In this document: one piece after another, positions 1 through 64,000 of the stretch
Position numbering within the stretch: position 1 is the first letter of the stretch
How the letters are laid out: each line of letters starts with the position of its first letter
Assembly: GCF_011290685.1 (NCBI RefSeq)
Contig: NZ_JAANYN010000002.1
Location: forward strand, 737,347 to 801,346
Reading direction: 5' to 3'
From: Cyclobacterium plantarum
Lineage (GTDB): Bacteria; Bacteroidota; Bacteroidia; Cytophagales; Cyclobacteriaceae
Length of the DNA stretch: 64,000 nt
Translations under genes and position numbers: made by a program
Notes under the pieces: generated by a model
What the model was told of the DNA's origin: nothing
The model's database searches: none
What the model saw: the letters and a program-made list of their open reading frames with translations, nothing else

Positions 1-1476
1 ATCGGTAGGATAACCGTGGTAATTGCCCAAAAAAGACCATTGAAAATTTTCCTGCAGCTGATTGAACATGTCATTCGAACTTCTGAAATAACCCTTTTCG
101 GCAAGATCCGTGTGGACCACATCGGCTTGTATATCCAATAATTCCACCTCGGGATCACTTCTTGTCACTTCCACATATTGAAATCCCTGGTAGGTAAAGA
201 TGGGATGCCAGGATTCCTCTCCACCGCCTTTCAGGTAATACCGGTCGGTCTGGGTATCCCCCGTCCAGATAAAGCGGCTGAGTTCTTCCACATCCAAGGT
301 ACTGTCGGGGTAAATGCGCTCTCCATACCGCATTTTGATACGGGATCCTGCCTGGCCATTGATCCGGATACGTGCCCAGCCGGTAAGGTTCTGACCAAAA
401 TCCAGCATGAGGGTGCTGTCATTGACCTCCCATTGTTTAATTGTTTTCAGGGATTGGATCATCCTGATGGGTGGCATCACCTGGGCGGATGGTTTGCCTT
501 CCGGTCCGGAAATTTCTATGGCATGCTGCCAGGAGCCGTCGGCAAATCCAGGAGTTGCCCAACCCGGCATTTCTTTGCGGGCATCATAGCTTTCACCGTT
601 GTGCACCCCGTCGAAAATGATGGGGCCGGATTGGGTAACCTTCCAGGTGGCATCGGTCTTGACCAGATGTTCCCTACCCTGCTGGTCGACGATTTCCAAT
701 TGTGCCATGACCGCTGGCGAAGCTCTCCAGGGGGCCTGATCAAAATCCCAGGCCTCACGGGTGTGTTGGTTGTACCAACCGTTTCCCAGGACAATCCCGA
801 TTGCATTGTCGCCGGACCTCAGCAAATCCGTGACATCGTGTACCAGGTACTTAACGCGCTTATCGTAGCGGGTTAAAGCCGGATCCAATTCATGATCCCC
901 TACCTTCCGACCATTGAGTTGCACCTGATGATACCCCAACCCGGAAATGTAAAGTCTTGCCTGCTGAATGCCTTCGTTAATTTGAAACGTTTTGCGAAAA
1001 TAGGGAGCAGGTAGTAAGGGTGGAACGCTATCCACCTCCGGTATGGAAGAAATCCAGGAGGCTTTCCAGCTGGAAGATTGGGTCAGTCCCATTTCAAACC
1101 AAGTATCTTTGCTGGAAGCAGGCTGGTTGTTCCGATCCCAAATGATTACCCTCCAGTAAACTCTTTGCCCGTCCTCAGGCATTTCCCCGGGGTAATTTAC
1201 TCCCTGGGACTGGCTCGAAGAGACCTTCCCGGAATCCCAGATATCCGCCTTCCCGGACTCCAAATTATCCGGTTGGGAGGCTAGAAAAAGTTGATAAGCA
1301 CGTTGTTTGAAACCAGCTTCCGCCTGGATTTGCCAGCCAAAAACCGGTCTTTCCTCCAAACCCAATGGCCGATCAATATGGCTGGTTTTGAGTGAAAGGA
1401 CTTCAAATTTTTGTTTTGGATTGCAAGAAAAGCAAAGGGAAATGATAATAAAAAGAAGGGAATAACGGCGCTTCAT
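1..1476 (-). CDS. Alpha-L-rhamnosidase, GH78 (C-terminus cut by window edge)
   Basis: About 492 residues are visible and the frame stays open to the left edge, so only the N-terminal half is present. The start MKRRYSLLFIIISLCFSC is a lipoprotein signal with a cysteine near residue 18, pointing to membrane anchoring. Next come a fibronectin-like rhamnosidase N domain and the Bac_rhamnosid N-terminal domain (RKTFQI, YISGLGYHQVQLNG, HDVTDLL, NGWYNQ), then the concanavalin-like part (MLDFGQNLTGWARIRI, TYQGFQYVEV, VVHTDL). The visible part ends at NYHGYPTD, just where the (alpha/alpha)6 catalytic barrel starts, so catalytic residues lie outside. Family knowledge: GH78 releases terminal alpha-L-rhamnose. 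The start codon overlaps the stop of the phosphoesterase gene upstream (ATGA), so it is the last visible gene of the sulfatase operon. Confidence 0.93.
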   Translation of the reverse strand, partial: MKRRYSLLFIIISLCFSCNPKQKFEVLSLKTSHIDRPLGLEERPVFGWQIQAEAGFKQRAYQLFLASQPDNLESGKADIWDSGKVSSSQSQGVNYPGEMPEDGQRVYWRVIIWDRNNQPASSKDTWFEMGLTQSSSWKASWISSIPEVDSVPPLLPAPYFRKTFQINEGIQQARLYISGLGYHQVQLNGRKVGDHELDPALTRYDKRVKYLVHDVTDLLRSGDNAIGIVLGNGWYNQHTREAWDFDQAPWRASPAVMAQLEIVDQQGREHLVKTDATWKVTQSGPIIFDGVHNGESYDARKEMPGWATPGFADGSWQHAIEISGPEGKPSAQVMPPIRMIQSLKTIKQWEVNDSTLMLDFGQNLTGWARIRINGQAGSRIKMRYGERIYPDSTLDVEELSRFIWTGDTQTDRYYLKGGGEESWHPIFTYQGFQYVEVTRSDPEVELLDIQADVVHTDLAEKGYFRSSNDMFNQLQENFQWSFLGNYHGYPTD

Positions 1477-3686
1477 TGCTTCGGGTTTTGGGTGGACATG
1501 ATGTACCGGTGCTCTCCGGCAATGTGTACAAAAGGCTCGTATTTATTCATTCGCCACAGGGCTTCATCCGGCATTTTCCTGATTTTACCTCCTGCTACCT
1601 GCGATCCATCCAAATCCGGAATCCATTTCAGATTGGTGAAATAAACACCAAACCCGGGACTGTTTCCATCATTGATGTGCCAGGTACCCAGGTTAACTAC
1701 CAGACGATCCAGCCCCGGTAGATCCAGGCCCAACGCCTGATAATCTTGCATCCAATTGAGTTGGGTACTTCGCCAGCGTTCATCCGGAGCAGGCAAGTGA
1801 TAATGCCGGAGCGGAACGTCCGCACTATCGGAAAAACGGTCCGATAGCTGGCTGTACCCCTTACCCAGCCAATAGGCCATGTTCAAAAGCTTGATACTTC
1901 CCTGAAACCCCTCCAGCCAGACAAAGCCGCCGGTCCATGCATCTTGCAGCTTAACCGAATCTTTATCCAGGCAATAATCAAACTGCAACATTCCTGAATG
2001 GTTTTCTAAGGATATGGCCTGACAGAGATGGTTGATGGTCTGGGGAAGGCGGTCCTGACCCGGTATGTGGTATTTTCTTTTTTCGCTGCGCAGGTATAAG
2101 GTCTGATAACTCTGGAATCTTTTCACCTCCATGCGATTGGAGGGATGGTCATCTTCCCTGTACACAAATCTAGGATGCCAATGAGACAGCCCCTGAGCGA
2201 AATTTCCGTTTTTTATCTCTTCAGCAGCATCCAACTGCCATTTGTAGTTCAACCACAGCGGGTAGGCAGCTTCTGCAAAATCTGGCAATTGATCGGGAAA
2301 AGAATAAACTTCTTCAGTTACCGTCTTAAAATAGGGCCTTCCTTCCTTGCCATTGATGTCAAAAATCAATACGCCTTGTGAAGGGCCTCCATGAATTTCT
2401 TCTTCTCCAAAAGCCCTGGGACGGTAACCGGCCGCAGGCAGGTTGATCATTTTCATTCCCCTATAGCTTACCGCAGTTTTGAAAGAAGCTTTAATGGGAA
2501 TATGTACATGTCCACTGAAAATAAACCTGACATTGCCGTGGGTAGCTAATCTGTCCAAAAGCATGCGCTTTACAGCCACAGATTCTGCGTAATTGATCAA
2601 AGGATCAATTCCTATGGGATGAGTGGGTACATGTTGGAAAAACAGGGTGGGTTTGTCTTTGTTTTGCTCCAGATCCTGCTCAAGCCAGTCAAAATAATGC
2701 GGGTGGGTTTCAAAGAAATTACTGCGCAAGGGATCGGGCCAGACAATAAAATGCCAGTCGCCTAAATCGAAACTATAAAGGAGCCATTCAAGGCCGTTTA
2801 GTTCTTTTTGGGCACTGAAATAATTGTTGAATTCATCCATTTGATACCCGGGTGAAAATTTGGCCTGGTAACGGGTTTCATGATTGCCTACGGCATAAAG
2901 GATGGGTGTTTGAATGTTTTTGAGATAAGCATGCATGGCCTCAAAATGGGACCTCTCTCCCTGATTGTCCACAATATCTCCCAAAACCAGAGAAAAGGCA
3001 GGTTTAGGGGTCAAATCATTTATCCTGTTGACGCTGTCTTCGATGAAAGCATTGTGGATTTTCATCCTTGTGGGATGGGCTTTTGGCGTGACCGGATCTC
3101 CTCCCTGGGGATCTGCCAGGATGACCAGGGAAAAAAGCCCGCTTTGTGGTGCAATTCCAATTTTCTGAGGGTTCAGGTTTCCAATTTCCTTATCCATCAG
3201 GTAATTACAGGTGACTTTTACTCCGTTATGCTGAAAGAACAGTTCTTCCGCTGCCAACAACTCTGCCAGTCTAAATTCACAAACCATCCCATTAAAAGCA
3301 AAAGAAAAAGGGGTAACAGGCTCAGGTGACTGAAGCCAAACTGCAAATACATGAGGAAAAGCCTTCCCCACCATAAACCCATAATTGCTGTTTTTTGGAT
3401 CTATTTTTGCCTTCTTGTTGGCAAATGGATAGTCTTTTATTTTTCCGGAAATACCTTTGGGCAGTTTTAATTTCAACTGCACTTCCTGGGGTTCCAGCTT
3501 GTCCATTGCCAGCACTTCCAGGCGGATCATGAATTCACCTTTTTGACTCAATACATCAGCAAACTTATTGGTATTAGGGTAATGATATGGAGGCAAAAAA
3601 GGTGTTTTACCATGAATAGGACCCGATCCTGCCAGAAAAACGGAGGCCCCTGCCCCCATTTTTGTGATGAATGAGCGTCTTTTCAT
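1473..3686 (-). CDS. Tat-exported calcineurin-like metallophosphoesterase
   Basis: The 737-residue protein opens with MKRRSFITKMGAGASVFLAG, a twin-arginine motif plus hydrophobic stretch, so export by Tat is likely. After an N-terminal beta-rich region of about 190 residues, the metallophosphoesterase motifs appear in order: DPQGGDP, GDIVDN, GNHE, FFQHVPTH and GHVHIP, which supply the usual two-metal ligands. The C-terminal 230 residues look like a beta-sandwich, perhaps carbohydrate-binding. The gene starts 4 bases after the sulfatase stop and overlaps the rhamnosidase start by 4 bases, so the three are almost certainly co-transcribed. The family cleaves phosphomonoesters or diesters; the actual substrate is unknown. 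In this setting it may act on a phosphorylated or otherwise decorated glycan, which is inference only. Confidence 0.88.
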   Translation of the reverse strand: MKRRSFITKMGAGASVFLAGSGPIHGKTPFLPPYHYPNTNKFADVLSQKGEFMIRLEVLAMDKLEPQEVQLKLKLPKGISGKIKDYPFANKKAKIDPKNSNYGFMVGKAFPHVFAVWLQSPEPVTPFSFAFNGMVCEFRLAELLAAEELFFQHNGVKVTCNYLMDKEIGNLNPQKIGIAPQSGLFSLVILADPQGGDPVTPKAHPTRMKIHNAFIEDSVNRINDLTPKPAFSLVLGDIVDNQGERSHFEAMHAYLKNIQTPILYAVGNHETRYQAKFSPGYQMDEFNNYFSAQKELNGLEWLLYSFDLGDWHFIVWPDPLRSNFFETHPHYFDWLEQDLEQNKDKPTLFFQHVPTHPIGIDPLINYAESVAVKRMLLDRLATHGNVRFIFSGHVHIPIKASFKTAVSYRGMKMINLPAAGYRPRAFGEEEIHGGPSQGVLIFDINGKEGRPYFKTVTEEVYSFPDQLPDFAEAAYPLWLNYKWQLDAAEEIKNGNFAQGLSHWHPRFVYREDDHPSNRMEVKRFQSYQTLYLRSEKRKYHIPGQDRLPQTINHLCQAISLENHSGMLQFDYCLDKDSVKLQDAWTGGFVWLEGFQGSIKLLNMAYWLGKGYSQLSDRFSDSADVPLRHYHLPAPDERWRSTQLNWMQDYQALGLDLPGLDRLVVNLGTWHINDGNSPGFGVYFTNLKWIPDLDGSQVAGGKIRKMPDEALWRMNKYEPFVHIAGEHRYIMSTQNPKQ

Positions 3687-3690
3687 GCCC

Positions 3691-5565
3691 TTACCAATTC
3701 ATGTCATAACCATGATCCATGGGATCGATGTTCCACTTGGTCAGCAGCCCCTTTGCCGCCCTAAGGTCGTAATGGCTGCGGTTAAACTCACCTACCATTC
3801 CTATCATGTCCAAAACAGCCATTTGTGTAGCGGCTGCCTCATCTTCTATGCTATCAATGGCATTCAGCGCATGAGTTCTGGCAAAAGAATTGGGGGTTTC
3901 CAGTACTTCGTACAAAGCCTGCAGCCCTTCCTCCTCAAAGCCCAACCGGTACATGGCTTCAGCCGCCACCACTTTGACATTGGGGGAGGAATCATTCAGG
4001 GCATTCCTGAGGGCTTCCTGAGCGTCGCCGGCATCTTCGCCTAGAATCAACATACCTGTCGCTCCCCAATACCGGATGGCCGCCTCTTCATCATCCAGCA
4101 TCTCGGCAAGAAAAGGAATGTCTCCTTTTTGCGGATCTGAAGCCAGGTTTGCTCCATCTATCAAGGCATTGAGATCCAGGTCCGCTGTCCTCATATAATC
4201 GTAAGCCGTGGTGCCTTCAGTACGGTCAATTAACTCCGCCTCGGGGATAAAACCCGTGTCATTGATTTCAAGCATCCAGTCCTTGGTAGCAGAGCGCATC
4301 CTTTTCAGTACATCTTCGTATTGGGGATCATTCGCCAGATTGTTGACTTCCCAGGGATCATTTTCCGTATCATATAGCTCCTCTGCAGGCTTGGTATTCC
4401 AGAATTTGGATTGGATCTCATTGCATTCCCCTGCTTTGTAAGCCGCTTCCCAAGATTGGATGGAAGGGGCTCTCCACAAGTATTCCAAAAACTGCCCATA
4501 CACCCGATATGGAATGTAATTCCGGATATACCGGTATTTATTGTCCCGGGCCGAACGACTCATGTCGTAGCGTTCATCCATCCTTCCGCGGAACATAAAG
4601 GCATATTCGGGATCGGCTGTTTTTTGTTCCCCCAAAAAGGCATTCCCCTGAAGGTATTCGGGTATTTCTTCTCCTATCAAACTCAACAGCGTAGGCACCA
4701 GGTCCACAAAACTGATCAGGCGGTTGATTTGGGATCCGGGATTTTCGGCAGGATAAAGGTGCTTGTATTTTTCAGGAATCCTGACAATGAAAGGGACACG
4801 GGTACCAGTCTCATACACATACCTTTTACTTCTTGCCAAAACTCCTCCATGATCCCCATAATAAAATACGATGGTATTTTCTGCTTCACCACTATCCTCG
4901 AGTTCCTGCAGTAACTCGCCGATTTTTTTGTCCATATCTTCGATTTTATCGTAATACTGCGCCCAATCGTGCCGCATTTCGGGCGTATCCGGATGATAGG
5001 GAGGTAAAGTGACATCTTCCGGACGGTGCCGCAATTCTTCGGAGGGAATAGATTTATGAATAGAACTTTCATGAGAAATGGTGGTATTGAAAACCGCAAA
5101 AAAGGGCTTGCCTTCGGGCCTGTTTTTATAATGCGCCTTATTACTGGATTCATCCCAGAAATCCTCATTTTGCTCAGGATTGATGTTATAATCCTCTTTG
5201 GAATTGTTGGTGCAATAATAGCCGGCCTCCCTCAGCATTCGGGGGTAGGGTTTTATTTTGTCTGATTTATCATAATAGCTCCGCATGTGTTGGTGTCCTC
5301 CTGAGGTAGCATAAATACCGGTAAGAATGGTATTTCTTGCGGGGGCACAAACCGGTACATTGGCATAGGCATGGGTATATAAAAACCCTTCAGCAGCCAG
5401 TGCATCCATATTGGGAGTAGTGGCAAACTCATCGCCATAACAGCCTGCAAAAGGGCTATTGTCTTCGCTGGTAATCCATAAAATATTGGGAGGGGGAAGC
5501 TCTTCCTGGGTGGAATTACAAGAAATTAATACAAACAGGCCAAATACAACAATCAGGTTTTTCAT
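3691..5565 (-). CDS. S1 sulfatase lipoprotein with C-terminal HEAT repeats
   Basis: I start the protein at MKNLIVVFGLFVLISC (position 5565) because this gives a clean lipoprotein signal with the lipid cysteine at residue 16; an upstream ATG at 5595 would add ten residues and bury it. The sulfatase core has the metal aspartate in SEDNSP and the formylglycine signature C-A-P-A-R at residues 73-77, a cysteine type needing a maturase. GDHGGVLARSKRYVYETGTRVPF is the second metal and substrate region. Roughly residues 490-600 form helical HEAT/PBS-like repeats (AAIRYWGATGMLIL, NVKVVAAEAMYRL), not part of a standard sulfatase. It resembles heparan N-sulfatase-like S1 subfamilies. A 149-nt gap separates it from the upstream sulfatase. 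Confidence 0.92.
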   Translation of the reverse strand: MKNLIVVFGLFVLISCNSTQEELPPPNILWITSEDNSPFAGCYGDEFATTPNMDALAAEGFLYTHAYANVPVCAPARNTILTGIYATSGGHQHMRSYYDKSDKIKPYPRMLREAGYYCTNNSKEDYNINPEQNEDFWDESSNKAHYKNRPEGKPFFAVFNTTISHESSIHKSIPSEELRHRPEDVTLPPYHPDTPEMRHDWAQYYDKIEDMDKKIGELLQELEDSGEAENTIVFYYGDHGGVLARSKRYVYETGTRVPFIVRIPEKYKHLYPAENPGSQINRLISFVDLVPTLLSLIGEEIPEYLQGNAFLGEQKTADPEYAFMFRGRMDERYDMSRSARDNKYRYIRNYIPYRVYGQFLEYLWRAPSIQSWEAAYKAGECNEIQSKFWNTKPAEELYDTENDPWEVNNLANDPQYEDVLKRMRSATKDWMLEINDTGFIPEAELIDRTEGTTAYDYMRTADLDLNALIDGANLASDPQKGDIPFLAEMLDDEEAAIRYWGATGMLILGEDAGDAQEALRNALNDSSPNVKVVAAEAMYRLGFEEEGLQALYEVLETPNSFARTHALNAIDSIEDEAAATQMAVLDMIGMVGEFNRSHYDLRAAKGLLTKWNIDPMDHGYDMNW

Positions 5566-5714
5566 TTTGGGTGGGGTAAATATTTTTTTATTCAATTTCT
5601 AAAATGAGCCAAATAATTGAATTATTAATATATTAGATTTGAGCGACTTACATGGTCCTGCACTTTCAAAAAAGATTATTAGAACAGGGGCATTTTCGCA
5701 AATATTTTGAATTA

Positions 5715-7304
5715 TTAATCATTGGTACCCACGTCACTGCCCCACCATTGATTACTCGGATCAAAATCCTTTGACAGGAATTCCATCCGCTGCTTTTCCA
5801 AAGCCGGCATTCGGACATTTCTAACCCTTTTCAGGTACTCTTGTTCCTTCGCCGGATCGTACATGGGGTCTTTTTCAGGATACAATGCCCCTACTTCATC
5901 CAAATAGGCAAAAAGCTGTTCACTCAACCTACCGGCCAATTCGGAGTTTTCGGCAGCCACATCATGGTTTTCCTCCATATCCTGATCCAGGTTGTACAAT
6001 TCTTCCCGGCCATCTTCATAATAATGAATCAATTTCCATTCTCCCAGACGGATTATGGAAGAGGGCTCCCCGCCCTGATTGCCGTAATGTGGATAATGCC
6101 AGATAAGGGGTCTCTCCTCAATTGTTCCCCCGCTGAGCAGTGGCAAAAGACTGACCCCATCCGGGTGCTCCTCGGGCTTTAATTCCTCACCGATCAGTTC
6201 CAGCAAGGTGGGGTAAAAATCCGTTCCTGTCACCGGAGCATCAGAAGTCTTACCTGCATTGTCCAGAAAAGGCGTCTTGATAAAATAGGGCTCACGAATA
6301 CCTCCCTCAAACTGATATCCTTTTCCTCCACGTAATGGAAGATTGGAAGTTGCAAAGGCATCTCCTGCAGATACTCCTCCATTGTCAGAAGTAAAAACTA
6401 CAATCGTGTTTTCATCCAAACCCAGTTCATCAAGCGTTTGTAACACATGGCCGACAGCATCGTCCATGGTTTCCACCAATCCACCATAGACGGGATTGTC
6501 CTGCACCTGCCGGATCGGAAGAAAATGACCCATTTCAAATCCTGTTTCCGCTATGCCGGAGGCTTCGGCTTTATCCCTGTATTTGGACCATTTTTCTTTG
6601 GTAGTCTGAATGGGGGCGTGCACTGCATAAAAAGAAAGAAAAGCGAAAAAGGGTTTATCCTGCTCTTGTCGGATAAAATTGGCTGTTTCCCTGGCCAGGC
6701 GCATGGTCAGGCTTTCTCCATCGGGACCATTTTCCAGGTATGGATTATCCCAGGGAGCATAAAATCCTCCCATGGGACTGCCTTTGTCCCAGCCACCCTT
6801 ATTGATATCAAAACCATGGTCTTCCGGCAAAGAACCCTCTCCTCCCAGGTGCCATTTTCCGGCAAAAAAAGTGGCATATCCTGCTGCTTTCATGGCTTCC
6901 GGTAGGGTGGTGTAATCCAGGTCCAGGTGGTCTTTGTTTTCTGGCGGCAGCAGTTTGTTAAACCTTCCTGCCGCTCTCCAGTCCTCTCCTGTTTTGGCAC
7001 CTATCCAATCGGTAATTCCATGCCTTGCCGGAAATTTGCCGGACATCAGGCTGGCCCGGGAAGGGCTGCAAACCTGACAGGCGGCATAACCATTGGTGAA
7101 AATCATGCCCTCGTTGGCAATCCTATCGATATTTGGTGTCTCATAATAATCGCTGCCCATGCAGCTTAAATCGTGGTAACCCAGATCATCGGCCAGGATA
7201 AACAGGATATTGGGTTTTTGTTTTTCAGCTTGCTCCGCCTGCTCCTGCTGACAGGAGACCATCAGCAGGGCAGCAAACAGGGGCAACATATTTTTTAATG
7301 TCAT
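5715..7304 (-). CDS. S1 family arylsulfatase lipoprotein
   Basis: The 529-residue protein has a lipoprotein signal MTLKNMLPLFAALLMVSC with the cysteine at residue 18, then a short Gln/Glu-rich linker. The alkaline-phosphatase-like core follows: NILFILADDLGYHD with metal aspartates at 39-40, the formylglycine signature C-S-P-S-R at 79-83, GKWHLGG, and FTSDNGG for the second metal pair. Length and motif order fit arylsulfatase A-like enzymes. Family knowledge: such enzymes remove sulfate esters after Cys is converted to formylglycine by an anaerobic sulfatase maturase or FGE, neither seen in this window. It lies between susD and the second sulfatase on the same strand, so it is assigned to the same polysaccharide locus. 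Confidence 0.93.
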   Translation of the reverse strand: MTLKNMLPLFAALLMVSCQQEQAEQAEKQKPNILFILADDLGYHDLSCMGSDYYETPNIDRIANEGMIFTNGYAACQVCSPSRASLMSGKFPARHGITDWIGAKTGEDWRAAGRFNKLLPPENKDHLDLDYTTLPEAMKAAGYATFFAGKWHLGGEGSLPEDHGFDINKGGWDKGSPMGGFYAPWDNPYLENGPDGESLTMRLARETANFIRQEQDKPFFAFLSFYAVHAPIQTTKEKWSKYRDKAEASGIAETGFEMGHFLPIRQVQDNPVYGGLVETMDDAVGHVLQTLDELGLDENTIVVFTSDNGGVSAGDAFATSNLPLRGGKGYQFEGGIREPYFIKTPFLDNAGKTSDAPVTGTDFYPTLLELIGEELKPEEHPDGVSLLPLLSGGTIEERPLIWHYPHYGNQGGEPSSIIRLGEWKLIHYYEDGREELYNLDQDMEENHDVAAENSELAGRLSEQLFAYLDEVGALYPEKDPMYDPAKEQEYLKRVRNVRMPALEKQRMEFLSKDFDPSNQWWGSDVGTND

Positions 7305-7689
7305 GGATATTTAATTAATGATTATTAGTTCTGTCAGAAGGCAACAATTCATACAAATAAAACCCTAATGCTTCAATAATTAAAATTTTTTAAGGATTTC
7401 ATTGCTTTCAACCAGAAGGTCGATCCCATATAATTCCCAGAGGGTTAACAAATTGAATCTTCTAAAAATCAAATTAGCGCCTGGGTTCAATTCACTTTAC
7501 TTTTTAGGGAATAAAATGAATGAATTGTTTTACGTTATTTTGATAGTCATTTTTTCCCTCATTCATTGAATATACATCCGCTTTATTTCATAAAAGATCG
7601 AAAGAAAAACCCCGGCAAAAGAGGTGATTATCACCAATAATACCGGGATCTTTACAATAATTTGATTCAATAGGTCTGATATTTATTTT
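7305..7689. other. Intergenic region between susD and sulfatase
   Basis: No credible gene in 385 bases. It is AT-rich, holds the nested hairpin listed at 7611-7647, and must carry any internal promoter for the sulfatase operon. I could not place a convincing Bacteroidota -7/-33 pair. Confidence 0.5.
7611..7647 (-). terminator. Nested hairpin downstream of susD
   Basis: An outer CCCGG/CCGGG stem encloses a perfect inner GGTGA-TTA-TCACC hairpin (7623-7635), about 45 bases after the susD stop. There is no long U tract on the minus strand, so it could be a weak terminator or an mRNA-stabilising 3' structure that lets susC/susD be expressed above the sulfatases. Confidence 0.4.
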
Positions 7690-9240
7690 TTAATAACCGG
7701 CGTTTTGGTTCATGTTTTCGTTTTCGATCACCTCAATTTCTGGTAAAGGAAAATTGACATGGAAATCTTCGAATTCAAGATCGATTCTTTTGCTGTCGAA
7801 ATCCCAGGTTTTCAAATCTATTTCTCCTGCCAAATGCCTCCTTCTCAAATCATACCACCGGTGACCTTCCTCACAGGCGAGTTCCATCCTTCTTTCTTTG
7901 AATATCCATTCCAATACAGTGCTTTCTGTTTCTCCGGTAAGCGTATAATCGGAGGGTACTGCTGACATTTCATTTTCTGCTGACATTCTCGCCCTTTCCC
8001 TGATTTGGTTCAAAAGGGCCACGGCTTCCGACAAATTACCGCCAGAGCGAACGGTAGCCTCAGCCTTCAATAGCAATATGTCTGCATACCTTAAAATCCT
8101 TGGATTGTTTCTGCTGGAACCGTTAGCTCCACCCGGATTGTTGGTCCAATTTCCATCTTTGATATACTTGACTACATTTGTAACCAACCCGGGTTCCGGA
8201 TCAAAAATATAATTGATTCTGGGGTCTCCAGGTTCAAACTCATCCATCAATGTGGAGGTTGCAGAATATACGGTATTTCCCACCCAGGTTGGTCTTCTGA
8301 CAAAATGCCCGTAGTAGGCACCAATATCACCCACCACTGCAAAGCTATCGTTATCCAAAAAAACATTGTTGATGCCAGCCTGATTATTGGCCTGAAATTC
8401 AAAAAGGGACTCCTCGTTGTTTTCCATGGCCGTATTGAAATTATCTCCATAATTGGAAGTCAAAGAAACGCCGGAGATGGCATCAAAATCCTGAATAGCA
8501 CTGGTAAAATCAGCACTACTTCCAGTTACTGTACCTCTGAACACCAATGCTTTACCCCTAAGGCCCAAGGCTGAATTGCGGGTCACTCTTCCCTTATTGG
8601 CATCACCCCAGGCCTCGGGTAAAATTTGTGCTGCTTCCTCCAAATCCAGGATAGCCTGATCCAATAGTTCAGTACCTTGAGAATTGGGAGGGAAAGCATT
8701 CTCCAACGCTACTATTCTTTCCCTTACCAAAGGTGCTGTGCCATAGGTATTCCAAAGCTTGAAATACATCCAGGCCCTTAAAAACAACACCTCTCCACGA
8801 TGATAATCCATCAGTTCGGGTTGATTTTCATAGGCAATCGATCCATTTTCTTCAATTTTTTGCATCAAAGTATTGGCACGGGCTATCAATTGGTAAGAAA
8901 ATCTATAAAATGCATTTAATTGCCCGTTATTCCCATTGAGACCTGAGAAAAACTCGTGAGGGTGGTTGGCCTCGGTTGTCAGATCGTCACCTGGCAATTG
9001 CCAAATGGCTTGCAGAAAGTTGTTTGGCCCTCCACGGAAGGTGTAAAAAAACGTAAGCTTTTGGTAAGTACCCAGGACCGCTTGTGTCATTTGTTCTTCC
9101 GTCTGGAAAAAACCAGCCTCAGTATCTCCGATGGGATCTAATTCTATGGTTGAATCATCACAGGAAAGAAAGGCCACTCCCGTGATGATCAATAAACTGA
9201 TGATATTTCTAATGTTTTTCATTTTGATTTCGGTTTTCAT
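7690..9240 (-). CDS. SusD/RagB-family glycan-binding lipoprotein
   Basis: The 516-residue protein has a lipoprotein signal (NIISLLIITGVAFLSC) and SusD hallmarks: the N-terminal stretch IELDPIGDTEAGFFQTEEQMTQAVLGTYQ, the TPR-like FLRAWMYFKLWNTYG, RYADILLLKAEA and the C-terminal RRMELACEEGHRWYDLRR. SusD proteins sit on the outer leaflet and close over the SusC barrel to capture oligosaccharides. The start at 9240 is chosen because its ATG overlaps the susC stop (TAATG), which implies translational coupling; an ATG six codons later (9222) gives a more usual signal length and is possible. Confidence 0.95.
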   Translation of the reverse strand: MKTEIKMKNIRNIISLLIITGVAFLSCDDSTIELDPIGDTEAGFFQTEEQMTQAVLGTYQKLTFFYTFRGGPNNFLQAIWQLPGDDLTTEANHPHEFFSGLNGNNGQLNAFYRFSYQLIARANTLMQKIEENGSIAYENQPELMDYHRGEVLFLRAWMYFKLWNTYGTAPLVRERIVALENAFPPNSQGTELLDQAILDLEEAAQILPEAWGDANKGRVTRNSALGLRGKALVFRGTVTGSSADFTSAIQDFDAISGVSLTSNYGDNFNTAMENNEESLFEFQANNQAGINNVFLDNDSFAVVGDIGAYYGHFVRRPTWVGNTVYSATSTLMDEFEPGDPRINYIFDPEPGLVTNVVKYIKDGNWTNNPGGANGSSRNNPRILRYADILLLKAEATVRSGGNLSEAVALLNQIRERARMSAENEMSAVPSDYTLTGETESTVLEWIFKERRMELACEEGHRWYDLRRRHLAGEIDLKTWDFDSKRIDLEFEDFHVNFPLPEIEVIENENMNQNAGY

Positions 9241-12200
9241 TAAAATCCAAGATTTACGCCCAAAATAAAAGTAGTGGGGGTGGTATCATTCTCTGGATCA
9301 AGCCCGGGAAAAGGACTGAATACGAGAAGGTTCTGCCCCATCAGATAGGCCCTGAGATTGCTCACCCCAAGCCTTGATAACAGGTTTCCCGAAACATTAT
9401 AACCCAATTGAAAATTTTGGAATCTGAAAAATCCGGCATTGGCTACATGTCTGTCTGCAATTCTATTGTTTCCGGAAGGATCTTCGGTAATTGCCCTTGG
9501 AATCGTATTCGATGGATTATTCGGTGTCCAACGATCCAGGTAATCTACCAGGAAATTTCCTCCACCGGCACCTACACTTTGCAGGCCATTGGTGAAGATT
9601 CGCTGCATATCACCTAAACCCCTGAAGTCAATGCTAAAATCAAAGTTTTTGTAATTGAGTCCCAGGTTGATTCCATAATAATATCCAGGAATTGACTTTC
9701 CAATATAGGTTTGGTCAAAGGCGTCAATCCTACCATCGGGATTTGGGCTAAAAAAAGCATTTTCCCCATCTTCCTCACCAGGAGGTCCCTGAATATCCAC
9801 AAATCGAATATCCCCGGGAGATTTTTGAGCCTGATATCCCGGATCTTCATTTTCTTCCAACCAGGATTCTACCTGTTCTTCGGTCTGAAAGATTCCATCA
9901 GTCCGGTAACCCCACAAAAAATTAATCGGTCTTCCTTCTTCTATTCGATTGGAATTTCCCCCGGAGGGTCTGCCCTGGTAAAGGTTGGAAACCCTGTTTC
10001 TTACGGTCGTGAGGTTGGCTCCTATTGAATAACTAATATCCCCAACCTTGTCCTGAAAATTTCCTTGAAGTTCAAAACCTCGATTATCCACATTTGCAAG
10101 ATTGACTACTGGCTGAGAAAGTGCACCAATTACCTGTGGGATATTGATGGCCTGGAGGATTCCATCTGTGTATCGTTGGTAATATTCAACAGTAAGGGAG
10201 AGCCTGTTGCTCAATAACATGGCATCCAATCCTATATTGGTTGTCGTGACGGTCTCCCAACTCATATCTACAATAGGAAAGTCACCCAAGGCGGCGGCGG
10301 ATTGTATAATCCCATCGCCGGCAGCACTTCCGCCTGAGCCCAGGGCATAGACCGGGTTGAAATTTACCAGGGACAAAAAGGCAAAATCCCGTGTTTCCTG
10401 ATTACCTGTCTGACCCCATCCCACACGAAGTTTAAGGTCATCAATGAAACCCTGGTTCATAAAGTTTTCTGATGACAATCTCCAGGCAGCACCGAAACTG
10501 GGAAAAGTTCCCCATTTGTAGCCAGGACCAAATTTGGAAGTACCATCTCTTCTTACTGTAGCATCCAGGTAGTATTTGCTGGCGAAACTATAGCTTAGCC
10601 TTCCCATGTATCCTTGGAGACCAGAAGGAGAACGCTCATAAAGCACGGCTTTATTTTCCCTTGCCCATCCTTCTTCGATCCTGCGCTGGTCCCAACCTGG
10701 AAGTGGTGAATTCTGGTCAGACGCTAACTGGGTATTATTCCACTGTACCTGCTGGTCCATAGCATTAAGAATCAGATCTATCCGGTGTTCGCCAAAACTT
10801 TTATTGTATCCGATTAAAAATTCTTTTACAATATTAATATTCTCGTTGATTCTTCTTCGATAGGTATTTCCTTCTCCGGAATAGGGAGTCCCCTGGTTTG
10901 CCTCAAATATCCCTCTTCTCTGGTCAAAAAACCGCTGCTGTGTATTGGTAAATTGGTCAAAGCTAAACGTGCCCCGCAATCGAAGGCCATCGATGGGACT
11001 GGCTTCAGCATAAAACGATCCAATATTTCGTATCATGTCTCTTTGCACGGTATTCAAATCTGCTATGGCGAGAAAATTATTTCTGGTGGCACCGCCATAC
11101 CCGTTACTTAAAAAAGAATCTCCTACAATCCGGCCCGGGGCGGCATATCCCCTAAATCCAGAAGGATCATACAAGGGCTGCCATGGAGCTGAAAAAGCGG
11201 TATTTAAGCCTGCCCCTGCATCCTCTGCTGTTTGAGAATAGACAAAACGAAAAGATTCACCAACTTTTAACCAGCTGGCTACCTGGTGATCAGAATTGAC
11301 ATAGGCTGAGTACCTGTTGAAGGTGCTGGTATACATGGCATTTTCCTGACCCGAAAACCCAGCCCCAACGGCATAATTGGACATCTCATTGCCTCCTGTA
11401 ATGGATACATTGTGGTCTTGAATCACAGCGTTCTTTACCCGTGTTGCCTCCAGCCATTGATCGGTATAATAGGGGCTATTTCCCAGGTATTCTGGTGAAC
11501 TGCTATCATAAAATTGGAAAAAATTAGGATCAGGTGAAGCTGCCGGATTATTGTTTAGGGCCTCCAGATATGTTTCAACGTAATCGTTGGTATTCATTAC
11601 CTCCCAATCATTCCTGACATTTTGAACCCCATATCTGGAAGAAATGCTGACTTTGGGTTTTCCTTTTGCCCCCCTCTTGGTCGTAATTAAAATGACCCCA
11701 TTGGAAGCCCGAACCCCATAAATGGCAGTGGCCGAAGCATCTTTTAATACTGATATGGATTCAATGTCATTGGGGTTGATAAGATTAAAAACATTGACAT
11801 CTCCTCTTTGGTCCTGCGATCGTGCATCCCCAGATGCAGCCCCGCCCTCTACCAAAGGCACACCGTCAATTACATACAATGGGTCATTGTATCCCAGGGT
11901 ACTTACTCCCCGAATCCGAATGGAAGGCCTTGCATTTGGGTCTGAACCGGGATTGGATACAAATACTCCTGCCATTTTTCCCTGCATCGCCAGCTCTGGT
12001 GTCATGCTTGCTGTTTTCGTGATTTCCTCAGAATCGATCTGCGAGATTGCACCGGTCAAATCTTTCTTCTCCCGGGTACCATAACCAATTACAACTACTT
12101 CCTCCAGAGAAGATTCGTCCTGAACCATTTGCACATCAATTGTGGTTTGATTTTCAATGGTAAAACTCTGGGATTGGTAACCGATAAAAGAAAAAACAAT

Positions 12201-12758
12201 GGTTGCACCGTCCGGTACCGTTAATGAGTAAGTGCCATCCAGATCCGTAACGGTACCGGAAGAACTACCCTGTACTGATATCGTTGCTCCGGGCAGAGGA
12301 TCTCCATTTTCATCGGTTACTTTTCCGGAAATGGTTACCTCATCCTCGTCTGTTTCATTTTCCTCTCCATCTATTATCCCTTCCGATGGGCCTGAAGAGT
12401 TTTCTCTTGGTGCTACATATATTGTACTGTTTAACCTTTTGAATTCAAAATCCGTAATTTGAGCCAAATGTTGAAGTACCTCTTTAACATTACTGTCTTG
12501 ATAATTAAAAGTAATTCGCTGATTGTCCCTGGCTACTTTTTGGTTATAGGTAAAGCTAAAGACTGTCTTTTCTTCTATAACTTCTAAGATTTCCTTCAGA
12601 CTCTGGGAATTCGCCCGGATACTTATCCCGACATCTTCCAGGTTTTGACTTTTGGTTGGTGTCGCCAAAATAAACTGCATTGCAAACACCTGAATCAGGA
12701 AGGCATACAATAACTTCTTTGATGCCATGATCAATAGTTTTAGTAAATTAATTTGCAT
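9240..12758 (-). CDS. SusC/RagA TonB-linked outer membrane transporter with STN domain
   Basis: This 1,172-residue protein has, in order, a signal peptide, an STN signalling domain (about residues 45-115: SLKEILEVIEEKTVFSFTY), a carboxypeptidase-regulatory-like domain (about 145-225: GKVTDENGDPLPGATISV), a TonB box region (EEVVVIGYGT), the plug (GVFVSNPGSDPN, YNDPLYVIDGVPL, ILKDASATAIYG) and a 22-strand barrel ending in FILGVNLGF. The STN domain is the part that contacts FecR-type anti-sigma factors, and a fecR gene lies directly upstream. A second start at 12728 (MASKKLLYAF) is equally plausible. It imports oligosaccharides with its SusD partner. Confidence 0.96.
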   Translation of the reverse strand: MQINLLKLLIMASKKLLYAFLIQVFAMQFILATPTKSQNLEDVGISIRANSQSLKEILEVIEEKTVFSFTYNQKVARDNQRITFNYQDSNVKEVLQHLAQITDFEFKRLNSTIYVAPRENSSGPSEGIIDGEENETDEDEVTISGKVTDENGDPLPGATISVQGSSSGTVTDLDGTYSLTVPDGATIVFSFIGYQSQSFTIENQTTIDVQMVQDESSLEEVVVIGYGTREKKDLTGAISQIDSEEITKTASMTPELAMQGKMAGVFVSNPGSDPNARPSIRIRGVSTLGYNDPLYVIDGVPLVEGGAASGDARSQDQRGDVNVFNLINPNDIESISVLKDASATAIYGVRASNGVILITTKRGAKGKPKVSISSRYGVQNVRNDWEVMNTNDYVETYLEALNNNPAASPDPNFFQFYDSSSPEYLGNSPYYTDQWLEATRVKNAVIQDHNVSITGGNEMSNYAVGAGFSGQENAMYTSTFNRYSAYVNSDHQVASWLKVGESFRFVYSQTAEDAGAGLNTAFSAPWQPLYDPSGFRGYAAPGRIVGDSFLSNGYGGATRNNFLAIADLNTVQRDMIRNIGSFYAEASPIDGLRLRGTFSFDQFTNTQQRFFDQRRGIFEANQGTPYSGEGNTYRRRINENINIVKEFLIGYNKSFGEHRIDLILNAMDQQVQWNNTQLASDQNSPLPGWDQRRIEEGWARENKAVLYERSPSGLQGYMGRLSYSFASKYYLDATVRRDGTSKFGPGYKWGTFPSFGAAWRLSSENFMNQGFIDDLKLRVGWGQTGNQETRDFAFLSLVNFNPVYALGSGGSAAGDGIIQSAAALGDFPIVDMSWETVTTTNIGLDAMLLSNRLSLTVEYYQRYTDGILQAINIPQVIGALSQPVVNLANVDNRGFELQGNFQDKVGDISYSIGANLTTVRNRVSNLYQGRPSGGNSNRIEEGRPINFLWGYRTDGIFQTEEQVESWLEENEDPGYQAQKSPGDIRFVDIQGPPGEEDGENAFFSPNPDGRIDAFDQTYIGKSIPGYYYGINLGLNYKNFDFSIDFRGLGDMQRIFTNGLQSVGAGGGNFLVDYLDRWTPNNPSNTIPRAITEDPSGNNRIADRHVANAGFFRFQNFQLGYNVSGNLLSRLGVSNLRAYLMGQNLLVFSPFPGLDPENDTTPTTFILGVNLGF

Positions 12759-12813
12759 AATTTTAAGTGCTTTAATTCTTTTGAGTTTGTTAATTTGATT
12801 GGAATTTGAGCCT

Positions 12814-12844
12814 GATCCGGCACTGTTGCCGCAGTGGCCGGATC
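12814..12844. promoter_or_regulatory. Strong hairpin between fecR and susC
   Basis: A GATCCGGCACTG arm pairs with CAGTGGCCGGATC with one bulged base and a TTGCCG-side loop. It is followed by ATTTTTT on the plus strand, but no gene reads that way. On the minus strand it lies in the fecR-susC spacer and may act as an attenuator, processing site or susC leader structure. Confidence 0.5.
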
Positions 12845-12882
12845 ATTTTTTGCTTATTTCATTTTTGTCATAGGCATGGGTT

Positions 12883-13833
12883 TTATTTGCATTGAACAAT
12901 GTTAATCGATATGGTTTTTGTACGGATATCCGTCTGATAATCAAATTCAAGCAGGTGCTTCATTCCCCTCAAAATGGTCTCTATCCGTTCTCCCTCATAA
13001 GTTCCTGTTATCAGGCATTGGGGTCTTTTGCCAGAAAATGTGGTATGAATCTCTACCCCATAGGCCCTTTCCAGAATTTCAAACACTCTTTCCACCGGCT
13101 CTTCTTTAAAAGAGAGTTTCCTGGTATGCCAACCCAAAAAATACTCCGGGCTTACCTCAGCGATACGAATGGCTTTTCCATCCAATACTGCTTGTTGTCC
13201 GGGTTGAAGGAATGCCTGCTCCCGGGAAACCCTGTTGGCAACTTTTACCTTGCCACTGGCTACGGTGACTTCTGTAGCCTGATGGGTATTGATATTGAAG
13301 GATGTACCCAAAACTACAATTTCAGCATTGCCGGTTTGAACTATAAATGGCTTATCCGGATTTGGTGTAATGTCAAAAAATGCTTCTCCTTCAAGCCTGA
13401 CCAATCTTTGCCCATTTAGAAAAGTCTCTGGAAACTCGAATTCACTGTTTTCATTTAACCTGATCTGACTGCCATCACTGAGCGTAATGGTGGATCGCAT
13501 GCCTTCAAGGGTTTGCTTTACGGTCATTTCAGGTTGATCAACCGATGAAAATGCCATTTCCCAATAAATCCATGCCGTAAATCCCAACAAAATAAATACG
13601 GCGGCATACTTGCTGATACCTTGGATCCATGCCGTTTTTCTCAGTCGTCTGATCCTTCTTTCCTCCAAATGCTTCCAAACAGTCAATTTTGACTGCCTGA
13701 TGGTGCCTTCATCAGGATACCTCCCCAATCTGGCCAGATTATCGAACAGCTGCCGCAGGGCAATCTGACTCTTTTTGCCAGTTTTTGCTTTTAACCAGGC
13801 TCCAAAATATCTTTTAATTCTCTTCGAATTCAT
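12883..13833 (-). CDS. FecR-family anti-sigma regulator
   Basis: I start at MNSKRIKRYFGAWLKAKTG (13833); the longer open frame upstream runs into the divergent promoter region and reads poorly. The 316-residue protein has a cytoplasmic N-terminal part, one membrane helix (about residues 80-100: YAAVFILLGFTAWIYW), a periplasmic FecR domain (RSTITLSDGSQIRLNENSEFEFP, GEAFFDI, FIVQTGNAEIVVLGTSFNI, VASGKVKV) and a C-terminal DUF4974/STN-like domain (FKEEPVERVFEILERAYGVEI). Family knowledge: FecR passes the substrate signal from the STN domain of SusC to an ECF sigma factor. No sigma gene adjoins it; the next gene is divergent. Its partner must be encoded elsewhere, or the domain works differently. 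Confidence 0.93.
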   Translation of the reverse strand: MNSKRIKRYFGAWLKAKTGKKSQIALRQLFDNLARLGRYPDEGTIRQSKLTVWKHLEERRIRRLRKTAWIQGISKYAAVFILLGFTAWIYWEMAFSSVDQPEMTVKQTLEGMRSTITLSDGSQIRLNENSEFEFPETFLNGQRLVRLEGEAFFDITPNPDKPFIVQTGNAEIVVLGTSFNINTHQATEVTVASGKVKVANRVSREQAFLQPGQQAVLDGKAIRIAEVSPEYFLGWHTRKLSFKEEPVERVFEILERAYGVEIHTTFSGKRPQCLITGTYEGERIETILRGMKHLLEFDYQTDIRTKTISINIVQCK

Positions 13834-14020
13834 TTCAGCTTTATCCCTTTTACTATCTAAGTACCCCAAGTGGGGTGGATCAGCTATCTGGATTAAAAAA
13901 AAAATCATTTTTTTTGAAATTATCAGAGCATATCGATGGAAATTAACAAAGAAATTTAAGCCAATGGATTGCAATTGGCAGACAAAATTTTTTATATTGA
14001 GTAAAAATTTTTACCAGCCC

Positions 14021-15340
14021 ATGTCCACTGTCCATAAAGGCCTTACCATAACCGTTACCCTGGATGAGGAAAAAATACCTTATGTCAATGGCCTGCTTTT
14101 TGAGTATCGCAAAGATCTGAGTATATACCAGGAGAAATACCATAAATCCCTGCCCAGCACTTTTTTTATCAGTTGGCTGACATTGCCTGCTCAAACTTAT
14201 GCCGGCAAAGAAAAACTTCCAGCCCGGATCATCCTGATGAGCAGTTACGTGGGAAGCAAATCCAGGCATTTACAGGAATTGGCTACCTTTCTTGGTCCAC
14301 AGATCAAACAGGTATTCAGTCAAAGTCCGGAATATCCCAAAAATGACCTGGATAAACCTGGTTTGGTTTACTTTTTGAAACGAAAAAGCATTCCAAACAC
14401 CTTCTATTCAGGTTTCAAATTTATCAGCACCACAGAAGTCGACAAGGAGAAAAAACTCAAGGCAGAAGTATGGAAATACGCACAGGGATTGGCAGATCAG
14501 GGAGATCCTTCCTCTCCGAAAGAAGTAAAAGAAAATATCGAAACGTTTGTTAAAAACCATCCCCAACTGGTCTGGGCAAGCAAAAAAATCCCCTATGCCC
14601 TTAGCAATAGGGTTCAAATGTTATGGCCATTGTCCCTGTTCGGGTTGCTGATGTTGACCTCTTTGGTTTCCATCGTCCTTTGTTTTTTTATTGATGCGCT
14701 GGTACTCAAAATTCTGGCCTGTATCCTTCCCTTATTTATCCTGGTAGTCGTTTTCCTGTTTTTGCTTTTGCGCCTCAACGAAAACATACCCCATGAACCC
14801 AGTCCGGAACTTTCTGATGAGAAAGTAAGGGAAATAGTTGCACAGGAAACCAATCCGGTAATCAATGAAATGACAGTGATCGCTCCATTGAAACGAGGGT
14901 GGATACGCCGGGTATTTCTGGCACTTACTTTAAAGCTAGTCGGATTGGTGTCCTATTTTGCTTATATCCCTACCGTACACACTGCAAGGTGGCTGCAAAT
15001 GGACAAAGGAAAAAGATTGGTATTCATCGCCAACTTTGATAATCTTTCAGAAGCATATGCCCACGATTTTGTGGACAGTGAAAGGAGATCCATGAACATG
15101 GCCGTGATTTTCAGTCATGCCTTTGGTTTCCCAGCCACCCGTTGGCTGGTACACAAGCAATACAACCACCGGAGCAACTATATGAAAGGTGTAAGGGCCC
15201 ATCAGAAAGTCACCCAATTCTGGTATACCTGCCAGCAGGATCTGAGTGTAGAAAATTTAAAAAGAAACCGGGCATTCAGAGCGGGACTGTATAAGGAGAT
15301 GGATGATCCGGAGATCAAAGACTGGCTGTTAACCTTATAA
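14021..15340 (+). CDS. Membrane protein of unknown function, first gene of peroxidase operon
   Basis: I start at MSTVHKGLTITVTLDEE (14021); an upstream open extension to 13775 would run through the fecR start region. The 439-residue protein has a soluble N-terminal half with alternating strands and helices (ARIILMSSYVGSKS), a hydrophobic block of two helices at about residues 200-252, then a second soluble half with a similar layout (RLVFIANFDNLSEAYAHDFVD) and a His/Arg-rich tail. The two halves could be ferredoxin-like folds like those of dimeric alpha-beta barrels, which is speculative. It ends 2 bases before the DyP peroxidase start, so the two are co-translated. I do not recognise the family; it is probably a membrane partner of the peroxidase. 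Confidence 0.8.
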   Translation: MSTVHKGLTITVTLDEEKIPYVNGLLFEYRKDLSIYQEKYHKSLPSTFFISWLTLPAQTYAGKEKLPARIILMSSYVGSKSRHLQELATFLGPQIKQVFSQSPEYPKNDLDKPGLVYFLKRKSIPNTFYSGFKFISTTEVDKEKKLKAEVWKYAQGLADQGDPSSPKEVKENIETFVKNHPQLVWASKKIPYALSNRVQMLWPLSLFGLLMLTSLVSIVLCFFIDALVLKILACILPLFILVVVFLFLLLRLNENIPHEPSPELSDEKVREIVAQETNPVINEMTVIAPLKRGWIRRVFLALTLKLVGLVSYFAYIPTVHTARWLQMDKGKRLVFIANFDNLSEAYAHDFVDSERRSMNMAVIFSHAFGFPATRWLVHKQYNHRSNYMKGVRAHQKVTQFWYTCQQDLSVENLKRNRAFRAGLYKEMDDPEIKDWLLTL

Positions 15341-15342
15341 AA

Positions 15343-16755
15343 ATGACTATACTGGAAAAAGACGACATTCAGGGATTATTGATCAGGGGCCATGGCAATC
15401 TCAGTAGTGCCAGCTACTTATTGTATACCTTTACTGATCCAGCCAAAGCAAAATTTTTTTTACAAGAGATTATCCCAAAAGTCACCACGGCATCCGAAAA
15501 ACCAGAAGAGCAGGCCCTGCAAATTGCCCTTACCTACGAGGGTTTGGCTTTTTTGAAACTTCCCCCTCCCCTTCTGAGCAGTTTCTGCAGGGAATTCAAA
15601 GAGGGAATGTCAGAAATACAGCGGCAATTTATCCTGGGCGACACCGGAGAAAATGCGCCCCAAAACTGGACCTGGGGAGAGAAAAACATACACCTTATGT
15701 TGATGGTCTTCGGAAAAGACCTGGAAAAACTGGAAAGCACATTATCCCAAATCAAGATTTTGACTGCATCTTTCCAGGTAGAGCTGTTGCATACCCTGCC
15801 TACCGGAATGCTGCATGCCCAGAAAGAACATTTTGGATTCCGCGATGACATATCCAGACCGATAATCAGAGAGTTATTGAAAGAAGTACCGGGTGATACC
15901 GCAGGCACTTTTCCCGCAGGGGAATTTATCATGGGATATAAAAACCTCTATGATGAATATGCACCCAGCCCGACTGTACCAGACGTTTTGGATAAAGAGG
16001 GCAAATTGCCATACCATCCTGATGATGCCACCCTTAAAGACCTGGGAAAAAACGGCACTTACCTTGTGTTCAGGCAAATGGAGCAAAAAGTACATGCTTT
16101 TTGGCAGTACATGCGGGCGCAAAGTAGTGATAAAGCTTCAGCCATTGCCCTGGCCAGTAAAATGGTGGGTAGGTGGCCTGACGGTTCTCCTTTGACCCTA
16201 TGCCCAAATCAGCCGGATCCCAACCTTTCCGAAGCCAATGATTTTGGATTTTGGAATGAAGATAAGGCCGGATTGAAATGTCCCATCGGATCCCATATCC
16301 GGCGCACCAATCCCAGAGACCACCTGGTAACGGAAAACACCCAGAAGGATTCTACAGAAATGGCCGCCAAACACCGCATGATCAGAAAAGGCCGGCCCTA
16401 TGGACCGCCGGTAACTCCCGAATTGAAACCTGAGGAAATGCTGGATAGTATGGAGGATGACCGGGAAAGGGGGCTTCATTTTATCTGCATGGTAACCGAT
16501 ATTCGCAGGCAATTTGAATTTGTCCAAAACAATTGGGTGAATTTTCACAAATTCGGAGGCCTGGAAAATGACGCAGACCCCATTATCGGCAACCATTACC
16601 AGGATGAGTCCAGAAAAACCAATGAATTCAGTATACCGAAATACCCGGTAAGAAGAAAACTGAACAATTTGCCAAATTTCACGATCATCAAGGGTGGTGC
16701 CTATTTCTTTTTTCCCGGCATCAGGGCCTTACAATACATGGCTAATTATGATTAA
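15343..16755 (+). CDS. DyP-type heme peroxidase
   Basis: The 470-residue protein carries the main DyP features: the distal aspartate motif at residues 165-169, here G-F-R-D-D instead of the usual GxxDG; the proximal heme-ligand histidine in CPIGSHIRRTNPR (H318); and the distal arginine region RMIRKGRPYG (345-354). The ferredoxin-like core is seen in HLMLMVFGKD and HFICMVTDIRRQFEFVQNNW. Family knowledge: DyP enzymes oxidise organic substrates with hydrogen peroxide. No signal peptide is visible, so it is probably cytosolic or held at the membrane by its neighbour. It begins 2 bases after the membrane-protein gene and overlaps the catalase-like gene by 8 bases. The altered GxxDG glycine is worth noting. 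Confidence 0.92.
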   Translation: MTILEKDDIQGLLIRGHGNLSSASYLLYTFTDPAKAKFFLQEIIPKVTTASEKPEEQALQIALTYEGLAFLKLPPPLLSSFCREFKEGMSEIQRQFILGDTGENAPQNWTWGEKNIHLMLMVFGKDLEKLESTLSQIKILTASFQVELLHTLPTGMLHAQKEHFGFRDDISRPIIRELLKEVPGDTAGTFPAGEFIMGYKNLYDEYAPSPTVPDVLDKEGKLPYHPDDATLKDLGKNGTYLVFRQMEQKVHAFWQYMRAQSSDKASAIALASKMVGRWPDGSPLTLCPNQPDPNLSEANDFGFWNEDKAGLKCPIGSHIRRTNPRDHLVTENTQKDSTEMAAKHRMIRKGRPYGPPVTPELKPEEMLDSMEDDRERGLHFICMVTDIRRQFEFVQNNWVNFHKFGGLENDADPIIGNHYQDESRKTNEFSIPKYPVRRKLNNLPNFTIIKGGAYFFFPGIRALQYMANYD

Positions 16756-17704
16756 TACCTATACACCAGGCGAAGAAAAAGACATACAGGAATTGATCCG
16801 GGTAATGAAGGATTACCTGAAGCAAGAGTACCCTGAAGGGAAAATACTCAGAAATTTTCATCCTAAAATGCATGGACTGCTGAAAGGGACCCTTACCATT
16901 CGTCAAGATATTCCGGAAGCCTTACAAGTCGGGCTCTTCAAAGAAGCCAGGCAATATGATGTCTGGATACGACTTTCGAATGCCCCTCCAAAAGTAAGGT
17001 CTGACAAGCCGGCATCCGGAAGGGGATTGGCCATAAAGGTATTGCAAGTGAAAGGGGAAATGATTGAGGAAGATCCTATAGGATGCTCTACCCAAAATTT
17101 TTTGATGACCACAAGCCCCATCCTTTCTACCTGGACCATTCGCTTGTACAAAAAAGCCATTAAAGCAGTACTTTTTGGCCTTTGGGAGCAGTTGCGATTT
17201 GCCATTAACCCCTCCCATTGGCGTAGTATTTACCTTACGCTTAAATATTCCGCCAAACACGATAACCTGCTCTCCCAGACCTATTTCTCTGGTGGTGCAT
17301 TCAGACATGGGCCAGACCACTTCGTGAAATTTGTTTTAACACCCAACAATCCGGCATTGGGCTACACCCTGGCCGAACCCCGGTCGGAAAATTTTCTCAA
17401 AGAGCAACTTAAGGAAGATTGCCAGGAAAGGGAACATGCATTTACACTAAATGTACAGATTCACAAGGACGAAAAAGAACAACCCCTGGAAAACACTTCT
17501 AAAGTTTGGAAAGCCGGTTTGGTGCCGCTTGCCAGTCTGAACATTCCCAAACAGGATTTTGATACCGAAGAAAGAAGAGCCATGGGTGAAAAAATGGAAT
17601 TTTCACCCTGGATTGGACTAGAAGACCACACACCCGTAGGAGGCATCAACCGGGCTAGAAGAAGGGTTTACAAAGAATTGGCAGCCTTTCGGAAATCCTT
17701 ATGA
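16748..17704 (+). CDS. Mini-catalase (catalase-like heme protein)
   Basis: I start at MINTYTPGEEKDIQ (16748), which overlaps the DyP stop by 8 bases; a longer frame from 16694 is a read-back into DyP. The 318 residues are far shorter than true catalases (about 480 or more) but keep the N-terminal catalase pattern: FHPKMHGLLKGTLTI with the distal histidine at residue 42, VWIRLSNAPPKVRSDKP and GRGLAIKVL. The end, FSPWIGLEDHTPVGGINRARRRVY, matches the catalase-like family, where heme binding differs from the classical YxxT ligand site. Related mini-catalases act as fatty-acid hydroperoxide lyases, allene oxide synthases or peroxidases, so dismutation of hydrogen peroxide should not be assumed. 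Confidence 0.87.
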   Translation: MINTYTPGEEKDIQELIRVMKDYLKQEYPEGKILRNFHPKMHGLLKGTLTIRQDIPEALQVGLFKEARQYDVWIRLSNAPPKVRSDKPASGRGLAIKVLQVKGEMIEEDPIGCSTQNFLMTTSPILSTWTIRLYKKAIKAVLFGLWEQLRFAINPSHWRSIYLTLKYSAKHDNLLSQTYFSGGAFRHGPDHFVKFVLTPNNPALGYTLAEPRSENFLKEQLKEDCQEREHAFTLNVQIHKDEKEQPLENTSKVWKAGLVPLASLNIPKQDFDTEERRAMGEKMEFSPWIGLEDHTPVGGINRARRRVYKELAAFRKSL

Positions 17705-19618
17705 AGTTTGTATCCGCTCAAGAAAGGCATTGCGGAAGGTGCTGCCACCGAAAAACTCCTGCTCTTTTTCCCAATCTTTGAACCTGGGAAAGGCTTTTTC
17801 CACCATTGGGCGGTGCCAGGGCTCCACGGAAAGTCCCCAATGGGGAACAGCTCCCAGAGCCAATAACTCCCGTTCCAAACGCATAAACAAAGGATAACTT
17901 CCGGTAACACCTTTGACACTGACCAACTCGATCATGCACATGTCTGATTGGTTCATCATGGATAAATGAGCGGGGCATTTTTTGACAAACCGCAAAGCAA
18001 ATGGTGCAGCTAAAAGCTGATCATACCCCTGAGATTCTTCACAATTTTTTATGATCAAATCCACCGCTTCAAAAACTTTTTCCAAGGGAAAACCAAATTC
18101 TATGGCATAGCCATAAAATTTCAACTCGCCCAAGCCCTGATCCAGTACATTCCTGGCCAGGTCTTCAAACCCACCTCCAGCATCATCTTTGTGGTCAACG
18201 AGTCTTTTCAGGGAATTATTAGTCATTCTGGGAATAGAGAGATGGTTTTTATTAAACACCCAGGGAGAAAGCCTGCCCGAAATGGCAATACCGGAGATAA
18301 AGGTGGAAATATAATTTCTCTCTATGCCCGCATGGTGTTTCCCTGGCACTTCTTCACTGTAATTCCGGGTAGTTACCAGGCATTTTCTTTTTTTACCTTC
18401 CTCCCCTGGCGCTTCCTTATCGCAGTAAGGATTAATCAACACTTCAAAATGCCGGTGGCTATTGATATATTTGTACATCCCCTCCTGCATCATCTCTTCC
18501 CTGACATCATCCCAATTACGCATGATCCTTTCTTCGAAAAGCCTGTAGTCCGGCTGGGCTTCCAGTATCATGGAAAAAACAATGCCAACAGACCCTATAC
18601 CCACCATAACGGCATTGAATTTTTCATCATCCTGAATCAATTTGATGTCATGCTTTTTAACCATCGCGTCCTTTTCAAACGCTTCCCTGTCGGTGATACC
18701 ATCACTTGGTTCTACCCGGAAAACCCTGGCTCCTTTGCCCACTATGGTCATCGACTTTGCAAAAGCGGAAACCGGACCTATTCCTATTCCAGACCCATGT
18801 GTGGAAGTGGCGATAGCCCCTGAAATGGACTGAATGCTGGATCCTCCCTGGTTGATCAGGGCAAGTTTGTGATGGGTCAATGCCTGAATCAAATGCCTGA
18901 TTTTTGTACCTCCTCCTGTTTCAAACAAATAATGGGTTTCCGTACTTTTTTTATTACCAAAGTTAACTTCTACCTCAAACCCATCGCGGAATTTTTCCCT
19001 GATCCATTCTTTGGCCGGCCTTTGGGTCATGTTCATGTCCTGGGTACAAACCATATAATCTTCGCATTGGGCCACAGCGGTCAGGGCATGCCCCGAACCT
19101 ACAGCCCGAATCTTACGGCCATTTTTCTCGGCCAGCCTGACCAGTGAACAAACTTCTTCCAGGCCTGCGTAATCGTATAACTCACATTTAGGATCCTGTG
19201 GTGAGAAATTTTTATAGGCTCCATTGCCGGGAACAAAGAATTGCAGGGGTTCCGAAAAATGATTGCCGAACCAGTTGGCCCATTTCTGTCTTTTATTCTT
19301 TTCCTTTGGGTAAAAATCTTCCCTGGTCAACTCTTTATCCAGGGATAAAACTACCTTCTCATGGCTGTCCATAGTCCTGTTAAGTCGGTTTTCTATCAAC
19401 CTGCGCACAAATCTGGGCCTTATCATGAAATTAATCACAGTCACCCATCGGTTTCTTTTGATCCTTGAACAGTGATCCGTGAGGGTATCATCCAGTATTT
19501 CAATGTGTTTGGGTACATTTTCCCGGTTAAAAATTACTTGAAACACCAATCTTGCAAGGACCCAGGAAACAATGGTATTCCCCTTTTTCCAGGATATAAA
19601 TTTTGATAGGGCAGTCAT
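17699..19618 (-). CDS. FAD-binding oxidase (PCMH/sugar-lactone oxidase type)
   Basis: The 639-residue protein contains an FAD-binding PCMH domain from about residue 125: the flavin-contacting region KIRAVGSGHALTAV, FETGGGTKIRHLIQAL, and GGSSIQSISGAIATSTHGSG, the typical G-x-I-A-T-x-x-H-G signature. The C-terminal HWGLSVEPWHRPMVE resembles the HWGK motif of aldonolactone oxidases and cholesterol oxidase-like flavoproteins. A basic 110-residue N-terminal extension with a hydrophobic stretch (TIVSWVLARLVFQVIF) may associate with the membrane. Enzymes of this class often pass electrons to oxygen and release hydrogen peroxide. Its 3' end overlaps the 3' end of the mini-catalase gene by 6 bases in convergent orientation. 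The substrate cannot be read from the sequence. Confidence 0.88.
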   Translation of the reverse strand: MTALSKFISWKKGNTIVSWVLARLVFQVIFNRENVPKHIEILDDTLTDHCSRIKRNRWVTVINFMIRPRFVRRLIENRLNRTMDSHEKVVLSLDKELTREDFYPKEKNKRQKWANWFGNHFSEPLQFFVPGNGAYKNFSPQDPKCELYDYAGLEEVCSLVRLAEKNGRKIRAVGSGHALTAVAQCEDYMVCTQDMNMTQRPAKEWIREKFRDGFEVEVNFGNKKSTETHYLFETGGGTKIRHLIQALTHHKLALINQGGSSIQSISGAIATSTHGSGIGIGPVSAFAKSMTIVGKGARVFRVEPSDGITDREAFEKDAMVKKHDIKLIQDDEKFNAVMVGIGSVGIVFSMILEAQPDYRLFEERIMRNWDDVREEMMQEGMYKYINSHRHFEVLINPYCDKEAPGEEGKKRKCLVTTRNYSEEVPGKHHAGIERNYISTFISGIAISGRLSPWVFNKNHLSIPRMTNNSLKRLVDHKDDAGGGFEDLARNVLDQGLGELKFYGYAIEFGFPLEKVFEAVDLIIKNCEESQGYDQLLAAPFALRFVKKCPAHLSMMNQSDMCMIELVSVKGVTGSYPLFMRLERELLALGAVPHWGLSVEPWHRPMVEKAFPRFKDWEKEQEFFGGSTFRNAFLERIQTS

Positions 19619-19739
19619 GAAGTTAATCTTTTTAATTTCAATAAGTTATGAATATATGGTAAAAATTTGAAAAGAGAAATAATTGTTTGGTGATCTTTTT
19701 TCAGGCAAACCATTGAAAAATTCCTAAAAGGAACTTGCT

Positions 19740-19770
19740 TTTGTTTTGATAAAGGAATTGAATACCTTTG
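19740..19770 (+). promoter_or_regulatory. Bacteroidota-type promoter of the TPP-riboswitch operon
   Basis: TTTG at 19740-19743 and TACCTTTG at 19763-19770 are 19 bases apart, matching the Bacteroidota consensus TTTG-N19-TAnnTTTG. Transcription would start near 19776, about 10 bases before the riboswitch. Confidence 0.7.
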
Positions 19771-19785
19771 AACGAAGAAATGAAT

Positions 19786-19862
19786 GCACGGGGTGCTGGA
19801 ATTCAATCCGGCTGAGATCAAACCCGATACCTGATTTGGATAATGCCAACGTAGGGATGCCA
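19786..19862 (+). promoter_or_regulatory. TPP riboswitch (THI element)
   Basis: The aptamer core is clear: ACGGGGTGC starts P1/P2, GGCTGAGAT forms the pyrimidine-binding J3-2 region, ACCCGATACCTGAT follows, and TAATGCCAACGTAGGGATG makes the pyrophosphate-binding arm and closes the fold. This is the Rfam THI-element pattern that binds thiamine pyrophosphate and lowers expression when TPP is abundant. It lies directly upstream of the methyltransferase/AIRS/ThiE-like/Trm112 operon and downstream of a good promoter. Confidence 0.95.
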
Positions 19863-19865
19863 GCC

Positions 19866-19926
19866 AGAATTCCATTTGTATTTTGTCGCTCCATTCCCTG
19901 GCCCATTCAGGTGAATGGAATTTTTG
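19866..19926 (+). terminator. Riboswitch expression platform: terminator and competing antiterminator
   Basis: CCATTC-AGGT-GAATGG (19903-19918) forms a 6-bp hairpin followed by AATTTTTGTTT, a small intrinsic terminator. AATTCCATT at 19868-19876 can instead pair perfectly with AATGGAATT at 19914-19922, breaking the terminator. The antiterminator arm begins 6 bases after the aptamer, so TPP binding could favour termination. This also shows that the ATG at 19915 lies inside the terminator and is not the real start. Confidence 0.65.
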
Positions 19927-19944
19927 TTTAAAGACAACGACAAT

Positions 19945-20667
19945 ATGGAAATTGAAAAAACTGCAGGCGGACTGATTCCCCAAACCAAGCAAAACTGGCA
20001 AAACAGGCCGGAATGGTTTTTTAACCGCAAGCATACTGATACTTACGAGCTGTGGTATGAAGGCCGGTACAAAAGGGCAGAAATCTGGCAGAAAAAAGTC
20101 ATGGAGCAACTGGTATCCAAAGACAGCCGGATCAAAACACTGCTGGAGTTCGGCTGTGGGACCACCCGTTTTACCCGCTGGTGGAAAGAAATTGGCATTG
20201 AGGCCTCCGGTGGAGATATCTCACCTTTGATGCTTTCCCAGGCCATCCATCTTTTTGAGGGAGACCTGGTGATGGCAGATTCGCATCACATGCCCTTCAA
20301 GGACCATTCTTTCGATGCTTTGGCTTTTATCACCACCTTTGAATATTACAAAGACCCGGTGAAGGTCATCCGGGAGGCAGCCAGGGTGGGGAAATATGGC
20401 ATTGCCATGGGCATGATGAACCGGAACTCTCCCAAGGTATTGCGAAGAAGGGTACAGCAGCTCTTTGGGAAAAATCCCTTCTATGTGACAGCTACTTTTT
20501 ACACACCTGAAAAACTGATTCAGCTCATACAGGAAGCTTTGAACGGAAGATCCTATTCCATTGAATGGTCCTGTACCGGATTGCCCAAATGGTTTCCTGT
20601 GCAACAGTGGAGCCTCCCATATGGGGACTTTTTTGGTTTATATGTTCAACTTCATGATGTGGAATAA
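19945..20667 (+). CDS. Class I SAM-dependent methyltransferase, TPP-regulated
   Basis: I start at MEIEKTAGGLIPQTKQNW (19945), beyond the riboswitch terminator, giving 240 residues. Motif I is LLEFGCGTTRFTRWW, followed by the acidic GGDISPLML, the motif II region DSHHMPFKDHSFDALAF and a C-terminal RVGKYGIAMGMMNRNS; this is a UbiE/Methyltransf_11-type Rossmann fold. The stop is one base before the start of the AIR-synthase-like gene. The acceptor substrate is unknown. The TPP riboswitch and the ThiE-like neighbour suggest a thiamine-related small molecule, and the Trm112-like protein at the operon end could be its activating partner, as Trm112 is for several methyltransferases in eukaryotes and archaea (known), but this is inference here. 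Confidence 0.9.
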   Translation: MEIEKTAGGLIPQTKQNWQNRPEWFFNRKHTDTYELWYEGRYKRAEIWQKKVMEQLVSKDSRIKTLLEFGCGTTRFTRWWKEIGIEASGGDISPLMLSQAIHLFEGDLVMADSHHMPFKDHSFDALAFITTFEYYKDPVKVIREAARVGKYGIAMGMMNRNSPKVLRRRVQQLFGKNPFYVTATFYTPEKLIQLIQEALNGRSYSIEWSCTGLPKWFPVQQWSLPYGDFFGLYVQLHDVE

Positions 20668-20668
20668 A

Positions 20669-21724
20669 ATGTCTGATCAACTGGGTAAAATAGATGAAAC
20701 TTTGCTGGAAGAATTTATCACCTCTCATTGCGGTGCAAGCAGGAAAGAGGTCCTCGTAAAACCGGGCTTTGGCATCGACGTATCCCTGGTGGAATTGGCA
20801 GGAAAGCAGGTCATGGCATTAACCAGCGATCCCTTGTCCCTGGTTCCCACCCTTGGCTTGCAGGAATCAGCCTGGCTGTCCGTTCAATTGATGGCCAATG
20901 ACATGGCCACCACGGGTTTTTCCCCTCAATACGGCCAATTTGTATTGAATTTACCAGCAAATTTTTCCAAAGAGGATTTTAAAATTTATTGGACGCATAT
21001 TCACGATTATTGTGAGAAAATAGGCATGGCCATTACCGGCGGTCATACCGGATTTGTGGAAGGCCAGCATTCTACCATTGCTGGAGGGGGTACCTTTGTT
21101 AGCATCCTTCCCAAAGATCAGGCACTCACATCCAATATGGCCCGTTGCGGGGATGTGATCCTGGTAACCAAAACTGCCGCCCTGTCCTCAACGGCCATTC
21201 TTGCCATGAGCTTCCCCAAAACCGTCAGGGAGAAGTTGGGAAAGGAGGTCTACCTTGAAGCCTGTGAATCATTTTACCAGACTTCTTCTCTGGAGGAAGC
21301 TTTAACAGCCGTTGGCAACCCTGGGGAAAAAGCGGTTACTGCCATGCATGATGTAACTGAAGGAGGTATTTTAGGTGCCATCTATGAGCTGGCTGCTGCA
21401 TCCGGATGTGGGGTATCCCTGGAGAAAAATCAGCTTCCTGTAGGCCGGGTCCAGCAAGCCATATGCAACATTTTTGACCTGGATCCATTAAAATGCATCG
21501 GGGCTGGCTCAATGATCATTTCCTGCGATAAGTCAAATGCCAGACGCATTCAGGAAAGGATATTGGACAAGGGAATTGCCTGTGCTCAGGTAGGGGAATT
21601 GACGGAGAAAGTGCAAGGAATGGTTTTGCGGCAGGAAAATGGAACAGCCAAAAAGCTTACCTACCAAAAAACAGACCCCTACTGGGCAGCTTTTTCGAAT
21701 GCATTCAAACAGGGCTGGAAATGA
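20669..21724 (+). CDS. AIR synthase-related protein (HypE/ThiL-like)
   Basis: The start MSDQLGKIDETLLEEF (20669) lies 1 base after the methyltransferase stop; longer frames run inside that gene. The 351-residue protein has the PurM fold: an N-terminal ATP-binding half with LTSDPLSLVPTLG, SVQLMANDMATTG and ITGGHTGFVEG, and a C-terminal half with DVILVTKTAALSSTAILA, HDVTEGGILGAIYEL and KCIGAGSMIISC. The usual GDDAA metal motif reads G-I-D-V-S here, so the first aspartate is missing. The family includes ThiL (thiamine-phosphate kinase), HypE, SelD, PurM and PurL. Overall it looks closer to HypE, yet no hydrogenase genes are present. The riboswitch links it to thiamine. It overlaps the next start by 4 bases. 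Confidence 0.88.
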   Translation: MSDQLGKIDETLLEEFITSHCGASRKEVLVKPGFGIDVSLVELAGKQVMALTSDPLSLVPTLGLQESAWLSVQLMANDMATTGFSPQYGQFVLNLPANFSKEDFKIYWTHIHDYCEKIGMAITGGHTGFVEGQHSTIAGGGTFVSILPKDQALTSNMARCGDVILVTKTAALSSTAILAMSFPKTVREKLGKEVYLEACESFYQTSSLEEALTAVGNPGEKAVTAMHDVTEGGILGAIYELAAASGCGVSLEKNQLPVGRVQQAICNIFDLDPLKCIGAGSMIISCDKSNARRIQERILDKGIACAQVGELTEKVQGMVLRQENGTAKKLTYQKTDPYWAAFSNAFKQGWK

Positions 21725-22362
21725 AAAAGCTCAACCTTCAACCCCAAAGGGGAATTTACCTGATCATCGATCCCGCAGACAGACCGGAAAGCGAATGCTT
21801 TAGCATACTGGAAAAGCTATGTCGCTATCCAATCATTGCCCTTCAGATCTGGGACCATTTCAGGGAATCCCAGGGTAGGCTGAAGTTTATCCACAGGGTA
21901 TGCCAGTTGGCCCAGCCCTGCCCTTTTCCTGTATTGATCAATAACCGTTGGGAATTGATAAAAGAAACAGGTGCGGATGGAGTGCATTTTGACACCCTAC
22001 CAGAAAACCTGGATGGAATCAAAGAGGCACTGCCTGACAAATCCATTTTCGGTATCACCTGCAATAATGATCAAGAACTCATCGACAAAGCTGAAGAAAA
22101 AGGTTTTGACTATCTTTCCTTTTGTTCCCTGTTTCCTTCCCCAACCGCAAATAGCTGTGATCTTGTTTCCTTTGAAACCATACGGGAAACGGAAAAAAAA
22201 AGCAGGCTACCTCTCTTTCTGGCCGGAGGCATTGACCTGCATAACTTGTCCAGACTAAATGAGCTTTCCTATTCCGGTGTGGCAGTAATCTCAGGCATCA
22301 TGCAGGCAGCAGATCCCTGCAAGGCCATGGAAGAATATTTAAATCAATTACAAACCAACTGA
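21721..22362 (+). CDS. Divergent ThiE/TenI-like TIM-barrel protein
   Basis: The 213-residue protein follows the thiamine-phosphate synthase layout: GIYLIIDP, ALQIWDHF, PVLINNRWELIKETGADGVHFD, GITCNNDQELIDKAEEKGFDYLSF, FPSPTANSC and PLFLAGGIDLHNL, then GVAVISGIMQAADP. Compared with ThiE, the QxRxK motif that binds pyrophosphate reads Q-I-W-D-H, so Arg and Lys are lost, and the TxTK motif reads S-P-T-A, losing Lys. The barrel and the Asn-rich N-N-R segment remain. A changed substrate or function is therefore likely, although the TPP riboswitch keeps it in the thiamine regulon. The start overlaps the AIRS stop (ATGA), so the genes are coupled. Confidence 0.87.
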   Translation: MKKLNLQPQRGIYLIIDPADRPESECFSILEKLCRYPIIALQIWDHFRESQGRLKFIHRVCQLAQPCPFPVLINNRWELIKETGADGVHFDTLPENLDGIKEALPDKSIFGITCNNDQELIDKAEEKGFDYLSFCSLFPSPTANSCDLVSFETIRETEKKSRLPLFLAGGIDLHNLSRLNELSYSGVAVISGIMQAADPCKAMEEYLNQLQTN

Positions 22363-22366
22363 TCCC

Positions 22367-22633
22367 ATGAAGATAAATACCATAAAAAAATTGTGTTGCC
22401 CCTTTGACAAATCCGATTTGACCTTGACCAGAATTTCAGAAGATACTGAAGAAAGAATCATGGAAGGCTGGTTACATTGTGCTCAGTGCAAGCGGATCTA
22501 TCCTATCGTAAAGGGTATTCCCATCATGAACCCGGATGCTTACAGGGAGTTTGAAATGGAAAAGCCGCTGTTTGAAAAATGGCAAAAACAACTCGGGGAA
22601 AAAGAGGTGAAAAATTTCAGGTTGGTGGAATAA
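22367..22633 (+). CDS. Trm112-like zinc-ribbon protein
   Basis: The 88-residue protein begins 4 bases after the ThiE-like stop. It has a CCPFDKSDL pair at the start and a CAQCKRIYPIVKGIPIM segment, the Trm112/YcaR pattern of two CxxC-like sites with the typical I-Y-P-I-x-x-G-I-P terminal motif. The C-terminal helix is charged (EKPLFEKWQKQLGEKE). Trm112 proteins bind and activate methyltransferases, so pairing with the first gene of this operon is an attractive idea. Bacterial Trm112-like proteins also occur alone near lipid A or other genes, so a separate role cannot be ruled out. Confidence 0.85.
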   Translation: MKINTIKKLCCPFDKSDLTLTRISEDTEERIMEGWLHCAQCKRIYPIVKGIPIMNPDAYREFEMEKPLFEKWQKQLGEKEVKNFRLVE

Positions 22634-23089
22634 CACCTGGACCGATCGTTTAGAAAGTCAAAATCTAACTGATTTCCCTTTTCAAAAGTTACTCATTTTT
22701 AACTGCAAAGTGGAAATTACAGTCACAATCCTGACTTTAATAACATGCTTTGTTCTGGTCTTATTTATACCATCAGGTCAAAAATTTCAGCTGCAGCAAA
22801 TTCCCTATATTCATGGGAAATTGGAATTTCACAGAATTGGCAGTTTCATAACTGGTATTACCCCAGGTTTGAACGATGGAATGATGTCCGTCCAGCCTGA
22901 AATTATATTTTCAAAGTAGAAATTTTCTACCATGGGCTACAGCTATTTAAATTAATTGAAATCAGGTTAAATTGCTGTGATTTTTTATATCCTTAATCAG
23001 CTTTGATTTTACACCTTTATGTAAAAATCCTTTAGCTAATTCTATTGAAATGGCTAAATTGGAAAAATTTTGCTTTTTAAAAAATCACC
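22634..23089. other. Intergenic region after the thiamine-linked operon
   Basis: Largely AT-rich with no supported gene. A GTG-initiated 69-codon frame (22710-22919) has a hydrophobic start but no ribosome-binding site or recognisable family, so I leave it out. No strong terminator was found after the Trm112 gene. The channel gene must have its promoter in the right part. Confidence 0.5.
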
Positions 23090-25051
23090 ATGCGCATAAA
23101 AAGACCCAGGATTCGCCGGAAAATAATTTTTACCCTGGAAAGGCAACTGGTAAAAGGGGCCCATTTTCAGTTGTTGCTGGTAGCTGCACTGATTGGTTTG
23201 ATCTCCATTATCGGGGGCATTCTGGTGATGCCATCGGGATCCCCAACAGCTACTTTCGGGGAGTCTGTCTGGTGGGCTTTTCTGAGGCTTACAGATCCGG
23301 GATACCTGGGTGAAGACGTGGGCAACTGGAGAAGGTTTATCTCAACCCTGATAACCGTGGCAGGGTATGTAATATTTCTTGGATCTTTGGTGGCCGTCAT
23401 TACCACCTGGATGAACCGAAAAATCAGGCATTTAGAACAAGGACTTACACCTGTGACAGCCAATGACCACATCCTCATTTTAGGCTGGTCAAATCGAACC
23501 ATACACATAGCCGCTGAAATTTTTCAATCTGTGGGTAGGATCAAACGGTTTTTGGAAAGATACGATGCTAAAAAGTTACAGTTGATTATTCTTTCAGAAG
23601 AAGTCAGCCCTTTTCAAATGCAGGAACTCAAAGACCATCCAATGATCGGAAGGCGGGCTCATGATATTGTTTTGCGTACCGGTCTGGCCATTGACCGGGA
23701 ACACCTCCGAAGAGTGGATAGCTTAAATGCATCATGCATCATTATACCAAGTTTGGCCTATGGAAGAAAAGAACTCATCAATCCGGATATAGAAACCATC
23801 AAATGCCTGCTATCATTGAATGCAGAAGCCAACTCCCAAAACATCAAGAAGCTGCCGTATGTGGTGGCGGAAATTCAAGATGCAAATAAGGTTAATGCTG
23901 CCTATCGGTCTTATTCGGGGCCATTGGAAGTAGTCGGCAGCAATACCATTATCAGCCGGCTAATGGCTCAGAATATCCGACATCCGGGGCTTTCGGAAGT
24001 ATACAATGAAATTCTCTCGCAGGTGGACGATAACAACCTGTTTTCGCAGGCCTTTCCTGAATTGGTGGGCCAACCGATAGGAAAATTGAAGAAGGTTTTT
24101 ACCAAAGCCGTAGTCCTGGGAATAGTAAAAAAGGAGGGTGAGCATTTTACCCCTCAATTAAATTTGCCTGATGAAAAGGTCTTGGAAGAAGGAGACCTAT
24201 TGGTTTTACTTGCCAGAAGTTCTTCGGATCTGATTTGGAGAAAGGACAGACTTTCGATTGAAACTGAAACTGTCCCATTTCTCGGCCAGCTGCCGGTGGA
24301 CGAACTGGAAAATACCATACGCATATTGATTTTGGGATGGAATGAACATGTTCCTTCGCTTATCAGGGAATTGTGTACCTATGAGGAAGAAAAATATTTT
24401 ATCCGTCTGGTGGCTTTGCGACCTGTTACCGAAAGGGAAAAGGACCTGGCATTTTTGGAAGAAGAAAACCTCAGGGTTTCGGTTGAGCATTTTGTTGCCG
24501 ACTTTATCCGGGAATCCGAGATCAAAAAAACTGAAGCAGAAACTTTTGACCACATTCTCCTGGTCAGCAGCGACCGGATGGAAGAGGAAGAAGAAGCAGA
24601 CGCAAGGACCATGGTAGGTTATGTTTTACTTGAGGAGGTTTTGGAGAAAGCACCCAAAAGACCTTCGGTTTTACTCGAATTGTCGGACCCCAGCAACGAA
24701 TCCCTTGTCAAAAGCTTTCAAAGTGAAGTCATCATCAGCCCCATGGTATTAAGTCACCTTCTGGCAGGGATTGCCCTGCAAAGGGAACTCAACAGTATTT
24801 ATAATGAACTTTTTACCGTTGGAGGTGCAGAAATAATATTCAGGGACCTTAACGAATACGGGGTTTCTTTTGGGAAATTACAGTTCCATGAGCTTGAGTC
24901 ACTGGCCACTGCTCATGGAGAAACCGTGCTGGGAATTTATTTAAATCGGGCAGATGAAGCAGGAAACCATCTTTTACTCAACCCTTCAAAAGGTAAGAAA
25001 ATAGACCTTTCCGATAAAGACAGGCTTGTGGTCCTCACCACTTTTTATTAA
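23090..25051 (+). CDS. CASTOR/POLLUX-like ion channel with RCK/TrkA-N domains
   Basis: The 653-residue protein has a basic N-terminus, a membrane helix at about residues 28-47, a pore-like re-entrant segment with TDPGYLGEDVG (68-78) and a second helix at about 84-107. A long cytoplasmic part follows, with nucleotide-binding RCK/TrkA-N domains (HILILGWSNRTIHIAAEI at about 124, and a second ILILGWNEHVPSLIREL at about 410). This matches the bacterial relatives of plant CASTOR/POLLUX/DMI1 channels (known to conduct cations such as Ca2+ or K+ in the nuclear envelope). The bacterial role is not settled; potassium or calcium homeostasis is a reasonable guess. The gene stands alone, with 456 bases before and 400 after it. 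Confidence 0.9.
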   Translation: MRIKRPRIRRKIIFTLERQLVKGAHFQLLLVAALIGLISIIGGILVMPSGSPTATFGESVWWAFLRLTDPGYLGEDVGNWRRFISTLITVAGYVIFLGSLVAVITTWMNRKIRHLEQGLTPVTANDHILILGWSNRTIHIAAEIFQSVGRIKRFLERYDAKKLQLIILSEEVSPFQMQELKDHPMIGRRAHDIVLRTGLAIDREHLRRVDSLNASCIIIPSLAYGRKELINPDIETIKCLLSLNAEANSQNIKKLPYVVAEIQDANKVNAAYRSYSGPLEVVGSNTIISRLMAQNIRHPGLSEVYNEILSQVDDNNLFSQAFPELVGQPIGKLKKVFTKAVVLGIVKKEGEHFTPQLNLPDEKVLEEGDLLVLLARSSSDLIWRKDRLSIETETVPFLGQLPVDELENTIRILILGWNEHVPSLIRELCTYEEEKYFIRLVALRPVTEREKDLAFLEEENLRVSVEHFVADFIRESEIKKTEAETFDHILLVSSDRMEEEEEADARTMVGYVLLEEVLEKAPKRPSVLLELSDPSNESLVKSFQSEVIISPMVLSHLLAGIALQRELNSIYNELFTVGGAEIIFRDLNEYGVSFGKLQFHELESLATAHGETVLGIYLNRADEAGNHLLLNPSKGKKIDLSDKDRLVVLTTFY

Positions 25052-25188
25052 ATGCAGGGCAGGTACGCGCTGTTGTATCTATCCTAATGAGAAGTTAAAT
25101 GGCTTCAAAACAATAAAATACTACATCCATTAACATTTCATACCCCCATTGGTTACAAATGCATACCTTCTTACTAAAAGGAAAGGCA

Positions 25189-25280
25189 TACCTTTGAATT
25201 AACAAAGTCAGGACATCTATTTATCTTGCCTGTTAAACCTAATTCAACTACCGGTCCTCTCATATACCGGTAGTTTTTTT
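25189..25280 (+). ncRNA. Candidate small RNA between channel and MATE genes
   Basis: TACCTTTG at 25189-25196 matches the Bacteroidota -7 box, and a 10-bp hairpin with a long U tract ends near 25280. This would give a transcript of roughly 80 nt that starts about 150 bases after the channel stop and has no open reading frame of note. The -33 box is poor, so it could also be the channel 3' UTR. Confidence 0.35.
25246..25280 (+). terminator. Strong intrinsic terminator
   Basis: AACTACCGGT pairs with ACCGGTAGTT over 10 bp with a 10-base loop, followed directly by T6-A-T4. It reads on the plus strand and would end either the channel transcript or the candidate small RNA. The rest of 25052-25454 holds no supported gene. 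Confidence 0.85.
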
Positions 25281-25454
25281 ATTTTCATCCTGGAAAATAC
25301 TCTTATTAGCTTTTGCCTGCATAAAAAATAGAGCCGGAATAAAGTGTACTGCACAACATGTACCAAATGGATTGGTCCATGGTTTTCGCTTTGAGGAACA
25401 CAGGGTTCTTACCATTTTAAAGGTAAGCGGGGCCGGCAGAGTTAATTTAGCCAA

Positions 25455-26849
25455 TCATGCCTTGGCAAATTTCCAATTTCCTTTTCGAAAAAACCAAAGA
25501 GCAATCAGAGCATGGAGGGAATGGCAAAAGGCAATAGTGATAAAGATACCCTTGGTTTCCAGGCCATAAGTGATGGCCAAAAGGTAGGCGAGTGGGATTT
25601 CCAGCAACCAAAACACACCGATATTGATATATGCGGGCGTTCTGGTATCCCCCGCACCATTGAAAGCCTGCACCATCACCATGCCCACTGCATAAAATAT
25701 ATAACCCAAAACCGTGATTTTTAATCCTGAGGAAGCAATGGCCCTTACATCCTCCTGCAGCGCAAATACACCGGCAAGGGTATCTGCAAACAAAAGATAG
25801 ATCAAGGTGACGGCTGCCAGAAAAATGAAATTATACCTGGCGGTCAGAAAGGTTGAAATTTCCGCCCTAAAGGCTTTACCGGCTCCCAGATTTTGACCTA
25901 CGAGTGTAGCGGCAGCAGCCGAAAGTCCCCAGGCCGGCATCAGGCTGAACAAAAGTATGCGGAAAGCAATGGTATAGCCGGCCACTGCAGCACTCCCAAA
26001 TTCCGAAGCTATTCTGGTAAGCACAATCCAGGCGGCAGAATCCACCAAAAACTGCCCCATTCCTCCAGCGGATATATGAATGATTTTCTTCAGGGTTTCC
26101 CAGCGGACTTTCAGGTTGGTACGGTTAATGACCAGACGGTGTTTGCCATTAAGCAAATGGTACACTTGGTACACCACGCCCAGACTCCGCCCCAGGGTGG
26201 TGGCCCAGGCTGCGCCTACCAGGCCAAAGCCTTCAAAAGAGCCTAAACCAAAAATCAATAGAGGGTCCAGAATAATATTCAAACCATTGGAAATCCAAAG
26301 TGCACGCATGGCCAGGTGGGGTGCTCCGGCACCCCGAAAAATCCCGTTGATCAGAAAAAGCAGCATAATGGCCGTATTGCCCAGGAAAATGATTTCCGTA
26401 TAGGCCTTCCCCGTCTCCAGAACCTGCTCCTCTGCGCCCATCAGGGAGAGGATTTCCCCAGCGTAGAAATAACCACCTGCCCCCAAAAGCAGGGAAGCCA
26501 AGACCCCGACCAGGAGCAATTGAAAGGCAACCGTTCCTGCCCGCTGGAATTTTTTCTCCCCGAATCTTCTGGCCACCATGGCCGTACCTGCCATGCTGAT
26601 GCCCACTCCCAGGGAATAAATGATGGTCAATACCGCTTCTGTCAGGCCTACGGTGGCAACGGCATGTTCACCCAGCCGGCCGACAAAAAATATATCGACA
26701 ACGGCAAACAGGGACTCCATGATCATTTCCAGGATCATGGGCACCGCCAGCAGGATGATCCCCGATTTGATGGGAATCCGGGTATAATCCTGCTCATTCC
26801 CCCGGATAGATTCCGATAACAATTGCCAAAAAGGAGTACGCTTCTTCAT
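25455..26849 (-). CDS. MATE family multidrug/cation antiporter
   Basis: The 464-residue protein has the 12-helix MATE layout in two similar halves. Typical segments are PMILEMIMESLFAVVDIFFVGRLG in helix 1-2, AVATVGLTEAVLTIIYSLGVGI, and the second-half NLGAGKAFRAE loop after LVGQ, plus FNGAGDTRTPAYINI. These match NorM/DinF-like exporters driven by Na+ or H+, acting in the inner membrane on organic cations or metabolites; the substrate is unknown. No regulator is adjacent. A pair of palindromic repeats separates it from the ureohydrolase gene upstream on the same strand, and its 3' end faces the strong terminator region at 25.25 kb. Confidence 0.93.
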   Translation of the reverse strand: MKKRTPFWQLLSESIRGNEQDYTRIPIKSGIILLAVPMILEMIMESLFAVVDIFFVGRLGEHAVATVGLTEAVLTIIYSLGVGISMAGTAMVARRFGEKKFQRAGTVAFQLLLVGVLASLLLGAGGYFYAGEILSLMGAEEQVLETGKAYTEIIFLGNTAIMLLFLINGIFRGAGAPHLAMRALWISNGLNIILDPLLIFGLGSFEGFGLVGAAWATTLGRSLGVVYQVYHLLNGKHRLVINRTNLKVRWETLKKIIHISAGGMGQFLVDSAAWIVLTRIASEFGSAAVAGYTIAFRILLFSLMPAWGLSAAAATLVGQNLGAGKAFRAEISTFLTARYNFIFLAAVTLIYLLFADTLAGVFALQEDVRAIASSGLKITVLGYIFYAVGMVMVQAFNGAGDTRTPAYINIGVFWLLEIPLAYLLAITYGLETKGIFITIAFCHSLHALIALWFFRKGNWKFAKA

Positions 26850-26937
26850 CAGGAAAAATCAAAGCCTAAATATCGGAAAATTACAGGGATTATCGGCTTG
26901 TCCCAGGACAGGAAATTTCAGTAATTGGTTAGGTATA

Positions 26938-27014
26938 CCTTTTCCAAAATTCAGACCTTTGGAAAAGGTCCAATAGGGTATAACTTTTCCAAAGTTTCAA
27001 ACTTTGGGAAAGTT
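26938..27014. repeat. Two tandem REP-like palindromes
   Basis: The first hairpin is CCTTTTCCAAA/TTTGGAAAAGG (26938-26968, 9-base loop). The second pairs AACTTTTCCAAAGTTT with CAAACTTTGGGAAAGTT (26982-27014). They share the CTTTTCCAAA core and lie between two minus-strand genes, like dispersed palindromes common in Bacteroidota genomes. A further GGGAAAGTTGG half-copy follows at about 27020. Confidence 0.65.
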
Positions 27015-27065
27015 GAATTGGGAAAGTTGGATGAATGAATGCAGTTTTTCAGCAGCAAATATGTT

Positions 27066-28139
27066 TCAGGACCAGTGCAACTTTCCTTGAGAAACAGCCG
27101 CCAGATTGGCCATCCGGTAAAGCAATCGCGCCCCGACATTGGCGTCCCATTCATCCTTTTCGGTACCAGGAGCCACTTCCACCAGGTCAAATCCTATCAA
27201 TTGCCTTCCGGTTTTTACCAGGTTTTTTACCAGGAATATCAGTTGCTGATAGTCCAGTCCCCCCGGCACGGGAGTGCCTGTATGGGGGCAAAGGGCCGGA
27301 TTCAGGCCATCAATATCTATGCTCAGGTAAACCTTTTCGGGTAGATTTGCGACGATATCCTGGCATATGGATGCCCAAGATTTGCCTTCATACAAATCCG
27401 CTTTTAGCTGGCTATCGGAAAACAGCCGGATCCTTTCATCCGAATGGATGTAGGTCCATTCTTCTTCACACAAATCCCTGACCCCTACCTGTACCAGTTG
27501 CTTGACTTCTGGGATTTTAAGGACATTATGGGCGATGGAGGCATGAGAATAGTCAAAACCTTCATAGGAAACACGCAAATCCGCATGAGCATCTATTTGC
27601 AATATCCCAAATGAAGGATGCTTTGCAGCCAGAGCCCGGATAGCTCCCAACGGGGTACTGTGGTCCCCTCCGAGAAGGCCAAAAATTTTCCCCTTATCCA
27701 GGTAGGTCTTAGCCTGTTGATAAACCCATTCGTTCATTTCTTCACAAGCCTTGTTGATAATCCCGGGAACTGCGGCAAACCTTTCTCCCTGTATTTCTCC
27801 TGCCCCCTTCTCCAGCCATTGGATGTAATTGTCGGCAAGCAACCGGAATTTGTTGTTGTCTGCTTCCAGATTTTCATTAATGGGTAAAAGGGCAATTCCC
27901 ATTTTCCAGGCATCTAAGATGTCTTCCTGAAAAAGATCAACCTGCACAGAAGCATCCAGAATGGCTTGCGGCCCCCTGGCCGTGCCCGCCTGATACGAGA
28001 CCGTAACCTCCCAGGGAACGGGAAGGATGATCAGTTCACTGGTCTCTGGTGTAAAGGGAAGACCGAATAAATTTCCGGCTATTCCCATACCGTTGGGATC
28101 AAAATTTTGCACAAGGGTAATTTTATTATTGTTGGCCAT
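27066..28139 (-). CDS. Agmatinase/formimidoylglutamase-like ureohydrolase
   Basis: I start at the ATG at 28139 (MANNNKITLVQNFDPNG); an upstream TTG at 28151 gives only four more residues. The 357-residue protein has the manganese-binding motifs of the ureohydrolase fold: LLGGDHSTP, LQIDAHADLR with the following SHASI histidine, and LSIDIDGLNPALCPHTGTPVPGG. In the last motif the common DGLDP reads DGLNP, but the two metal aspartates (D-I-D) are intact. Enzymes of this family split agmatine, arginine, proclavaminate or formiminoglutamate; the substrate here is uncertain. It follows the SixA gene on the same strand with a 50-base gap and may share its transcript. Confidence 0.9.
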   Translation of the reverse strand: MANNNKITLVQNFDPNGMGIAGNLFGLPFTPETSELIILPVPWEVTVSYQAGTARGPQAILDASVQVDLFQEDILDAWKMGIALLPINENLEADNNKFRLLADNYIQWLEKGAGEIQGERFAAVPGIINKACEEMNEWVYQQAKTYLDKGKIFGLLGGDHSTPLGAIRALAAKHPSFGILQIDAHADLRVSYEGFDYSHASIAHNVLKIPEVKQLVQVGVRDLCEEEWTYIHSDERIRLFSDSQLKADLYEGKSWASICQDIVANLPEKVYLSIDIDGLNPALCPHTGTPVPGGLDYQQLIFLVKNLVKTGRQLIGFDLVEVAPGTEKDEWDANVGARLLYRMANLAAVSQGKLHWS

Positions 28140-28189
28140 GTTTGAAATCAAAATGTTAAACTAAAATTTATATTGTTGTGAATAAAGCT

Positions 28190-28666
28190 TTACTGAAGGA
28201 TTTCTTCCAAAGTTCCGGTGTTTTTTGATAGCATGTCCCAGCCCAAATCCCTGAAATTCAGCCTGGCCATCATGCCGGGAGAAAACATCAGGTGATCCTC
28301 TCCTGTGAGGTAAGCGGCTATCATGCTGATGGCCGGATTGTGTCCCACCAGCAATACCTGATGGACTTCGGCAGGAAATCCATTGATAACGAAAAGCAAC
28401 TCATCCCGGTCGGCACGGTAAATAAAGGGAACGGCAAGCCTGCTTACCGGCTCCAGGTGTTTGCCTAAAATTTCTGCTGTCAGTTGGCAACGCAGGGCGG
28501 GACTATATACCATCAACTGGCATTTCTGCCCATTAATGGCCAGCAAATTGCCCAGCCTATCTACTTGTTGTCTGCCTGCAGCTGTCAGGTCGCGGTCTGC
28601 ATCCACAGCGGCAATATTTGGTGAAACTGCTTCTCCATGACGGGCGAGTAAAAGTTCCTTTACCAT
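28190..28666 (-). CDS. SixA-type phosphohistidine phosphatase
   Basis: The 158-residue protein begins MVKELLLARHGEAVSPN with the catalytic R-H-G motif, and carries VLLVGHNPAISMIA with the second histidine. These are the histidine phosphatase superfamily residues, and the short length matches SixA. In E. coli SixA removes phosphate from phosphohistidine in phosphotransfer proteins (known); in Bacteroidota the substrate is not established. It is read divergently from topA, with 168 bases between, and runs toward the ureohydrolase gene. Confidence 0.9.
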   Translation of the reverse strand: MVKELLLARHGEAVSPNIAAVDADRDLTAAGRQQVDRLGNLLAINGQKCQLMVYSPALRCQLTAEILGKHLEPVSRLAVPFIYRADRDELLFVINGFPAEVHQVLLVGHNPAISMIAAYLTGEDHLMFSPGMMARLNFRDLGWDMLSKNTGTLEEILQ

Positions 28667-28834
28667 AAACCAAAATTGTTGTCTGAAATGAAAATTAAAT
28701 ATGTTGAAATTATGCCGGCAATAAAAATTGCTTTGGATGAATATTTGGAAGAGAATTATATGACATCTATTTTTAGGCCAAAATAAGGGGATAATTCCTG
28801 GTCCCTGGTATTTTTATATTTAAACAAGCAAACC

Positions 28835-31180
28835 ATGCCAAAGAATTTAGTCATTGTCGAGTCTCCAGCAAAAGCCAAGACCATAGAAGGTTATCTGGGA
28901 AAGGACTTTAAGGTCACCTCCAGCTACGGGCATGTGCGGGACCTGCCCAAAGGGGAAAATGCCATCGACATCAAAAATAAATTCAAACCTACCTATGAAG
29001 TCAGCCCGGACAAAAAGGAAGTTATCCGGGAATTGAAAAAATTGGTGAAAGAGGCAGAGACCATCTTCCTGGCCAGTGACGATGACCGCGAGGGAGAGGC
29101 CATATCCTGGCACCTGAAGGAAGTGCTTGGTTTAAAAGATGAAAATACCAAAAGAATCGTATTCCGGGAAATCACCAAATCTGCCATAATTAAAGCCCTG
29201 GAATCTCCCAGGCAGATAGACCTGGACCTGGTCAATGCCCAGCAAGCCCGCCGTATTTTGGACCGGCTGGTGGGCTTTGAGCTGTCGCCTGTTTTGTGGA
29301 AAAAGATCAAAGCAGGCCTTTCTGCAGGAAGGGTACAATCCGTGGCAGTGCGCTTTATCGTGGATCGGGAAAGGGAAATCGAAAAATTCAAACCTACATC
29401 TTCTTTTAAAATCACCGCCCTTTTTGATGTGGAAGGCAAACAACTGCAGGCCGAATTGCCAAAGAAATTCGATACCAAGGAAGAAGCGGAAGCTTTTCTG
29501 AAAAATTGCCTGGAAGCCGATTTTTCCATCAAATCACTGGAAACCAAACCGGCGAAAAAAACACCGGCAGCTCCTTTCACCACCTCCACCCTGCAGCAGG
29601 AGGCCAGTAGAAAGCTTTATTTTTCAGTGGCCCAAACCATGAACATTGCCCAGAAACTCTATGAGTCCGGGAAGATCACCTATATGCGGACCGACAGTGT
29701 CAACCTGTCCGAAGATGCGCTGAAAAGTGCAGAAAATGAGATCAAGGGCGCTTATGGCAATGAATACCACCACAAGAGAAAATTCACTTCCAAATCTGAA
29801 GGCGCACAGGAAGCACACGAAGCCATCCGGCCCACGGACTTTTCGGTGACCGAAGCCGGCAAGGACCGGAATGAGCAACGGCTGTATGAACTGATATGGA
29901 AGCGGGCAATTGCATCTCAGATGGCCGATGCCCAACTGGAGAAAACGAATGTTTCTATTGCCATTTCCAATGCCGACCAAACCCTGAGTGCCAGTGGTGA
30001 GGTGATCAAATTTCAGGGATTCCTGAAAGTATACCTGGAGAGCACGGATGAGGAAGAGGAAGAAGAATCCACTGCCAAAGGTCTGCTCCCTCCCCTGACG
30101 GTGGGTCAGGAACTGGATTTGATAGAAATGAAAGGCAGGCAGTCCTTCACCCGCCCACCGGCCCGGTATACGGAAGCCTCCCTGGTAAAAAAACTGGAAG
30201 AAATGGGCATCGGACGCCCATCCACTTATGCCCCGACCATCTCCACCATTCAGAAACGAAACTATGTACTGAAGGAATCCAGAGAAGGAACACCCAGAAA
30301 ATACACCGAAATGCTGATTCATGAGGGCAACTTTGAAGAAGCAGAAAAAACAGAAACCACGGGCACGGAGAAAAACAAACTCTTCCCTACCAATATTGCC
30401 ATGGTGGTCAATGATTTTCTGGTGGAGCACTTCCCCAACGTGATCGATTTCTCCTTTACCGCCAAAGTGGAGAAAGAGTTTGACCATATCGCACATGGGG
30501 GACAGGCCTGGGAGGAAATGATCCAGAATTTTTATGGTGCCTTCCATACCAAAGTTGAGGAGACAGAAAACATCAAACGCACGGATGTCAACAGCTCCAA
30601 AGAGCTGGGAGTAGACCCCAAAACCGGCAAAAAGGTCATTGCCCGGCTGGGCAAATTCGGACCCCTGGTTCAAATCGGAGAACAGGAGGATGAGGAGAAG
30701 CAATTTGCCAGCCTGCGAAAAGGGCAGTTTATTGAAAGCATCACCCTGGAGGATGCCCTGGAACTCTTCAAACTGCCCCGTGATGTGGGGCAGTTTGAAG
30801 ACAAGAAAATCGTGGCTGCCATAGGAAGGTTTGGCCCCTATATCCGCCATGACGGCAAATTTGTATCCCTGGGGAAGGAATATGATCCGCATTCCGTAAA
30901 CGAGGAAGAGGCCATAGAATTGATCAAGGCCAAAAGGGAAGCCGATGCCAAAAAGCACATCAAATCCTTTGATGAGGATCCGGAGGTACAGGTACTGCTG
31001 GGCCGCTGGGGTCCCTACATCAAAAAAGGCCGCAACAACTATAAAATCCCCAAAGACAAGGAGGCAGAAGAACTCACCTTTGCCGAGATCACCGAGATCA
31101 TAGAAAGCCAGGGCGATGCCAAAAAAGGCAAAGCCAAGCCGAAGAAAGCTGCTGCAGGGAAAAAGAAGACGAAAAAGTGA
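28835..31180 (+). CDS. topA: DNA topoisomerase I (type IA)
   Basis: The 781-residue protein has the TOPRIM start MPKNLVIVESPAKAKTIEGYLG, the acidic LASDDDREGEAISWHL, and the active tyrosine in KITYMRTDSVNLS. The central domain shows FTRPPARYTEASLVKKLEEMGIGRPSTYA. The C-terminal part has three topoisomerase C-terminal repeats (ARLGKFGPLVQIG, AAIGRFGPYIRH, VLLGRWGPYIKK) instead of zinc fingers, and ends in a Lys/Ala-rich tail of about 25 residues typical of Bacteroidota TopA. It relaxes negative supercoils. It is a single-gene unit, followed by a long hairpin at 31205. The antisense frame of 444 codons inside it is a shadow. Confidence 0.98.
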   Translation: MPKNLVIVESPAKAKTIEGYLGKDFKVTSSYGHVRDLPKGENAIDIKNKFKPTYEVSPDKKEVIRELKKLVKEAETIFLASDDDREGEAISWHLKEVLGLKDENTKRIVFREITKSAIIKALESPRQIDLDLVNAQQARRILDRLVGFELSPVLWKKIKAGLSAGRVQSVAVRFIVDREREIEKFKPTSSFKITALFDVEGKQLQAELPKKFDTKEEAEAFLKNCLEADFSIKSLETKPAKKTPAAPFTTSTLQQEASRKLYFSVAQTMNIAQKLYESGKITYMRTDSVNLSEDALKSAENEIKGAYGNEYHHKRKFTSKSEGAQEAHEAIRPTDFSVTEAGKDRNEQRLYELIWKRAIASQMADAQLEKTNVSIAISNADQTLSASGEVIKFQGFLKVYLESTDEEEEEESTAKGLLPPLTVGQELDLIEMKGRQSFTRPPARYTEASLVKKLEEMGIGRPSTYAPTISTIQKRNYVLKESREGTPRKYTEMLIHEGNFEEAEKTETTGTEKNKLFPTNIAMVVNDFLVEHFPNVIDFSFTAKVEKEFDHIAHGGQAWEEMIQNFYGAFHTKVEETENIKRTDVNSSKELGVDPKTGKKVIARLGKFGPLVQIGEQEDEEKQFASLRKGQFIESITLEDALELFKLPRDVGQFEDKKIVAAIGRFGPYIRHDGKFVSLGKEYDPHSVNEEEAIELIKAKREADAKKHIKSFDEDPEVQVLLGRWGPYIKKGRNNYKIPKDKEAEELTFAEITEIIESQGDAKKGKAKPKKAAAGKKKTKK

Positions 31181-31204
31181 TGTAGGGAGCTACAGGTAAA
31201 TATT

Positions 31205-31244
31205 GTGGAAGAAGTGGAGCTGGCTATAGCCTCCCTTCTTCCAC
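31205..31244 (+). terminator. Long hairpin after topA
   Basis: GTGGAAGAAG pairs with CTTCTTCCAC over 10 perfect base pairs, with an inner GGAG/CTCC stem. It begins 25 bases after the topA stop. The tail is only TTTA, so termination strength is uncertain. Confidence 0.55.
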
Positions 31245-31621
31245 TTTATCACCAAAATGATGCAAAGGATTCATTTTTTAACGATCCACCACTTTCGCAA
31301 AATTGTGGGTTGCTCCTCTACTCTCAATACAAACCAGCACTGAAAAAAAACCAGCAAAGGCTATTGGAATGCTTTGCAACCTGCGTACATTCCTTGTATC
31401 AATCAGCTATTTGAATTATATTCACTAATCACCCTCTAGAAGGAGTTTCGATAGAAGCCCCCTCCCGGATGCATTTAAAATATTGGATAGATCCAGAAAA
31501 ATTGGTCTGATTGAATCTGCGAACTATATGCATCCTCTTGTGTGAAAACGGAAAAACAAAAACACAATATTGGGGCTGGAAAACAATGGGCAAAGCAACA
31601 ACGAATGAGGTACCATAGAAG
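31245..31621. other. Intergenic region before the AraC regulator
   Basis: No supported gene. A 69-codon frame over the topA hairpin (31205-31414) has no family features. The sequence is AT-rich from here to about 36.2 kb. Confidence 0.5.
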
Positions 31622-32431
31622 ATGGAATATCAATATTACATACCCAAGAAACTTGAAGGAATATCCACTTTGATTTGGGAACAAAAAACAGGCTGCCCAA
31701 AGCAATGGTTAATGCTTCCCGAATTTAATATTGACCTGATCTTTAACCTTGAAAAACCCTGGACAATCCATAGCGAATACTACAAGGGTAAGTCTTACAA
31801 TCCAACCGAAAAATTTTGCTTTCTCTCAGGACTTCATACAAAGCCGCTTTATGTAGAATTTCAAAATTGTCACATGTTTGGAATCCGGCTGAATACCACA
31901 GCGGCAAGCCTGCTCTTTGGTGTTGACTGCAGCGAATTGAAAAATTGGTCTATAGATGGGGATTATGTCTTTGCAGGCAGGCTCAATTATATTCAAGATA
32001 AGGTATATAGCCTGCCAGACTTTTACAACAGGGCTAAATGGCTGGAAGAATTTATTTTTTCACTCCTAAGGCAACATTCAGACCTGAATACCGCAATGAA
32101 AATCTCCGCTTTGCTTGATGGACTTTGCAATAAAAAGTCAAGTGGCATCTCTTTCCGCATAGAAGATTATACCGGTTATTCGAGAATGCACACTTTGCGG
32201 ATCTTTCAGAAATGGTTTGGCATTCCTCCAAGTGAAGCCCTTGCATTCAGACGTTTTGAAAAGGCAATAAATCTTATTCACAAGACTACCGATAGTCTTA
32301 CGCAAATTGGCCTGGACTGTGGTTTTTATGACCAAAGTCATTTTATTCGCATTTTTAGGAAATTTGCCGAAATGCCCCCGAAACAATACCTCAAACGCAA
32401 AACCGAAGCAGTAGCCCAACTTCCCTACTGA
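31622..32431 (+). CDS. AraC-family transcriptional regulator
   Basis: The 269-residue protein has an N-terminal DUF6597-like sensor region (residues 1-150) and a C-terminal AraC DNA-binding domain with two helix-turn-helix units: YTGYSRMHTLRIFQKWFGIPPSEALAFRRFEKAI and the second SLTQIGLDCGFYDQSHFIRIFRKFAEMPPKQYL, the conserved family signature. The gene is read in the same direction as the NmrA-like gene 82 bases downstream, which it may control. Ligand unknown. Confidence 0.92.
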   Translation: MEYQYYIPKKLEGISTLIWEQKTGCPKQWLMLPEFNIDLIFNLEKPWTIHSEYYKGKSYNPTEKFCFLSGLHTKPLYVEFQNCHMFGIRLNTTAASLLFGVDCSELKNWSIDGDYVFAGRLNYIQDKVYSLPDFYNRAKWLEEFIFSLLRQHSDLNTAMKISALLDGLCNKKSSGISFRIEDYTGYSRMHTLRIFQKWFGIPPSEALAFRRFEKAINLIHKTTDSLTQIGLDCGFYDQSHFIRIFRKFAEMPPKQYLKRKTEAVAQLPY

Positions 32432-32485
32432 GAAAAGCTTTAGTTACCTGTTACATTCATACAATTTTTTAACATTACGTTTATT

Positions 32486-32493
32486 TAATTTTG
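32486..32493 (+). promoter_or_regulatory. Candidate -7 box for the NmrA-like gene
   Basis: TAATTTTG matches TAnnTTTG exactly and lies 20 bases before the ATG at 32513. The -33 region is T-rich without a clear TTTG. Confidence 0.4.
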
Positions 32494-32512
32494 CCATAAA
32501 AGGTCAATTCTT

Positions 32513-33418
32513 ATGAGCAAACTTAATACGATAGTGGTGTGCGGCGCTACGGGCAAGCAAGGCGGGGCGGTGCTAGACGCCCTGCTGGAAAGTGGAAAAT
32601 GGAACCCGGTGGCCATTACAAGGGATATCAGGAGTCAAAAAGCAACCGAAATTAAAGGCAAAGGTGTGCCCTTGTTATTTGCTGACCTTGCAGATAAACC
32701 TTCATTGGTAAAAGCCTTCAAAGGTGCTTATGCGGTATATGGAGTTACCATGCCCGTGAACCCCAGAGGAAAATTGGACACTGAATATGAATGGAAACAA
32801 GGACAAAACATGGTTGATGCCTGTGTTGCCAATAACATACAGCACCTCGTTTTAAGCACTGTGCTATATATTGAAGAAGATCAGGAAAATAATTTGACTT
32901 ATATTAAAAAGAAAGTAGCCATTGAAAACCTGGTTAAAGAGAAAAACATACCTTTTACTTTTCTATGCCCTGGCTCATTTATGGATGACTTTGGAGGAGA
33001 ATATTTGCCAGTCAAAAAAAATATCATCAGGGGAATGGCTTCCAATGATACCAAAATACCGCATATAGCTTGTCGCGACATTGGAAAGTTTGCCGCAATG
33101 GCTTTCGAAGAACCTGGAAAGTTTGTGGGGCAGAAGCTGAACCTGATTGGCGATTTTATGTCGGGAAATGAACTGGCTGCCCTGGCTAGCAAATTATCAA
33201 ATGGAAAGACAACTTACAAGCACAAACCTGTATCCATTGTGTTAATGTGGTTGTTTGCGAGAACATTCATTTCATTGAGAAGGCATTTTGAACGATGGGG
33301 ACAAGCACCTTACCCTGATGAAATGCTTAGCGCAATAAAACAAACAAAAGAATTAAGGCCTGAAACACTGACCTTTGCGCAATACCTCAAATGGAAAGGT
33401 TGGGACAAGAGACTCTAA
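32513..33418 (+). CDS. NmrA-like NAD(P)-binding protein
   Basis: The 301-residue protein begins with the Rossmann motif VVCGATGKQGGAVLDALL (GxxGxxG), followed by AITRDIRSQKATEI, FADLADKPSLVKAFKGAYAVYGVT and VLSTVLYIEE. These match the NmrA subgroup of atypical short-chain dehydrogenases, which often lack the catalytic Tyr/Lys pair and act as redox sensors or quinone/isoflavone reductases. Here the usual YxxxK is replaced by YIKKKVAIENLV, so catalysis is uncertain. It follows an AraC regulator on the same strand. Possible substrate: small carbonyl or quinone compounds, inferred only. Confidence 0.88.
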   Translation: MSKLNTIVVCGATGKQGGAVLDALLESGKWNPVAITRDIRSQKATEIKGKGVPLLFADLADKPSLVKAFKGAYAVYGVTMPVNPRGKLDTEYEWKQGQNMVDACVANNIQHLVLSTVLYIEEDQENNLTYIKKKVAIENLVKEKNIPFTFLCPGSFMDDFGGEYLPVKKNIIRGMASNDTKIPHIACRDIGKFAAMAFEEPGKFVGQKLNLIGDFMSGNELAALASKLSNGKTTYKHKPVSIVLMWLFARTFISLRRHFERWGQAPYPDEMLSAIKQTKELRPETLTFAQYLKWKGWDKRL

Positions 33419-33421
33419 AAC

Positions 33422-33784
33422 CGAAACCTAAAAAAGTTCTCAAAACGGACATTGTCATTATTAATATTTGGTTCAATTGCTCCCGGTTTTACAGGTAGTT
33501 TTTATTTTGAACCCGAAAAACTTATGGAAGGTTACGGATTTGTCTCTCCAAATTTTACACCTTATAAGAAAATGGGGATAATATCATTCTGGCCGGAAGA
33601 ATTTATTCTTAACCGTTACAAATCAGGGAGAATTCAAGAAACAAGTCCTATGCCTTGAGGTGCATTTTCAAAAGTGAATTCAGCTGCATTGATTGCGATA
33701 TTTCCATTTTTACAAGCCTTTAATCAAAAAGGAGAAACCTGGAAAGCGGTTGAAAATTTCCAGATATTTGGAATCGACCGGCTG
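33422..33784 (+). pseudogene. Probable interrupted small gene
   Basis: One frame reads like protein from 33422 to a TGA at 33656 (SLLIFGSIAPGFTGSFYF, PYKKMGIISFWPEEFIL) and then continues open past the stop to 33784 (GAFSKVNSAALIAIFPFLQ, TWKAVENFQIFGIDRL). There is no ATG at the head; only a TTG at 33452 could start it. The protein-like composition on both sides of one in-frame stop suggests a decayed gene of roughly 120 codons. The family was not recognised. The remaining 33785-33895 holds nothing evident. Confidence 0.35.
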
Positions 33785-33895
33785 TGAAGCAGGCTACCGA
33801 ATTAATGCGCCATTTGTATTCCCCCCGTTGGAACCGCCAATTTTTTGACCTATATTCACTATTTCAGGCATTTCACAGCATAAAATGACCAAAAT

Positions 33896-34336
33896 ATGAG
33901 GGTAGATGTGTCCACAGAAATTATCATCAACAAGCCAATTGACCTGGTTTCAGACTATACCTCAAATCCAGACAATGCACCTGAATGGTACATAAATATC
34001 AAATCAGCTGTCTGGAAAACCTCTAAACCCCTGGCAATAGGTACTCAGGTTGCCTTTGTGGCCCACTTTTTAGGAAGAAAACTTGCATACACGTATGAAT
34101 TTATTGAGATAAATCCCCCACAAAAATTGGTCATGCGGACAACAGAGGGACCCTTTCCAATGCAGACAACTTACACCTGGACCGCGATCGACGATAAGAC
34201 AACAAAAATGACCCTGCGCAACCAGGGTAATCCAACGGGTTTTTCAAAAATTTTTGCTCCACTTATCGCAACAAAGATGAAGAAAGCCAATACAAAAGAC
34301 TTGATAAACATCAAAAAAATACTTGAAAATAAATGA
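33896..34336 (+). CDS. SRPBCC-family protein
   Basis: The 146-residue protein starts [35 protein letters not shown], the typical START/Bet v1-like opening with P-x-x-x-V-x-x-Y and a P-E-W site. Later segments ([39 protein letters not shown]) form the beta-sheet that lines the ligand pocket. The family binds small hydrophobic molecules or acts as polyketide cyclase-like proteins; no specific role can be named. It lies 6 bases before a second, AHSA1-like SRPBCC gene in one operon. Confidence 0.85.
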
Positions 34337-34342
34337 ATTCAA

Positions 34343-34804
34343 ATGAATAATATAACCAGGTCCCTTAAAATAGAGGTCCCCTCCGAAACAGCTTTTCGAA
34401 AGTTTGTCCATGAGTTGAATAAATGGTGGCCGAAGGCCTATACATGGTCACAGGAAAAATTAAGAGATATTAAAATCGATGGAAAAAAAGATGGACTTTG
34501 TACCGAAATCGGGCCATTCGGATTTCGGTGTGATTGGGGTCGGGTAACGGAAATTACCGAAAACAAATTGATAAAGCTAAAATGGCAAATAAGTCCTGAT
34601 CGTGAACCCATCCCGAATCCTGAGAACGCAAGTGATTTGTATGTGAATTTTGTACAGGAAGGAAATGTAACCGTATTAAAGTTCGAGCACCTCAATTTTG
34701 AAAATCATGGAGAAGGTTCAGCTGATTACAAAAAAATTATGGATTCGAGATATGGTTGGGATCTTATACTTGAAAACTTTAAAAAATATTGCGAAAATAC
34801 ATAA
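34343..34804 (+). CDS. AHSA1-like SRPBCC protein
   Basis: The 153-residue protein reads MNNITRSLKIEVPSETAFRKFVHELNKWWPKAY, the usual AHSA1/SRPBCC start with WWP, followed by CTEIGPFGFRCDWGRVTEITENKLIKLKWQI. The end ENFKKYCENT fits the C-terminal helix. Members resemble the Hsp90 co-chaperone Aha1 domain but mostly have unknown small-ligand roles in bacteria. It forms a tandem with the previous SRPBCC gene, with a 6-base gap. An AraC gene follows 103 bases later, possibly its regulator. Confidence 0.85.
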   Translation: MNNITRSLKIEVPSETAFRKFVHELNKWWPKAYTWSQEKLRDIKIDGKKDGLCTEIGPFGFRCDWGRVTEITENKLIKLKWQISPDREPIPNPENASDLYVNFVQEGNVTVLKFEHLNFENHGEGSADYKKIMDSRYGWDLILENFKKYCENT

Positions 34805-34907
34805 ATTTTAATTCATAAACCTGAGGATTACGAATCCAATGACTTGTGGTTTTCAGGCAAGGATATAACTGAAAGATAATTAATGTATCGCTGAAAAATA
34901 AATAGGT

Positions 34908-35306
34908 ATGACTTTTTATCAAAAAGAAATTAGCCGGATTAAAAATATCTGCTATTCCAATAAAAGCCAAATTGACAGGGTAGTTGGGACCCGCCACTTT
35001 ATTATTCACAATTTTGAAAAGGAATTAAACTTGAGTTTGCTATCCCGGGTACGGTGTACCTCAAAATTCCATTTGCTTCGCCTTTATAAATTGTATTATG
35101 GACAAACACCAAAACAATATCTTATTGAGAAAAGGCTTGAAGCAGCCAAGCAGTCACTAGGCAAGGGCCTCAGCATCACTGATACTTGCTATGAGATTGG
35201 TTTTGAAAGCCCCAGTTCATTTAGTACCTTATTCAAAGCCCGATTTGGACTTTCGCCAAAGGAATATCAAAAGAAAGCAACTTTCACAAAGTCAAATCAC
35301 TCATAA
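34908..35306 (+). CDS. Short AraC-family regulator
   Basis: The 132-residue protein is little more than the AraC DNA-binding domain: HFIIHNFEKELNLSLLSRVRCTSKFHLLRLYKLYYGQTPKQYLIEKRLEAAKQ and ITDTCYEIGFESPSSFSTLFKARFGLSPKEYQKK. The sensor domain is absent, as in some small Bacteroidota members. The VOC-family gene begins 40 bases downstream, so it may control the SRPBCC and VOC genes around it. Confidence 0.9.
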   Translation: MTFYQKEISRIKNICYSNKSQIDRVVGTRHFIIHNFEKELNLSLLSRVRCTSKFHLLRLYKLYYGQTPKQYLIEKRLEAAKQSLGKGLSITDTCYEIGFESPSSFSTLFKARFGLSPKEYQKKATFTKSNHS

Positions 35307-35346
35307 TTTGAGATTTTGGCCTCTCAAACAAAAAAAATATACAAAA

Positions 35347-35742
35347 ATGAAAGTTAAAGTTATCGGAATTCCGGTACATGACCAGGAAAAAGCACTGAAG
35401 TTCTACACAGAAAAATTGGGCTTCTTAAAGAAAATTGATATTCCACTAAGTGAAGGAAACCGATGGTTGACTGTCGTGAGCAAAGATGAACAAGATGGGG
35501 CAGAAATCTTGTTAGAACCTTCTCCCAACCATTTTGAACCAGCCAAAGTCTATCAAAAGGCCCTATTTGATGCAGGAATACCCTACACACAGTTCAATTC
35601 CGAGGATGTTCAGCAAGAATATGACAGATTATCCAACCTCGGAGTGGAATTTAGCATGAAGCCAACAGAAATGGGTACTGTAAAGATTGCCGTATTTAAC
35701 GACACCTGTGGAAACAATATCCAAATCGTGCAAATGCTATGA
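35347..35742 (+). CDS. VOC-family (glyoxalase-like) protein
   Basis: The start MKVKVIGIPVHDQEKALKFYTEKLGF (35347) follows the AraC gene by 40 bases; a longer frame from 35191 lies within the AraC gene. The 131-residue protein has the paired beta-alpha-beta-beta-beta units of the vicinal oxygen chelate fold (KALKFYTEKLGF and TVKIAVFNDTCGNNIQIVQ). Metal-binding residues resemble those of glyoxalase or bleomycin-resistance proteins, but the reaction cannot be told. It belongs to a run of small accessory genes with AraC regulators. Confidence 0.88.
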   Translation: MKVKVIGIPVHDQEKALKFYTEKLGFLKKIDIPLSEGNRWLTVVSKDEQDGAEILLEPSPNHFEPAKVYQKALFDAGIPYTQFNSEDVQQEYDRLSNLGVEFSMKPTEMGTVKIAVFNDTCGNNIQIVQML

Positions 35743-35751
35743 TGAAATCGA

Positions 35752-35774
35752 GCCTGCCTACCGGACAGGCAGGC
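35752..35774. repeat. REP-like palindrome
   Basis: GCCTGCCT pairs with AGGCAGGC around a 7-base ACCGGAC loop. It lies just after the VOC stop and could be a dispersed extragenic palindrome or mRNA 3' end structure. Confidence 0.6.
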
Positions 35775-35857
35775 ATGTCGCAAGTGACACAGGGAGGGAT
35801 GATTATTCGATATGCGAGATTCCATATGGCCTTTAAAAAAACAATTTATAATCACAT

Positions 35858-36130
35858 ATGAAAAATAAGGAATATGTAAATGGTCAAAAAACGTTTGAGC
35901 AATCAGGCGAAAGGCTCACCTACTTTTATAAAGATGGCAAAGTAAAAGCCGAAGGTGCTTCCATAAATGGCCTTATGCAAGGTGAGTGGAAATTTTATAG
36001 AGAATCAGGACAACTGTGGCAGATTGGCAACTTCAGAGACAATGAAAAACACGGTAATTGGATTCGCTATGACAAGCTTGGCAATTTGGAATACGATAAG
36101 ACTTTCATCAACGGCAAAATCAAGAAATGA
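35858..36130 (+). CDS. MORN-repeat variant protein
   Basis: The 90-residue protein has three repeated units, FYKDGKVKAEGASING, GEWKFYRESGQLWQIGNFRDN and GNWIRYDKLGNLEYDKTFINGK, matching the short MORN variant found in Bacteroidota (G-x-W-x-x-Y, then G-x-L). No signal peptide is seen. Function is unknown; such proteins are often labelled toxin-antitoxin system YwqK-like antitoxins, a label without support here. It is isolated, with a palindrome upstream. Confidence 0.8.
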   Translation: MKNKEYVNGQKTFEQSGERLTYFYKDGKVKAEGASINGLMQGEWKFYRESGQLWQIGNFRDNEKHGNWIRYDKLGNLEYDKTFINGKIKK

Positions 36131-36427
36131 TTGGCACCATGTCCAAACCTGTCGACAGGGAAAGACCAGGTATATTTCAATACACCTACGCCCAGAGGGC
36201 AGGTCGGTAAAGCCTGATAATTTTGATTAATAATTGGTGTTGGATTAAGTTTGGGCTCGATTAAACAGGGATCTAAAACGCAGGTTAGTTAGTTTCGAAA
36301 GTAATCTTCCCAGAAACCGGAAAAACGCCAATACCAAGAAAACCTGACCACCTGGAAAATATGACAAAGCTGGACTGCGGGGATTGATTTTGTCCGCAGT
36401 TCAGCTTGCCATAATCATAGGTAAAGC
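36131..36427. other. Intergenic region between MORN and ThuA genes
   Basis: No gene seen. It holds a GTCGACAGG-type fragment and the terminator hairpin at 36366-36406. Confidence 0.5.
36366..36406 (-). terminator. Terminator hairpin after the ThuA gene
   Basis: AAGCTGGACTGCGG pairs with CCGCAGTTCAGCTT over 14 bp with one G-U pair, 22 bases beyond the ThuA stop. On the minus strand it is followed by TTTGTCATATTTT, a modest U-rich tail. Confidence 0.65.
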
Positions 36428-37348
36428 CTATTCAGGTTTTTCCATCGGACTGTCATCTGCTGACAAGTCACCCACCACATATTGCATGCCATCCAGAAAA
36501 AACTGAAGCAATTCAGGATTGTCCATGCTCTGGGCATTGTGGGAGGGAGAGCTGTAGAATACCCGGCCTTTACCATGCTTTTTGATCCAGGCTACGTAGA
36601 TGGTGTTGTTGCTGACTTCCGCCCTCTTGCCTTCCAATTTGTCTGCTTCAATATATAAGAGCGGTCGGAAGTTGTAATCAAAATAAGCATTCTTAAAAAA
36701 ATAAGGCTCGTCCACGTGGGTAAAACCATTGCCACTGAAAGCCTGTACCATGGCATGATCTGGATCAACTTCCTTCAGGTGCATTTCCTGTTGCTTGGGG
36801 TGGTAGTCAAAGCTACCACCTACCATAGCACTGAATTTTTCGGAATTGTTTTGAACAGTGATGGCACCGTGCATGATCATCAAACCACCACCTTTGGCCA
36901 CATAGTCCATTAAATTATTTTCGTATTTGGCAGACAATTCCGCAATTTTATTTTCATTCAGGCTGCTGTTCTGTTTCAGAAGGTCAGCAAAAAGATCCCT
37001 ATCTGGTCCCGAAGGATTGGAGTTGTTCAGGATGACAGCGTCGTACTGCTTTAAATTTTTCGCATCAAAGCTATCGATATCCCTGGCTATGGTAATCTCG
37101 AAAGCACCTGTTTTCCTGGCCAGGATTTTCAGCATTTCGTTGTTGTGGGGAATGATCCAATGGTAAAACCCGGTATGTTGGGAAAAAACCATGATTTTTT
37201 TTACCGATGCCTCCACCCGGGTGTCGGATGGGGCCAGGGACTCTATTTTATCCAGCCATTCCTCGCTTACCGGGAAATCTTTCATGCTCTGTGCGAAAAT
37301 ACTGCCTGTAAAAAGGAAGAAAAGTAAGGTGTAGATTGTCTTTTTCAT
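36428..37348 (-). CDS. Secreted ThuA-domain protein
   Basis: I start at MKKTIYTLLFFLFTGSIFAQ (37348), a clean signal peptide; an ATG 7 codons earlier at 37369 would spoil it. The 306-residue mature part has the ThuA class I glutamine-amidotransferase-like fold: KIMVFSQHTGFYHW, YDAVILNNSNPSG, GGGLMIMHGAITVQNN, GKGRVFYSSPSHN. ThuA proteins act with Gfo/Idh-type oxidoreductases in sugar 3-keto metabolism (known for trehalose and sucrose in rhizobia). No such partner lies beside it; the nearest Gfo/Idh gene is at 44 kb. It stands alone, followed by a terminator. Confidence 0.92.
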   Translation of the reverse strand: MKKTIYTLLFFLFTGSIFAQSMKDFPVSEEWLDKIESLAPSDTRVEASVKKIMVFSQHTGFYHWIIPHNNEMLKILARKTGAFEITIARDIDSFDAKNLKQYDAVILNNSNPSGPDRDLFADLLKQNSSLNENKIAELSAKYENNLMDYVAKGGGLMIMHGAITVQNNSEKFSAMVGGSFDYHPKQQEMHLKEVDPDHAMVQAFSGNGFTHVDEPYFFKNAYFDYNFRPLLYIEADKLEGKRAEVSNNTIYVAWIKKHGKGRVFYSSPSHNAQSMDNPELLQFFLDGMQYVVGDLSADDSPMEKPE

Positions 37349-37980
37349 TGTAAATACCTGATAATTCATTGGTTATTTTGTTTGTAAATCTGTTAAATGG
37401 CGCGACTGATTTTGATTTTTTTCGAACTAACTCTTTCATTAAACGTAAAGGCCAGTTGCAAGCTTTATTTCGTTATTAGAATGCATTTGGAAGTGAAGAT
37501 AGGCCAAAAAATTGATCGTACCAACGGTTGAATGCCTGTTCTGCCATTATTCTTTTTTGCCGGTTTAATACCTTTGACCATAGCAGGGCATTTAACCGGG
37601 ATAGGCCGGAGTACATGACAGCACGATTTTTGCTGAAAAAATAGCACAAAAAGTGCCTGGATATATCCCTCCCTTTTTTGGCCCTCCACTCCAATTACGA
37701 TCGATACGGAACATTCTGTTTTGAGCTCCTTTCGTTATTTCTAAGAGCGAGTTATCGGGCCTGCAAGCCGAAATAACGAACTTATTGAGGTTGGAAGCTA
37801 TTGTAGTATTGTGCAGTAAATGGAAAAGCGTTGGATAATTGTAACAACCGATACTGATAAGCTGCGAAAGGAATCTGGCCTGGCTAAAAAGAGACCATGG
37901 CCTTAAAAATGACCTGACATACCAAAGGAGCATCAACCGAAAAGCTTTGAGAGTAGGTGAAAATGTGAAAAAAATCAAAA
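37349..37980. other. Long intergenic region
   Basis: No gene supported in 632 bases. Three short frames on the minus strand overlap each other in different phases (for example 37476-37694) and have no family match. The two repeats of GTTATTTC/GAAATAAC near 37735 and 37780 could form a hairpin with a 35-base loop. The stretch may be a degraded gene. Confidence 0.4.
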
Positions 37981-38661
37981 ATGAAATTCAAAATCACCAT
38001 CAACGAGTTAAAAACCGTGGAAGAATTGCCCAACTATTGGAACAACCAAGACTACATCTATTTATTGGAACAATTTGATTTTCCGGATGCCAAGACCATT
38101 AAGCCTGAAAATTTACTGGAAATGTTACACATGGCAATCACAGATTTTGAACCAAATGAAGCCGCAGCAATAGTATTGACTTATAAATTGTCCGACAGAT
38201 TAAATGAAGGGCAGATTGCTCAAATTTCAAATGACATGTTGCAAGACAAGGTGAGTGAAGAATACCCGGAGATCGATCTACACTATGACCTATTTAATAT
38301 CAATCAGTTGCTTTACAAGGCGTTCAATGGCAAATTTCCCAATGCAAAAGCAACGATTGTCGGATTTTCAATGGTTCCAGACGAAGATAAGGACAAAGAG
38401 GTAACCAAGGAGATGGTCTTAAAATCTTTCAATAATGGGATTTCAGACCGAAATCTTATCAAAAGACTGTTTACCCAACAATTGAGTACAGAAAAGGAAT
38501 TTGCGGAAGCAGAAGCTGTTTTGTGGAAATTAGATGAAAAAGACCCAAATCATTTTACCTTGATCACTTCGGAATACTGGTTAAGTAAAGAAGACTTCGT
38601 AGCGCCAGAATTTGAAGGACTTTGCTTATTGCCGGAAGAGGATGAGAATGAAGGCAATTAA
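37981..38661 (+). CDS. Conserved hypothetical acidic protein
   Basis: The 226-residue protein starts MKFKITINELKTVEELPNYWNNQDYIYLLEQFDFPD. It has no signal peptide or membrane helix, is acidic, and ends in LLPEEDENEGN. The segment LLEMLHMAITDFEPNEAAAIVLTYKLSDRLNEGQIAQI suggests helical packing. I do not recognise a family; codon usage and length suggest a real gene. There is no close neighbour on the same strand to hint at a role. Confidence 0.75.
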   Translation: MKFKITINELKTVEELPNYWNNQDYIYLLEQFDFPDAKTIKPENLLEMLHMAITDFEPNEAAAIVLTYKLSDRLNEGQIAQISNDMLQDKVSEEYPEIDLHYDLFNINQLLYKAFNGKFPNAKATIVGFSMVPDEDKDKEVTKEMVLKSFNNGISDRNLIKRLFTQQLSTEKEFAEAEAVLWKLDEKDPNHFTLITSEYWLSKEDFVAPEFEGLCLLPEEDENEGN

Positions 38662-38946
38662 CCAATTGTTCTATTTTTCCTTTATGCAGTCAACACTACC
38701 CAAATAAGGATGGACGACCTTTACCTGTACCGTACCTGATGTTTTTTATATGGTGAAAAGTAGCTATATAAAAATATGGATTTTGTAAAACAGACCCCTT
38801 CAATCAACTTTTTTCAGGTTAAAAAAAAAGCACTCAAATAAATGAAATAAAAAAAAATTGATAAATTGATTTTAAGATCAAGTATTTTGGCCCAACAAAC
38901 ACAAAACTATGATGCTATTTGTTAATAGCATTTACTGCAAAATGCT
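38662..38946. other. AT-rich promoter region
   Basis: Strongly AT-rich, with A runs and a small TGCTATTTGTTAATAGCA hairpin at about 38910-38930 just before the FAD lipoprotein gene. No gene seen; the hairpin may be a leader structure. Confidence 0.4.
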
Positions 38947-40566
38947 ATGGGACTTAAATTGTACCTGATTCTAATTTATATCCTTTTGTCTTCCTGCCAA
39001 AAATCGGATCAAATCATCGAATCGGAAGTTTGCATTTATGGCAATTCCAGCGCCTCCATTCTCGCCGCCATACAGTTAAAAAAACGTGGTAGAGAAGTAG
39101 TCATCGTCAGCCCAGATAAATATATGGGCGGCATGACAATTGAAGGACTTGGCGGGTCGGACATAAACAATCACGCAGGCTTCAAAAACGATGCTGTGAT
39201 TGGCGGACTAACCCTGGCATTTTACAAGGAAGTGGCCCGGCATTATGGGATTACCAACTTTGACTCGGCCCGAGCCCGGACTGGAACCTGGCGTTTTGAA
39301 CCCCATGTGGCCAAGGGTATCTTTGATCGTTGGCTGGCTGAACTGGAAATCCCTGTCTACACCGAAACCAGGCTGCGCCTTTCACCGGATGCCGTAAAAA
39401 AGGAAAATGGTAAAATCGTATCCTTTGAAACCCTCAAGGGGAAAACCGTCCGGGCCGCCCTATTTATCGATGCTTCCTATGAAGGCGACCTGTTGCATTA
39501 TGCGGGCGTATCAACTATTGTAGGCCGGGAACCTAACAGCCTGTATGGGGAAACAAAAAACGGGATTCGTGAAAACAATACCTACCGGAATTTTGAGGTA
39601 AAAGTTGATCCATACATCGAGCCTGGTAATCCGGAAAGCGGGCTGATCCATACCATTCAGGACGAAGCCCTGGGAGAAGCCGGTACAGGCGATCGGCGCA
39701 TTCAGGCCTATTGTTTTCGGGCCTGCCTGACCAAAGAAGCCGCCAACAGGGTACCCTTTATCAGGCCGGAAAACTACAACCGGGACTGGTACGAGATTTA
39801 CCTGCGCTACCTGGACGCAGGAGGTACGCTATATCAACCATCCTATTCCATTCCCAACAACAAAACGGATTTAGGTGCCTGGCATGACCTGTCGCATAAC
39901 CTTTACGGCATGAACCACGAATACCCTGAAGGGGATTACAAAAAAAGACAGGAGATTTACCAATACCACCTGGACTTTACGCGGGGGCTTTTCTGGTTTC
40001 TGGCCAATGATCCGGAGGTGCCGGCAGAAGTCCGGCAGGAATGGAGGCAGTGGGGCACCACGAAAGATGAATTCACCGATAATGAAGGATGGCCCCGTAT
40101 GCTGTACATACGGGACGGCAGAAGGATGCAGTCGGATTATGTGATTACAGAGCACCATACCCGAAAAGACAGTACTATTCTCATTGAGGATCCGGTAGCC
40201 ATCGCCTTCTGGCCCCCGGATGTGCATCATGTGCGGCGCATCGTAAAAAATGGACAGGCCTATAATGAAGGGTTCGTTTTTGGCGGAGAAAACTGGAAAC
40301 CATTTCCCATTTCTTACCAGAGCCTGGTCCCCAGGAAGTCCGAATGCACCAATCTCCTGACCCCCACCTGCCTTTCCTCCAGCCATATCGCCTATGGGGC
40401 CATCCGGTTAGAATGGACTTTTATGCTACTCGGAGAAGCCGTGGGAATGGCAGCGGATTTGTGTTTGGAAAAGAATATAGCCGTCCAGGATCTGCCCTAT
40501 GCTGACTTAAAAATAAAATTGGAGGAAAACCGGCAAATCATTGAGATGCAACCAAACCAGTACTGA
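38947..40566 (+). CDS. FAD-dependent oxidoreductase lipoprotein (PF12831 type)
   Basis: The 539-residue protein has a lipoprotein signal MGLKLYLILIYILLSSC with the cysteine at residue 17. The FAD-binding region follows: EVCIYGNSSASILAAIQLKKRGREVVIVSP (a variant GxGxxG written G-N-S-S-A-S), and GGMTIEGLGGSDINNH. Later IDASYEGDLLHYAGV and the C-terminal CLSSSHIAYGAIRLEWTFMLLGEAVGMAADL complete the FAD_oxidored pattern. The family is common in polysaccharide-degrading Bacteroidota and planctomycetes, with little biochemistry known. It sits 380 bases before the GH140 gene on the same strand and may act in the same sugar pathway, perhaps oxidising a sugar product in the periplasm. Confidence 0.92.
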   Translation: MGLKLYLILIYILLSSCQKSDQIIESEVCIYGNSSASILAAIQLKKRGREVVIVSPDKYMGGMTIEGLGGSDINNHAGFKNDAVIGGLTLAFYKEVARHYGITNFDSARARTGTWRFEPHVAKGIFDRWLAELEIPVYTETRLRLSPDAVKKENGKIVSFETLKGKTVRAALFIDASYEGDLLHYAGVSTIVGREPNSLYGETKNGIRENNTYRNFEVKVDPYIEPGNPESGLIHTIQDEALGEAGTGDRRIQAYCFRACLTKEAANRVPFIRPENYNRDWYEIYLRYLDAGGTLYQPSYSIPNNKTDLGAWHDLSHNLYGMNHEYPEGDYKKRQEIYQYHLDFTRGLFWFLANDPEVPAEVRQEWRQWGTTKDEFTDNEGWPRMLYIRDGRRMQSDYVITEHHTRKDSTILIEDPVAIAFWPPDVHHVRRIVKNGQAYNEGFVFGGENWKPFPISYQSLVPRKSECTNLLTPTCLSSSHIAYGAIRLEWTFMLLGEAVGMAADLCLEKNIAVQDLPYADLKIKLEENRQIIEMQPNQY

Positions 40567-40947
40567 GGGTATCCGGTTTTAATAGATTACTACTTTTACC
40601 AGATTATTAAGTGGCTATCGTAATTATTTTAAAATAAAACCCAATAGCAGAAATTAAACATAAAACTGGTATCCAAACAAATGCACCACTGAAAGTTCAG
40701 TACTGGTCAGGTACCCATGCTTATCCCAGCCATCCACTCCCTTTCAGGACAGGAAGCCCGAATTTTGGAGAGTATCTTCTCCCCTTTTTCCCTCCTGAGA
40801 AACTACCATCAAACCGGAAGCTTTTCCTACGGTTTGCAATTATTTTCCTTTTAAACGATATTTACTTTATTGCTGCCGGGCTGGAAGCAGGTCTGCTTTT
40901 TCAATAACCCGTTTTCAATGCCCTTATCAAACCTAAAAGGAAACCAA
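40567..40947. other. Intergenic region before GH140
   Basis: No gene seen. A hairpin AAACCG/CGGTTT with a 13-base loop lies near 40815-40835. AAAGG at about 40936 serves as a ribosome-binding site for the GH140 gene. Confidence 0.5.
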
Positions 40948-42324
40948 ATGAAACGCATTTCATTGCTGCTAACGGCACTATTGCTGGCCATCTTTGCCAA
41001 TGGGCAGGCTCTCCCCTACCTGAAACTTTCTGAAAACCATCGTTACCTGGTAACAGAAGACAACCAGCCTTTTTTCTGGCTGGGGGATACTGCCTGGGAA
41101 TTGATCCACCGACTGGATAAAGTAGAAATTGACCGGTACTTACAGGATAGGGCCGATAAGGGCTTTAACCTAATTCAAACCGTTATACTGGCAGAACTGG
41201 ACGGCCTTAATACCCCCAATGCATACGGAGAAAAGCCCTTGATTGATAATAACCCTGAAAAGCTGAATGAAGCCTATTTTGAATTGGTAGATTATCTGGT
41301 AGAAAAAGCGGGCCAAATGGGATTGTATGTAGGTCTATTGCCTACCTGGGGGGATAAAATCAATAAAAAATGGGGGACCGGTCCGGAAATATTTACACCG
41401 GGAAACGCGGAGAAATACGGAGAATTGCTTGCAAAAAGGTACAAGGACCACAGCAACCTGGTATGGATCCTGGGAGGTGACCGGGCCATGGAAAATGATA
41501 CGCATTACCAAATCATTCGCTCCATGGCAAAAGGCATACGCTCCTTTGACAAACAACACTTAATGAGCTTTCATCCGGTAGGCGGAAAAAAAGCTACTGA
41601 CTTTTTTAGTGAGGATGATTGGCTGGATATGGACATGTTTCAGAGCGGCCATAGCAGAAAGGCACAAGACTATCAATATGTGTTGGAGGCCAGGGAATCC
41701 GGCCGGACAAGGCCTGTGATCAATGGCGAAGCGCGCTATGAGAATATTCCTGATCGGTTTTGGGAAGAAAAGCACTATGGATGGCTGGACGACGCTGATG
41801 TAAGGATCGCCGGCTATTGGAGCATGTTGTCAGGAGCCGCAGGATATACCTATGGGTGCAACGATGTCTGGCAAATGTATGACAGCAACCGAGCCCCCAA
41901 TATCAATGCCCGGACAGGTTGGCAAGTAGCCCTCAGTCTTCCGGGTGCCTCCCAAATGGGATACATGAAATGTATTTTTGAAGCCCTGCCCTGGCAGCAA
42001 CTTCAGTTGGATCAAAACCTTATTCTGGATGAAAACCCGGAGAACGAATCCTACATGCTTGCCTCAAAAACAGAAAAAGCTGATCTGATCCTTGCTTACA
42101 CGCCAACAGGCGCTCCATTAACCATTGATTTGACAAAAATGAGCTCGGGTACCATTTCTGCCTGGTGGTTTAATCCCCGAAATGGAAAAATGGTATTTAT
42201 CGGCGATTTTGACACAGGCAACTCCCAAAAATTCACCCCCTGGTCCCGAGGTTGGGGAAGTGATTATCTATTGCTGCTTGTGGACAAGAATAAAGCATTT
42301 GATTTTTCAGGTTTTAAAGAATAA
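40948..42324 (+). CDS. GH140-family glycoside hydrolase (DUF4038/apiosidase-like)
   Basis: I start at MKRISLLLTALLLAIFANGQ (40948), a signal peptide preceded by AAAGG; an upstream ATG lacks one. The 458-residue protein shows the TIM-barrel DUF4038 domain (FFWLGDTAWELIHRLDKVEIDRYL, GFNLIQTVILAELDG) and a C-terminal beta-sandwich (PF12904: ISAWWFNPRNGKMVFIGDF). By analogy with the GH140 apiosidase BT1012 (known), the acid/base and nucleophile should be the Asp in ILGGDRAMEN and the Glu in VINGEARYE, both present. Apiosidases act on rhamnogalacturonan II side chains, but other activities exist. It is a single-gene unit near the FAD lipoprotein. Confidence 0.9.
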   Translation: MKRISLLLTALLLAIFANGQALPYLKLSENHRYLVTEDNQPFFWLGDTAWELIHRLDKVEIDRYLQDRADKGFNLIQTVILAELDGLNTPNAYGEKPLIDNNPEKLNEAYFELVDYLVEKAGQMGLYVGLLPTWGDKINKKWGTGPEIFTPGNAEKYGELLAKRYKDHSNLVWILGGDRAMENDTHYQIIRSMAKGIRSFDKQHLMSFHPVGGKKATDFFSEDDWLDMDMFQSGHSRKAQDYQYVLEARESGRTRPVINGEARYENIPDRFWEEKHYGWLDDADVRIAGYWSMLSGAAGYTYGCNDVWQMYDSNRAPNINARTGWQVALSLPGASQMGYMKCIFEALPWQQLQLDQNLILDENPENESYMLASKTEKADLILAYTPTGAPLTIDLTKMSSGTISAWWFNPRNGKMVFIGDFDTGNSQKFTPWSRGWGSDYLLLLVDKNKAFDFSGFKE

Positions 42325-42458
42325 ATTCAATCCTGATAGGCACAGCTCTTCTTCCTTTTTGAAAGGAGAACATGAATGTTAATAAAAATAGCTTTGCAAT
42401 CGTAAATACCCAACCTTTTAGCTAAGGAGAATTTTACTTCATCAAAACAACAAAGAAA

Positions 42459-42962
42459 TTGACCTCACTCACCGAACCTTCATACAAAATCCCTTCCCAG
42501 ACCAGGATAGGTCACATACATCTAAAAGTTGCAGATTTACAGCGCTCACTGGACTTCTATTGCGGTCTGCTGGGATTTGAATTGACCAGCACCTATGGAG
42601 AAGATGCCGCCTTTATCTCAGCTGGCGGATACCACCACCATATCGGATTAAATACCTGGTTCAGCAAAAATGGAGGTCCCCCACCTAAAAATAATGCAGG
42701 GCTTTTCCATACGGCCATCCTTTATCCGGAAAGAAAAGACCTTGCTGCCATTTTTCTTCGCCTCAGGGAAGCCGATTACCCTTTAACCGGAGCAGCAGAC
42801 CATGGTGTATCCGAGGCCCTCTACCTGGACGACCCTGATAGTAATGGGGTGGAGTTATACTGCGACCGGCCCAGGGAAGAGTGGCCCCTTAAACCGGACG
42901 GTAGCCTGGAAATGTATACCAAAAGACTTGATTTGGAAGGATTACTCAAAGCGTTGAGATAA
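42459..42962 (+). CDS. VOC-family dioxygenase-like protein, TTG start
   Basis: The frame has no ATG before the conserved part; TTG at 42459 is the only plausible start (upstream stop at 42423). The 167-residue protein is a typical catechol-2,3-dioxygenase-like VOC protein: IGHIHLKVADLQRSLDFYCGLLGFEL, GGYHHHIGLNTW, GLFHTAILYPER and DPDSNGVELYCDRPREEWP, which provide the His/His/Glu metal site. Proteins like this (CatE family) cleave catechols or have unknown roles. It is single and unlinked to aromatic genes here. The start is uncertain by a few codons. Confidence 0.85.
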   Translation: MTSLTEPSYKIPSQTRIGHIHLKVADLQRSLDFYCGLLGFELTSTYGEDAAFISAGGYHHHIGLNTWFSKNGGPPPKNNAGLFHTAILYPERKDLAAIFLRLREADYPLTGAADHGVSEALYLDDPDSNGVELYCDRPREEWPLKPDGSLEMYTKRLDLEGLLKALR

Positions 42963-43132
42963 ATCTTTTATTATACCTCTTTCCCAGATACCTTTCCTGA
43001 CATTCATCAATACCTGATTCCGATGATTTGCCCGGTTTATGGTTTCACCTGATAGCACTTCCCTATTCAAGTCAAAATCAAAAACCATCATTTCAAACCA
43101 GTCTTTGGCCTGCTATTTGTGCCATTAAGCCC

Positions 43133-43396
43133 ATGATACATATTCCACATTCAATAAAAAACGGTCTTTGGACAATGATAATTTCGATCATCTTCGTCCT
43201 GCCGGCAATAGCTCAGAAACAACCAGGTATCCCACAACCCAGAGGGCCTGTAGATCTTAGTGATACCTCAAACCTGGTGATTTTTATAATACTTCCAATT
43301 TTGGTGATCATCTTCTTTTTCTTCTGGAGAAAGGCCATGAAAAAAAGAAAAGCTGACGCCGAAGAGGAAGAAAATGAAAAAAAGCGCCGCCAATAG
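43133..43396 (+). CDS. Small membrane protein with charged tail
   Basis: The start MIHIPHSIKNGLWTMIISIIF (43133) gives 87 residues; longer frames upstream (from 43028) look non-coding. There is a signal-like helix ending IAQ, a short QKQPGIPQPRGPVDL linker, one membrane helix (VIFIILPILVIIFFFF) and a Lys/Glu-rich tail (KKRKADAEEEENEKKRRQ). Proteins with this layout recur in Bacteroidota, but no function is established. It is read convergent to the Rho-N gene, with 6 bases between the ends. Confidence 0.7.
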   Translation: MIHIPHSIKNGLWTMIISIIFVLPAIAQKQPGIPQPRGPVDLSDTSNLVIFIILPILVIIFFFFWRKAMKKRKADAEEEENEKKRRQ

Positions 43397-43402
43397 AAGG
43401 AT

Positions 43403-43657
43403 TCAGTGCGAGCGCAGCTTTTCAATAAGTTCACTTTTGCGGAGTTTGCTAATTCCTGAAAGACCTATCTCCCGGGCCTTTTGATACAGTTCGTCTCTGA
43501 TCCATTCTTCATAGGCCGGTGCCTTACCCCCTTTTTTTCCGGCTACATTATCCGGTGTATTCGCAATCCGGGCAGCTTTTTCCTTGCTATAGCCCTGATC
43601 CCTGAGGGCTTCATACTGATCCTCGTTTTTAATTTGGGGTCTTTCATTTTTACTCAT
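43403..43657 (-). CDS. Rho-N-domain small protein (DUF7218-like)
   Basis: The 84-residue protein has a first half EDQYEALRDQGYSKEKAARIANTPD and ends LYQKAREIGLSGISKLRKSELIEKLRSH, the Rho termination factor N-terminal (SAP-like) helix-extended-helix motif. It is small, basic and probably nucleic-acid binding. It follows the 43,676 gene with an 18-base gap, forming a two-gene operon of stress-like small proteins seen in many bacteria. A role in DNA protection is a guess. Confidence 0.85.
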   Translation of the reverse strand: MSKNERPQIKNEDQYEALRDQGYSKEKAARIANTPDNVAGKKGGKAPAYEEWIRDELYQKAREIGLSGISKLRKSELIEKLRSH

Positions 43658-43675
43658 GACAATTTTGTTTTGGGT

Positions 43676-43897
43676 TTAGGCATTGTCCCTTCTGAACCGA
43701 TCACTTTCACTGCTCCACTCCTTATCCGCTTCCTTTGCGCGCATCAATTCATCTTTGGATTTTTCATCCGGCTCCTTTTTAGAAAGTTTTTTGGTAGTCT
43801 TTGGTCCACTTCCATCCTGTGCTTCCTTTTGCGCCTGGTCGAAACTGTTGTCTTCGAAATCTTCGGGTTTCTTGTTTTTCTTGTTTTGGGTCATCAT
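43676..43897 (-). CDS. Small charged hypothetical protein
   Basis: I start at MMTQNKKNKKPEDF (43897). An ATG 17 codons further out would add a Trp/Tyr-rich run unlike the rest. The 73 residues are low-complexity and highly charged (KTTKKLSKKEPDEKSKDELMRAKEADKEW), predicted disordered. It directly precedes the Rho-N gene on the same strand. No known family recognised. Confidence 0.6.
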   Translation of the reverse strand: MMTQNKKNKKPEDFEDNSFDQAQKEAQDGSGPKTTKKLSKKEPDEKSKDELMRAKEADKEWSSESDRFRRDNA

Positions 43898-44063
43898 TTC
43901 GTCAATTTTAAATTTTTCTTCCAAATAATGGTACCAAAACCATTCCAATCTGGATTTTCTGACTTTTTTTAAAGCAATATATTACCCTATGTCCCATTTT
44001 ATTTGTTAATCCTTTTTCAAGGAAATATATTCACGTGTTGATATAAAAAAAAATTAAGTAATT

Positions 44064-45329
44064 ATGAATCATAAAACAAAAAATTCCAGAAGGTCATTCC
44101 TCAAGGGAAGCCTTCTGGCCCTGGGAGGCATCAGCATAGTGCCAAGACATGTGCTGGGGAAGGGTCATCTGGCCCCCAGTGACCAACTTACCAAAGGTAT
44201 TATTGGCGTAGGAGGAATGGGAAGAGGCCACTTCAATTATGCCGGCACGAAAACTGTGGCCATTTGCGACGTAGATACCCGGCATATAGGTATAGCCCAG
44301 GAAACGCTGGGAAAAGGAGTCAAGACCTTTTCAGATTACCGGGAGCTGATCCAATTGCCTGAAGTAGACATTGTCCATATCGCCACCCCACCTCACTGGC
44401 ATGGCATCATGGCCGTAGATGCTGCCAGGGAAGGGAAAGACATCTGGTGTGAAAAACCCATGACCAGAACCATAGGTGAAGGAAAAAAAGTAGTAGAAGC
44501 CATCAAGCAACATGGCAATATTTTTCGGCTGAATACCTGGTTCCGCTTCGATTCCAATTTTTATGGCATGAATACGGAAGTCAAAAACATCAAAAAACTG
44601 GTAGACTCCGGCATGCTGGGCTGGCCTCTGAAAGTTACCGTTGGAAAGCTGACCGGATTTGATTGGAAATTTTATTGGGTGGGAAGAACCGGTCTGGATA
44701 CCATGCCGGTACCCAAAGAACTGGACTATGACCGCTGGTTGGGACCCGCTCCCTTTAAACCCTATCATGAACACAGAACCCATGGCACCTTTAGGGGATA
44801 CTGGGATTATGATGGTGGCGGATTGGGGGATATGGGCCAACATTATATGGACCCCATTCAGTATTTCCTTGGAAAGGATCAGACCAATCCCGTAAAGGTG
44901 GAGATCGATGCACCTCAGCAGCATCCGGATGCAGTAGGTACCTGGAGAAAGATCACCTACACCTATGCCGATGGATGCCAGATTATCCTGGATGGAGAGG
45001 GTACCACTGAGGCCCCTTACATTGAAGGACCAAATGGTAAGCTTTACAGGGGCTTTAAATCAGATATTCCCAACATGGAAAGAAAACTGGCACAATTTCC
45101 GGATCCCGACCCACAGGTGACAGACTTTGTGGATGCAGTTAAAAATAGAAAAAAATTCGCTTTGAATGAGCAAAATGGCCACCGCTCCTGTACCCTTGTA
45201 AATATGGGATTGGTTGCCTTGAGACTGGGTAGATCCCTTGATTTTGATCCTGAAAATCAACGCTTTATTAATGATGAGGGAGCCAACAGACTTATAGACC
45301 AACCCATGCGGGCACCTTATACCATTTGA
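44064..45329 (+). CDS. Tat-exported Gfo/Idh/MocA oxidoreductase
   Basis: The 421-residue protein has the Tat motif SRRSFLKGSLLALGGISIV, then an NAD-binding Rossmann fold: KGIIGVGGMGRGHFNYA, VAICDVDTRH, HIATPPHWH and the catalytic WCEKPMTR with the family lysine. The C-terminal domain follows (GKLTGFDWKFYWVG, DYDRWLGPAP, GGGLGDMGQHYMD). Family knowledge: secreted Gfo/Idh proteins oxidise sugars at C3 or act on related polyols, with tightly bound NAD(H). The next gene, 33 bases on, carries two DUF1080 domains, a class shown to hydrolyse 3-keto-glycosides. The two are probably one operon for 3-keto-glycoside breakdown in the periplasm. Confidence 0.95.
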   Translation: MNHKTKNSRRSFLKGSLLALGGISIVPRHVLGKGHLAPSDQLTKGIIGVGGMGRGHFNYAGTKTVAICDVDTRHIGIAQETLGKGVKTFSDYRELIQLPEVDIVHIATPPHWHGIMAVDAAREGKDIWCEKPMTRTIGEGKKVVEAIKQHGNIFRLNTWFRFDSNFYGMNTEVKNIKKLVDSGMLGWPLKVTVGKLTGFDWKFYWVGRTGLDTMPVPKELDYDRWLGPAPFKPYHEHRTHGTFRGYWDYDGGGLGDMGQHYMDPIQYFLGKDQTNPVKVEIDAPQQHPDAVGTWRKITYTYADGCQIILDGEGTTEAPYIEGPNGKLYRGFKSDIPNMERKLAQFPDPDPQVTDFVDAVKNRKKFALNEQNGHRSCTLVNMGLVALRLGRSLDFDPENQRFINDEGANRLIDQPMRAPYTI

Positions 45330-45362
45330 TCCAATCAACATTAAAAGAATCAATCCAGTAAC

Positions 45363-48300
45363 ATGCAAAAACAATCTATATATAAAACCACCCTGATATT
45401 TGCTTTGCTGCTTGGGCAGGTATTTTTCTTAAGGGCGCAAAATCAATTGGACGATGGCAGGACCACCGCTACCAAAATAGCAGATTTACTCAACCGCTTT
45501 CCTGCCTCAAACGCACAAGGCCTGGAAATTGCCATGCAGCAGATGGAAGAATTGGGACAAGAGGGGATCAGCCAGATGGCTTCCATGCTGAAACCAGGAA
45601 CAAATAACGAGAAATTGGAATATGCCCTGGCAGGATTCGCTTTTTACGCCAGCAATCCCGAAAAGGAAAACCTGGCCAGAATGGCCGTTCAGGCATATGG
45701 GAAGGCACTCGATAAAGTAGCGGATCCTGAATCCAAACACTTCCTGCTGACGCAGTTCAAGTGGATAGCAAAAGAGGATGCCGTACCCTATGTGGAGCCT
45801 TACCTTCAGGATGAGCGCTTATCAGGCATTGCTTCCCGTGTCATGGCCAACATTGGCTCCAGTTCTGCGGAAAGGGCGCTAATCCTGGCTTTGGGAGCTT
45901 CTGAAAATGTGGCGCAACAACTCAATTATATTGAGGCTCTGGGAGATTTCGGGAGTAAGGAAGCTGTGCAAGAAATTTCCTCTTTTGCAGATTCCCCCAA
46001 CCCATCGGTTAAGAAAGTTGCCCTATATGCCCTGGCCAATATTGCTGACCCAGGCAGTGCCAAACAATTTTATGCCGCAGCTGAAAGTTCGGGTTTCACC
46101 TATGACCCAAGCACTGCGGCTGCTCTTTACCTGAGGTATATCGACAATTTGGGCGAAAAGGGACAAGGCAAAACCGCCTTTAAGCTAGCTAAAAAGTTAA
46201 ACAAAAAAACCAATACACAGGACCATTTCCATACCAAGGCAGGTGCTTTGGGTTTAATGGTTAAATTTAACCCGGAAAAGGCCGGAAAATGGCTTACTTC
46301 AGCAGCTCTGAACGAGCAATTCCGATACAGGGGAACAGCCCTGAAGCTCCTATCTGATGAAAGGCTTGTCACTAATCTGGAAGTCTGGGAGAAAACTTTG
46401 GAAAAGGGATCCCCAGAGGCAAAAGCCGCGATCATTCGTAGAATGGGCGAGGTAAAAAATGAAAAAATTGCCCGGACCATCGTTCCTTATCTGAAAAGTG
46501 AGGATGAAATGATCCGAATAGAGGCGATTGCCGCGGTAGTAGCCGCTGGTGAAAACCTGGCACTGGAAGACTTGCTTGACAGGCTGGAGCCGGCAGGAGA
46601 AGCAGAAACTGAAGCACTGGTATCAGCACTCAAAAGTATGAACGGTGATAATGTTACGGCAGCATTTGCCTCAAGAATTCCGGAGGCAAGTACTAATAAC
46701 AAGATTTTACTTTTGGATTTATTGGCCTCAAGAGCCGCAGAGGAACAGATTGATGTAGTATTGAATGCTGCAAAAAACAGTGACCCTGCTGTGAAAGAAG
46801 CCGCAATGACTGCCTTATCGGCTATGGCCAGACCCCAAGACCTGGATCAATTGGTATCTTTGTTGAAGGCAGAATCAAATACCACAAACCTTGAAAGAAT
46901 TCAGGAAGCCATCATTGTGGCAAATGCACAAAAAGAGGATCTGGTTTCACAAACCAGCTGGGCAATGGATTTACTTCCAGGTCTTGCTCCTGACAAGCAA
47001 TTGTACCTGTACAAGGTATTGGCAAAAACCGGAGGGGAAATGGCCCTGGAAAAATTACAGGACATTTATGAAAATGGAAACAATCAGCAAAAACAGGCTA
47101 TCGTTGCGGCTTTGAACCAGGCAGATGATGCCAATGCCACCGAAGCCCTGTTGCATATCGCCAGAAATGCACGGAACAGCAGCCTGAAAGAAGGTGCCCT
47201 GATGGGATATATCCGATTGATTCCGGTTGTAGACAGCCCCGGTGCGCAAAAAGTTTTGATGCTAAGAAACGCATTGGAGCTGGCTGAGGATAATGAAACC
47301 ATTTTGGCAGCAATTGACCAAATCGGCAATTACCCAACCTTCCAGGCCTTGCTTGTAGCTGCTGATTACCAGGAAAAGGCAGCTTTTCAGCAAAGTGCCG
47401 CCAGAGCGGTTATGAAAATTGTTTTGAACAACGAAAATATCTTTGGAGATCAGGTAAGGGAGATTGTAGAGAAAACAAAAGCTGTCATCAGTGGACAGGA
47501 CAGTCAATATTACAAGACGTCCCTACAGAAATACCTGGATGAAATGCCTGAAGGTAAGGGCTTTTATTCCCTGTTCAACGGAGAAAACCTGGATGGATGG
47601 AAAGGTGTATTCAGTAACCCGATAAAAAGGGCGGCCATGAGTGAAAGGGAATACAAGCGGGAACAGGAAAAAGCCAACGAGATGATGGAGAAAGGCTGGA
47701 AAGCAGAAGAAGGCCTACTGGTGTTCCTTGGAGAAGGTCAGAATATTGCAGCTACCAAGGACTATGGGGATTTTGAAATGTTTGTAGACTGGAAAATCAC
47801 CGAAGAAGGTGATGCAGGCATCTACCTGAGAGGCACCCCACAGGTACAAATCTGGGATCCCGCCAGAACGGACGTAGGAGCCGAAGTGGGATCAGGCGGG
47901 CTGTATAACAACCAAGAACACCCAAGCAAACCACTTAAAGTTGCAGATAATCCAGTAGGCGAATGGAATACTTTCCACATCAAAATGCAGGGAGAAAATG
48001 TAACCGTTTATTTGAATGGGGAACTGGTGGTAGATGAAGTGCCCCTGGAAAATTACTGGGATAGGGACCAGACCATCTTTCCGGAAGGGCAGATTGAGCT
48101 GCAGGCTCACGGCACCTACGTGGCCTACCGGGATATTTACATCAGGGAATTGGTTGGTGCTCCGAGGTTTGAATTGAGTGAGGAAGAAAAAGCTGAAGGT
48201 TTTGAGGTCTTATTTGACGGTACTAACCTGGACAAATGGACCGGAAACAAAACCGACTATGTGGCTGAAAATGGTGTTTTGGCCATTTATCCGGGCAGAG

Positions 48301-48770
48301 GCGGACAAGGAAATCTCCTCACCGAAAAAGAATACGGGGATTTTGAATTCCGTTTTGCTTTCAAACTTACCCCCGGAGCCAATAATGGACTGGGGATCAG
48401 AGCCCCTTTGGAAGGAGATGCAGCTTATGCAGGGATGGAACTACAAATTCTGGATGATACGGCTGAAATTTACAGTGAGCTTAAGCCTTATCAATACCAT
48501 GGATCTCTTTATGGGGTCGCGGCCGCTGAAAAGGGACATCAAAATCCAGTGGGAGAATGGAATTACCAGCGGGTAATTGTGAAAGGTGATCGGATTCAGG
48601 TCATCCTTAACGGGACCAAAACACTGGATGTGAACATTGCAGAAGCCAAAGAAAATGGTACCCTGGATGGCAGAGAACATCCGGGTCTATTCCGTGAAAA
48701 AGGCCATATTGGATTTTTAGGCCATGGAGATATCGTTTATTTTAAGGATATCCGGGTAAAAGAATTGTAA
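45363..48770 (+). CDS. HEAT-repeat protein with two DUF1080 (3-keto-disaccharide hydrolase) domains
   Basis: This 1,135-residue secreted protein has a signal peptide (TTLIFALLLGQVFFLRAQ), then about 700 residues of HEAT/armadillo helical repeats (such as NPSVKKVALYALANIAD, VVAAGENLALEDLLDRLEP). Two DUF1080 beta-jelly-roll domains follow at about residues 730-935 (FYSLFNGENLDGWKG ... GIYLRGTPQVQIWD) and 945-1135 (FEVLFDGTNLDKWTG ... GLGIRAPLEGDAAYAGMELQILD). DUF1080 proteins in Bacteroides are 3-keto-glycoside hydrolases (known family function). The HEAT part may scaffold or bind substrates. It starts 33 bases after the Gfo/Idh gene. A strong terminator follows. Confidence 0.92.
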   Translation: MQKQSIYKTTLIFALLLGQVFFLRAQNQLDDGRTTATKIADLLNRFPASNAQGLEIAMQQMEELGQEGISQMASMLKPGTNNEKLEYALAGFAFYASNPEKENLARMAVQAYGKALDKVADPESKHFLLTQFKWIAKEDAVPYVEPYLQDERLSGIASRVMANIGSSSAERALILALGASENVAQQLNYIEALGDFGSKEAVQEISSFADSPNPSVKKVALYALANIADPGSAKQFYAAAESSGFTYDPSTAAALYLRYIDNLGEKGQGKTAFKLAKKLNKKTNTQDHFHTKAGALGLMVKFNPEKAGKWLTSAALNEQFRYRGTALKLLSDERLVTNLEVWEKTLEKGSPEAKAAIIRRMGEVKNEKIARTIVPYLKSEDEMIRIEAIAAVVAAGENLALEDLLDRLEPAGEAETEALVSALKSMNGDNVTAAFASRIPEASTNNKILLLDLLASRAAEEQIDVVLNAAKNSDPAVKEAAMTALSAMARPQDLDQLVSLLKAESNTTNLERIQEAIIVANAQKEDLVSQTSWAMDLLPGLAPDKQLYLYKVLAKTGGEMALEKLQDIYENGNNQQKQAIVAALNQADDANATEALLHIARNARNSSLKEGALMGYIRLIPVVDSPGAQKVLMLRNALELAEDNETILAAIDQIGNYPTFQALLVAADYQEKAAFQQSAARAVMKIVLNNENIFGDQVREIVEKTKAVISGQDSQYYKTSLQKYLDEMPEGKGFYSLFNGENLDGWKGVFSNPIKRAAMSEREYKREQEKANEMMEKGWKAEEGLLVFLGEGQNIAATKDYGDFEMFVDWKITEEGDAGIYLRGTPQVQIWDPARTDVGAEVGSGGLYNNQEHPSKPLKVADNPVGEWNTFHIKMQGENVTVYLNGELVVDEVPLENYWDRDQTIFPEGQIELQAHGTYVAYRDIYIRELVGAPRFELSEEEKAEGFEVLFDGTNLDKWTGNKTDYVAENGVLAIYPGRGGQGNLLTEKEYGDFEFRFAFKLTPGANNGLGIRAPLEGDAAYAGMELQILDDTAEIYSELKPYQYHGSLYGVAAAEKGHQNPVGEWNYQRVIVKGDRIQVILNGTKTLDVNIAEAKENGTLDGREHPGLFREKGHIGFLGHGDIVYFKDIRVKEL

Positions 48771-48791
48771 TAGCCTAAATATTTTACGTAC

Positions 48792-48827
48792 AAAAGGTTG
48801 CCCCACTATCTGAGGCAACCTTTTTTT
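48792..48827 (+). terminator. Intrinsic terminator of the Gfo-DUF1080 operon
   Basis: AAAAGGTTGCC pairs with GGCAACCTTTT over 11 bp and runs into a 7-base T tract, about 22 bases after the stop. The remaining intergenic part to 49103 holds no gene. Confidence 0.88.
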
Positions 48828-49035
48828 ATTTTTTACATATTTAATGATTTGATTTCCAGATTTCTCAGCACTTCATTTAATCCTGGCCAGTCAATGAAAT
48901 CAAAAAACCATCTTCCCTGATCTAACAAAAGGGCATCCTACTGGTTTTACTGTTTTATAGCGCATGTTCAGGGCGTTAATGGTAAGGACCAAAGGAAGAT
49001 CTGAATTTAAAAAGGGATCAATTTTTGTGTCTGGT

Positions 49036-49043
49036 TACTTTTG
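49036..49043 (+). promoter_or_regulatory. Candidate -7 box for the outer-membrane gene pair
   Basis: TACTTTTG matches TAnnTTTG, 60 bases before the ATG at 49104. No clear -33 box was found, so only the -7 motif supports it. The stretch 48828-49103 has no supported gene. Confidence 0.4.
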
Positions 49044-49103
49044 TTAGCGAATTGCAGCCTTGCAGGTACCGACTCCTGATTTAATCAACAAAATTTTATT
49101 CTA

Positions 49104-50255
49104 ATGAAACAAATTTTATTCGTTCTTTCATTGCTTTCTTTGCCTGCCCTGGCGCAAGATCAATCCATTAGCTTTTCTCCCGAAAATAACCAAATCAACG
49201 GCGGACGCCCCCTTCCTTCTGAAGCGCCTTTTTACATACAAGGTAACGTTCCTGTTGGGATCAAACGGGTGGAACTTAAAATTTTTAAAAGCAAAAAAAA
49301 TGAAAATCTGGCGGATTCCTATTCCTGGAAGGCTGCGTACGGTGATGATCCTCAAAATTATGAAGTGTTTGTCGCCTACCCCCTTCGAAGCAGCGAGAAT
49401 TACACCTTGAGATTTTACTATTATAGCCAGGCTGATTCTAATGAAATGCTTGCCTTGCAAGATGCCCTACATACCAATCTTGAAGGCTATGTCAATGCCA
49501 ATTTTATCGCCAATAAACGGGGCATCAGTGCCCTTACTAACCCCAAGGCCATGTTAATCCATCTGGACCAGGTGGTCCTACAGGGCATGCAAAACTATAC
49601 CCACCCGCTGGAACAGGAATTCCAGGGCTTCAGCGATATGGTCAAAATCAAAATTGAACAGTTTCAGGAAGTGAAATTGAAAGGGGCAAGGTTTAATCTT
49701 TTGTCTAAAAATCCGGACCCGGACAACGAAGGGCAGGCCCAATACACTGCCCAATTGAAAAAGGAGCTGATAGACCTGCTTCATGCAGAGGTGGACCAGT
49801 ATCTCCGGGCAAATCTGCTGATGTTGGTGGATATCCGGGAACTGGAAAATTATCCTACGGAGAAAAAGCCATTCTACCTTCCCCTCAATCTGGGGTATGC
49901 CGGAACCTACTTTAGTGGAGGGTTTAATAACCTGGATTATGGTACTTCTGCCTTTGCCGGTATTTCTGTACCACTTGGAAACAAGAGTTTTACGCGATTT
50001 TTAGGAAATGCTTCCGTTTCTACCGGAGTGTTTTTCTCCAATATGGAAGATAGCAACCAAACTGAAATCAGCGGGCCACTTGTAGGCCGACCGGTTTATG
50101 TGGGCTTGGGTTACCGGATATTCAGGATCCTGAGATTCAATGCAGGTACTGTACTGACCTCCTCTGATGTAGACGCCAATATAGAAAACATTACCCTTTA
50201 CCCATTTATAGGTTTCAGTGTAGAGTTTAATCTTTGGTTGGGACTGAATAAATAG
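49104..50255 (+). CDS. Secreted outer-membrane protein of unknown function
   Basis: The 383-residue protein has a signal peptide (MKQILFVLSLLSLPALAQ), a beta-rich N-terminal domain (IQGNVPVGIKRVELKIFKSKK), a helical centre (about residues 130-230), and a C-terminal region of amphipathic strands (FYLPLNLGYAGTYFSGG, VYVGLGYRIFRILRFNAGTVL, ending FNLWLGLNK), typical of an outer-membrane barrel. It lies 7 bases before the OmpA-like gene, so the two form an operon. No family recognised. It may form a pore or cell-surface anchor with the OmpA partner. Confidence 0.8.
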   Translation: MKQILFVLSLLSLPALAQDQSISFSPENNQINGGRPLPSEAPFYIQGNVPVGIKRVELKIFKSKKNENLADSYSWKAAYGDDPQNYEVFVAYPLRSSENYTLRFYYYSQADSNEMLALQDALHTNLEGYVNANFIANKRGISALTNPKAMLIHLDQVVLQGMQNYTHPLEQEFQGFSDMVKIKIEQFQEVKLKGARFNLLSKNPDPDNEGQAQYTAQLKKELIDLLHAEVDQYLRANLLMLVDIRELENYPTEKKPFYLPLNLGYAGTYFSGGFNNLDYGTSAFAGISVPLGNKSFTRFLGNASVSTGVFFSNMEDSNQTEISGPLVGRPVYVGLGYRIFRILRFNAGTVLTSSDVDANIENITLYPFIGFSVEFNLWLGLNK

Positions 50256-50262
50256 ACATCGC

Positions 50263-52053
50263 ATGAAAAACAGCTGCACAGTAATCCTGGTTCTAACCTT
50301 TCTTCTAATGGGTGTAGAAAGTCATGCACAGCTTTCGCCTTATCACTGGAGACTGGGATTGGGCATCGGTTATAGCCATTACCTCATGCCGAACCAAATA
50401 AAAAAAATTTCCGATATACCACAAATTTATGCCTTACCCCTTCCCTTTCATCCAGAGAGAAACTGGACCCTAAGCCTGGAAAAGCGATTGAGCCCCGGAC
50501 TGGGTCTGGCATTCCTGGGCGGAGAATCAACCTTCGAAGGCACCAGCAGCTTTAGCAGCACCGGACATTTTGGTAACGGACAAGGCCGGGATTATCAGGC
50601 ATCGGTAGTAAACCTGGGTTCATCCCTGGTATTTAGAGCCGACAATGGAAAAATAATAAGGGAAAATGCGAAACTGGCTCCATACCTGAGTCTGGGCGCA
50701 GGATGGCTTTACAGGAAGGGGAAAAGCCCTGAACCAAACACCTTCTCTTCCCTACTAGAAATCAATCCTAATGAAACGGTCAATTTTTCAACCAACCAAC
50801 TGTATTGGACCGGCGGAATAGGGATCAGAGTAAAGGCCACCAACCAACTGGAATTATTCATCCAATCAGACATGCAGGGAAACCTTCATTTATTTGAAGA
50901 TGCAGATCCAGGATCGGACATTTTAAAACGCAATGGCTATCAGGAAAACCCTGATGTCCCTCCTCTTGATTGGGTCTTCAATCACCGTATGGGATTGAAA
51001 TTTAGCTTCATTCCGGCAAAATCAGCCTACCGGGCCAATGTGATCAGCCCCTCCTCTACTCCTCCTCAAAGCAGGGAAGAAAAAAGGAAGCCAAATCCGG
51101 ACCCGAAAACTGATAAATCCACAGAAATCATTAAACGGGATACCTTGGAGCTCAGCCAGAATACTCCCCCTACCTCCTTTCCCAAAGGGAGCAGAGAAGG
51201 AGATGCAACCGAATCGGATCGGGAAGAACAGACAGTATCGGGGTATAATTACCCTGGTTGGGAGAGTTCAGAACCAGGCCTATCGATGTCGTCTGCTCCG
51301 CCTCCTGACTATCAGTACAGGGTGATCTACAGTAATCCCCCGCCAACAACCTACGACAGCTATACCGAAAGAGATTATCTGGGCTACCATCCGGACCAGA
51401 TCCGTCCGACTTATAGGTCTACACAAAAATCATCCCCGCCAATTAATAATAAAAGGAGGTATTTGCCCATCCTGGCAGTTCCTTTTCTGGGCAGACCCGC
51501 TGCCCTACCCCTACCTGCGGATAGCTCCGGGATAAATAACCGGATGGCCTATACCTTTCCCAAAGTACAAGAAAGAAATTCATCCTCGGGGCTCAGACTG
51601 GATCCTCAGCGAGTAACCTGGAATTTTCACCCAAACAGCCCCTCTTGGGATTTAGCCGTCCCTGGTTTACCTGTTACCAGAGTACAAGAAAATGGAGCGG
51701 AAAAAACGCTTTCCTATGAATTACCTGTCAGCTATGCAGTGATTTATTTTGCGAAGGAGCAAAGTGAACTTTCGGAATTGGCCCTGGAAAAACTGGCATC
51801 TATTGCTGCCAGCCTACAGGAATATCCACAAGCCGTCGTTTCGATAAAAGGATTTGCGGATCATACCGGAAGTATCTCCTATAATATGGCATTGATCGAA
51901 AGACGTTCCGAGGCTGTAGCGGATGCTTTAAAAGAAAAAATGGGCATTGCGCCAGAAAAAATTCAGATCCAACCCGGAGCCCTGCTGGTTAGGGGCAGCT
52001 ACAAAAGCCCAAGAAAAGAAGATCGTATGGTAGAAATACAAATCTTATTTTAA
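50263..52053 (+). CDS. OmpA-family protein with N-terminal beta-barrel
   Basis: The 596-residue protein starts MKNSCTVILVLTFLLMGVESHAQ (signal), followed by an outer-membrane barrel-like region (WRLGLGIGYSHYLMPN, LGLAFLGGESTF, APYLSLGAGWLYRKG) to about residue 255. A long Pro/Ser/Tyr-rich linker (about 265-470) leads to a C-terminal OmpA peptidoglycan-binding domain: AVIYFAKEQSELSE, IKGFADHTGS and NMALIERRSEAVADALKEKMGI, with the Asp and Arg that bind diaminopimelate. The linker is unusually long. It would tether the outer membrane to the wall. Translational coupling with the upstream gene is likely. Confidence 0.9.
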   Translation: MKNSCTVILVLTFLLMGVESHAQLSPYHWRLGLGIGYSHYLMPNQIKKISDIPQIYALPLPFHPERNWTLSLEKRLSPGLGLAFLGGESTFEGTSSFSSTGHFGNGQGRDYQASVVNLGSSLVFRADNGKIIRENAKLAPYLSLGAGWLYRKGKSPEPNTFSSLLEINPNETVNFSTNQLYWTGGIGIRVKATNQLELFIQSDMQGNLHLFEDADPGSDILKRNGYQENPDVPPLDWVFNHRMGLKFSFIPAKSAYRANVISPSSTPPQSREEKRKPNPDPKTDKSTEIIKRDTLELSQNTPPTSFPKGSREGDATESDREEQTVSGYNYPGWESSEPGLSMSSAPPPDYQYRVIYSNPPPTTYDSYTERDYLGYHPDQIRPTYRSTQKSSPPINNKRRYLPILAVPFLGRPAALPLPADSSGINNRMAYTFPKVQERNSSSGLRLDPQRVTWNFHPNSPSWDLAVPGLPVTRVQENGAEKTLSYELPVSYAVIYFAKEQSELSELALEKLASIAASLQEYPQAVVSIKGFADHTGSISYNMALIERRSEAVADALKEKMGIAPEKIQIQPGALLVRGSYKSPRKEDRMVEIQILF

Positions 52054-52080
52054 CTTTGAAAAAAGAAATAAATAAGATTC

Positions 52081-52794
52081 ATGGGTGAACAAGAAAAACA
52101 GAAGTTAGTGGTGCTGACCGGGGCTGGTATCTCTGCAGAAAGCGGCATTAAGACTTTTAGGGATGACAATGGCCTTTGGGAGGGTCATGATGTAATGGAT
52201 GTAGCCACACCGGAAGGCTGGCAGAGAAACAGGGAGTTGGTACTGGATTTTTACAACCAAAGAAGAAAAGCCTGTCTGAAAGCCAAGCCCAACCAGGCCC
52301 ACTTGAAGCTGGCGGCACTTGAAAGCAGCTATGAGGTGACCATCATCACCCAAAACGTGGATGATCTGCATGAAAAAGCGGGCTCTTCTCAGATCATTCA
52401 TCTTCATGGGGAATTGTGCAAATCCCAAAGCAGCATAGACCCGGAAATCACCTATCCCATAGAGGGCTGGGAATTAAAACTCGGCGATAAATGTGAAAAA
52501 GGATCTCAATTGAGGCCTTTTGTGGTTTGGTTTGGCGAACCCGTCCCCAAAATGACAGCAGCCATTGCTGCAGTCCAACAGGCGGATGCCCTGGCTGTAA
52601 TCGGAACCTCATTGCTTGTTTATCCTGCTGCCGGATTGATAGATTATGTGGCAGCAAACATCCCTAAATTCATCATTGACCCCAAAATACCCTCACTTTA
52701 CCCCATGGAGAACCTGTTTCCCATAGAAGAAAAAGCCGGTACAGGAGTGATGAAAATGGAAAATCTTTTGAAATCATGGGACTTCAAAAACTAA
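52081..52794 (+). CDS. Sir2-family NAD-dependent deacylase (zinc-less type)
   Basis: The 237-residue protein has the NAD-binding Sir2 motifs LVVLTGAGISAESGIKTFRD, IITQNVDDLHEKAG and IHLHGEL with the catalytic histidine. The zinc-binding loop normally carries four cysteines; here only one C appears in CKSQSSID and one in DKCEKGSQLRPFVVWFGE, as in Bacteroidota homologs, so zinc is probably not bound. The substrate-selective Tyr/Arg pair of class III enzymes is kept (DFYNQRRKA), which suggests desuccinylation or demalonylation as in SIRT5 and CobB. It follows the OmpA gene by 27 bases; a promoter was not separated. Confidence 0.93.
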   Translation: MGEQEKQKLVVLTGAGISAESGIKTFRDDNGLWEGHDVMDVATPEGWQRNRELVLDFYNQRRKACLKAKPNQAHLKLAALESSYEVTIITQNVDDLHEKAGSSQIIHLHGELCKSQSSIDPEITYPIEGWELKLGDKCEKGSQLRPFVVWFGEPVPKMTAAIAAVQQADALAVIGTSLLVYPAAGLIDYVAANIPKFIIDPKIPSLYPMENLFPIEEKAGTGVMKMENLLKSWDFKN

Positions 52795-52808
52795 TCCCAT
52801 ATTTTTTT

Positions 52809-52816
52809 TACTTTTG
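52809..52816 (+). promoter_or_regulatory. Candidate -7 box for the TTG-start membrane protein
   Basis: TACTTTTG is an exact TAnnTTTG match 18 bases before the TTG start at 52834, supporting that start. The -33 region is unclear. Confidence 0.4.
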
Positions 52817-52833
52817 AGCTTAAACACAACACC

Positions 52834-53457
52834 TTGAAAACAGCAATAAAAACGAACAGTCAGACGAGTTTAGGAATAATCCTCGGTAAAAGTATACTAA
52901 AATTAACCCTGGCAGGATTATTTATTGGCTTCCTTTATCCGCAAGATGGCTTGGTGGCTCTTTTTTTGGCAGCTTACATGGTCTATTCCCTGGTCAAAAA
53001 ATGGAAAACAACTGCTGAGGACAGGTACATTTACCTGATTGGAACGATCCTCAGTGGCCTTTTAGGTGTTTGTTGCGAGCTATGGGGGATTTATTTTGGC
53101 TATTGGGAATACCATGATTTAGGTTCCGGAAGGGCTTTTCCCTACTGGCTCCCTTTTGCCTGGGCTTTGGCCTTTACCTTTATCTATCAACTTGAAAAAG
53201 AATTGTTTTTACTTACAGGAGTCAAACAGGTATCCGGCAAAATCATCATCACCCTGCTGGTAGCCATGATATTTCCTACCTATGGAGAAATCATAACCAT
53301 TAATATGGGAGTCTGGACTTATACCTGGCCCTATCAGGTATTTGGCGTTCCACTGCTGGCCATCTTATTGCTGGTCATTTTCCATACAGGACTCAATTTT
53401 TTAATGGTGCTGTGTTGCCGGTATTTTGGATGGAAAAATGAGGTTTTTAATCCTTGA
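52834..53457 (+). CDS. Multi-pass membrane protein of unknown function, TTG start
   Basis: The 207-residue protein has about seven hydrophobic helices (ILKLTLAGLFIGFLYP, LVALFLAAYMVYSLV, YLIGTILSGLLGVCCELWGIYFGYWEY, LPFAWALAFTFIYQL, IIITLLVAMIFPTYGEIITI, VPLLAILLLVIFHTGLNFLMVLCC). No ATG precedes the conserved part; TTG at 52834 follows a -7 box. The EYHDLGSGRAFPYW loop and GEIITINMGVWTY resemble carotenoid cyclase-type membrane proteins, a weak impression only. It faces the next gene convergently. Confidence 0.7.
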   Translation: MKTAIKTNSQTSLGIILGKSILKLTLAGLFIGFLYPQDGLVALFLAAYMVYSLVKKWKTTAEDRYIYLIGTILSGLLGVCCELWGIYFGYWEYHDLGSGRAFPYWLPFAWALAFTFIYQLEKELFLLTGVKQVSGKIIITLLVAMIFPTYGEIITINMGVWTYTWPYQVFGVPLLAILLLVIFHTGLNFLMVLCCRYFGWKNEVFNP

Positions 53458-53483
53458 AAAATCTCATCTTTCCATCCTTTTGT

Positions 53484-54281
53484 TTACCTTACCACCGTCT
53501 CCAGAGTGGCCAGGTAGACCCATTTCTGATCCCTGGAGTTCAAGCCTGCCTCCACTTCTTGTTGTTGCTCTTCGGTGATTTCCATGTCTTCAAATTCCAT
53601 GGAATTAAAAAATTGCAGGTAATCCGAATAAACATTCATGGTCATGTGCGTGGACTTGGCTTCACTTCCTGTTGGTAAGGCGGTCCTTAGAAAGCGCCAA
53701 CTTTCCATCAGGTCGGCATTAATTTTTCTCTGGTGGTGGGGCAAAAAAACTTCTTGTTCTGCTCTTTCGTAATCCTGAAATTTACCTTCTACCGCCTTCA
53801 TCAGGTCAAAGGAAGCAAGAATCCCTGGTTGAAATTCAAAATTATCGGCGGTGCTGGCTACCTGCACCATATAGTTTCTAACTGCCAGGTCCCGCATGTC
53901 CAGTGCATCCCTGATTTTTTGTCTGGCCTCTGCTGCACTCATATTTGGGAAAGCTTTGATGGCATCGGCTACCAACTGCTCCATATCGTTGCCATTCATC
54001 ATTTTAACAGGATCACTGTAATAGGTTACCGTGACATACTGAAAATTTTCCCCTTCCAGATCTGAACCGGATTGCAAGGACCAAAGATCCCATCCATTGA
54101 TGTGTCCTTCTTCTTTGGATACCTTGTGCACATTGGCCAAAAAATCCTTGTATTCCAAATAATCCAGCACCCTGTCTGGCTCAACCTTGATAAATTCAAG
54201 GACCACATACTGCTGTTCCTGTCCGTATAAATTGAAACAGGTGAATAAAGTGATAAACAATACTGTTAGCTGCTTTTTCAT
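53484..54281 (-). CDS. Secreted protein of unknown function
   Basis: The start MKKQLTVLFITLFTCFNLYGQ (54281) gives a signal peptide; the frame extends upstream to 54398 without good sense. The 265-residue product has an N-terminal VVLEFIKVEPDRVLDYLEYKDFLANVHKV and a later FQYVTVTYYSDPVKMMNG, which hint at ferredoxin-like alpha-beta units, and ends KWVYLATLETVVR. I do not recognise a family. It is read from the minus strand after the aldo/keto reductase gene, and a terminator hairpin separates them, so it is probably independent. Confidence 0.75.
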   Translation of the reverse strand: MKKQLTVLFITLFTCFNLYGQEQQYVVLEFIKVEPDRVLDYLEYKDFLANVHKVSKEEGHINGWDLWSLQSGSDLEGENFQYVTVTYYSDPVKMMNGNDMEQLVADAIKAFPNMSAAEARQKIRDALDMRDLAVRNYMVQVASTADNFEFQPGILASFDLMKAVEGKFQDYERAEQEVFLPHHQRKINADLMESWRFLRTALPTGSEAKSTHMTMNVYSDYLQFFNSMEFEDMEITEEQQQEVEAGLNSRDQKWVYLATLETVVR

Positions 54282-54374
54282 GACTTTGGTTATTTGGGTA
54301 CAAAACCAATATACAAAGTTTAAAACAAAATAAATACCGTTAATCAGTTTTTTTTGCCAACAAGAATATTTGTA

Positions 54375-54419
54375 TTGTAAAAATAAAACCCTGTACAATT
54401 ACAATCATTGTACAGGGTA
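54375..54419 (-). terminator. Terminator after the aldo/keto reductase gene
   Basis: ACCCTGTACAA pairs with TTGTACAGGGT over 11 bp (54388-54419), and on the minus strand it is followed by TTTTATTTTT (54387-54378). It lies 25 bases past the reductase stop. Confidence 0.85.
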
Positions 54420-54443
54420 AATAAACCGGGATACTTTTTACTA

Positions 54444-55460
54444 TTATTTTAATATTTGTTCGATTTCTCCAATTTCGGAATCTGAAAAATCTAACTTGTT
54501 CAAACTTTCTACATTATCCCTAAGCTGCTCCGGTTTACTTACGCCCACCAAAACAGAAGTGATCCGCTGGTCTTTCAATAGCCAGGCGATGGCCATTTGG
54601 GCCAGACTTTGACCCCTGTCCCTGGCCAGGCCATTCAGTTTCTCCACTTTGGCCAGCAATTCCGGAGTGATTTTTTCGGTATTCAGGTACCTGCCATCTT
54701 TAACCGCTCTTGAATCTTCAGGAAAACCATTCAGGTATTTATTGGTCAATAGGCCCTGCTCCAACGGGGAAAAGGCAATGGCCCCTATTCCTTCTGATTC
54801 CAGGGTATCCAACAGTCCATCCTCTACCCACCGGTCCATCATGCTATAGCGGGGTTGGTGAATCAAAAAAGGCGTTCCCAGTTCTTTTAATATCCGGGAC
54901 GCCCTGGCCGTATCTTCAGCATTGTATTGGGAAATGCCCACGTAGAGTGCCTTACCCTGCCTGACCATCAGGTCCAGTGCCCCCATGGTTTCTTCCAAAG
55001 GTGTTTCGGGATCCGGCCGGTGATGATAAAAGATATCCACATAGTCCAAACCCATCCTTTTCAGGCTTTGATCCAGACTGGCCATCAGGTATTTTTTGGA
55101 ACCGAAGTTGCCATAAGGTCCCGGCCACATGTCCCAGCCGGCTTTAGAGGAAATGATCAACTCATCTCTCAGGGATTTAAAGTCCTTCTCAAAAATCCTC
55201 CCAAAATTTTCTTCAGCAGATCCATAGGGTGGTCCATAGTTATTGGCCAGATCAAAGTGGGTAATACCCAGGTCAAAGGCGGTTCTCAGTATATTACGCC
55301 CATTCTTAAAATCATCGCTGTGACCGAAATTGTGCCATAAGCCCAAAGAAATCAGGGGCAAATCCAAACCACTTTTCCCACATCTTCTGAATTTCATCGA
55401 TGAATACCTGCCGGGATCTGCTTGATACGGCAACAATGGGTCCTGATCGTTTATTTTCAT
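54444..55460 (-). CDS. Aldo/keto reductase (YghZ/L-glyceraldehyde 3-phosphate reductase type)
   Basis: The 338-residue protein has the AKR TIM-barrel with catalytic Asp and Tyr in THFDLANNYGPPYGSAEENFG, the Lys in IISSKAGWDMWPGPYG and the His in DIFYHHRPDPETPLEETMGALD. NADPH-binding KLNGLARDRGQSLAQMAIAWLL and TSVLVGVSKPEQLRDN follow. The N-terminal Y-x-x-x-P-G-R-Y-S and the overall form match AKR14A (YghZ), which reduces L-glyceraldehyde 3-phosphate and methylglyoxal in E. coli. It is a single gene with a terminator behind it. Confidence 0.94.
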   Translation of the reverse strand: MKINDQDPLLPYQADPGRYSSMKFRRCGKSGLDLPLISLGLWHNFGHSDDFKNGRNILRTAFDLGITHFDLANNYGPPYGSAEENFGRIFEKDFKSLRDELIISSKAGWDMWPGPYGNFGSKKYLMASLDQSLKRMGLDYVDIFYHHRPDPETPLEETMGALDLMVRQGKALYVGISQYNAEDTARASRILKELGTPFLIHQPRYSMMDRWVEDGLLDTLESEGIGAIAFSPLEQGLLTNKYLNGFPEDSRAVKDGRYLNTEKITPELLAKVEKLNGLARDRGQSLAQMAIAWLLKDQRITSVLVGVSKPEQLRDNVESLNKLDFSDSEIGEIEQILK

Positions 55461-55516
55461 AGGTTTCTATTGGTTATTTGAAATTAAAGGTACACTTTAT
55501 TACCTGTAAAGGAAAT

Positions 55517-56884
55517 TCAACCAGAGCTTAAATGAATGATATGATCCGTTGAAAATTTACCAATAAAAGATTGTAGTAATAGCCGGGTCTCAGCCACCCT
55601 TTTAACAGGCTTAAGGCAATCTACCACTTCCTGAACATGGTTGTAATCCAAGGCCAGGTCTACATAGCCGAATGCTGCCAGGAAACCTTCTTCAAATAAC
55701 AACACGGCTTCTTCCTCCGCACTCCTTCCTTTGTCCTTGATCAAAAACCGCTCTCCCTCTTTGAAAGCATTGCCAAAAACCTTTTCAGCCCTTTGGTTAT
55801 ATGCCTCAGAGGGCTCTTTTCCACAGCAGGCGCCCTTGCATTTGCCAAATTGATAATCGTAACACGCTCCGGCGGTTTTCTGTATGCCGCTTAGCTTTGG
55901 GCAAAGATCAAAAGCTTCAATCTTATCTGACAGGTTCTTCCAGGCTTCTGCATGACTGGAAAAGGACATCAATGGTTTTACTCCGGAGACAATCTTATTG
56001 ATCTGAAACCGTTTGAAGCCATCCTGATCCAAATATGCATATATTCCCCAGGAAACGGACCTCACCTTAAGAGAGCGGTTGTATTTGGGCCACAGCCTCT
56101 TGATTTCCATCGCCTCCAATAGCAGCGCCAGCAACTCACTTCCGGTTAATTCATAACTGACATCAAAAATTTCGGTTTTCAGGTTTATTTTAGATTTTCC
56201 TGTAAAATGACCCATAAACCTGCTCTTGATATTGATGGCCTTGCCCACATAAATCACCCTGCCATTTTTATCATGAAAATAATAAACACCCGTGGCTTGT
56301 GGCAATTGTTCGTATTGCTCACTACTGATATTTGGCGGTAAAGTAAGCGACTTGTTCCTGCCCTTTACCGATTGGCTGATCTCATGCTGCTGGTCTGCCT
56401 GAAGCAGCTGCCCAAAAAGAATGGCGGTGGCCCATGCATCCCCCAGTGCCCGGTGTCGGTCATTGACCTGAATGCCCCTTGATTCACAAAGCCTTCCCAG
56501 GCTGTAACTTTTTAATCCGGGAAAAATCTTCCGGCTAAGCCTGACGGTACACAGGCGTTTTGGTTTAAACACCTTATTGACCTGCTCAAATTCCCGTTTG
56601 ACAAAATTAAAATCGAAGGACACATTGTGGGCGACAAAAATTTTTCCTTCCAGCAATTCGAGCAACTCATCCGCTATTTGCGCAAAAGTGGGTGCTCCTT
56701 CCAGCATCCCGGAGTCGATACCCGTCAACCCGGTAATAAATCCCGGAACAGCCCTACCAGGATTCAGCAACTTTTCATAATGCCCGGTTATCTTTTGGCC
56801 ATCATGAAAAACTACAGCAATTTCTATGATTCTGTTGCTGGCGGAAAACCCACCTGTAGTTTCAATATCAACGATGGCATACAT
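55517..56884 (-). CDS. DEDDh exonuclease fused to GIY-YIG nuclease domain
   Basis: The 455-residue protein has an N-terminal DnaQ-like exonuclease (YAIVDIETTGGFSASNRIIEIAVV, FVAHNVSFDFNFVKREF, DRHRALGDAWA: Asp-Glu-Asp-His-Asp) to about residue 165. A GIY-YIG nuclease domain starts near residue 190 (QATGVYYFHDKNGRVIYVGKAINIKSR), followed by a UvrC-like stretch with Cys residues (LCPKLSGIQKTAGACYDYQFGKCKGACCGKEP). This fused architecture is known in Bacteroidota and Actinobacteria (like the epsilon-UvrC homologs). It likely trims or cuts damaged DNA. It is the only gene in its unit, with 400 bases of repeats to the next gene. Confidence 0.92.
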   Translation of the reverse strand: MYAIVDIETTGGFSASNRIIEIAVVFHDGQKITGHYEKLLNPGRAVPGFITGLTGIDSGMLEGAPTFAQIADELLELLEGKIFVAHNVSFDFNFVKREFEQVNKVFKPKRLCTVRLSRKIFPGLKSYSLGRLCESRGIQVNDRHRALGDAWATAILFGQLLQADQQHEISQSVKGRNKSLTLPPNISSEQYEQLPQATGVYYFHDKNGRVIYVGKAINIKSRFMGHFTGKSKINLKTEIFDVSYELTGSELLALLLEAMEIKRLWPKYNRSLKVRSVSWGIYAYLDQDGFKRFQINKIVSGVKPLMSFSSHAEAWKNLSDKIEAFDLCPKLSGIQKTAGACYDYQFGKCKGACCGKEPSEAYNQRAEKVFGNAFKEGERFLIKDKGRSAEEEAVLLFEEGFLAAFGYVDLALDYNHVQEVVDCLKPVKRVAETRLLLQSFIGKFSTDHIIHLSSG

Positions 56885-57300
56885 ATTTTAGGAACTAAAT
56901 AAAGGGATTGGCCGGGAAAATCAAAATGGAAAGTTTTAATTTCTTTCTTGAATTACTTCCTGCAAATGCTTAATATTACTTGATAACCACAAACTTATCA
57001 GGTATTGTCGATAATCAGCTGTTTGTTGAAATTTAACAAGTGAAATCCAGATGGTCTTTATCCATAAGGATCAATAGATTATAATCCTTAAAATCCGCAA
57101 ACCTGTCAGGTTTATGGTATTCAACCAACAATAAAATTCGAGAGGAAGAAACCTGACAGGTTTTGACCCCTATTAATCAGGTGATTAAAGTGTTAGGTTG
57201 CGGATTATAGGTTTTAACTTTTAGTTTTTGGTTTGAAATTTGCTTGTTGTTTCGAACCCTCAAGCCTGTTAGTTAAACCAGCCCTTAATAAATTAATCTG
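56885..57300. other. Repeat-rich intergenic region
   Basis: No gene seen. It contains the TAAGGAT/ATCCTTA hairpin at 57065-57090 and the two palindromes listed separately. Confidence 0.5.
57099..57163. repeat. Two AAACCTGnCAGGTTT palindromes
   Basis: AAACCTG-T-CAGGTTT lies at 57099-57113 and AAACCTG-A-CAGGTTT at 57149-57163, about 35 bases apart. Their centre base differs, so they are independent copies of one short dispersed palindrome. Confidence 0.7.
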
Positions 57301-57837
57301 ATGAAAGAAAAAGCCGATACCTGGCAAATGGAACTGACCCAATTGACCTGGGAGTTTGAAAAACTACTCAATGATTTTGATTTGACCCGGTTGAACCAAA
57401 AGCCGGACCCTCACCAATGGAGTCCTATGGAAATTATCCATCACCTGGTTTTGGTCAATACTTCCTATTTCCCAACTTTTGATCAGCTTGCCAAAAACAC
57501 CCACCAAAGCCCTATTTTGGGAAAAATCCCTTTTATTGGGAAAAAAATAGGCCAAATGATTTTAGATGCTAACAAAAAACCGCAAAAAATAAAGACATTC
57601 AAGACCTGGGAGCCATCGTCGGGTTCCACTTATAACAATGACCTTTTAGCGGCTTTTTTCAAGCAACAAGATGAACTTTCAGGCTACATTCAGGATCTGG
57701 ATCATTTGCTGGACCAAAACCTCATGATCCGATCCCCGGCCAACGATTGGATCTTTTATTCCCTGGATGATGCTTTTGAAATAATAATAACCCACGAAAA
57801 AAGACACCTGAATCAACTCGAAAAAATCCTGAAATGA
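57301..57837 (+). CDS. DinB-family protein
   Basis: The 178-residue protein forms the four-helix DinB/YfiT fold: MKEKADTWQMELTQLTWEFEKLLNDF, WSPMEIIHHLVLVNTSYF with the first metal His, and EIIITHEKRHLNQLEKIL with two more His. Members bind metals and often act as small-thiol-dependent transferases, such as bacillithiol S-transferases. The gene overlaps the following acetyltransferase gene by 4 bases (ATGA), so they are co-translated. Confidence 0.9.
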   Translation: MKEKADTWQMELTQLTWEFEKLLNDFDLTRLNQKPDPHQWSPMEIIHHLVLVNTSYFPTFDQLAKNTHQSPILGKIPFIGKKIGQMILDANKKPQKIKTFKTWEPSSGSTYNNDLLAAFFKQQDELSGYIQDLDHLLDQNLMIRSPANDWIFYSLDDAFEIIITHEKRHLNQLEKILK

Positions 57838-58409
57838 AATCTGAAAAAGAAAAGATGTTGGCGGGAGAATTATATCTTGCCTCCGATGAAACCCTTACCC
57901 GGGAAAGGCTTCATGCCCGGAGACTTTTGAAAGCCCTGAACGACAGTTTCCCCGATGAAATCCACAAAAGAAAGGAAATCATGGAGGAACTTTTTGGTAA
58001 AATCGGGAAAGATTTCGGTTTAGAGCCGCCTTTCTTCTGTGATTATGGGTACAATATCCGTGTAGGAGATCAGGTTTTTTTTAATTTCAATTGTGTGATA
58101 CTGGATGTTACTCCTGTCAGCATAGGAGATCGTTGTCTGTTTGGCCCTAATGTCCATATTTATGCAGCCACTCATCCCCTGAACGCTGAAGTCCGGGGCA
58201 GCCTGCAGGAATTTGGGCAACCTGTCAAAATAGGAGACGACGTTTGGGTAGGAGGCGGTGCGATCATTTGTCCCGGAGTAAGCATAGGAGATCGCAGCAT
58301 TATTGCAGCAGGGGCAGTGGTGACAAAAAGTATCCCTTCAGATGTGCTGGCGGGAGGAAACCCCGCCAGAATTATCAAATCCCTGGAAGAAGGCCCGAAG
58401 TTGGCCTAA
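57834..58409 (+). CDS. Maltose/nodulation-type sugar O-acetyltransferase
   Basis: The 191-residue protein has an N-terminal Maa domain (KEKMLAGELYLASDETLTRERLHARRLL) and a left-handed beta-helix with hexapeptide repeats (VSIGDRCLFGPNVHIYAATHPL, VKIGDDVWVGGGAIICPGVSIGDRSIIAAGAVVTK). The catalytic histidine lies in AATHPL. Enzymes of this group acetylate maltose, galactosides or other sugars with acetyl-CoA. It ends next to the convergent FadD stop, with no intervening base. Confidence 0.94.
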   Translation: MKSEKEKMLAGELYLASDETLTRERLHARRLLKALNDSFPDEIHKRKEIMEELFGKIGKDFGLEPPFFCDYGYNIRVGDQVFFNFNCVILDVTPVSIGDRCLFGPNVHIYAATHPLNAEVRGSLQEFGQPVKIGDDVWVGGGAIICPGVSIGDRSIIAAGAVVTKSIPSDVLAGGNPARIIKSLEEGPKLA

Positions 58410-60086
58410 TCAGTGGTTTTTTTCATGGTTCTCGCGGATTACCCGCCTGAGAATCTTACCTACGTTGGATTTGGGAAGTTCATCGACGAAATAAATTTCC
58501 TTGGGCACCTTATAGCTGGTCAGGTTTTCCCTGCTGAAAGCTATCAGTTCTTCTGCAGTCAATGGAGCATCATTTTTAACCACATAGGCCACTACTTTTT
58601 CTGTAGATTTCTCATCGGGCAGGCCGATCACGCCTACCTCATTGACAGCATCGTGCGCAGCCAGGGCATCCTCTACTTCATTGGGGTAAACGTTGAAACC
58701 GGAGACCAGTATCATTTCCTTTTTCCGGTCAACTATCTGTAAAAAGCCATCCTCATCCTGTACGGCAATGTCTCCGGTTTTGAACCATTCCCCGTAAAAA
58801 GCATCCTTTGTCTCTTCGGGCCGCTGCCAATAACCAGGCATGACCTGCGGACCCTTGACACATAATTCACCCCTTTCACCCAAGGGCAATGATTTTCCTT
58901 CATCGTCCACAATCTTGACCTCTGTATTGGGTAAGGGTACACCTATGGTACCTAACCTTTCTGTGCCATCTATGGGATTACAGGAAACAACAGGGGAAGT
59001 CTCTGTCAGACCATAACCTTCGGCCAATGGCGTACCGGTAACTTGCTCCCAGCGCCTGGCAACCGATTTTTGTACGGCCATCCCCCCACCGACGGCAATC
59101 TTGAGGGAGCTAAAGTCCAATGCCCGGAAAGAAGCCTGATTGAGCAAACCGTTAAATAGCGTGTTTACACCGGTAAAGACACTGAAAGGATGTTTTTTAA
59201 GTTCCTTACAAAATGCCGGCATATCCCGGGGATTAGTGATCAACACATTGTGTGCACCAATTTTCATCATGGCCAGACAGTTGACTGTCAAAGCAAAAAT
59301 ATGGTATAGAGGCAAGGCGGTGATAACGGTTTCCTCCCGCTCTTTGAGTTTGGGTTTCATCCAGGCAGAAATCTGTTGCATGTTGGCCACTATATTACCG
59401 TGACTCAACATGGCTCCCTTTGAAACACCAGTTGTCCCACCTGTATATTGCAAAAAGGCCAGATCTTCCGATTTTAAAGTCGGTTTTTCGAGGGTCTTAT
59501 TTTCTCCGGCGGCAAGCGCTTTGTTGAAGGTCCAGGCTCCGGGCAAGGAATAGGCCGGCACCATTTTCTTGATGTATTTGACCACCAGATTGACGATAGT
59601 CCCTTTTAGCCCTCCAAGGAGGTCTCCAATTTCAGTGGTGACGATATGCTTAATCCCCAGTTCCCCGCTGATTTTTTCCAGGTTATGGGCAAAATTTGCC
59701 AGAATGACGACCGTTTTGACACCGGCATCCGAATACTGGTGTTTCATCTCAGAAGAAGTATACAAGGGGTTGGTATTTACCACAATCAGCCCCGCCCTTA
59801 AAGCGCCAAACATGGCTACCGGATACTGCAGCAAATTGGGCATCTGAATCCCGATCCGATCCCCCTTTTCCATATGCAGTTCTTTTTGGAAAAAAGTCGC
59901 AAAATGCCTGGACAGCTCATCGAGCTCATTGAATGACATGGTCTTACCCATACATTCATAAGCTACCGCATCCCCATATTTCTGGATGCTTTCTTCAAAC
60001 AAATCCACCACGCAACTGAATTCATCGGGATCTATGGTAGTGGGAACAGCTTTTGGGTAAAATTTAAACCATGGAAAGTCCTGCAT
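58410..60086 (-). CDS. fadD: Long-chain fatty acid-CoA ligase
   Basis: The 558-residue protein has the ANL-superfamily motifs: FLQYTGGTTGVSKGAMLSHGNI (phosphate-binding), the adenine-binding EGYGLTETSPVV, the hinge TGDIAVQDEDGFLQIVDRKKEMI, and a C-terminal lysine in KVPKEIYFVDELPKSNVGKILRRV. This matches FadD, which activates long-chain fatty acids with ATP and CoA for beta-oxidation or phospholipid synthesis. The start MQDFPWFKFYPKAVPTTI fits known FadD N-termini. A single-gene unit; its 3' end abuts the acetyltransferase gene. Confidence 0.95.
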   Translation of the reverse strand: MQDFPWFKFYPKAVPTTIDPDEFSCVVDLFEESIQKYGDAVAYECMGKTMSFNELDELSRHFATFFQKELHMEKGDRIGIQMPNLLQYPVAMFGALRAGLIVVNTNPLYTSSEMKHQYSDAGVKTVVILANFAHNLEKISGELGIKHIVTTEIGDLLGGLKGTIVNLVVKYIKKMVPAYSLPGAWTFNKALAAGENKTLEKPTLKSEDLAFLQYTGGTTGVSKGAMLSHGNIVANMQQISAWMKPKLKEREETVITALPLYHIFALTVNCLAMMKIGAHNVLITNPRDMPAFCKELKKHPFSVFTGVNTLFNGLLNQASFRALDFSSLKIAVGGGMAVQKSVARRWEQVTGTPLAEGYGLTETSPVVSCNPIDGTERLGTIGVPLPNTEVKIVDDEGKSLPLGERGELCVKGPQVMPGYWQRPEETKDAFYGEWFKTGDIAVQDEDGFLQIVDRKKEMILVSGFNVYPNEVEDALAAHDAVNEVGVIGLPDEKSTEKVVAYVVKNDAPLTAEELIAFSRENLTSYKVPKEIYFVDELPKSNVGKILRRVIRENHEKNH

Positions 60087-60381
60087 ATCTGTTTTTTTGA
60101 GGTTATTGAAATGGGCAATGGTACTAAGATATCCAATGTAATGCTTTTTTTAAAAAGATATTTCCAATAATATTGTTTTCCGGCCGATTTAAAGAAAATC
60201 TTTTCCTCCAGGTATAAGTCAAGGACTATGTTATTAACATGTTGGTTACTATACGATTTGTTTCCGTTCGTTTTAATTGAATATGCGTGCTAAATACAGT
60301 CCCGAGATGTTTAAATTCAGTTTATGATGCTAATCATCCAAAGATTTAAGGTAGCTATTTTCACCATATAATTGAACGCTT
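60087..60381. other. Divergent intergenic region
   Basis: No gene. It separates fadD and the DUF4230 gene, which are transcribed away from each other, so it must hold both promoters; none matches the full consensus. Confidence 0.45.
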
Positions 60382-60996
60382 ATGTACAGGTTTCTGGCCG
60401 GAGTTGTTACGGCAATATTGTTGTTCCTTATGGTCTTCTTTTTCCTCCGAAAACAGCAGGAAAAGGAAGAAATACAACTCAACACGGCATTGATTGAGCA
60501 GGAAATCAAGCAGGTGGGTAAGCTTATCGTGACAGAGGGCCATTTCTCCCAGATATTGAGCTATAAAAATACCCGAAGAAATTATTTTGATATTTTTTCC
60601 GCCAATAAAAAAGCCCTGGTGATCGTGAATGCAAAGGTCACCATTGGCTATGATCTCCGCCAGATCCGGACAGAAATTGATCCTGAGGCCCGGCAGGTTC
60701 GGATTACAAGTATACCTGAACCAGAAGTCAATATCTATCCAGACTTGCAGTACTACGATATCAGCCAGGATTATTTCAATAAATTCGATGCAGCGGATTA
60801 CAACAAAATCAAGGGGAGGATCAATACTATTCTGGAGGAAAAAATCAATCAATCTGACCTGAAATCCGATGCCAGGGAACGATTACTTACGGAGTTATCC
60901 AGGATTTATATCCTTACCAAAACCATGGGCTGGAGTTTGCATTTTGAGGAAACCACCATCAATTCTCCCGAGGAGCTGCGGGGTTTGGAGTTTTGA
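60382..60996 (+). CDS. DUF4230 membrane-anchored protein
   Basis: The 204-residue protein starts MYRFLAGVVTAILLFLMVFFFLRKQQE, one N-terminal membrane helix. The extracytoplasmic part contains KQVGKLIVTEGHFSQILSY and NAKVTIGYDLRQIRTEIDPEARQVRITSIPEPEVNIYPDLQYYDIS, the DUF4230 core, which resembles a beta-rich membrane-protein-associated fold. Function is unknown. It is a single gene and precedes the repeat array. Confidence 0.88.
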   Translation: MYRFLAGVVTAILLFLMVFFFLRKQQEKEEIQLNTALIEQEIKQVGKLIVTEGHFSQILSYKNTRRNYFDIFSANKKALVIVNAKVTIGYDLRQIRTEIDPEARQVRITSIPEPEVNIYPDLQYYDISQDYFNKFDAADYNKIKGRINTILEEKINQSDLKSDARERLLTELSRIYILTKTMGWSLHFEETTINSPEELRGLEF

Positions 60997-61040
60997 CCTT
61001 GTACCGGAATACATTGTCATTCCAATTTGTTTACGAAAGC

Positions 61041-61955
61041 AGGATTGCAAATCCTGGTTATCTATATTACACTCCGCTCCGCGGAATTTGTAATTCCGTG
61101 GTTCAGATACAGGGGATTTGCAATCCCCGAAACCCTCTCTGGGTGTAGTTGGCAACTACATCCCAGGTATCCGATTGGTTACGTATAGGAGGCATTTGTA
61201 ATGCCGGAAACCAAAGACCAGCCGAAAAAAAATCGTTCTTTAAAATGCACCGGTTTAGCCATTATAAATGGCTTTTTACCAGTTCTTATCTGTTCATGAC
61301 ACCGAAAATAGCAGGGTGAAGTGGCATACTTCACCCAGTAGCCATTCATTTATCTGTGCTAATCTGAGTAATCTGTGGTGAACTCTCCGCTCCGCAGAAT
61401 TTGTAATTCCGTGGTTCAGATACAGGGGATTTGCAATCCCCGAAACCCTCTCTGGGTGTAGTTGGCAACTACATCCCAGGTATCCGATGCGTTAGGCAAA
61501 CGATGCATTTGCAATGCCGGAAATCAAAGACCGACCGCAACGAAAAGCGCGCTTTTAAAATGCATACGATAAGCCATTACAAATGGCCCTTTGGCGGGTT
61601 TTATTTGTTTATGATTCCGAAAATAACAGGATGAAGTAGCATACTTCACCCAGTACTGATCTTATTATCTGTGTTAATCTGAGTAATCTGTGGTGAACTC
61701 TCTCTGGGTGTGGTTGGCTGTCTCTGGGTGAGTTTGCAACTACATCCCAGCTATCCGATTGGTTACGTATACGAGGCATTTGCAATGCCGGAAACCAAAG
61801 AAAATAGTTCATTAAAACTCACTCGGCTTGCAATTACAAATGGCTTTTTGCCAGTTCTTATCTGTTCATGACACCGAAAATAGCAGGGTGAAGTGGCATA
61901 CTTCACCCAGTAGCCATTCATTTATCTGTGTTAATCTGAGTAATCTGTGGTGCAC
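61041..61955. repeat. Array of palindromic hairpins in about 300-bp tandem units
   Basis: Three copies of a roughly 313-base unit lie in tandem (anchors CTGGGTG at about 61140, 61453 and 61725; the last is shortened). Each unit is a chain of hairpins centred on TTGCAA, TTGTAA or TTGGCAA: CGGAATT/AATTCCG, GGGGATT/AATCCCC, GTAGTT/AACTAC, GGCAT/ATGCC, GCCAT/ATGGC and GGGTGAAGT/ACTTCACCC. Between units the ATCTGAGTAATCTGTGGTG segment repeats. No gene is present. The unit lies between convergent genes, like a non-autonomous repeat or a transcription-stop structure. Confidence 0.88.
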
Positions 61956-61977
61956 TTTTTTAACCAACCTCAGCCCA

Positions 61978-62889
61978 TCACTCCTCCATTCTCTTTACCG
62001 AAATACTCTCTCCCATAACGATACCTATCCCATTCGAGATATTGGAATAAACCTGCACCGGCTGGGCAAAAGGATCACCATCGTTCCACCATTGCAGGCC
62101 GTAGGTAGAATGAAACAGGTAATAATTCCTCGTCACCGCTTTCAGGGTAAATGACACTTCGCCATCCATTTCTTCAGTAAAATAGGAGCCATTGATAAAC
62201 AAATCGATTTTCGCCTCAGCGCCATCAAATAATTTGTCATCAATCAACAACTCCCCATCCGTATTGAAATCTTTTTCATAACTTGGATTTTTAGGCTCTA
62301 GGTAAAGGGGATAATTTTCTTCGTAATATACCAAATTGCCCTCCTGATCGGTGTAAGTATATGTTCTGTAATAGTGCGCTGAAATTTCATAGTAGTTTTC
62401 CCCTGCAGGATCATCAAAAATCAATTGAATATCATCTCTTGAGGACCAGGAATCCACCTGTACCTGACCTTGATAAACGAGGTTTTTGATGGGAACGATA
62501 GTCGGAATAATTTCAGTGGCAGTGACCGGCTCATATCCCGCTACCAGCACTTCGATCTTGTATTCATTCCCCTCAGAAATCATGTGGTCAAGACTGATAT
62601 ACTCTCCGGTCGCTTCATCAAAACTGAGCGGGTAAGTTTCCCCCTGATGGATCAGCTTTACCTCAGCATCCCTGATGGGTTCAAACTCCCAATTGTTATC
62701 CAGAATGTGTTTGCTGTAGGTTACCCGCACTTTAGGAAAGGTATTGTTTGCCAGGCTGGAATTAACCGTAACCTGGGGCTTCTCAAACGGAATATCAATA
62801 TCCACCGTGGTCTCACAGGAGGAATAGACAAAAACCACCCCAAGGATCATCAGGAATCGGGAAATATTTAATTTATTTGGAACGGCCAT
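61978..62889 (-). CDS. DUF4249 lipoprotein, partner of the TonB receptor
   Basis: The 303-residue protein has a lipoprotein signal ending VVFVYSSC (cysteine near residue 25), then the DUF4249 core: TTVDIDIPFEKPQVTVNSSLANNTFPKVRVTYSKHI, EVKLIHQGETYPLSFDEATGEYIS and YKIEVLVAGYEPVTATEIIPTI. It starts 3 bases after the receptor stop. DUF4249 lipoproteins are regularly coded next to TonB-dependent receptors in Bacteroidota and may be their surface-exposed partners, by analogy with SusD (inferred). An internal ATG at residue 14 is possible. The stop lies close to the repeat array. Confidence 0.9.
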   Translation of the reverse strand: MAVPNKLNISRFLMILGVVFVYSSCETTVDIDIPFEKPQVTVNSSLANNTFPKVRVTYSKHILDNNWEFEPIRDAEVKLIHQGETYPLSFDEATGEYISLDHMISEGNEYKIEVLVAGYEPVTATEIIPTIVPIKNLVYQGQVQVDSWSSRDDIQLIFDDPAGENYYEISAHYYRTYTYTDQEGNLVYYEENYPLYLEPKNPSYEKDFNTDGELLIDDKLFDGAEAKIDLFINGSYFTEEMDGEVSFTLKAVTRNYYLFHSTYGLQWWNDGDPFAQPVQVYSNISNGIGIVMGESISVKRMEE

Positions 62890-62892
62890 ATA

Positions 62893-64000
62893 TTAGAATT
62901 TAAAACTATAGGAAAAAGAAGGAATCACGGGAAAAAGGCTGTATTGCATCACTTTCCGGTTGCCCTGATTGTCACTGCCCAGGTCCATAAAGAATGGGTT
63001 CATGCGGTTGTATACATTATAAATGCCCAGGGTCCATTTTCTTTCCCCCCATCTCTTGGTTTTCCACCAGCTAAAACTCAAATCCAAACGGTGGTAATCC
63101 CTGTTTCTGAAATTATTTCTGCTTTCGTAATATTCCACATTGGGCCTGGAAAACCCTCCATACCTGCTTATCTCCAATCCCTCGTACCGCTGCGTCGGGA
63201 GAGAAACCGCATTGCCGGTACCATAGACCCAGGCCAGGGAAAAATCCTTGTTGTCCTTCCACTCATGGGTAAGGGCAAAACTCACATCATGCCTGCGGTC
63301 ATACTTGTAAGGAAACCATTCCCCAAAATTAACCTCATCAAATCTCCTCTCCGTATTGGAAAGGGTATATCCCAACCATCCGGAAATCCTTCCTACTTTA
63401 CGCTGAACCAGGAATTCCGCCCCATAGCTCCTTCCCTCTCCTACGGCTACCTTGTCCTGCCAATCCTCATCCAGGTTGAGGTAGGTGGCTCCATCCTTGT
63501 ACTCAATCAGTCCATCCATGGTCTTGTAGTAAGCTTCCAGCGTTATTTCAAAGCCCTTGAAATTACGTACCCCACCCAAAGCTACCTGCATGGCTTCCTG
63601 GGGGCCGATATTTGGGGTGGCGGGCACCCACAAATCTGTTGGCAAGCCCAGTCCCGCATTGGTCAACAGGTGAATAAACTGGGTCATGGTCACAAAGGAA
63701 GCCTTCAAAGATGTACTGGAATTGACCAGGTATCGGGCAGCAATCCTGGGCTGCAGGCTATTGTAGTGTTGGTCTTCGGTAAGGAAACCGGAATAATGAA
63801 GCCCCAGGTTGGCCTTTAACCTGGAACTGAGATTGATATCATCCTCTGCATACAAGGCATACTCCATGGAGTTGAGTTCATCCGCACCCAAGCGCAGGTC
63901 ATTTTCCGCTTCGGTGCTTTTGCTGGCATACACTCCCGGAGAAAATTTATGGAAAATCACATTGGTACCAAATCGGAAATAATGGTCTGGGTTGGGGATA
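62893..64000 (-). CDS. TonB-dependent receptor, C-terminal part (N-terminus outside window)
   Basis: About 368 residues are visible; the frame is open to the right edge, so the plug and N-terminal part are missing. Visible segments are typical barrel strands: AEFLVQRKVGRISGWLGYTLSNTERRF, RHDVSFALTHEWKD, FRNRDYHRLDLSFSWWK, WTLGIYNVYNRMNPFFM and the final SLFPVIPSFSYSFKF with terminal aromatic residue. It is followed by the DUF4249 lipoprotein gene 3 bases later. Its substrate is unknown; in this pairing peptides, glycans or iron chelates are possible. Confidence 0.93.
   Translation of the reverse strand, partial: IPNPDHYFRFGTNVIFHKFSPGVYASKSTEAENDLRLGADELNSMEYALYAEDDINLSSRLKANLGLHYSGFLTEDQHYNSLQPRIAARYLVNSSTSLKASFVTMTQFIHLLTNAGLGLPTDLWVPATPNIGPQEAMQVALGGVRNFKGFEITLEAYYKTMDGLIEYKDGATYLNLDEDWQDKVAVGEGRSYGAEFLVQRKVGRISGWLGYTLSNTERRFDEVNFGEWFPYKYDRRHDVSFALTHEWKDNKDFSLAWVYGTGNAVSLPTQRYEGLEISRYGGFSRPNVEYYESRNNFRNRDYHRLDLSFSWWKTKRWGERKWTLGIYNVYNRMNPFFMDLGSDNQGNRKVMQYSLFPVIPSFSYSFKF

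Follow-up and report, generated by a model that had tools for sequence, protein, structure and literature searches.

The Bacteroidetes thiamine operons that are headed by a TPP riboswitch include, in the excerpts of PMC5613172, thiSEGCHF-tenI, OMthi and pnuT-tnr3. The locus described here lies in a window of 64,000 nucleotides (the window being the whole stretch of DNA that was analysed) and resembles these operons, as excerpted there, in that the aptamer heads a Bacteroidota operon with a member of the ThiE superfamily in it. It differs from them in that ThiC, ThiG, ThiH, ThiS, ThiF and a transporter are absent from the four-gene cassette, which has a methyltransferase, an AIR-synthase-fold protein and a Trm112-like protein instead. 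TPP aptamers ahead of unknown genes are reported from metagenomes in the excerpts of PMC2211319, where the four-gene set is not named. The cassette was not found in the excerpted text of PMC9666465, PMC11346370, PMC2258182 and PMC9909488 either. Likewise, a full-text search of the open-licence PMC literature found no description of the set, in line with the first-pass annotation, which had been made from the letters of the sequence and could point to no described pathway with these genes.

The TPP aptamer (Rfam RF00059; 19779–19874, plus strand) scored 62.6 bits against a cut-off of 54.3, with an E-value of 6.8e-10, and is the sole RNA found by Rfam at gathering scores in the whole 64 kb window. 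An aptamer precedes the methyltransferase gene in 80/80 named loci (the best 80 of 221 relatives), in 22/22 carriers of the host's family and in 13/13 others, so the TPP riboswitch proposed earlier stands. When Rfam was run directly, the aptamer was over the cut-off in 10/10 cassettes, i.e. in the window and in 9/9 further ones. The scores of our aptamer model R1 on cassettes are not independent, because 10 of the 11 aptamers from which it was built are cassette-derived. A terminator-like hairpin with a T-rich tail follows (19890–19929, plus strand; −15.7 kcal/mol by script) and is the probable expression platform; the arm region spans about 19890–19919 and the sequence is T-rich through 19929. 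The match to the terminator consensus is weaker (19903–19918; 1 found vs 0.4 expected). A comparable hairpin lies 3' of the aptamer in 52/80 loci, again the best 80 of 221 relatives, compared with 8/80 random places. From this anatomy of the leader we infer that the four genes would be under TPP-dependent control.

Behind the aptamer the genes for a SAM methyltransferase, an AIR-synthase-fold protein, a ThiE-fold protein and a Trm112-like protein are packed in this order with intergenic gaps of 1, −4 and 4. The positions of these frames were confirmed, and each of the four protein labels given to them initially is backed by a Pfam match; none of the four proteins passes an NCBIfam cut-off. The identical order was found in 22/22 carriers of the host's family and in 78/80 named loci (best 80 of 221 relatives), the remaining two running off their contigs. 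As far as the contigs extend, the four genes never separate in these 22, 13 and 80 loci; one group of short loci ends before the position of the Trm112-like gene. The cassette is a fixed unit with strict linkage and is found in many Bacteroidota. Because the set recurs so strictly, the reservation of the first-pass annotation that the four genes might fail to co-occur in other genomes no longer applies. A wider conserved neighbourhood was considered and rejected, since the next commonest cluster is present in only 11/80 loci (best 80 of 221). In a quick tree of the AIR-fold protein the bacterial orders are intermixed, which suggests horizontal transfer of the cassette. Its distribution across genomes is patchy; in Arenibacter, for example, 8/18 genomes carry the methyltransferase.

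The ThiE-fold protein (213 aa; 21721–22362, plus strand; Pfam TMP-TENI 1.2e-28), whose gene start overlaps the end of the AIR-fold gene at 21724 (gap −4), was modelled with a pLDDT of 94.1. It is a TMP-TENI TIM barrel, matched by Foldseek to 2TPS, and ThiE and TenI (PF02581; B. subtilis 2TPS, 1YAD) are its best match in both fold and sequence. However, it scored 108.5 against the NCBIfam thiE cut-off of 145.1, and its active site is altered. R59, K61, D93 and K159 of B. subtilis ThiE are what we take to be the pyrophosphate and metal residues. Judged against a reference set of 15 PF02581 fragments (ten strong ThiE, five weaker TenI-like), Arg or Lys occurs in 0/78 aligned cassette proteins at R59, K61 and K159, and Asp in 0/78 at D93. 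Trp stands at R59, His, Asn or Cys at K61 and Asn or Glu at D93, and 12/78 have a Lys at most two columns from K159. The Gln of the ThiE pocket is retained in 78/78 and the Asn in 76/78; C135 and C146, invariant among the 78, are a further difference from ThiE and TenI. Both the changed residues and the scarcity of strong ThiD among carriers argue against a plain ThiE.

The AIR-fold protein (351 aa; 20669–21724, plus strand; Pfam AIRS 1.6e-8, AIRS_C 5.3e-18; model pLDDT 95.2) has the two-domain AIRS fold in common with ThiL and HypE of the AIR synthase superfamily, and its top fold matches include 3VYT and 3C9U. Its NCBIfam scores are below the cut-offs for both hypE (88.2, cut-off 251.6) and thiL (83.2, cut-off 184.15). 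Unlike ThiL and HypE, it has a histidine, H126, at the position of an Asp found in both (80/80 of the best 80 of 221 relatives), an HDxTE motif and a C-terminal DPYW. The motif comparison found no GGEDYEL, and at the positions of ThiL's GDD, GGDT and GGEDYEL the protein differs from six ThiL of relatives. The C-terminal cysteine of HypE takes the carbamoyl group. Whereas 8/8 HypE-like relatives compared end in PRIC, a terminal Cys was found in 0/80 of the best 80 of 221 cassette relatives. Judged by scores and motifs, the protein is neither ThiL nor HypE, and the earlier view that both it and the ThiE-like protein are non-canonical was borne out. Nor is it likely to fill a kinase gap: full-score ThiL was present in 45/45 genomes searched, so no TMP kinase is missing, and thiamine kinase (TPK) was absent in 34/34 family genomes, 12 of them cassette-free, and present in 11/11 carriers from other families. 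Thus the cassette does not track the TPK gap.

The methyltransferase (240 aa; 19945–20667, plus strand; Pfam Methyltransf_11 1.2e-16) shows the highest conservation among the four proteins. Its start was placed by homologue starts: translation from the ATG at 19945 yields 240 aa, a length more frequent than any other among homologues (32/70), and the upstream ATG at 19915 falls inside the terminator-like hairpin. The best NCBIfam score, 43.2 for MenG_MenH_UbiE, is below the cut-off of 158.35. The Trm112-like protein (88 aa; 22367–22633, plus strand; Pfam Trm112p 2.6e-7) has a Trm112p domain at 30.9, over the Pfam cut-off of 22, and is below the NCBIfam Trm112_arch cut-off (61 vs 77); its four Cys columns are conserved in 78/78, and its profile matches are 6ZXW_H (6.3e-13) and 6F5Z_C (1.6e-9). 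It is plausible that the two proteins pair, as both match known Trm112-methyltransferase pairs (archaeal entry 6F5Z; 18S rRNA guanine-N7 methyltransferase) weakly by profile, the methyltransferase at 1.7e-5 to the 18S rRNA enzyme and 6.5e-4 to 6F5Z_A. Yet the methyltransferase is closest to another enzyme, 1VLM (7.7e-9). In excerpted literature, the substrates of known Trm112 partner methyltransferases are rRNA, tRNA and proteins.

ThiC was absent in 20/22 family carriers and in 43/49 carriers from named loci, the latter drawn from 50 of the 80 named loci and sharing at least five genomes with the former; 2/22 and 6/49, respectively, have it. The leaf isolates Chryseobacterium sp. Leaf394 and Pedobacter sp. 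Leaf176 are among the named-locus carriers in which ThiC is missing. Among family relatives without the cassette ThiC was absent in 19/25 and present in 6/25 (p 0.25 against the 2/22 carriers). Strict replacement of ThiC by the cassette is therefore not supported, because cassette-free relatives mostly lack ThiC too. In the host both ThiC and ThiG are absent genome-wide, and by this measure it lacks canonical thiamine biosynthesis. For these two genes, the lack of thi genes remarked on in the first-pass annotation extends beyond the locus, but such a lack is also common in cassette-free relatives, as the ThiC counts show. Taken as a whole, the interpretation given there is partly supported.

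Strong ThiG was absent in 31/33 carriers, matches under 35 bits being taken as other barrels, and a strong ThiE besides the cassette protein was absent in 30/33, PF02581 matches under 60 bits being taken as other barrels or TenI-like. Strong ThiD was absent in 19/22 carriers, a count that excludes partial matches scoring between 20 and 54 bits, of which some exceed the Pfam cut-off; the host has such a partial match at 40.6 bits. Full-score ThiL was found in 33/33 carriers and in 12/12 non-carriers, from which (also in the ThiE, TPK and ThiG counts) no rates are drawn, because five of the 12 were chosen for having ThiC. Since five of the 12 non-carriers with ThiL have zero PF02581 match, ThiL does not need the cassette. 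The equal loss of ThiC in non-carriers, its presence in some carriers and the independence of ThiL from the cassette are points against the explanation that we prefer below.

As its proteins are only partly like known B1 enzymes, the cassette probably marks an undescribed way to obtain or mend vitamin B1. The best explanation, which we favour tentatively and which comes close to being probable, is a mobile TPP-repressed cassette that makes or restores thiamine phosphate from a precursor, and so gives the cell more of it, without using the chemistry of ThiC, ThiD and ThiE. At low TPP the leader would read through and the four genes would be made. The methyltransferase, probably partnered by the Trm112-like protein, would methylate a small pyrimidine- or thiazole-type compound, and the AIR-fold protein would use ATP to activate or close an intermediate. 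The ThiE-fold protein, with its pocket Gln and Asn kept but the pyrophosphate and metal residues gone, could then complete or rearrange a phosphorylated product of the thiazole or thiamine type; its pair of invariant Cys may take part in this step. The resident ThiL would act last, converting thiamine phosphate to TPP. What this scheme says about substrates, sequence of steps, pairing with Trm112 and regulation is what we infer from the make-up of the cassette. In its favour are the aptamer ahead of every cassette examined, the strict linkage of the genes, the thiamine-enzyme folds of two of the four proteins, the altered residues of the ThiE-like protein, and a genome background in which ThiL is kept whereas strong ThiG, ThiD and a second strong ThiE are mostly missing.

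The same TPP control and ThiE/ThiL-like folds would also suit a cassette for the repair of damaged thiamine or for defence against a thiamine-like antivitamin that lowers usable TPP, with methylation, ATP use and the ThiE-like pocket acting on the damaged or toxic vitamer. A patchy, transferred distribution is typical of a conditional trait, and the cassette occurs both with and without ThiC. However, the neighbour clusters of the best 80 of 221 loci, which share little else, revealed no linked gene for resistance, efflux or a hydrolase, and the cassette has no Nudix or amidohydrolase member; we consider this reading unlikely. If, on the other hand, the products replaced a TPP-dependent function during TPP shortage and did not lead to TPP, the regulation would fit, but the thiamine-enzyme folds that the models give to two of the four proteins would be needless for such a by-pass and none of the four resembles a carbonyl- or keto-acid enzyme. 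This seems quite improbable, despite the analogy of the B12-independent isozyme metE under B12 riboswitches (excerpts of PMC2211319). Very improbable is ordinary salvage by a diverged but plain ThiE and a TMP kinase, with the other two genes as passengers. Folds and best family names agree with it, whereas 75 to 78 of the 78 proteins differ from ThiE at the pyrophosphate/metal positions, strong ThiD is scarce and ThiL full-score in carriers, and the supposed passengers never leave the other genes, the methyltransferase being the best conserved of all.

Rather unlikely, too, is compact synthesis of at least one thiamine moiety without ThiC or ThiG, by AIR-fold ring closure, methyl transfer and a ThiE-like step using cysteine chemistry. 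AIR-fold enzymes such as PurM and HypE carry out ATP-driven ring closure and dehydration, and most carriers lack ThiC, ThiG, ThiD and a second ThiE and keep ThiL. Yet just three catalytic proteins would have to build two ring systems, a sulfur carrier is not evident, and B1 auxotrophy has been measured in an isolate of Arenibacter (excerpts of PMC12448291), a genus in which some genomes carry the methyltransferase. We give an equally low probability to the wider proposal that the cassette might either make such a moiety or yield a new thiamine-like cofactor, its methyltransferase acting with Trm112, its AIR-fold protein as a cyclase or kinase and its ThiE-fold enzyme through cysteine. Genome-based calls of thiamine auxotrophy use the absence of thiC, thiG or thiE (excerpts of PMC9666465, PMC12448291). 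With a transferable TPP-linked cassette in genomes scored as auxotrophs, such scoring may overlook a precursor, a route of salvage or synthesis; were ThiC-/ThiG-independent synthesis true, many genomes scored auxotrophic by missing thiC and thiG would have been misjudged. The cassette also presents a testable question, with three uncharacterised proteins whose folds give strong clues and whose genes are strictly linked.

Relatives of the AIR-fold protein occur outside the cassette as uncharacterised 'AIR synthase family proteins' of haloarchaea and others. Unlike the cassette protein, those in the five plasmid regions with annotation do not belong to such a set of four genes. No thiamine neighbour was found beside the other archaeal and cyanobacterial relatives examined, a further point against the preferred explanation. 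On 3/3 Haloarcula plasmids the relative adjoins a gene for a thiamine-binding protein, a point in favour of that explanation which counts as one event at most because all are of one genus. The haloarchaeal-type proteins are about 26–31% identical to the cassette AIR-fold protein and have H126, T127, H227, D228, T230 and E231 in common with it.

Four genes lie behind a TPP aptamer on its strand in the Cyclobacterium plantarum window, coding for a SAM methyltransferase, an AIR-synthase-fold protein, a ThiE-fold protein and a Trm112-like protein, in this order and separated by 1, -4 and 4 bases. The aptamer (19779-19874, plus strand; 62.6 bits, cut-off 54.3) was the sole Rfam match at gathering scores in the 64 kb. 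A terminator-like hairpin (about 19890-19919, plus strand), T-rich to 19929, follows 3' of it. This hairpin takes in the methyltransferase's first ATG (19915); from the ATG at 19945 the gene (19945-20667, plus strand) codes for 240 aa, the most frequent length among the homologues (32/70). None of the four proteins passed an NCBIfam cut-off.

The four genes are a fixed cassette. AIR-fold matches at 1e-10 were found in 31 of 148 Cyclobacteriaceae genomes, 22 of them close (E <1e-80), and at all 22 loci with a close match the four genes were adjacent and in the same order. Nine genomes of the family had weak matches only (E >1e-17); eight of these matches were aligned and end in PRIC, like HypE. 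A methyltransferase search in 395 genomes of the phylum gave 13 matches: two in Cyclobacteriaceae, one each in a further family of its order and of its class, and nine within a single family of a different class. At all 13 loci the AIR-fold gene adjoins the methyltransferase and the ThiE-like gene is next to the AIR-fold gene (12 read from the loci themselves, the thirteenth from match positions; the Trm112 position lay beyond these loci). Among the best 80 of 221 methyltransferase relatives in named genomes, all Bacteroidota by title, 78 loci had all four genes in order and the other two end at contig ends. No further gene cluster accompanied the cassette at more than 11 of these 80 loci; the clusters holding the window's flanking oxidoreductase (FAD_binding_4 and ALO domains; 17699-19618, minus strand) and Castor/Pollux-type channel protein (23090-25051, plus strand) were seen in 8/80.

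With a model built from 11 aptamers, 10 of them of cassette origin, a TPP aptamer was found upstream of the methyltransferase at 80/80 named loci, 22/22 Cyclobacteriaceae loci and 13/13 phylum-search loci. Rfam itself confirmed the aptamer in all nine further cassettes on which it was run. A similar hairpin stands behind the aptamer at 52 of the 80 named loci, compared with 8 of 80 random places. In a Christiangramia MAG, a second TPP-aptamer match (L142:10821-10913, minus strand; 37.7 bits) lies 3' of the cassette on the opposite strand, directed back at it, and is perhaps a remnant.

We class the cassette as a TPP-riboswitch operon whose gene set is undescribed; searches of open-licence PMC full texts found no description of this set. 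TPP-linked operons described in gut Bacteroidetes are thiSEGCHF-tenI for biosynthesis and OMthi and pnuT-tnr3 for transport (PMC5613172).

The methyltransferase profile matched 1VLM, an enzyme of unassigned function, best, and its weaker matches included Trm112-linked enzymes (6F5Z_A, 6.5e-4; 18S rRNA guanine-N7 methyltransferase, 1.7e-5); the Trm112-like profile matched 6ZXW_H and 6F5Z_C. The AIR-fold model (pLDDT 95.2) is closest to HypE and ThiL. However, all 80 AIR-fold proteins have His (H126) where ThiL and HypE both have Asp. HDxTE and C-terminal DPYW motifs are likewise present in all 80, and a terminal Cys in none. Plasmid relatives annotated as 'AIR synthase family' proteins (22 records) reach 31% identity at best, in Haloarcula, and five that were aligned have the central motif residues in common with the cassette protein. 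On all three Haloarcula plasmids the AIR-fold gene adjoins, in divergent orientation, genes for a thiamine-binding protein (Pfam Thiamine_BP, checked for one of the three) and a thiamine-annotated substrate-binding protein; the Halobacterium, Haloferax and Acaryochloris relatives examined had no thiamine-binding neighbour.

For the ThiE-like protein the model is a confident TIM barrel (pLDDT 94.1), closest to B. subtilis thiamin phosphate synthase. In ThiE we take Q57 and N92 to be pocket residues, and R59, K61, D93 and K159 to be pyrophosphate and metal positions. The former are largely kept among the 78 sequences (Gln in 78, Asn in 76). R59 is replaced by Trp in all 78, K61 by Asn, His or Cys, and D93 by Asn (75) or Glu (3); Lys was found in the K159 column in 0/78, with a Lys at most two columns away in 12/78. 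Two cysteines, C135 and C146, are invariant.

In its own genome the cassette is accompanied by ThiL; no ThiC, ThiG or TPK match and no further PF02581 protein was found there, and the ThiD family gave partial matches only (best 40.6 bits). The only other TPP aptamer of this genome (C31:210057-210153; L043:5058-5154) precedes a gene for a TonB-dependent receptor of 801 aa, which is likely a thiamine uptake gene. ThiC was missing from 20/22 and 43/49 carriers in two overlapping genome sets. Strong ThiG (35 bits or more) was missing from 31/33 carriers, strong ThiD (above partial matches of 20 to 54 bits) from 19/22 and another strong ThiE (PF02581 at 60 bits or more) from 30/33. ThiL was above the cut-off in 33/33 carriers and 12/12 non-carriers, five of the latter chosen for having ThiC. 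Because of the changed ThiE residues, and all the more because strong ThiD is mostly missing, it seems unlikely from the sequences that the ThiE-like protein uses HMP-PP as ThiE does.

Simple replacement of ThiC by the cassette is not supported, since ThiC was also missing in 19/25 relatives without it (Fisher p 0.25 versus carriers) and five Cyclobacteriaceae non-carriers (G001, G005, G014, G015, G017) have ThiL but no PF02581 match. Across 34 genomes of the family ThiL was found in 34 and TPK in none; those without TPK and PF02581 may obtain thiamine monophosphate by taking up phosphates, or with the help of a thiamine kinase that belongs to a different family. In three genomes (G018, G095, G020; L175, L176, L177) a strong ThiE adjoins a strong ThiD, with no ThiC and with a TPP-aptamer match at the same loci, which looks like ordinary precursor salvage; G095 also has the cassette.

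Our favoured, if tentative, interpretation is that the cassette draws on an unrecognised precursor for salvage or restoration. Judging from the leader's anatomy, low TPP would allow read-through and the cassette genes would be made; their products could yield thiamine phosphate via methyl transfer, an ATP-dependent step and the ThiE-like barrel, and ThiL would then finish TPP. A role in repair or detoxification appears rather unlikely, and compact synthesis somewhat more so. Thiamine auxotrophy is linked to missing ThiC and ThiG in PMC9666465, and PMC12448291 reports an Arenibacter isolate that is auxotrophic for B1 (half-saturation constant 1.7e-10 M); this isolate's auxotrophy counts neither for nor against synthesis by the cassette. 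TPP sparing is improbable, and a diverged form of plain salvage is the least probable of these readings.

Mean pairwise identity was 82.7% for the methyltransferase, 59.6% for the AIR-fold, 46.9% for the ThiE-like and 60.2% for the Trm112-like protein. The methyltransferase is thus conserved far above its partners, a gap unusual for a single operon. A quick tree of the 80 AIR-fold proteins required 25 changes of order label (minimum 5; shuffled mean 40.1), and its starred groups mix orders, for example Aquirufa with Ferruginibacter and Pedobacter, or Algoriphagus alkaliphilus with Arenibacter. This mixing is compatible with repeated horizontal transfer, of which mixed groups are by themselves no proof. 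The methyltransferase was present in 8 of 18 Arenibacter genomes and in two copies in two of them: G549 has two cassettes about 32 kb apart (G549:C44:133013-133729 and 165147-165863; L114, L116), and G550 has two as well.
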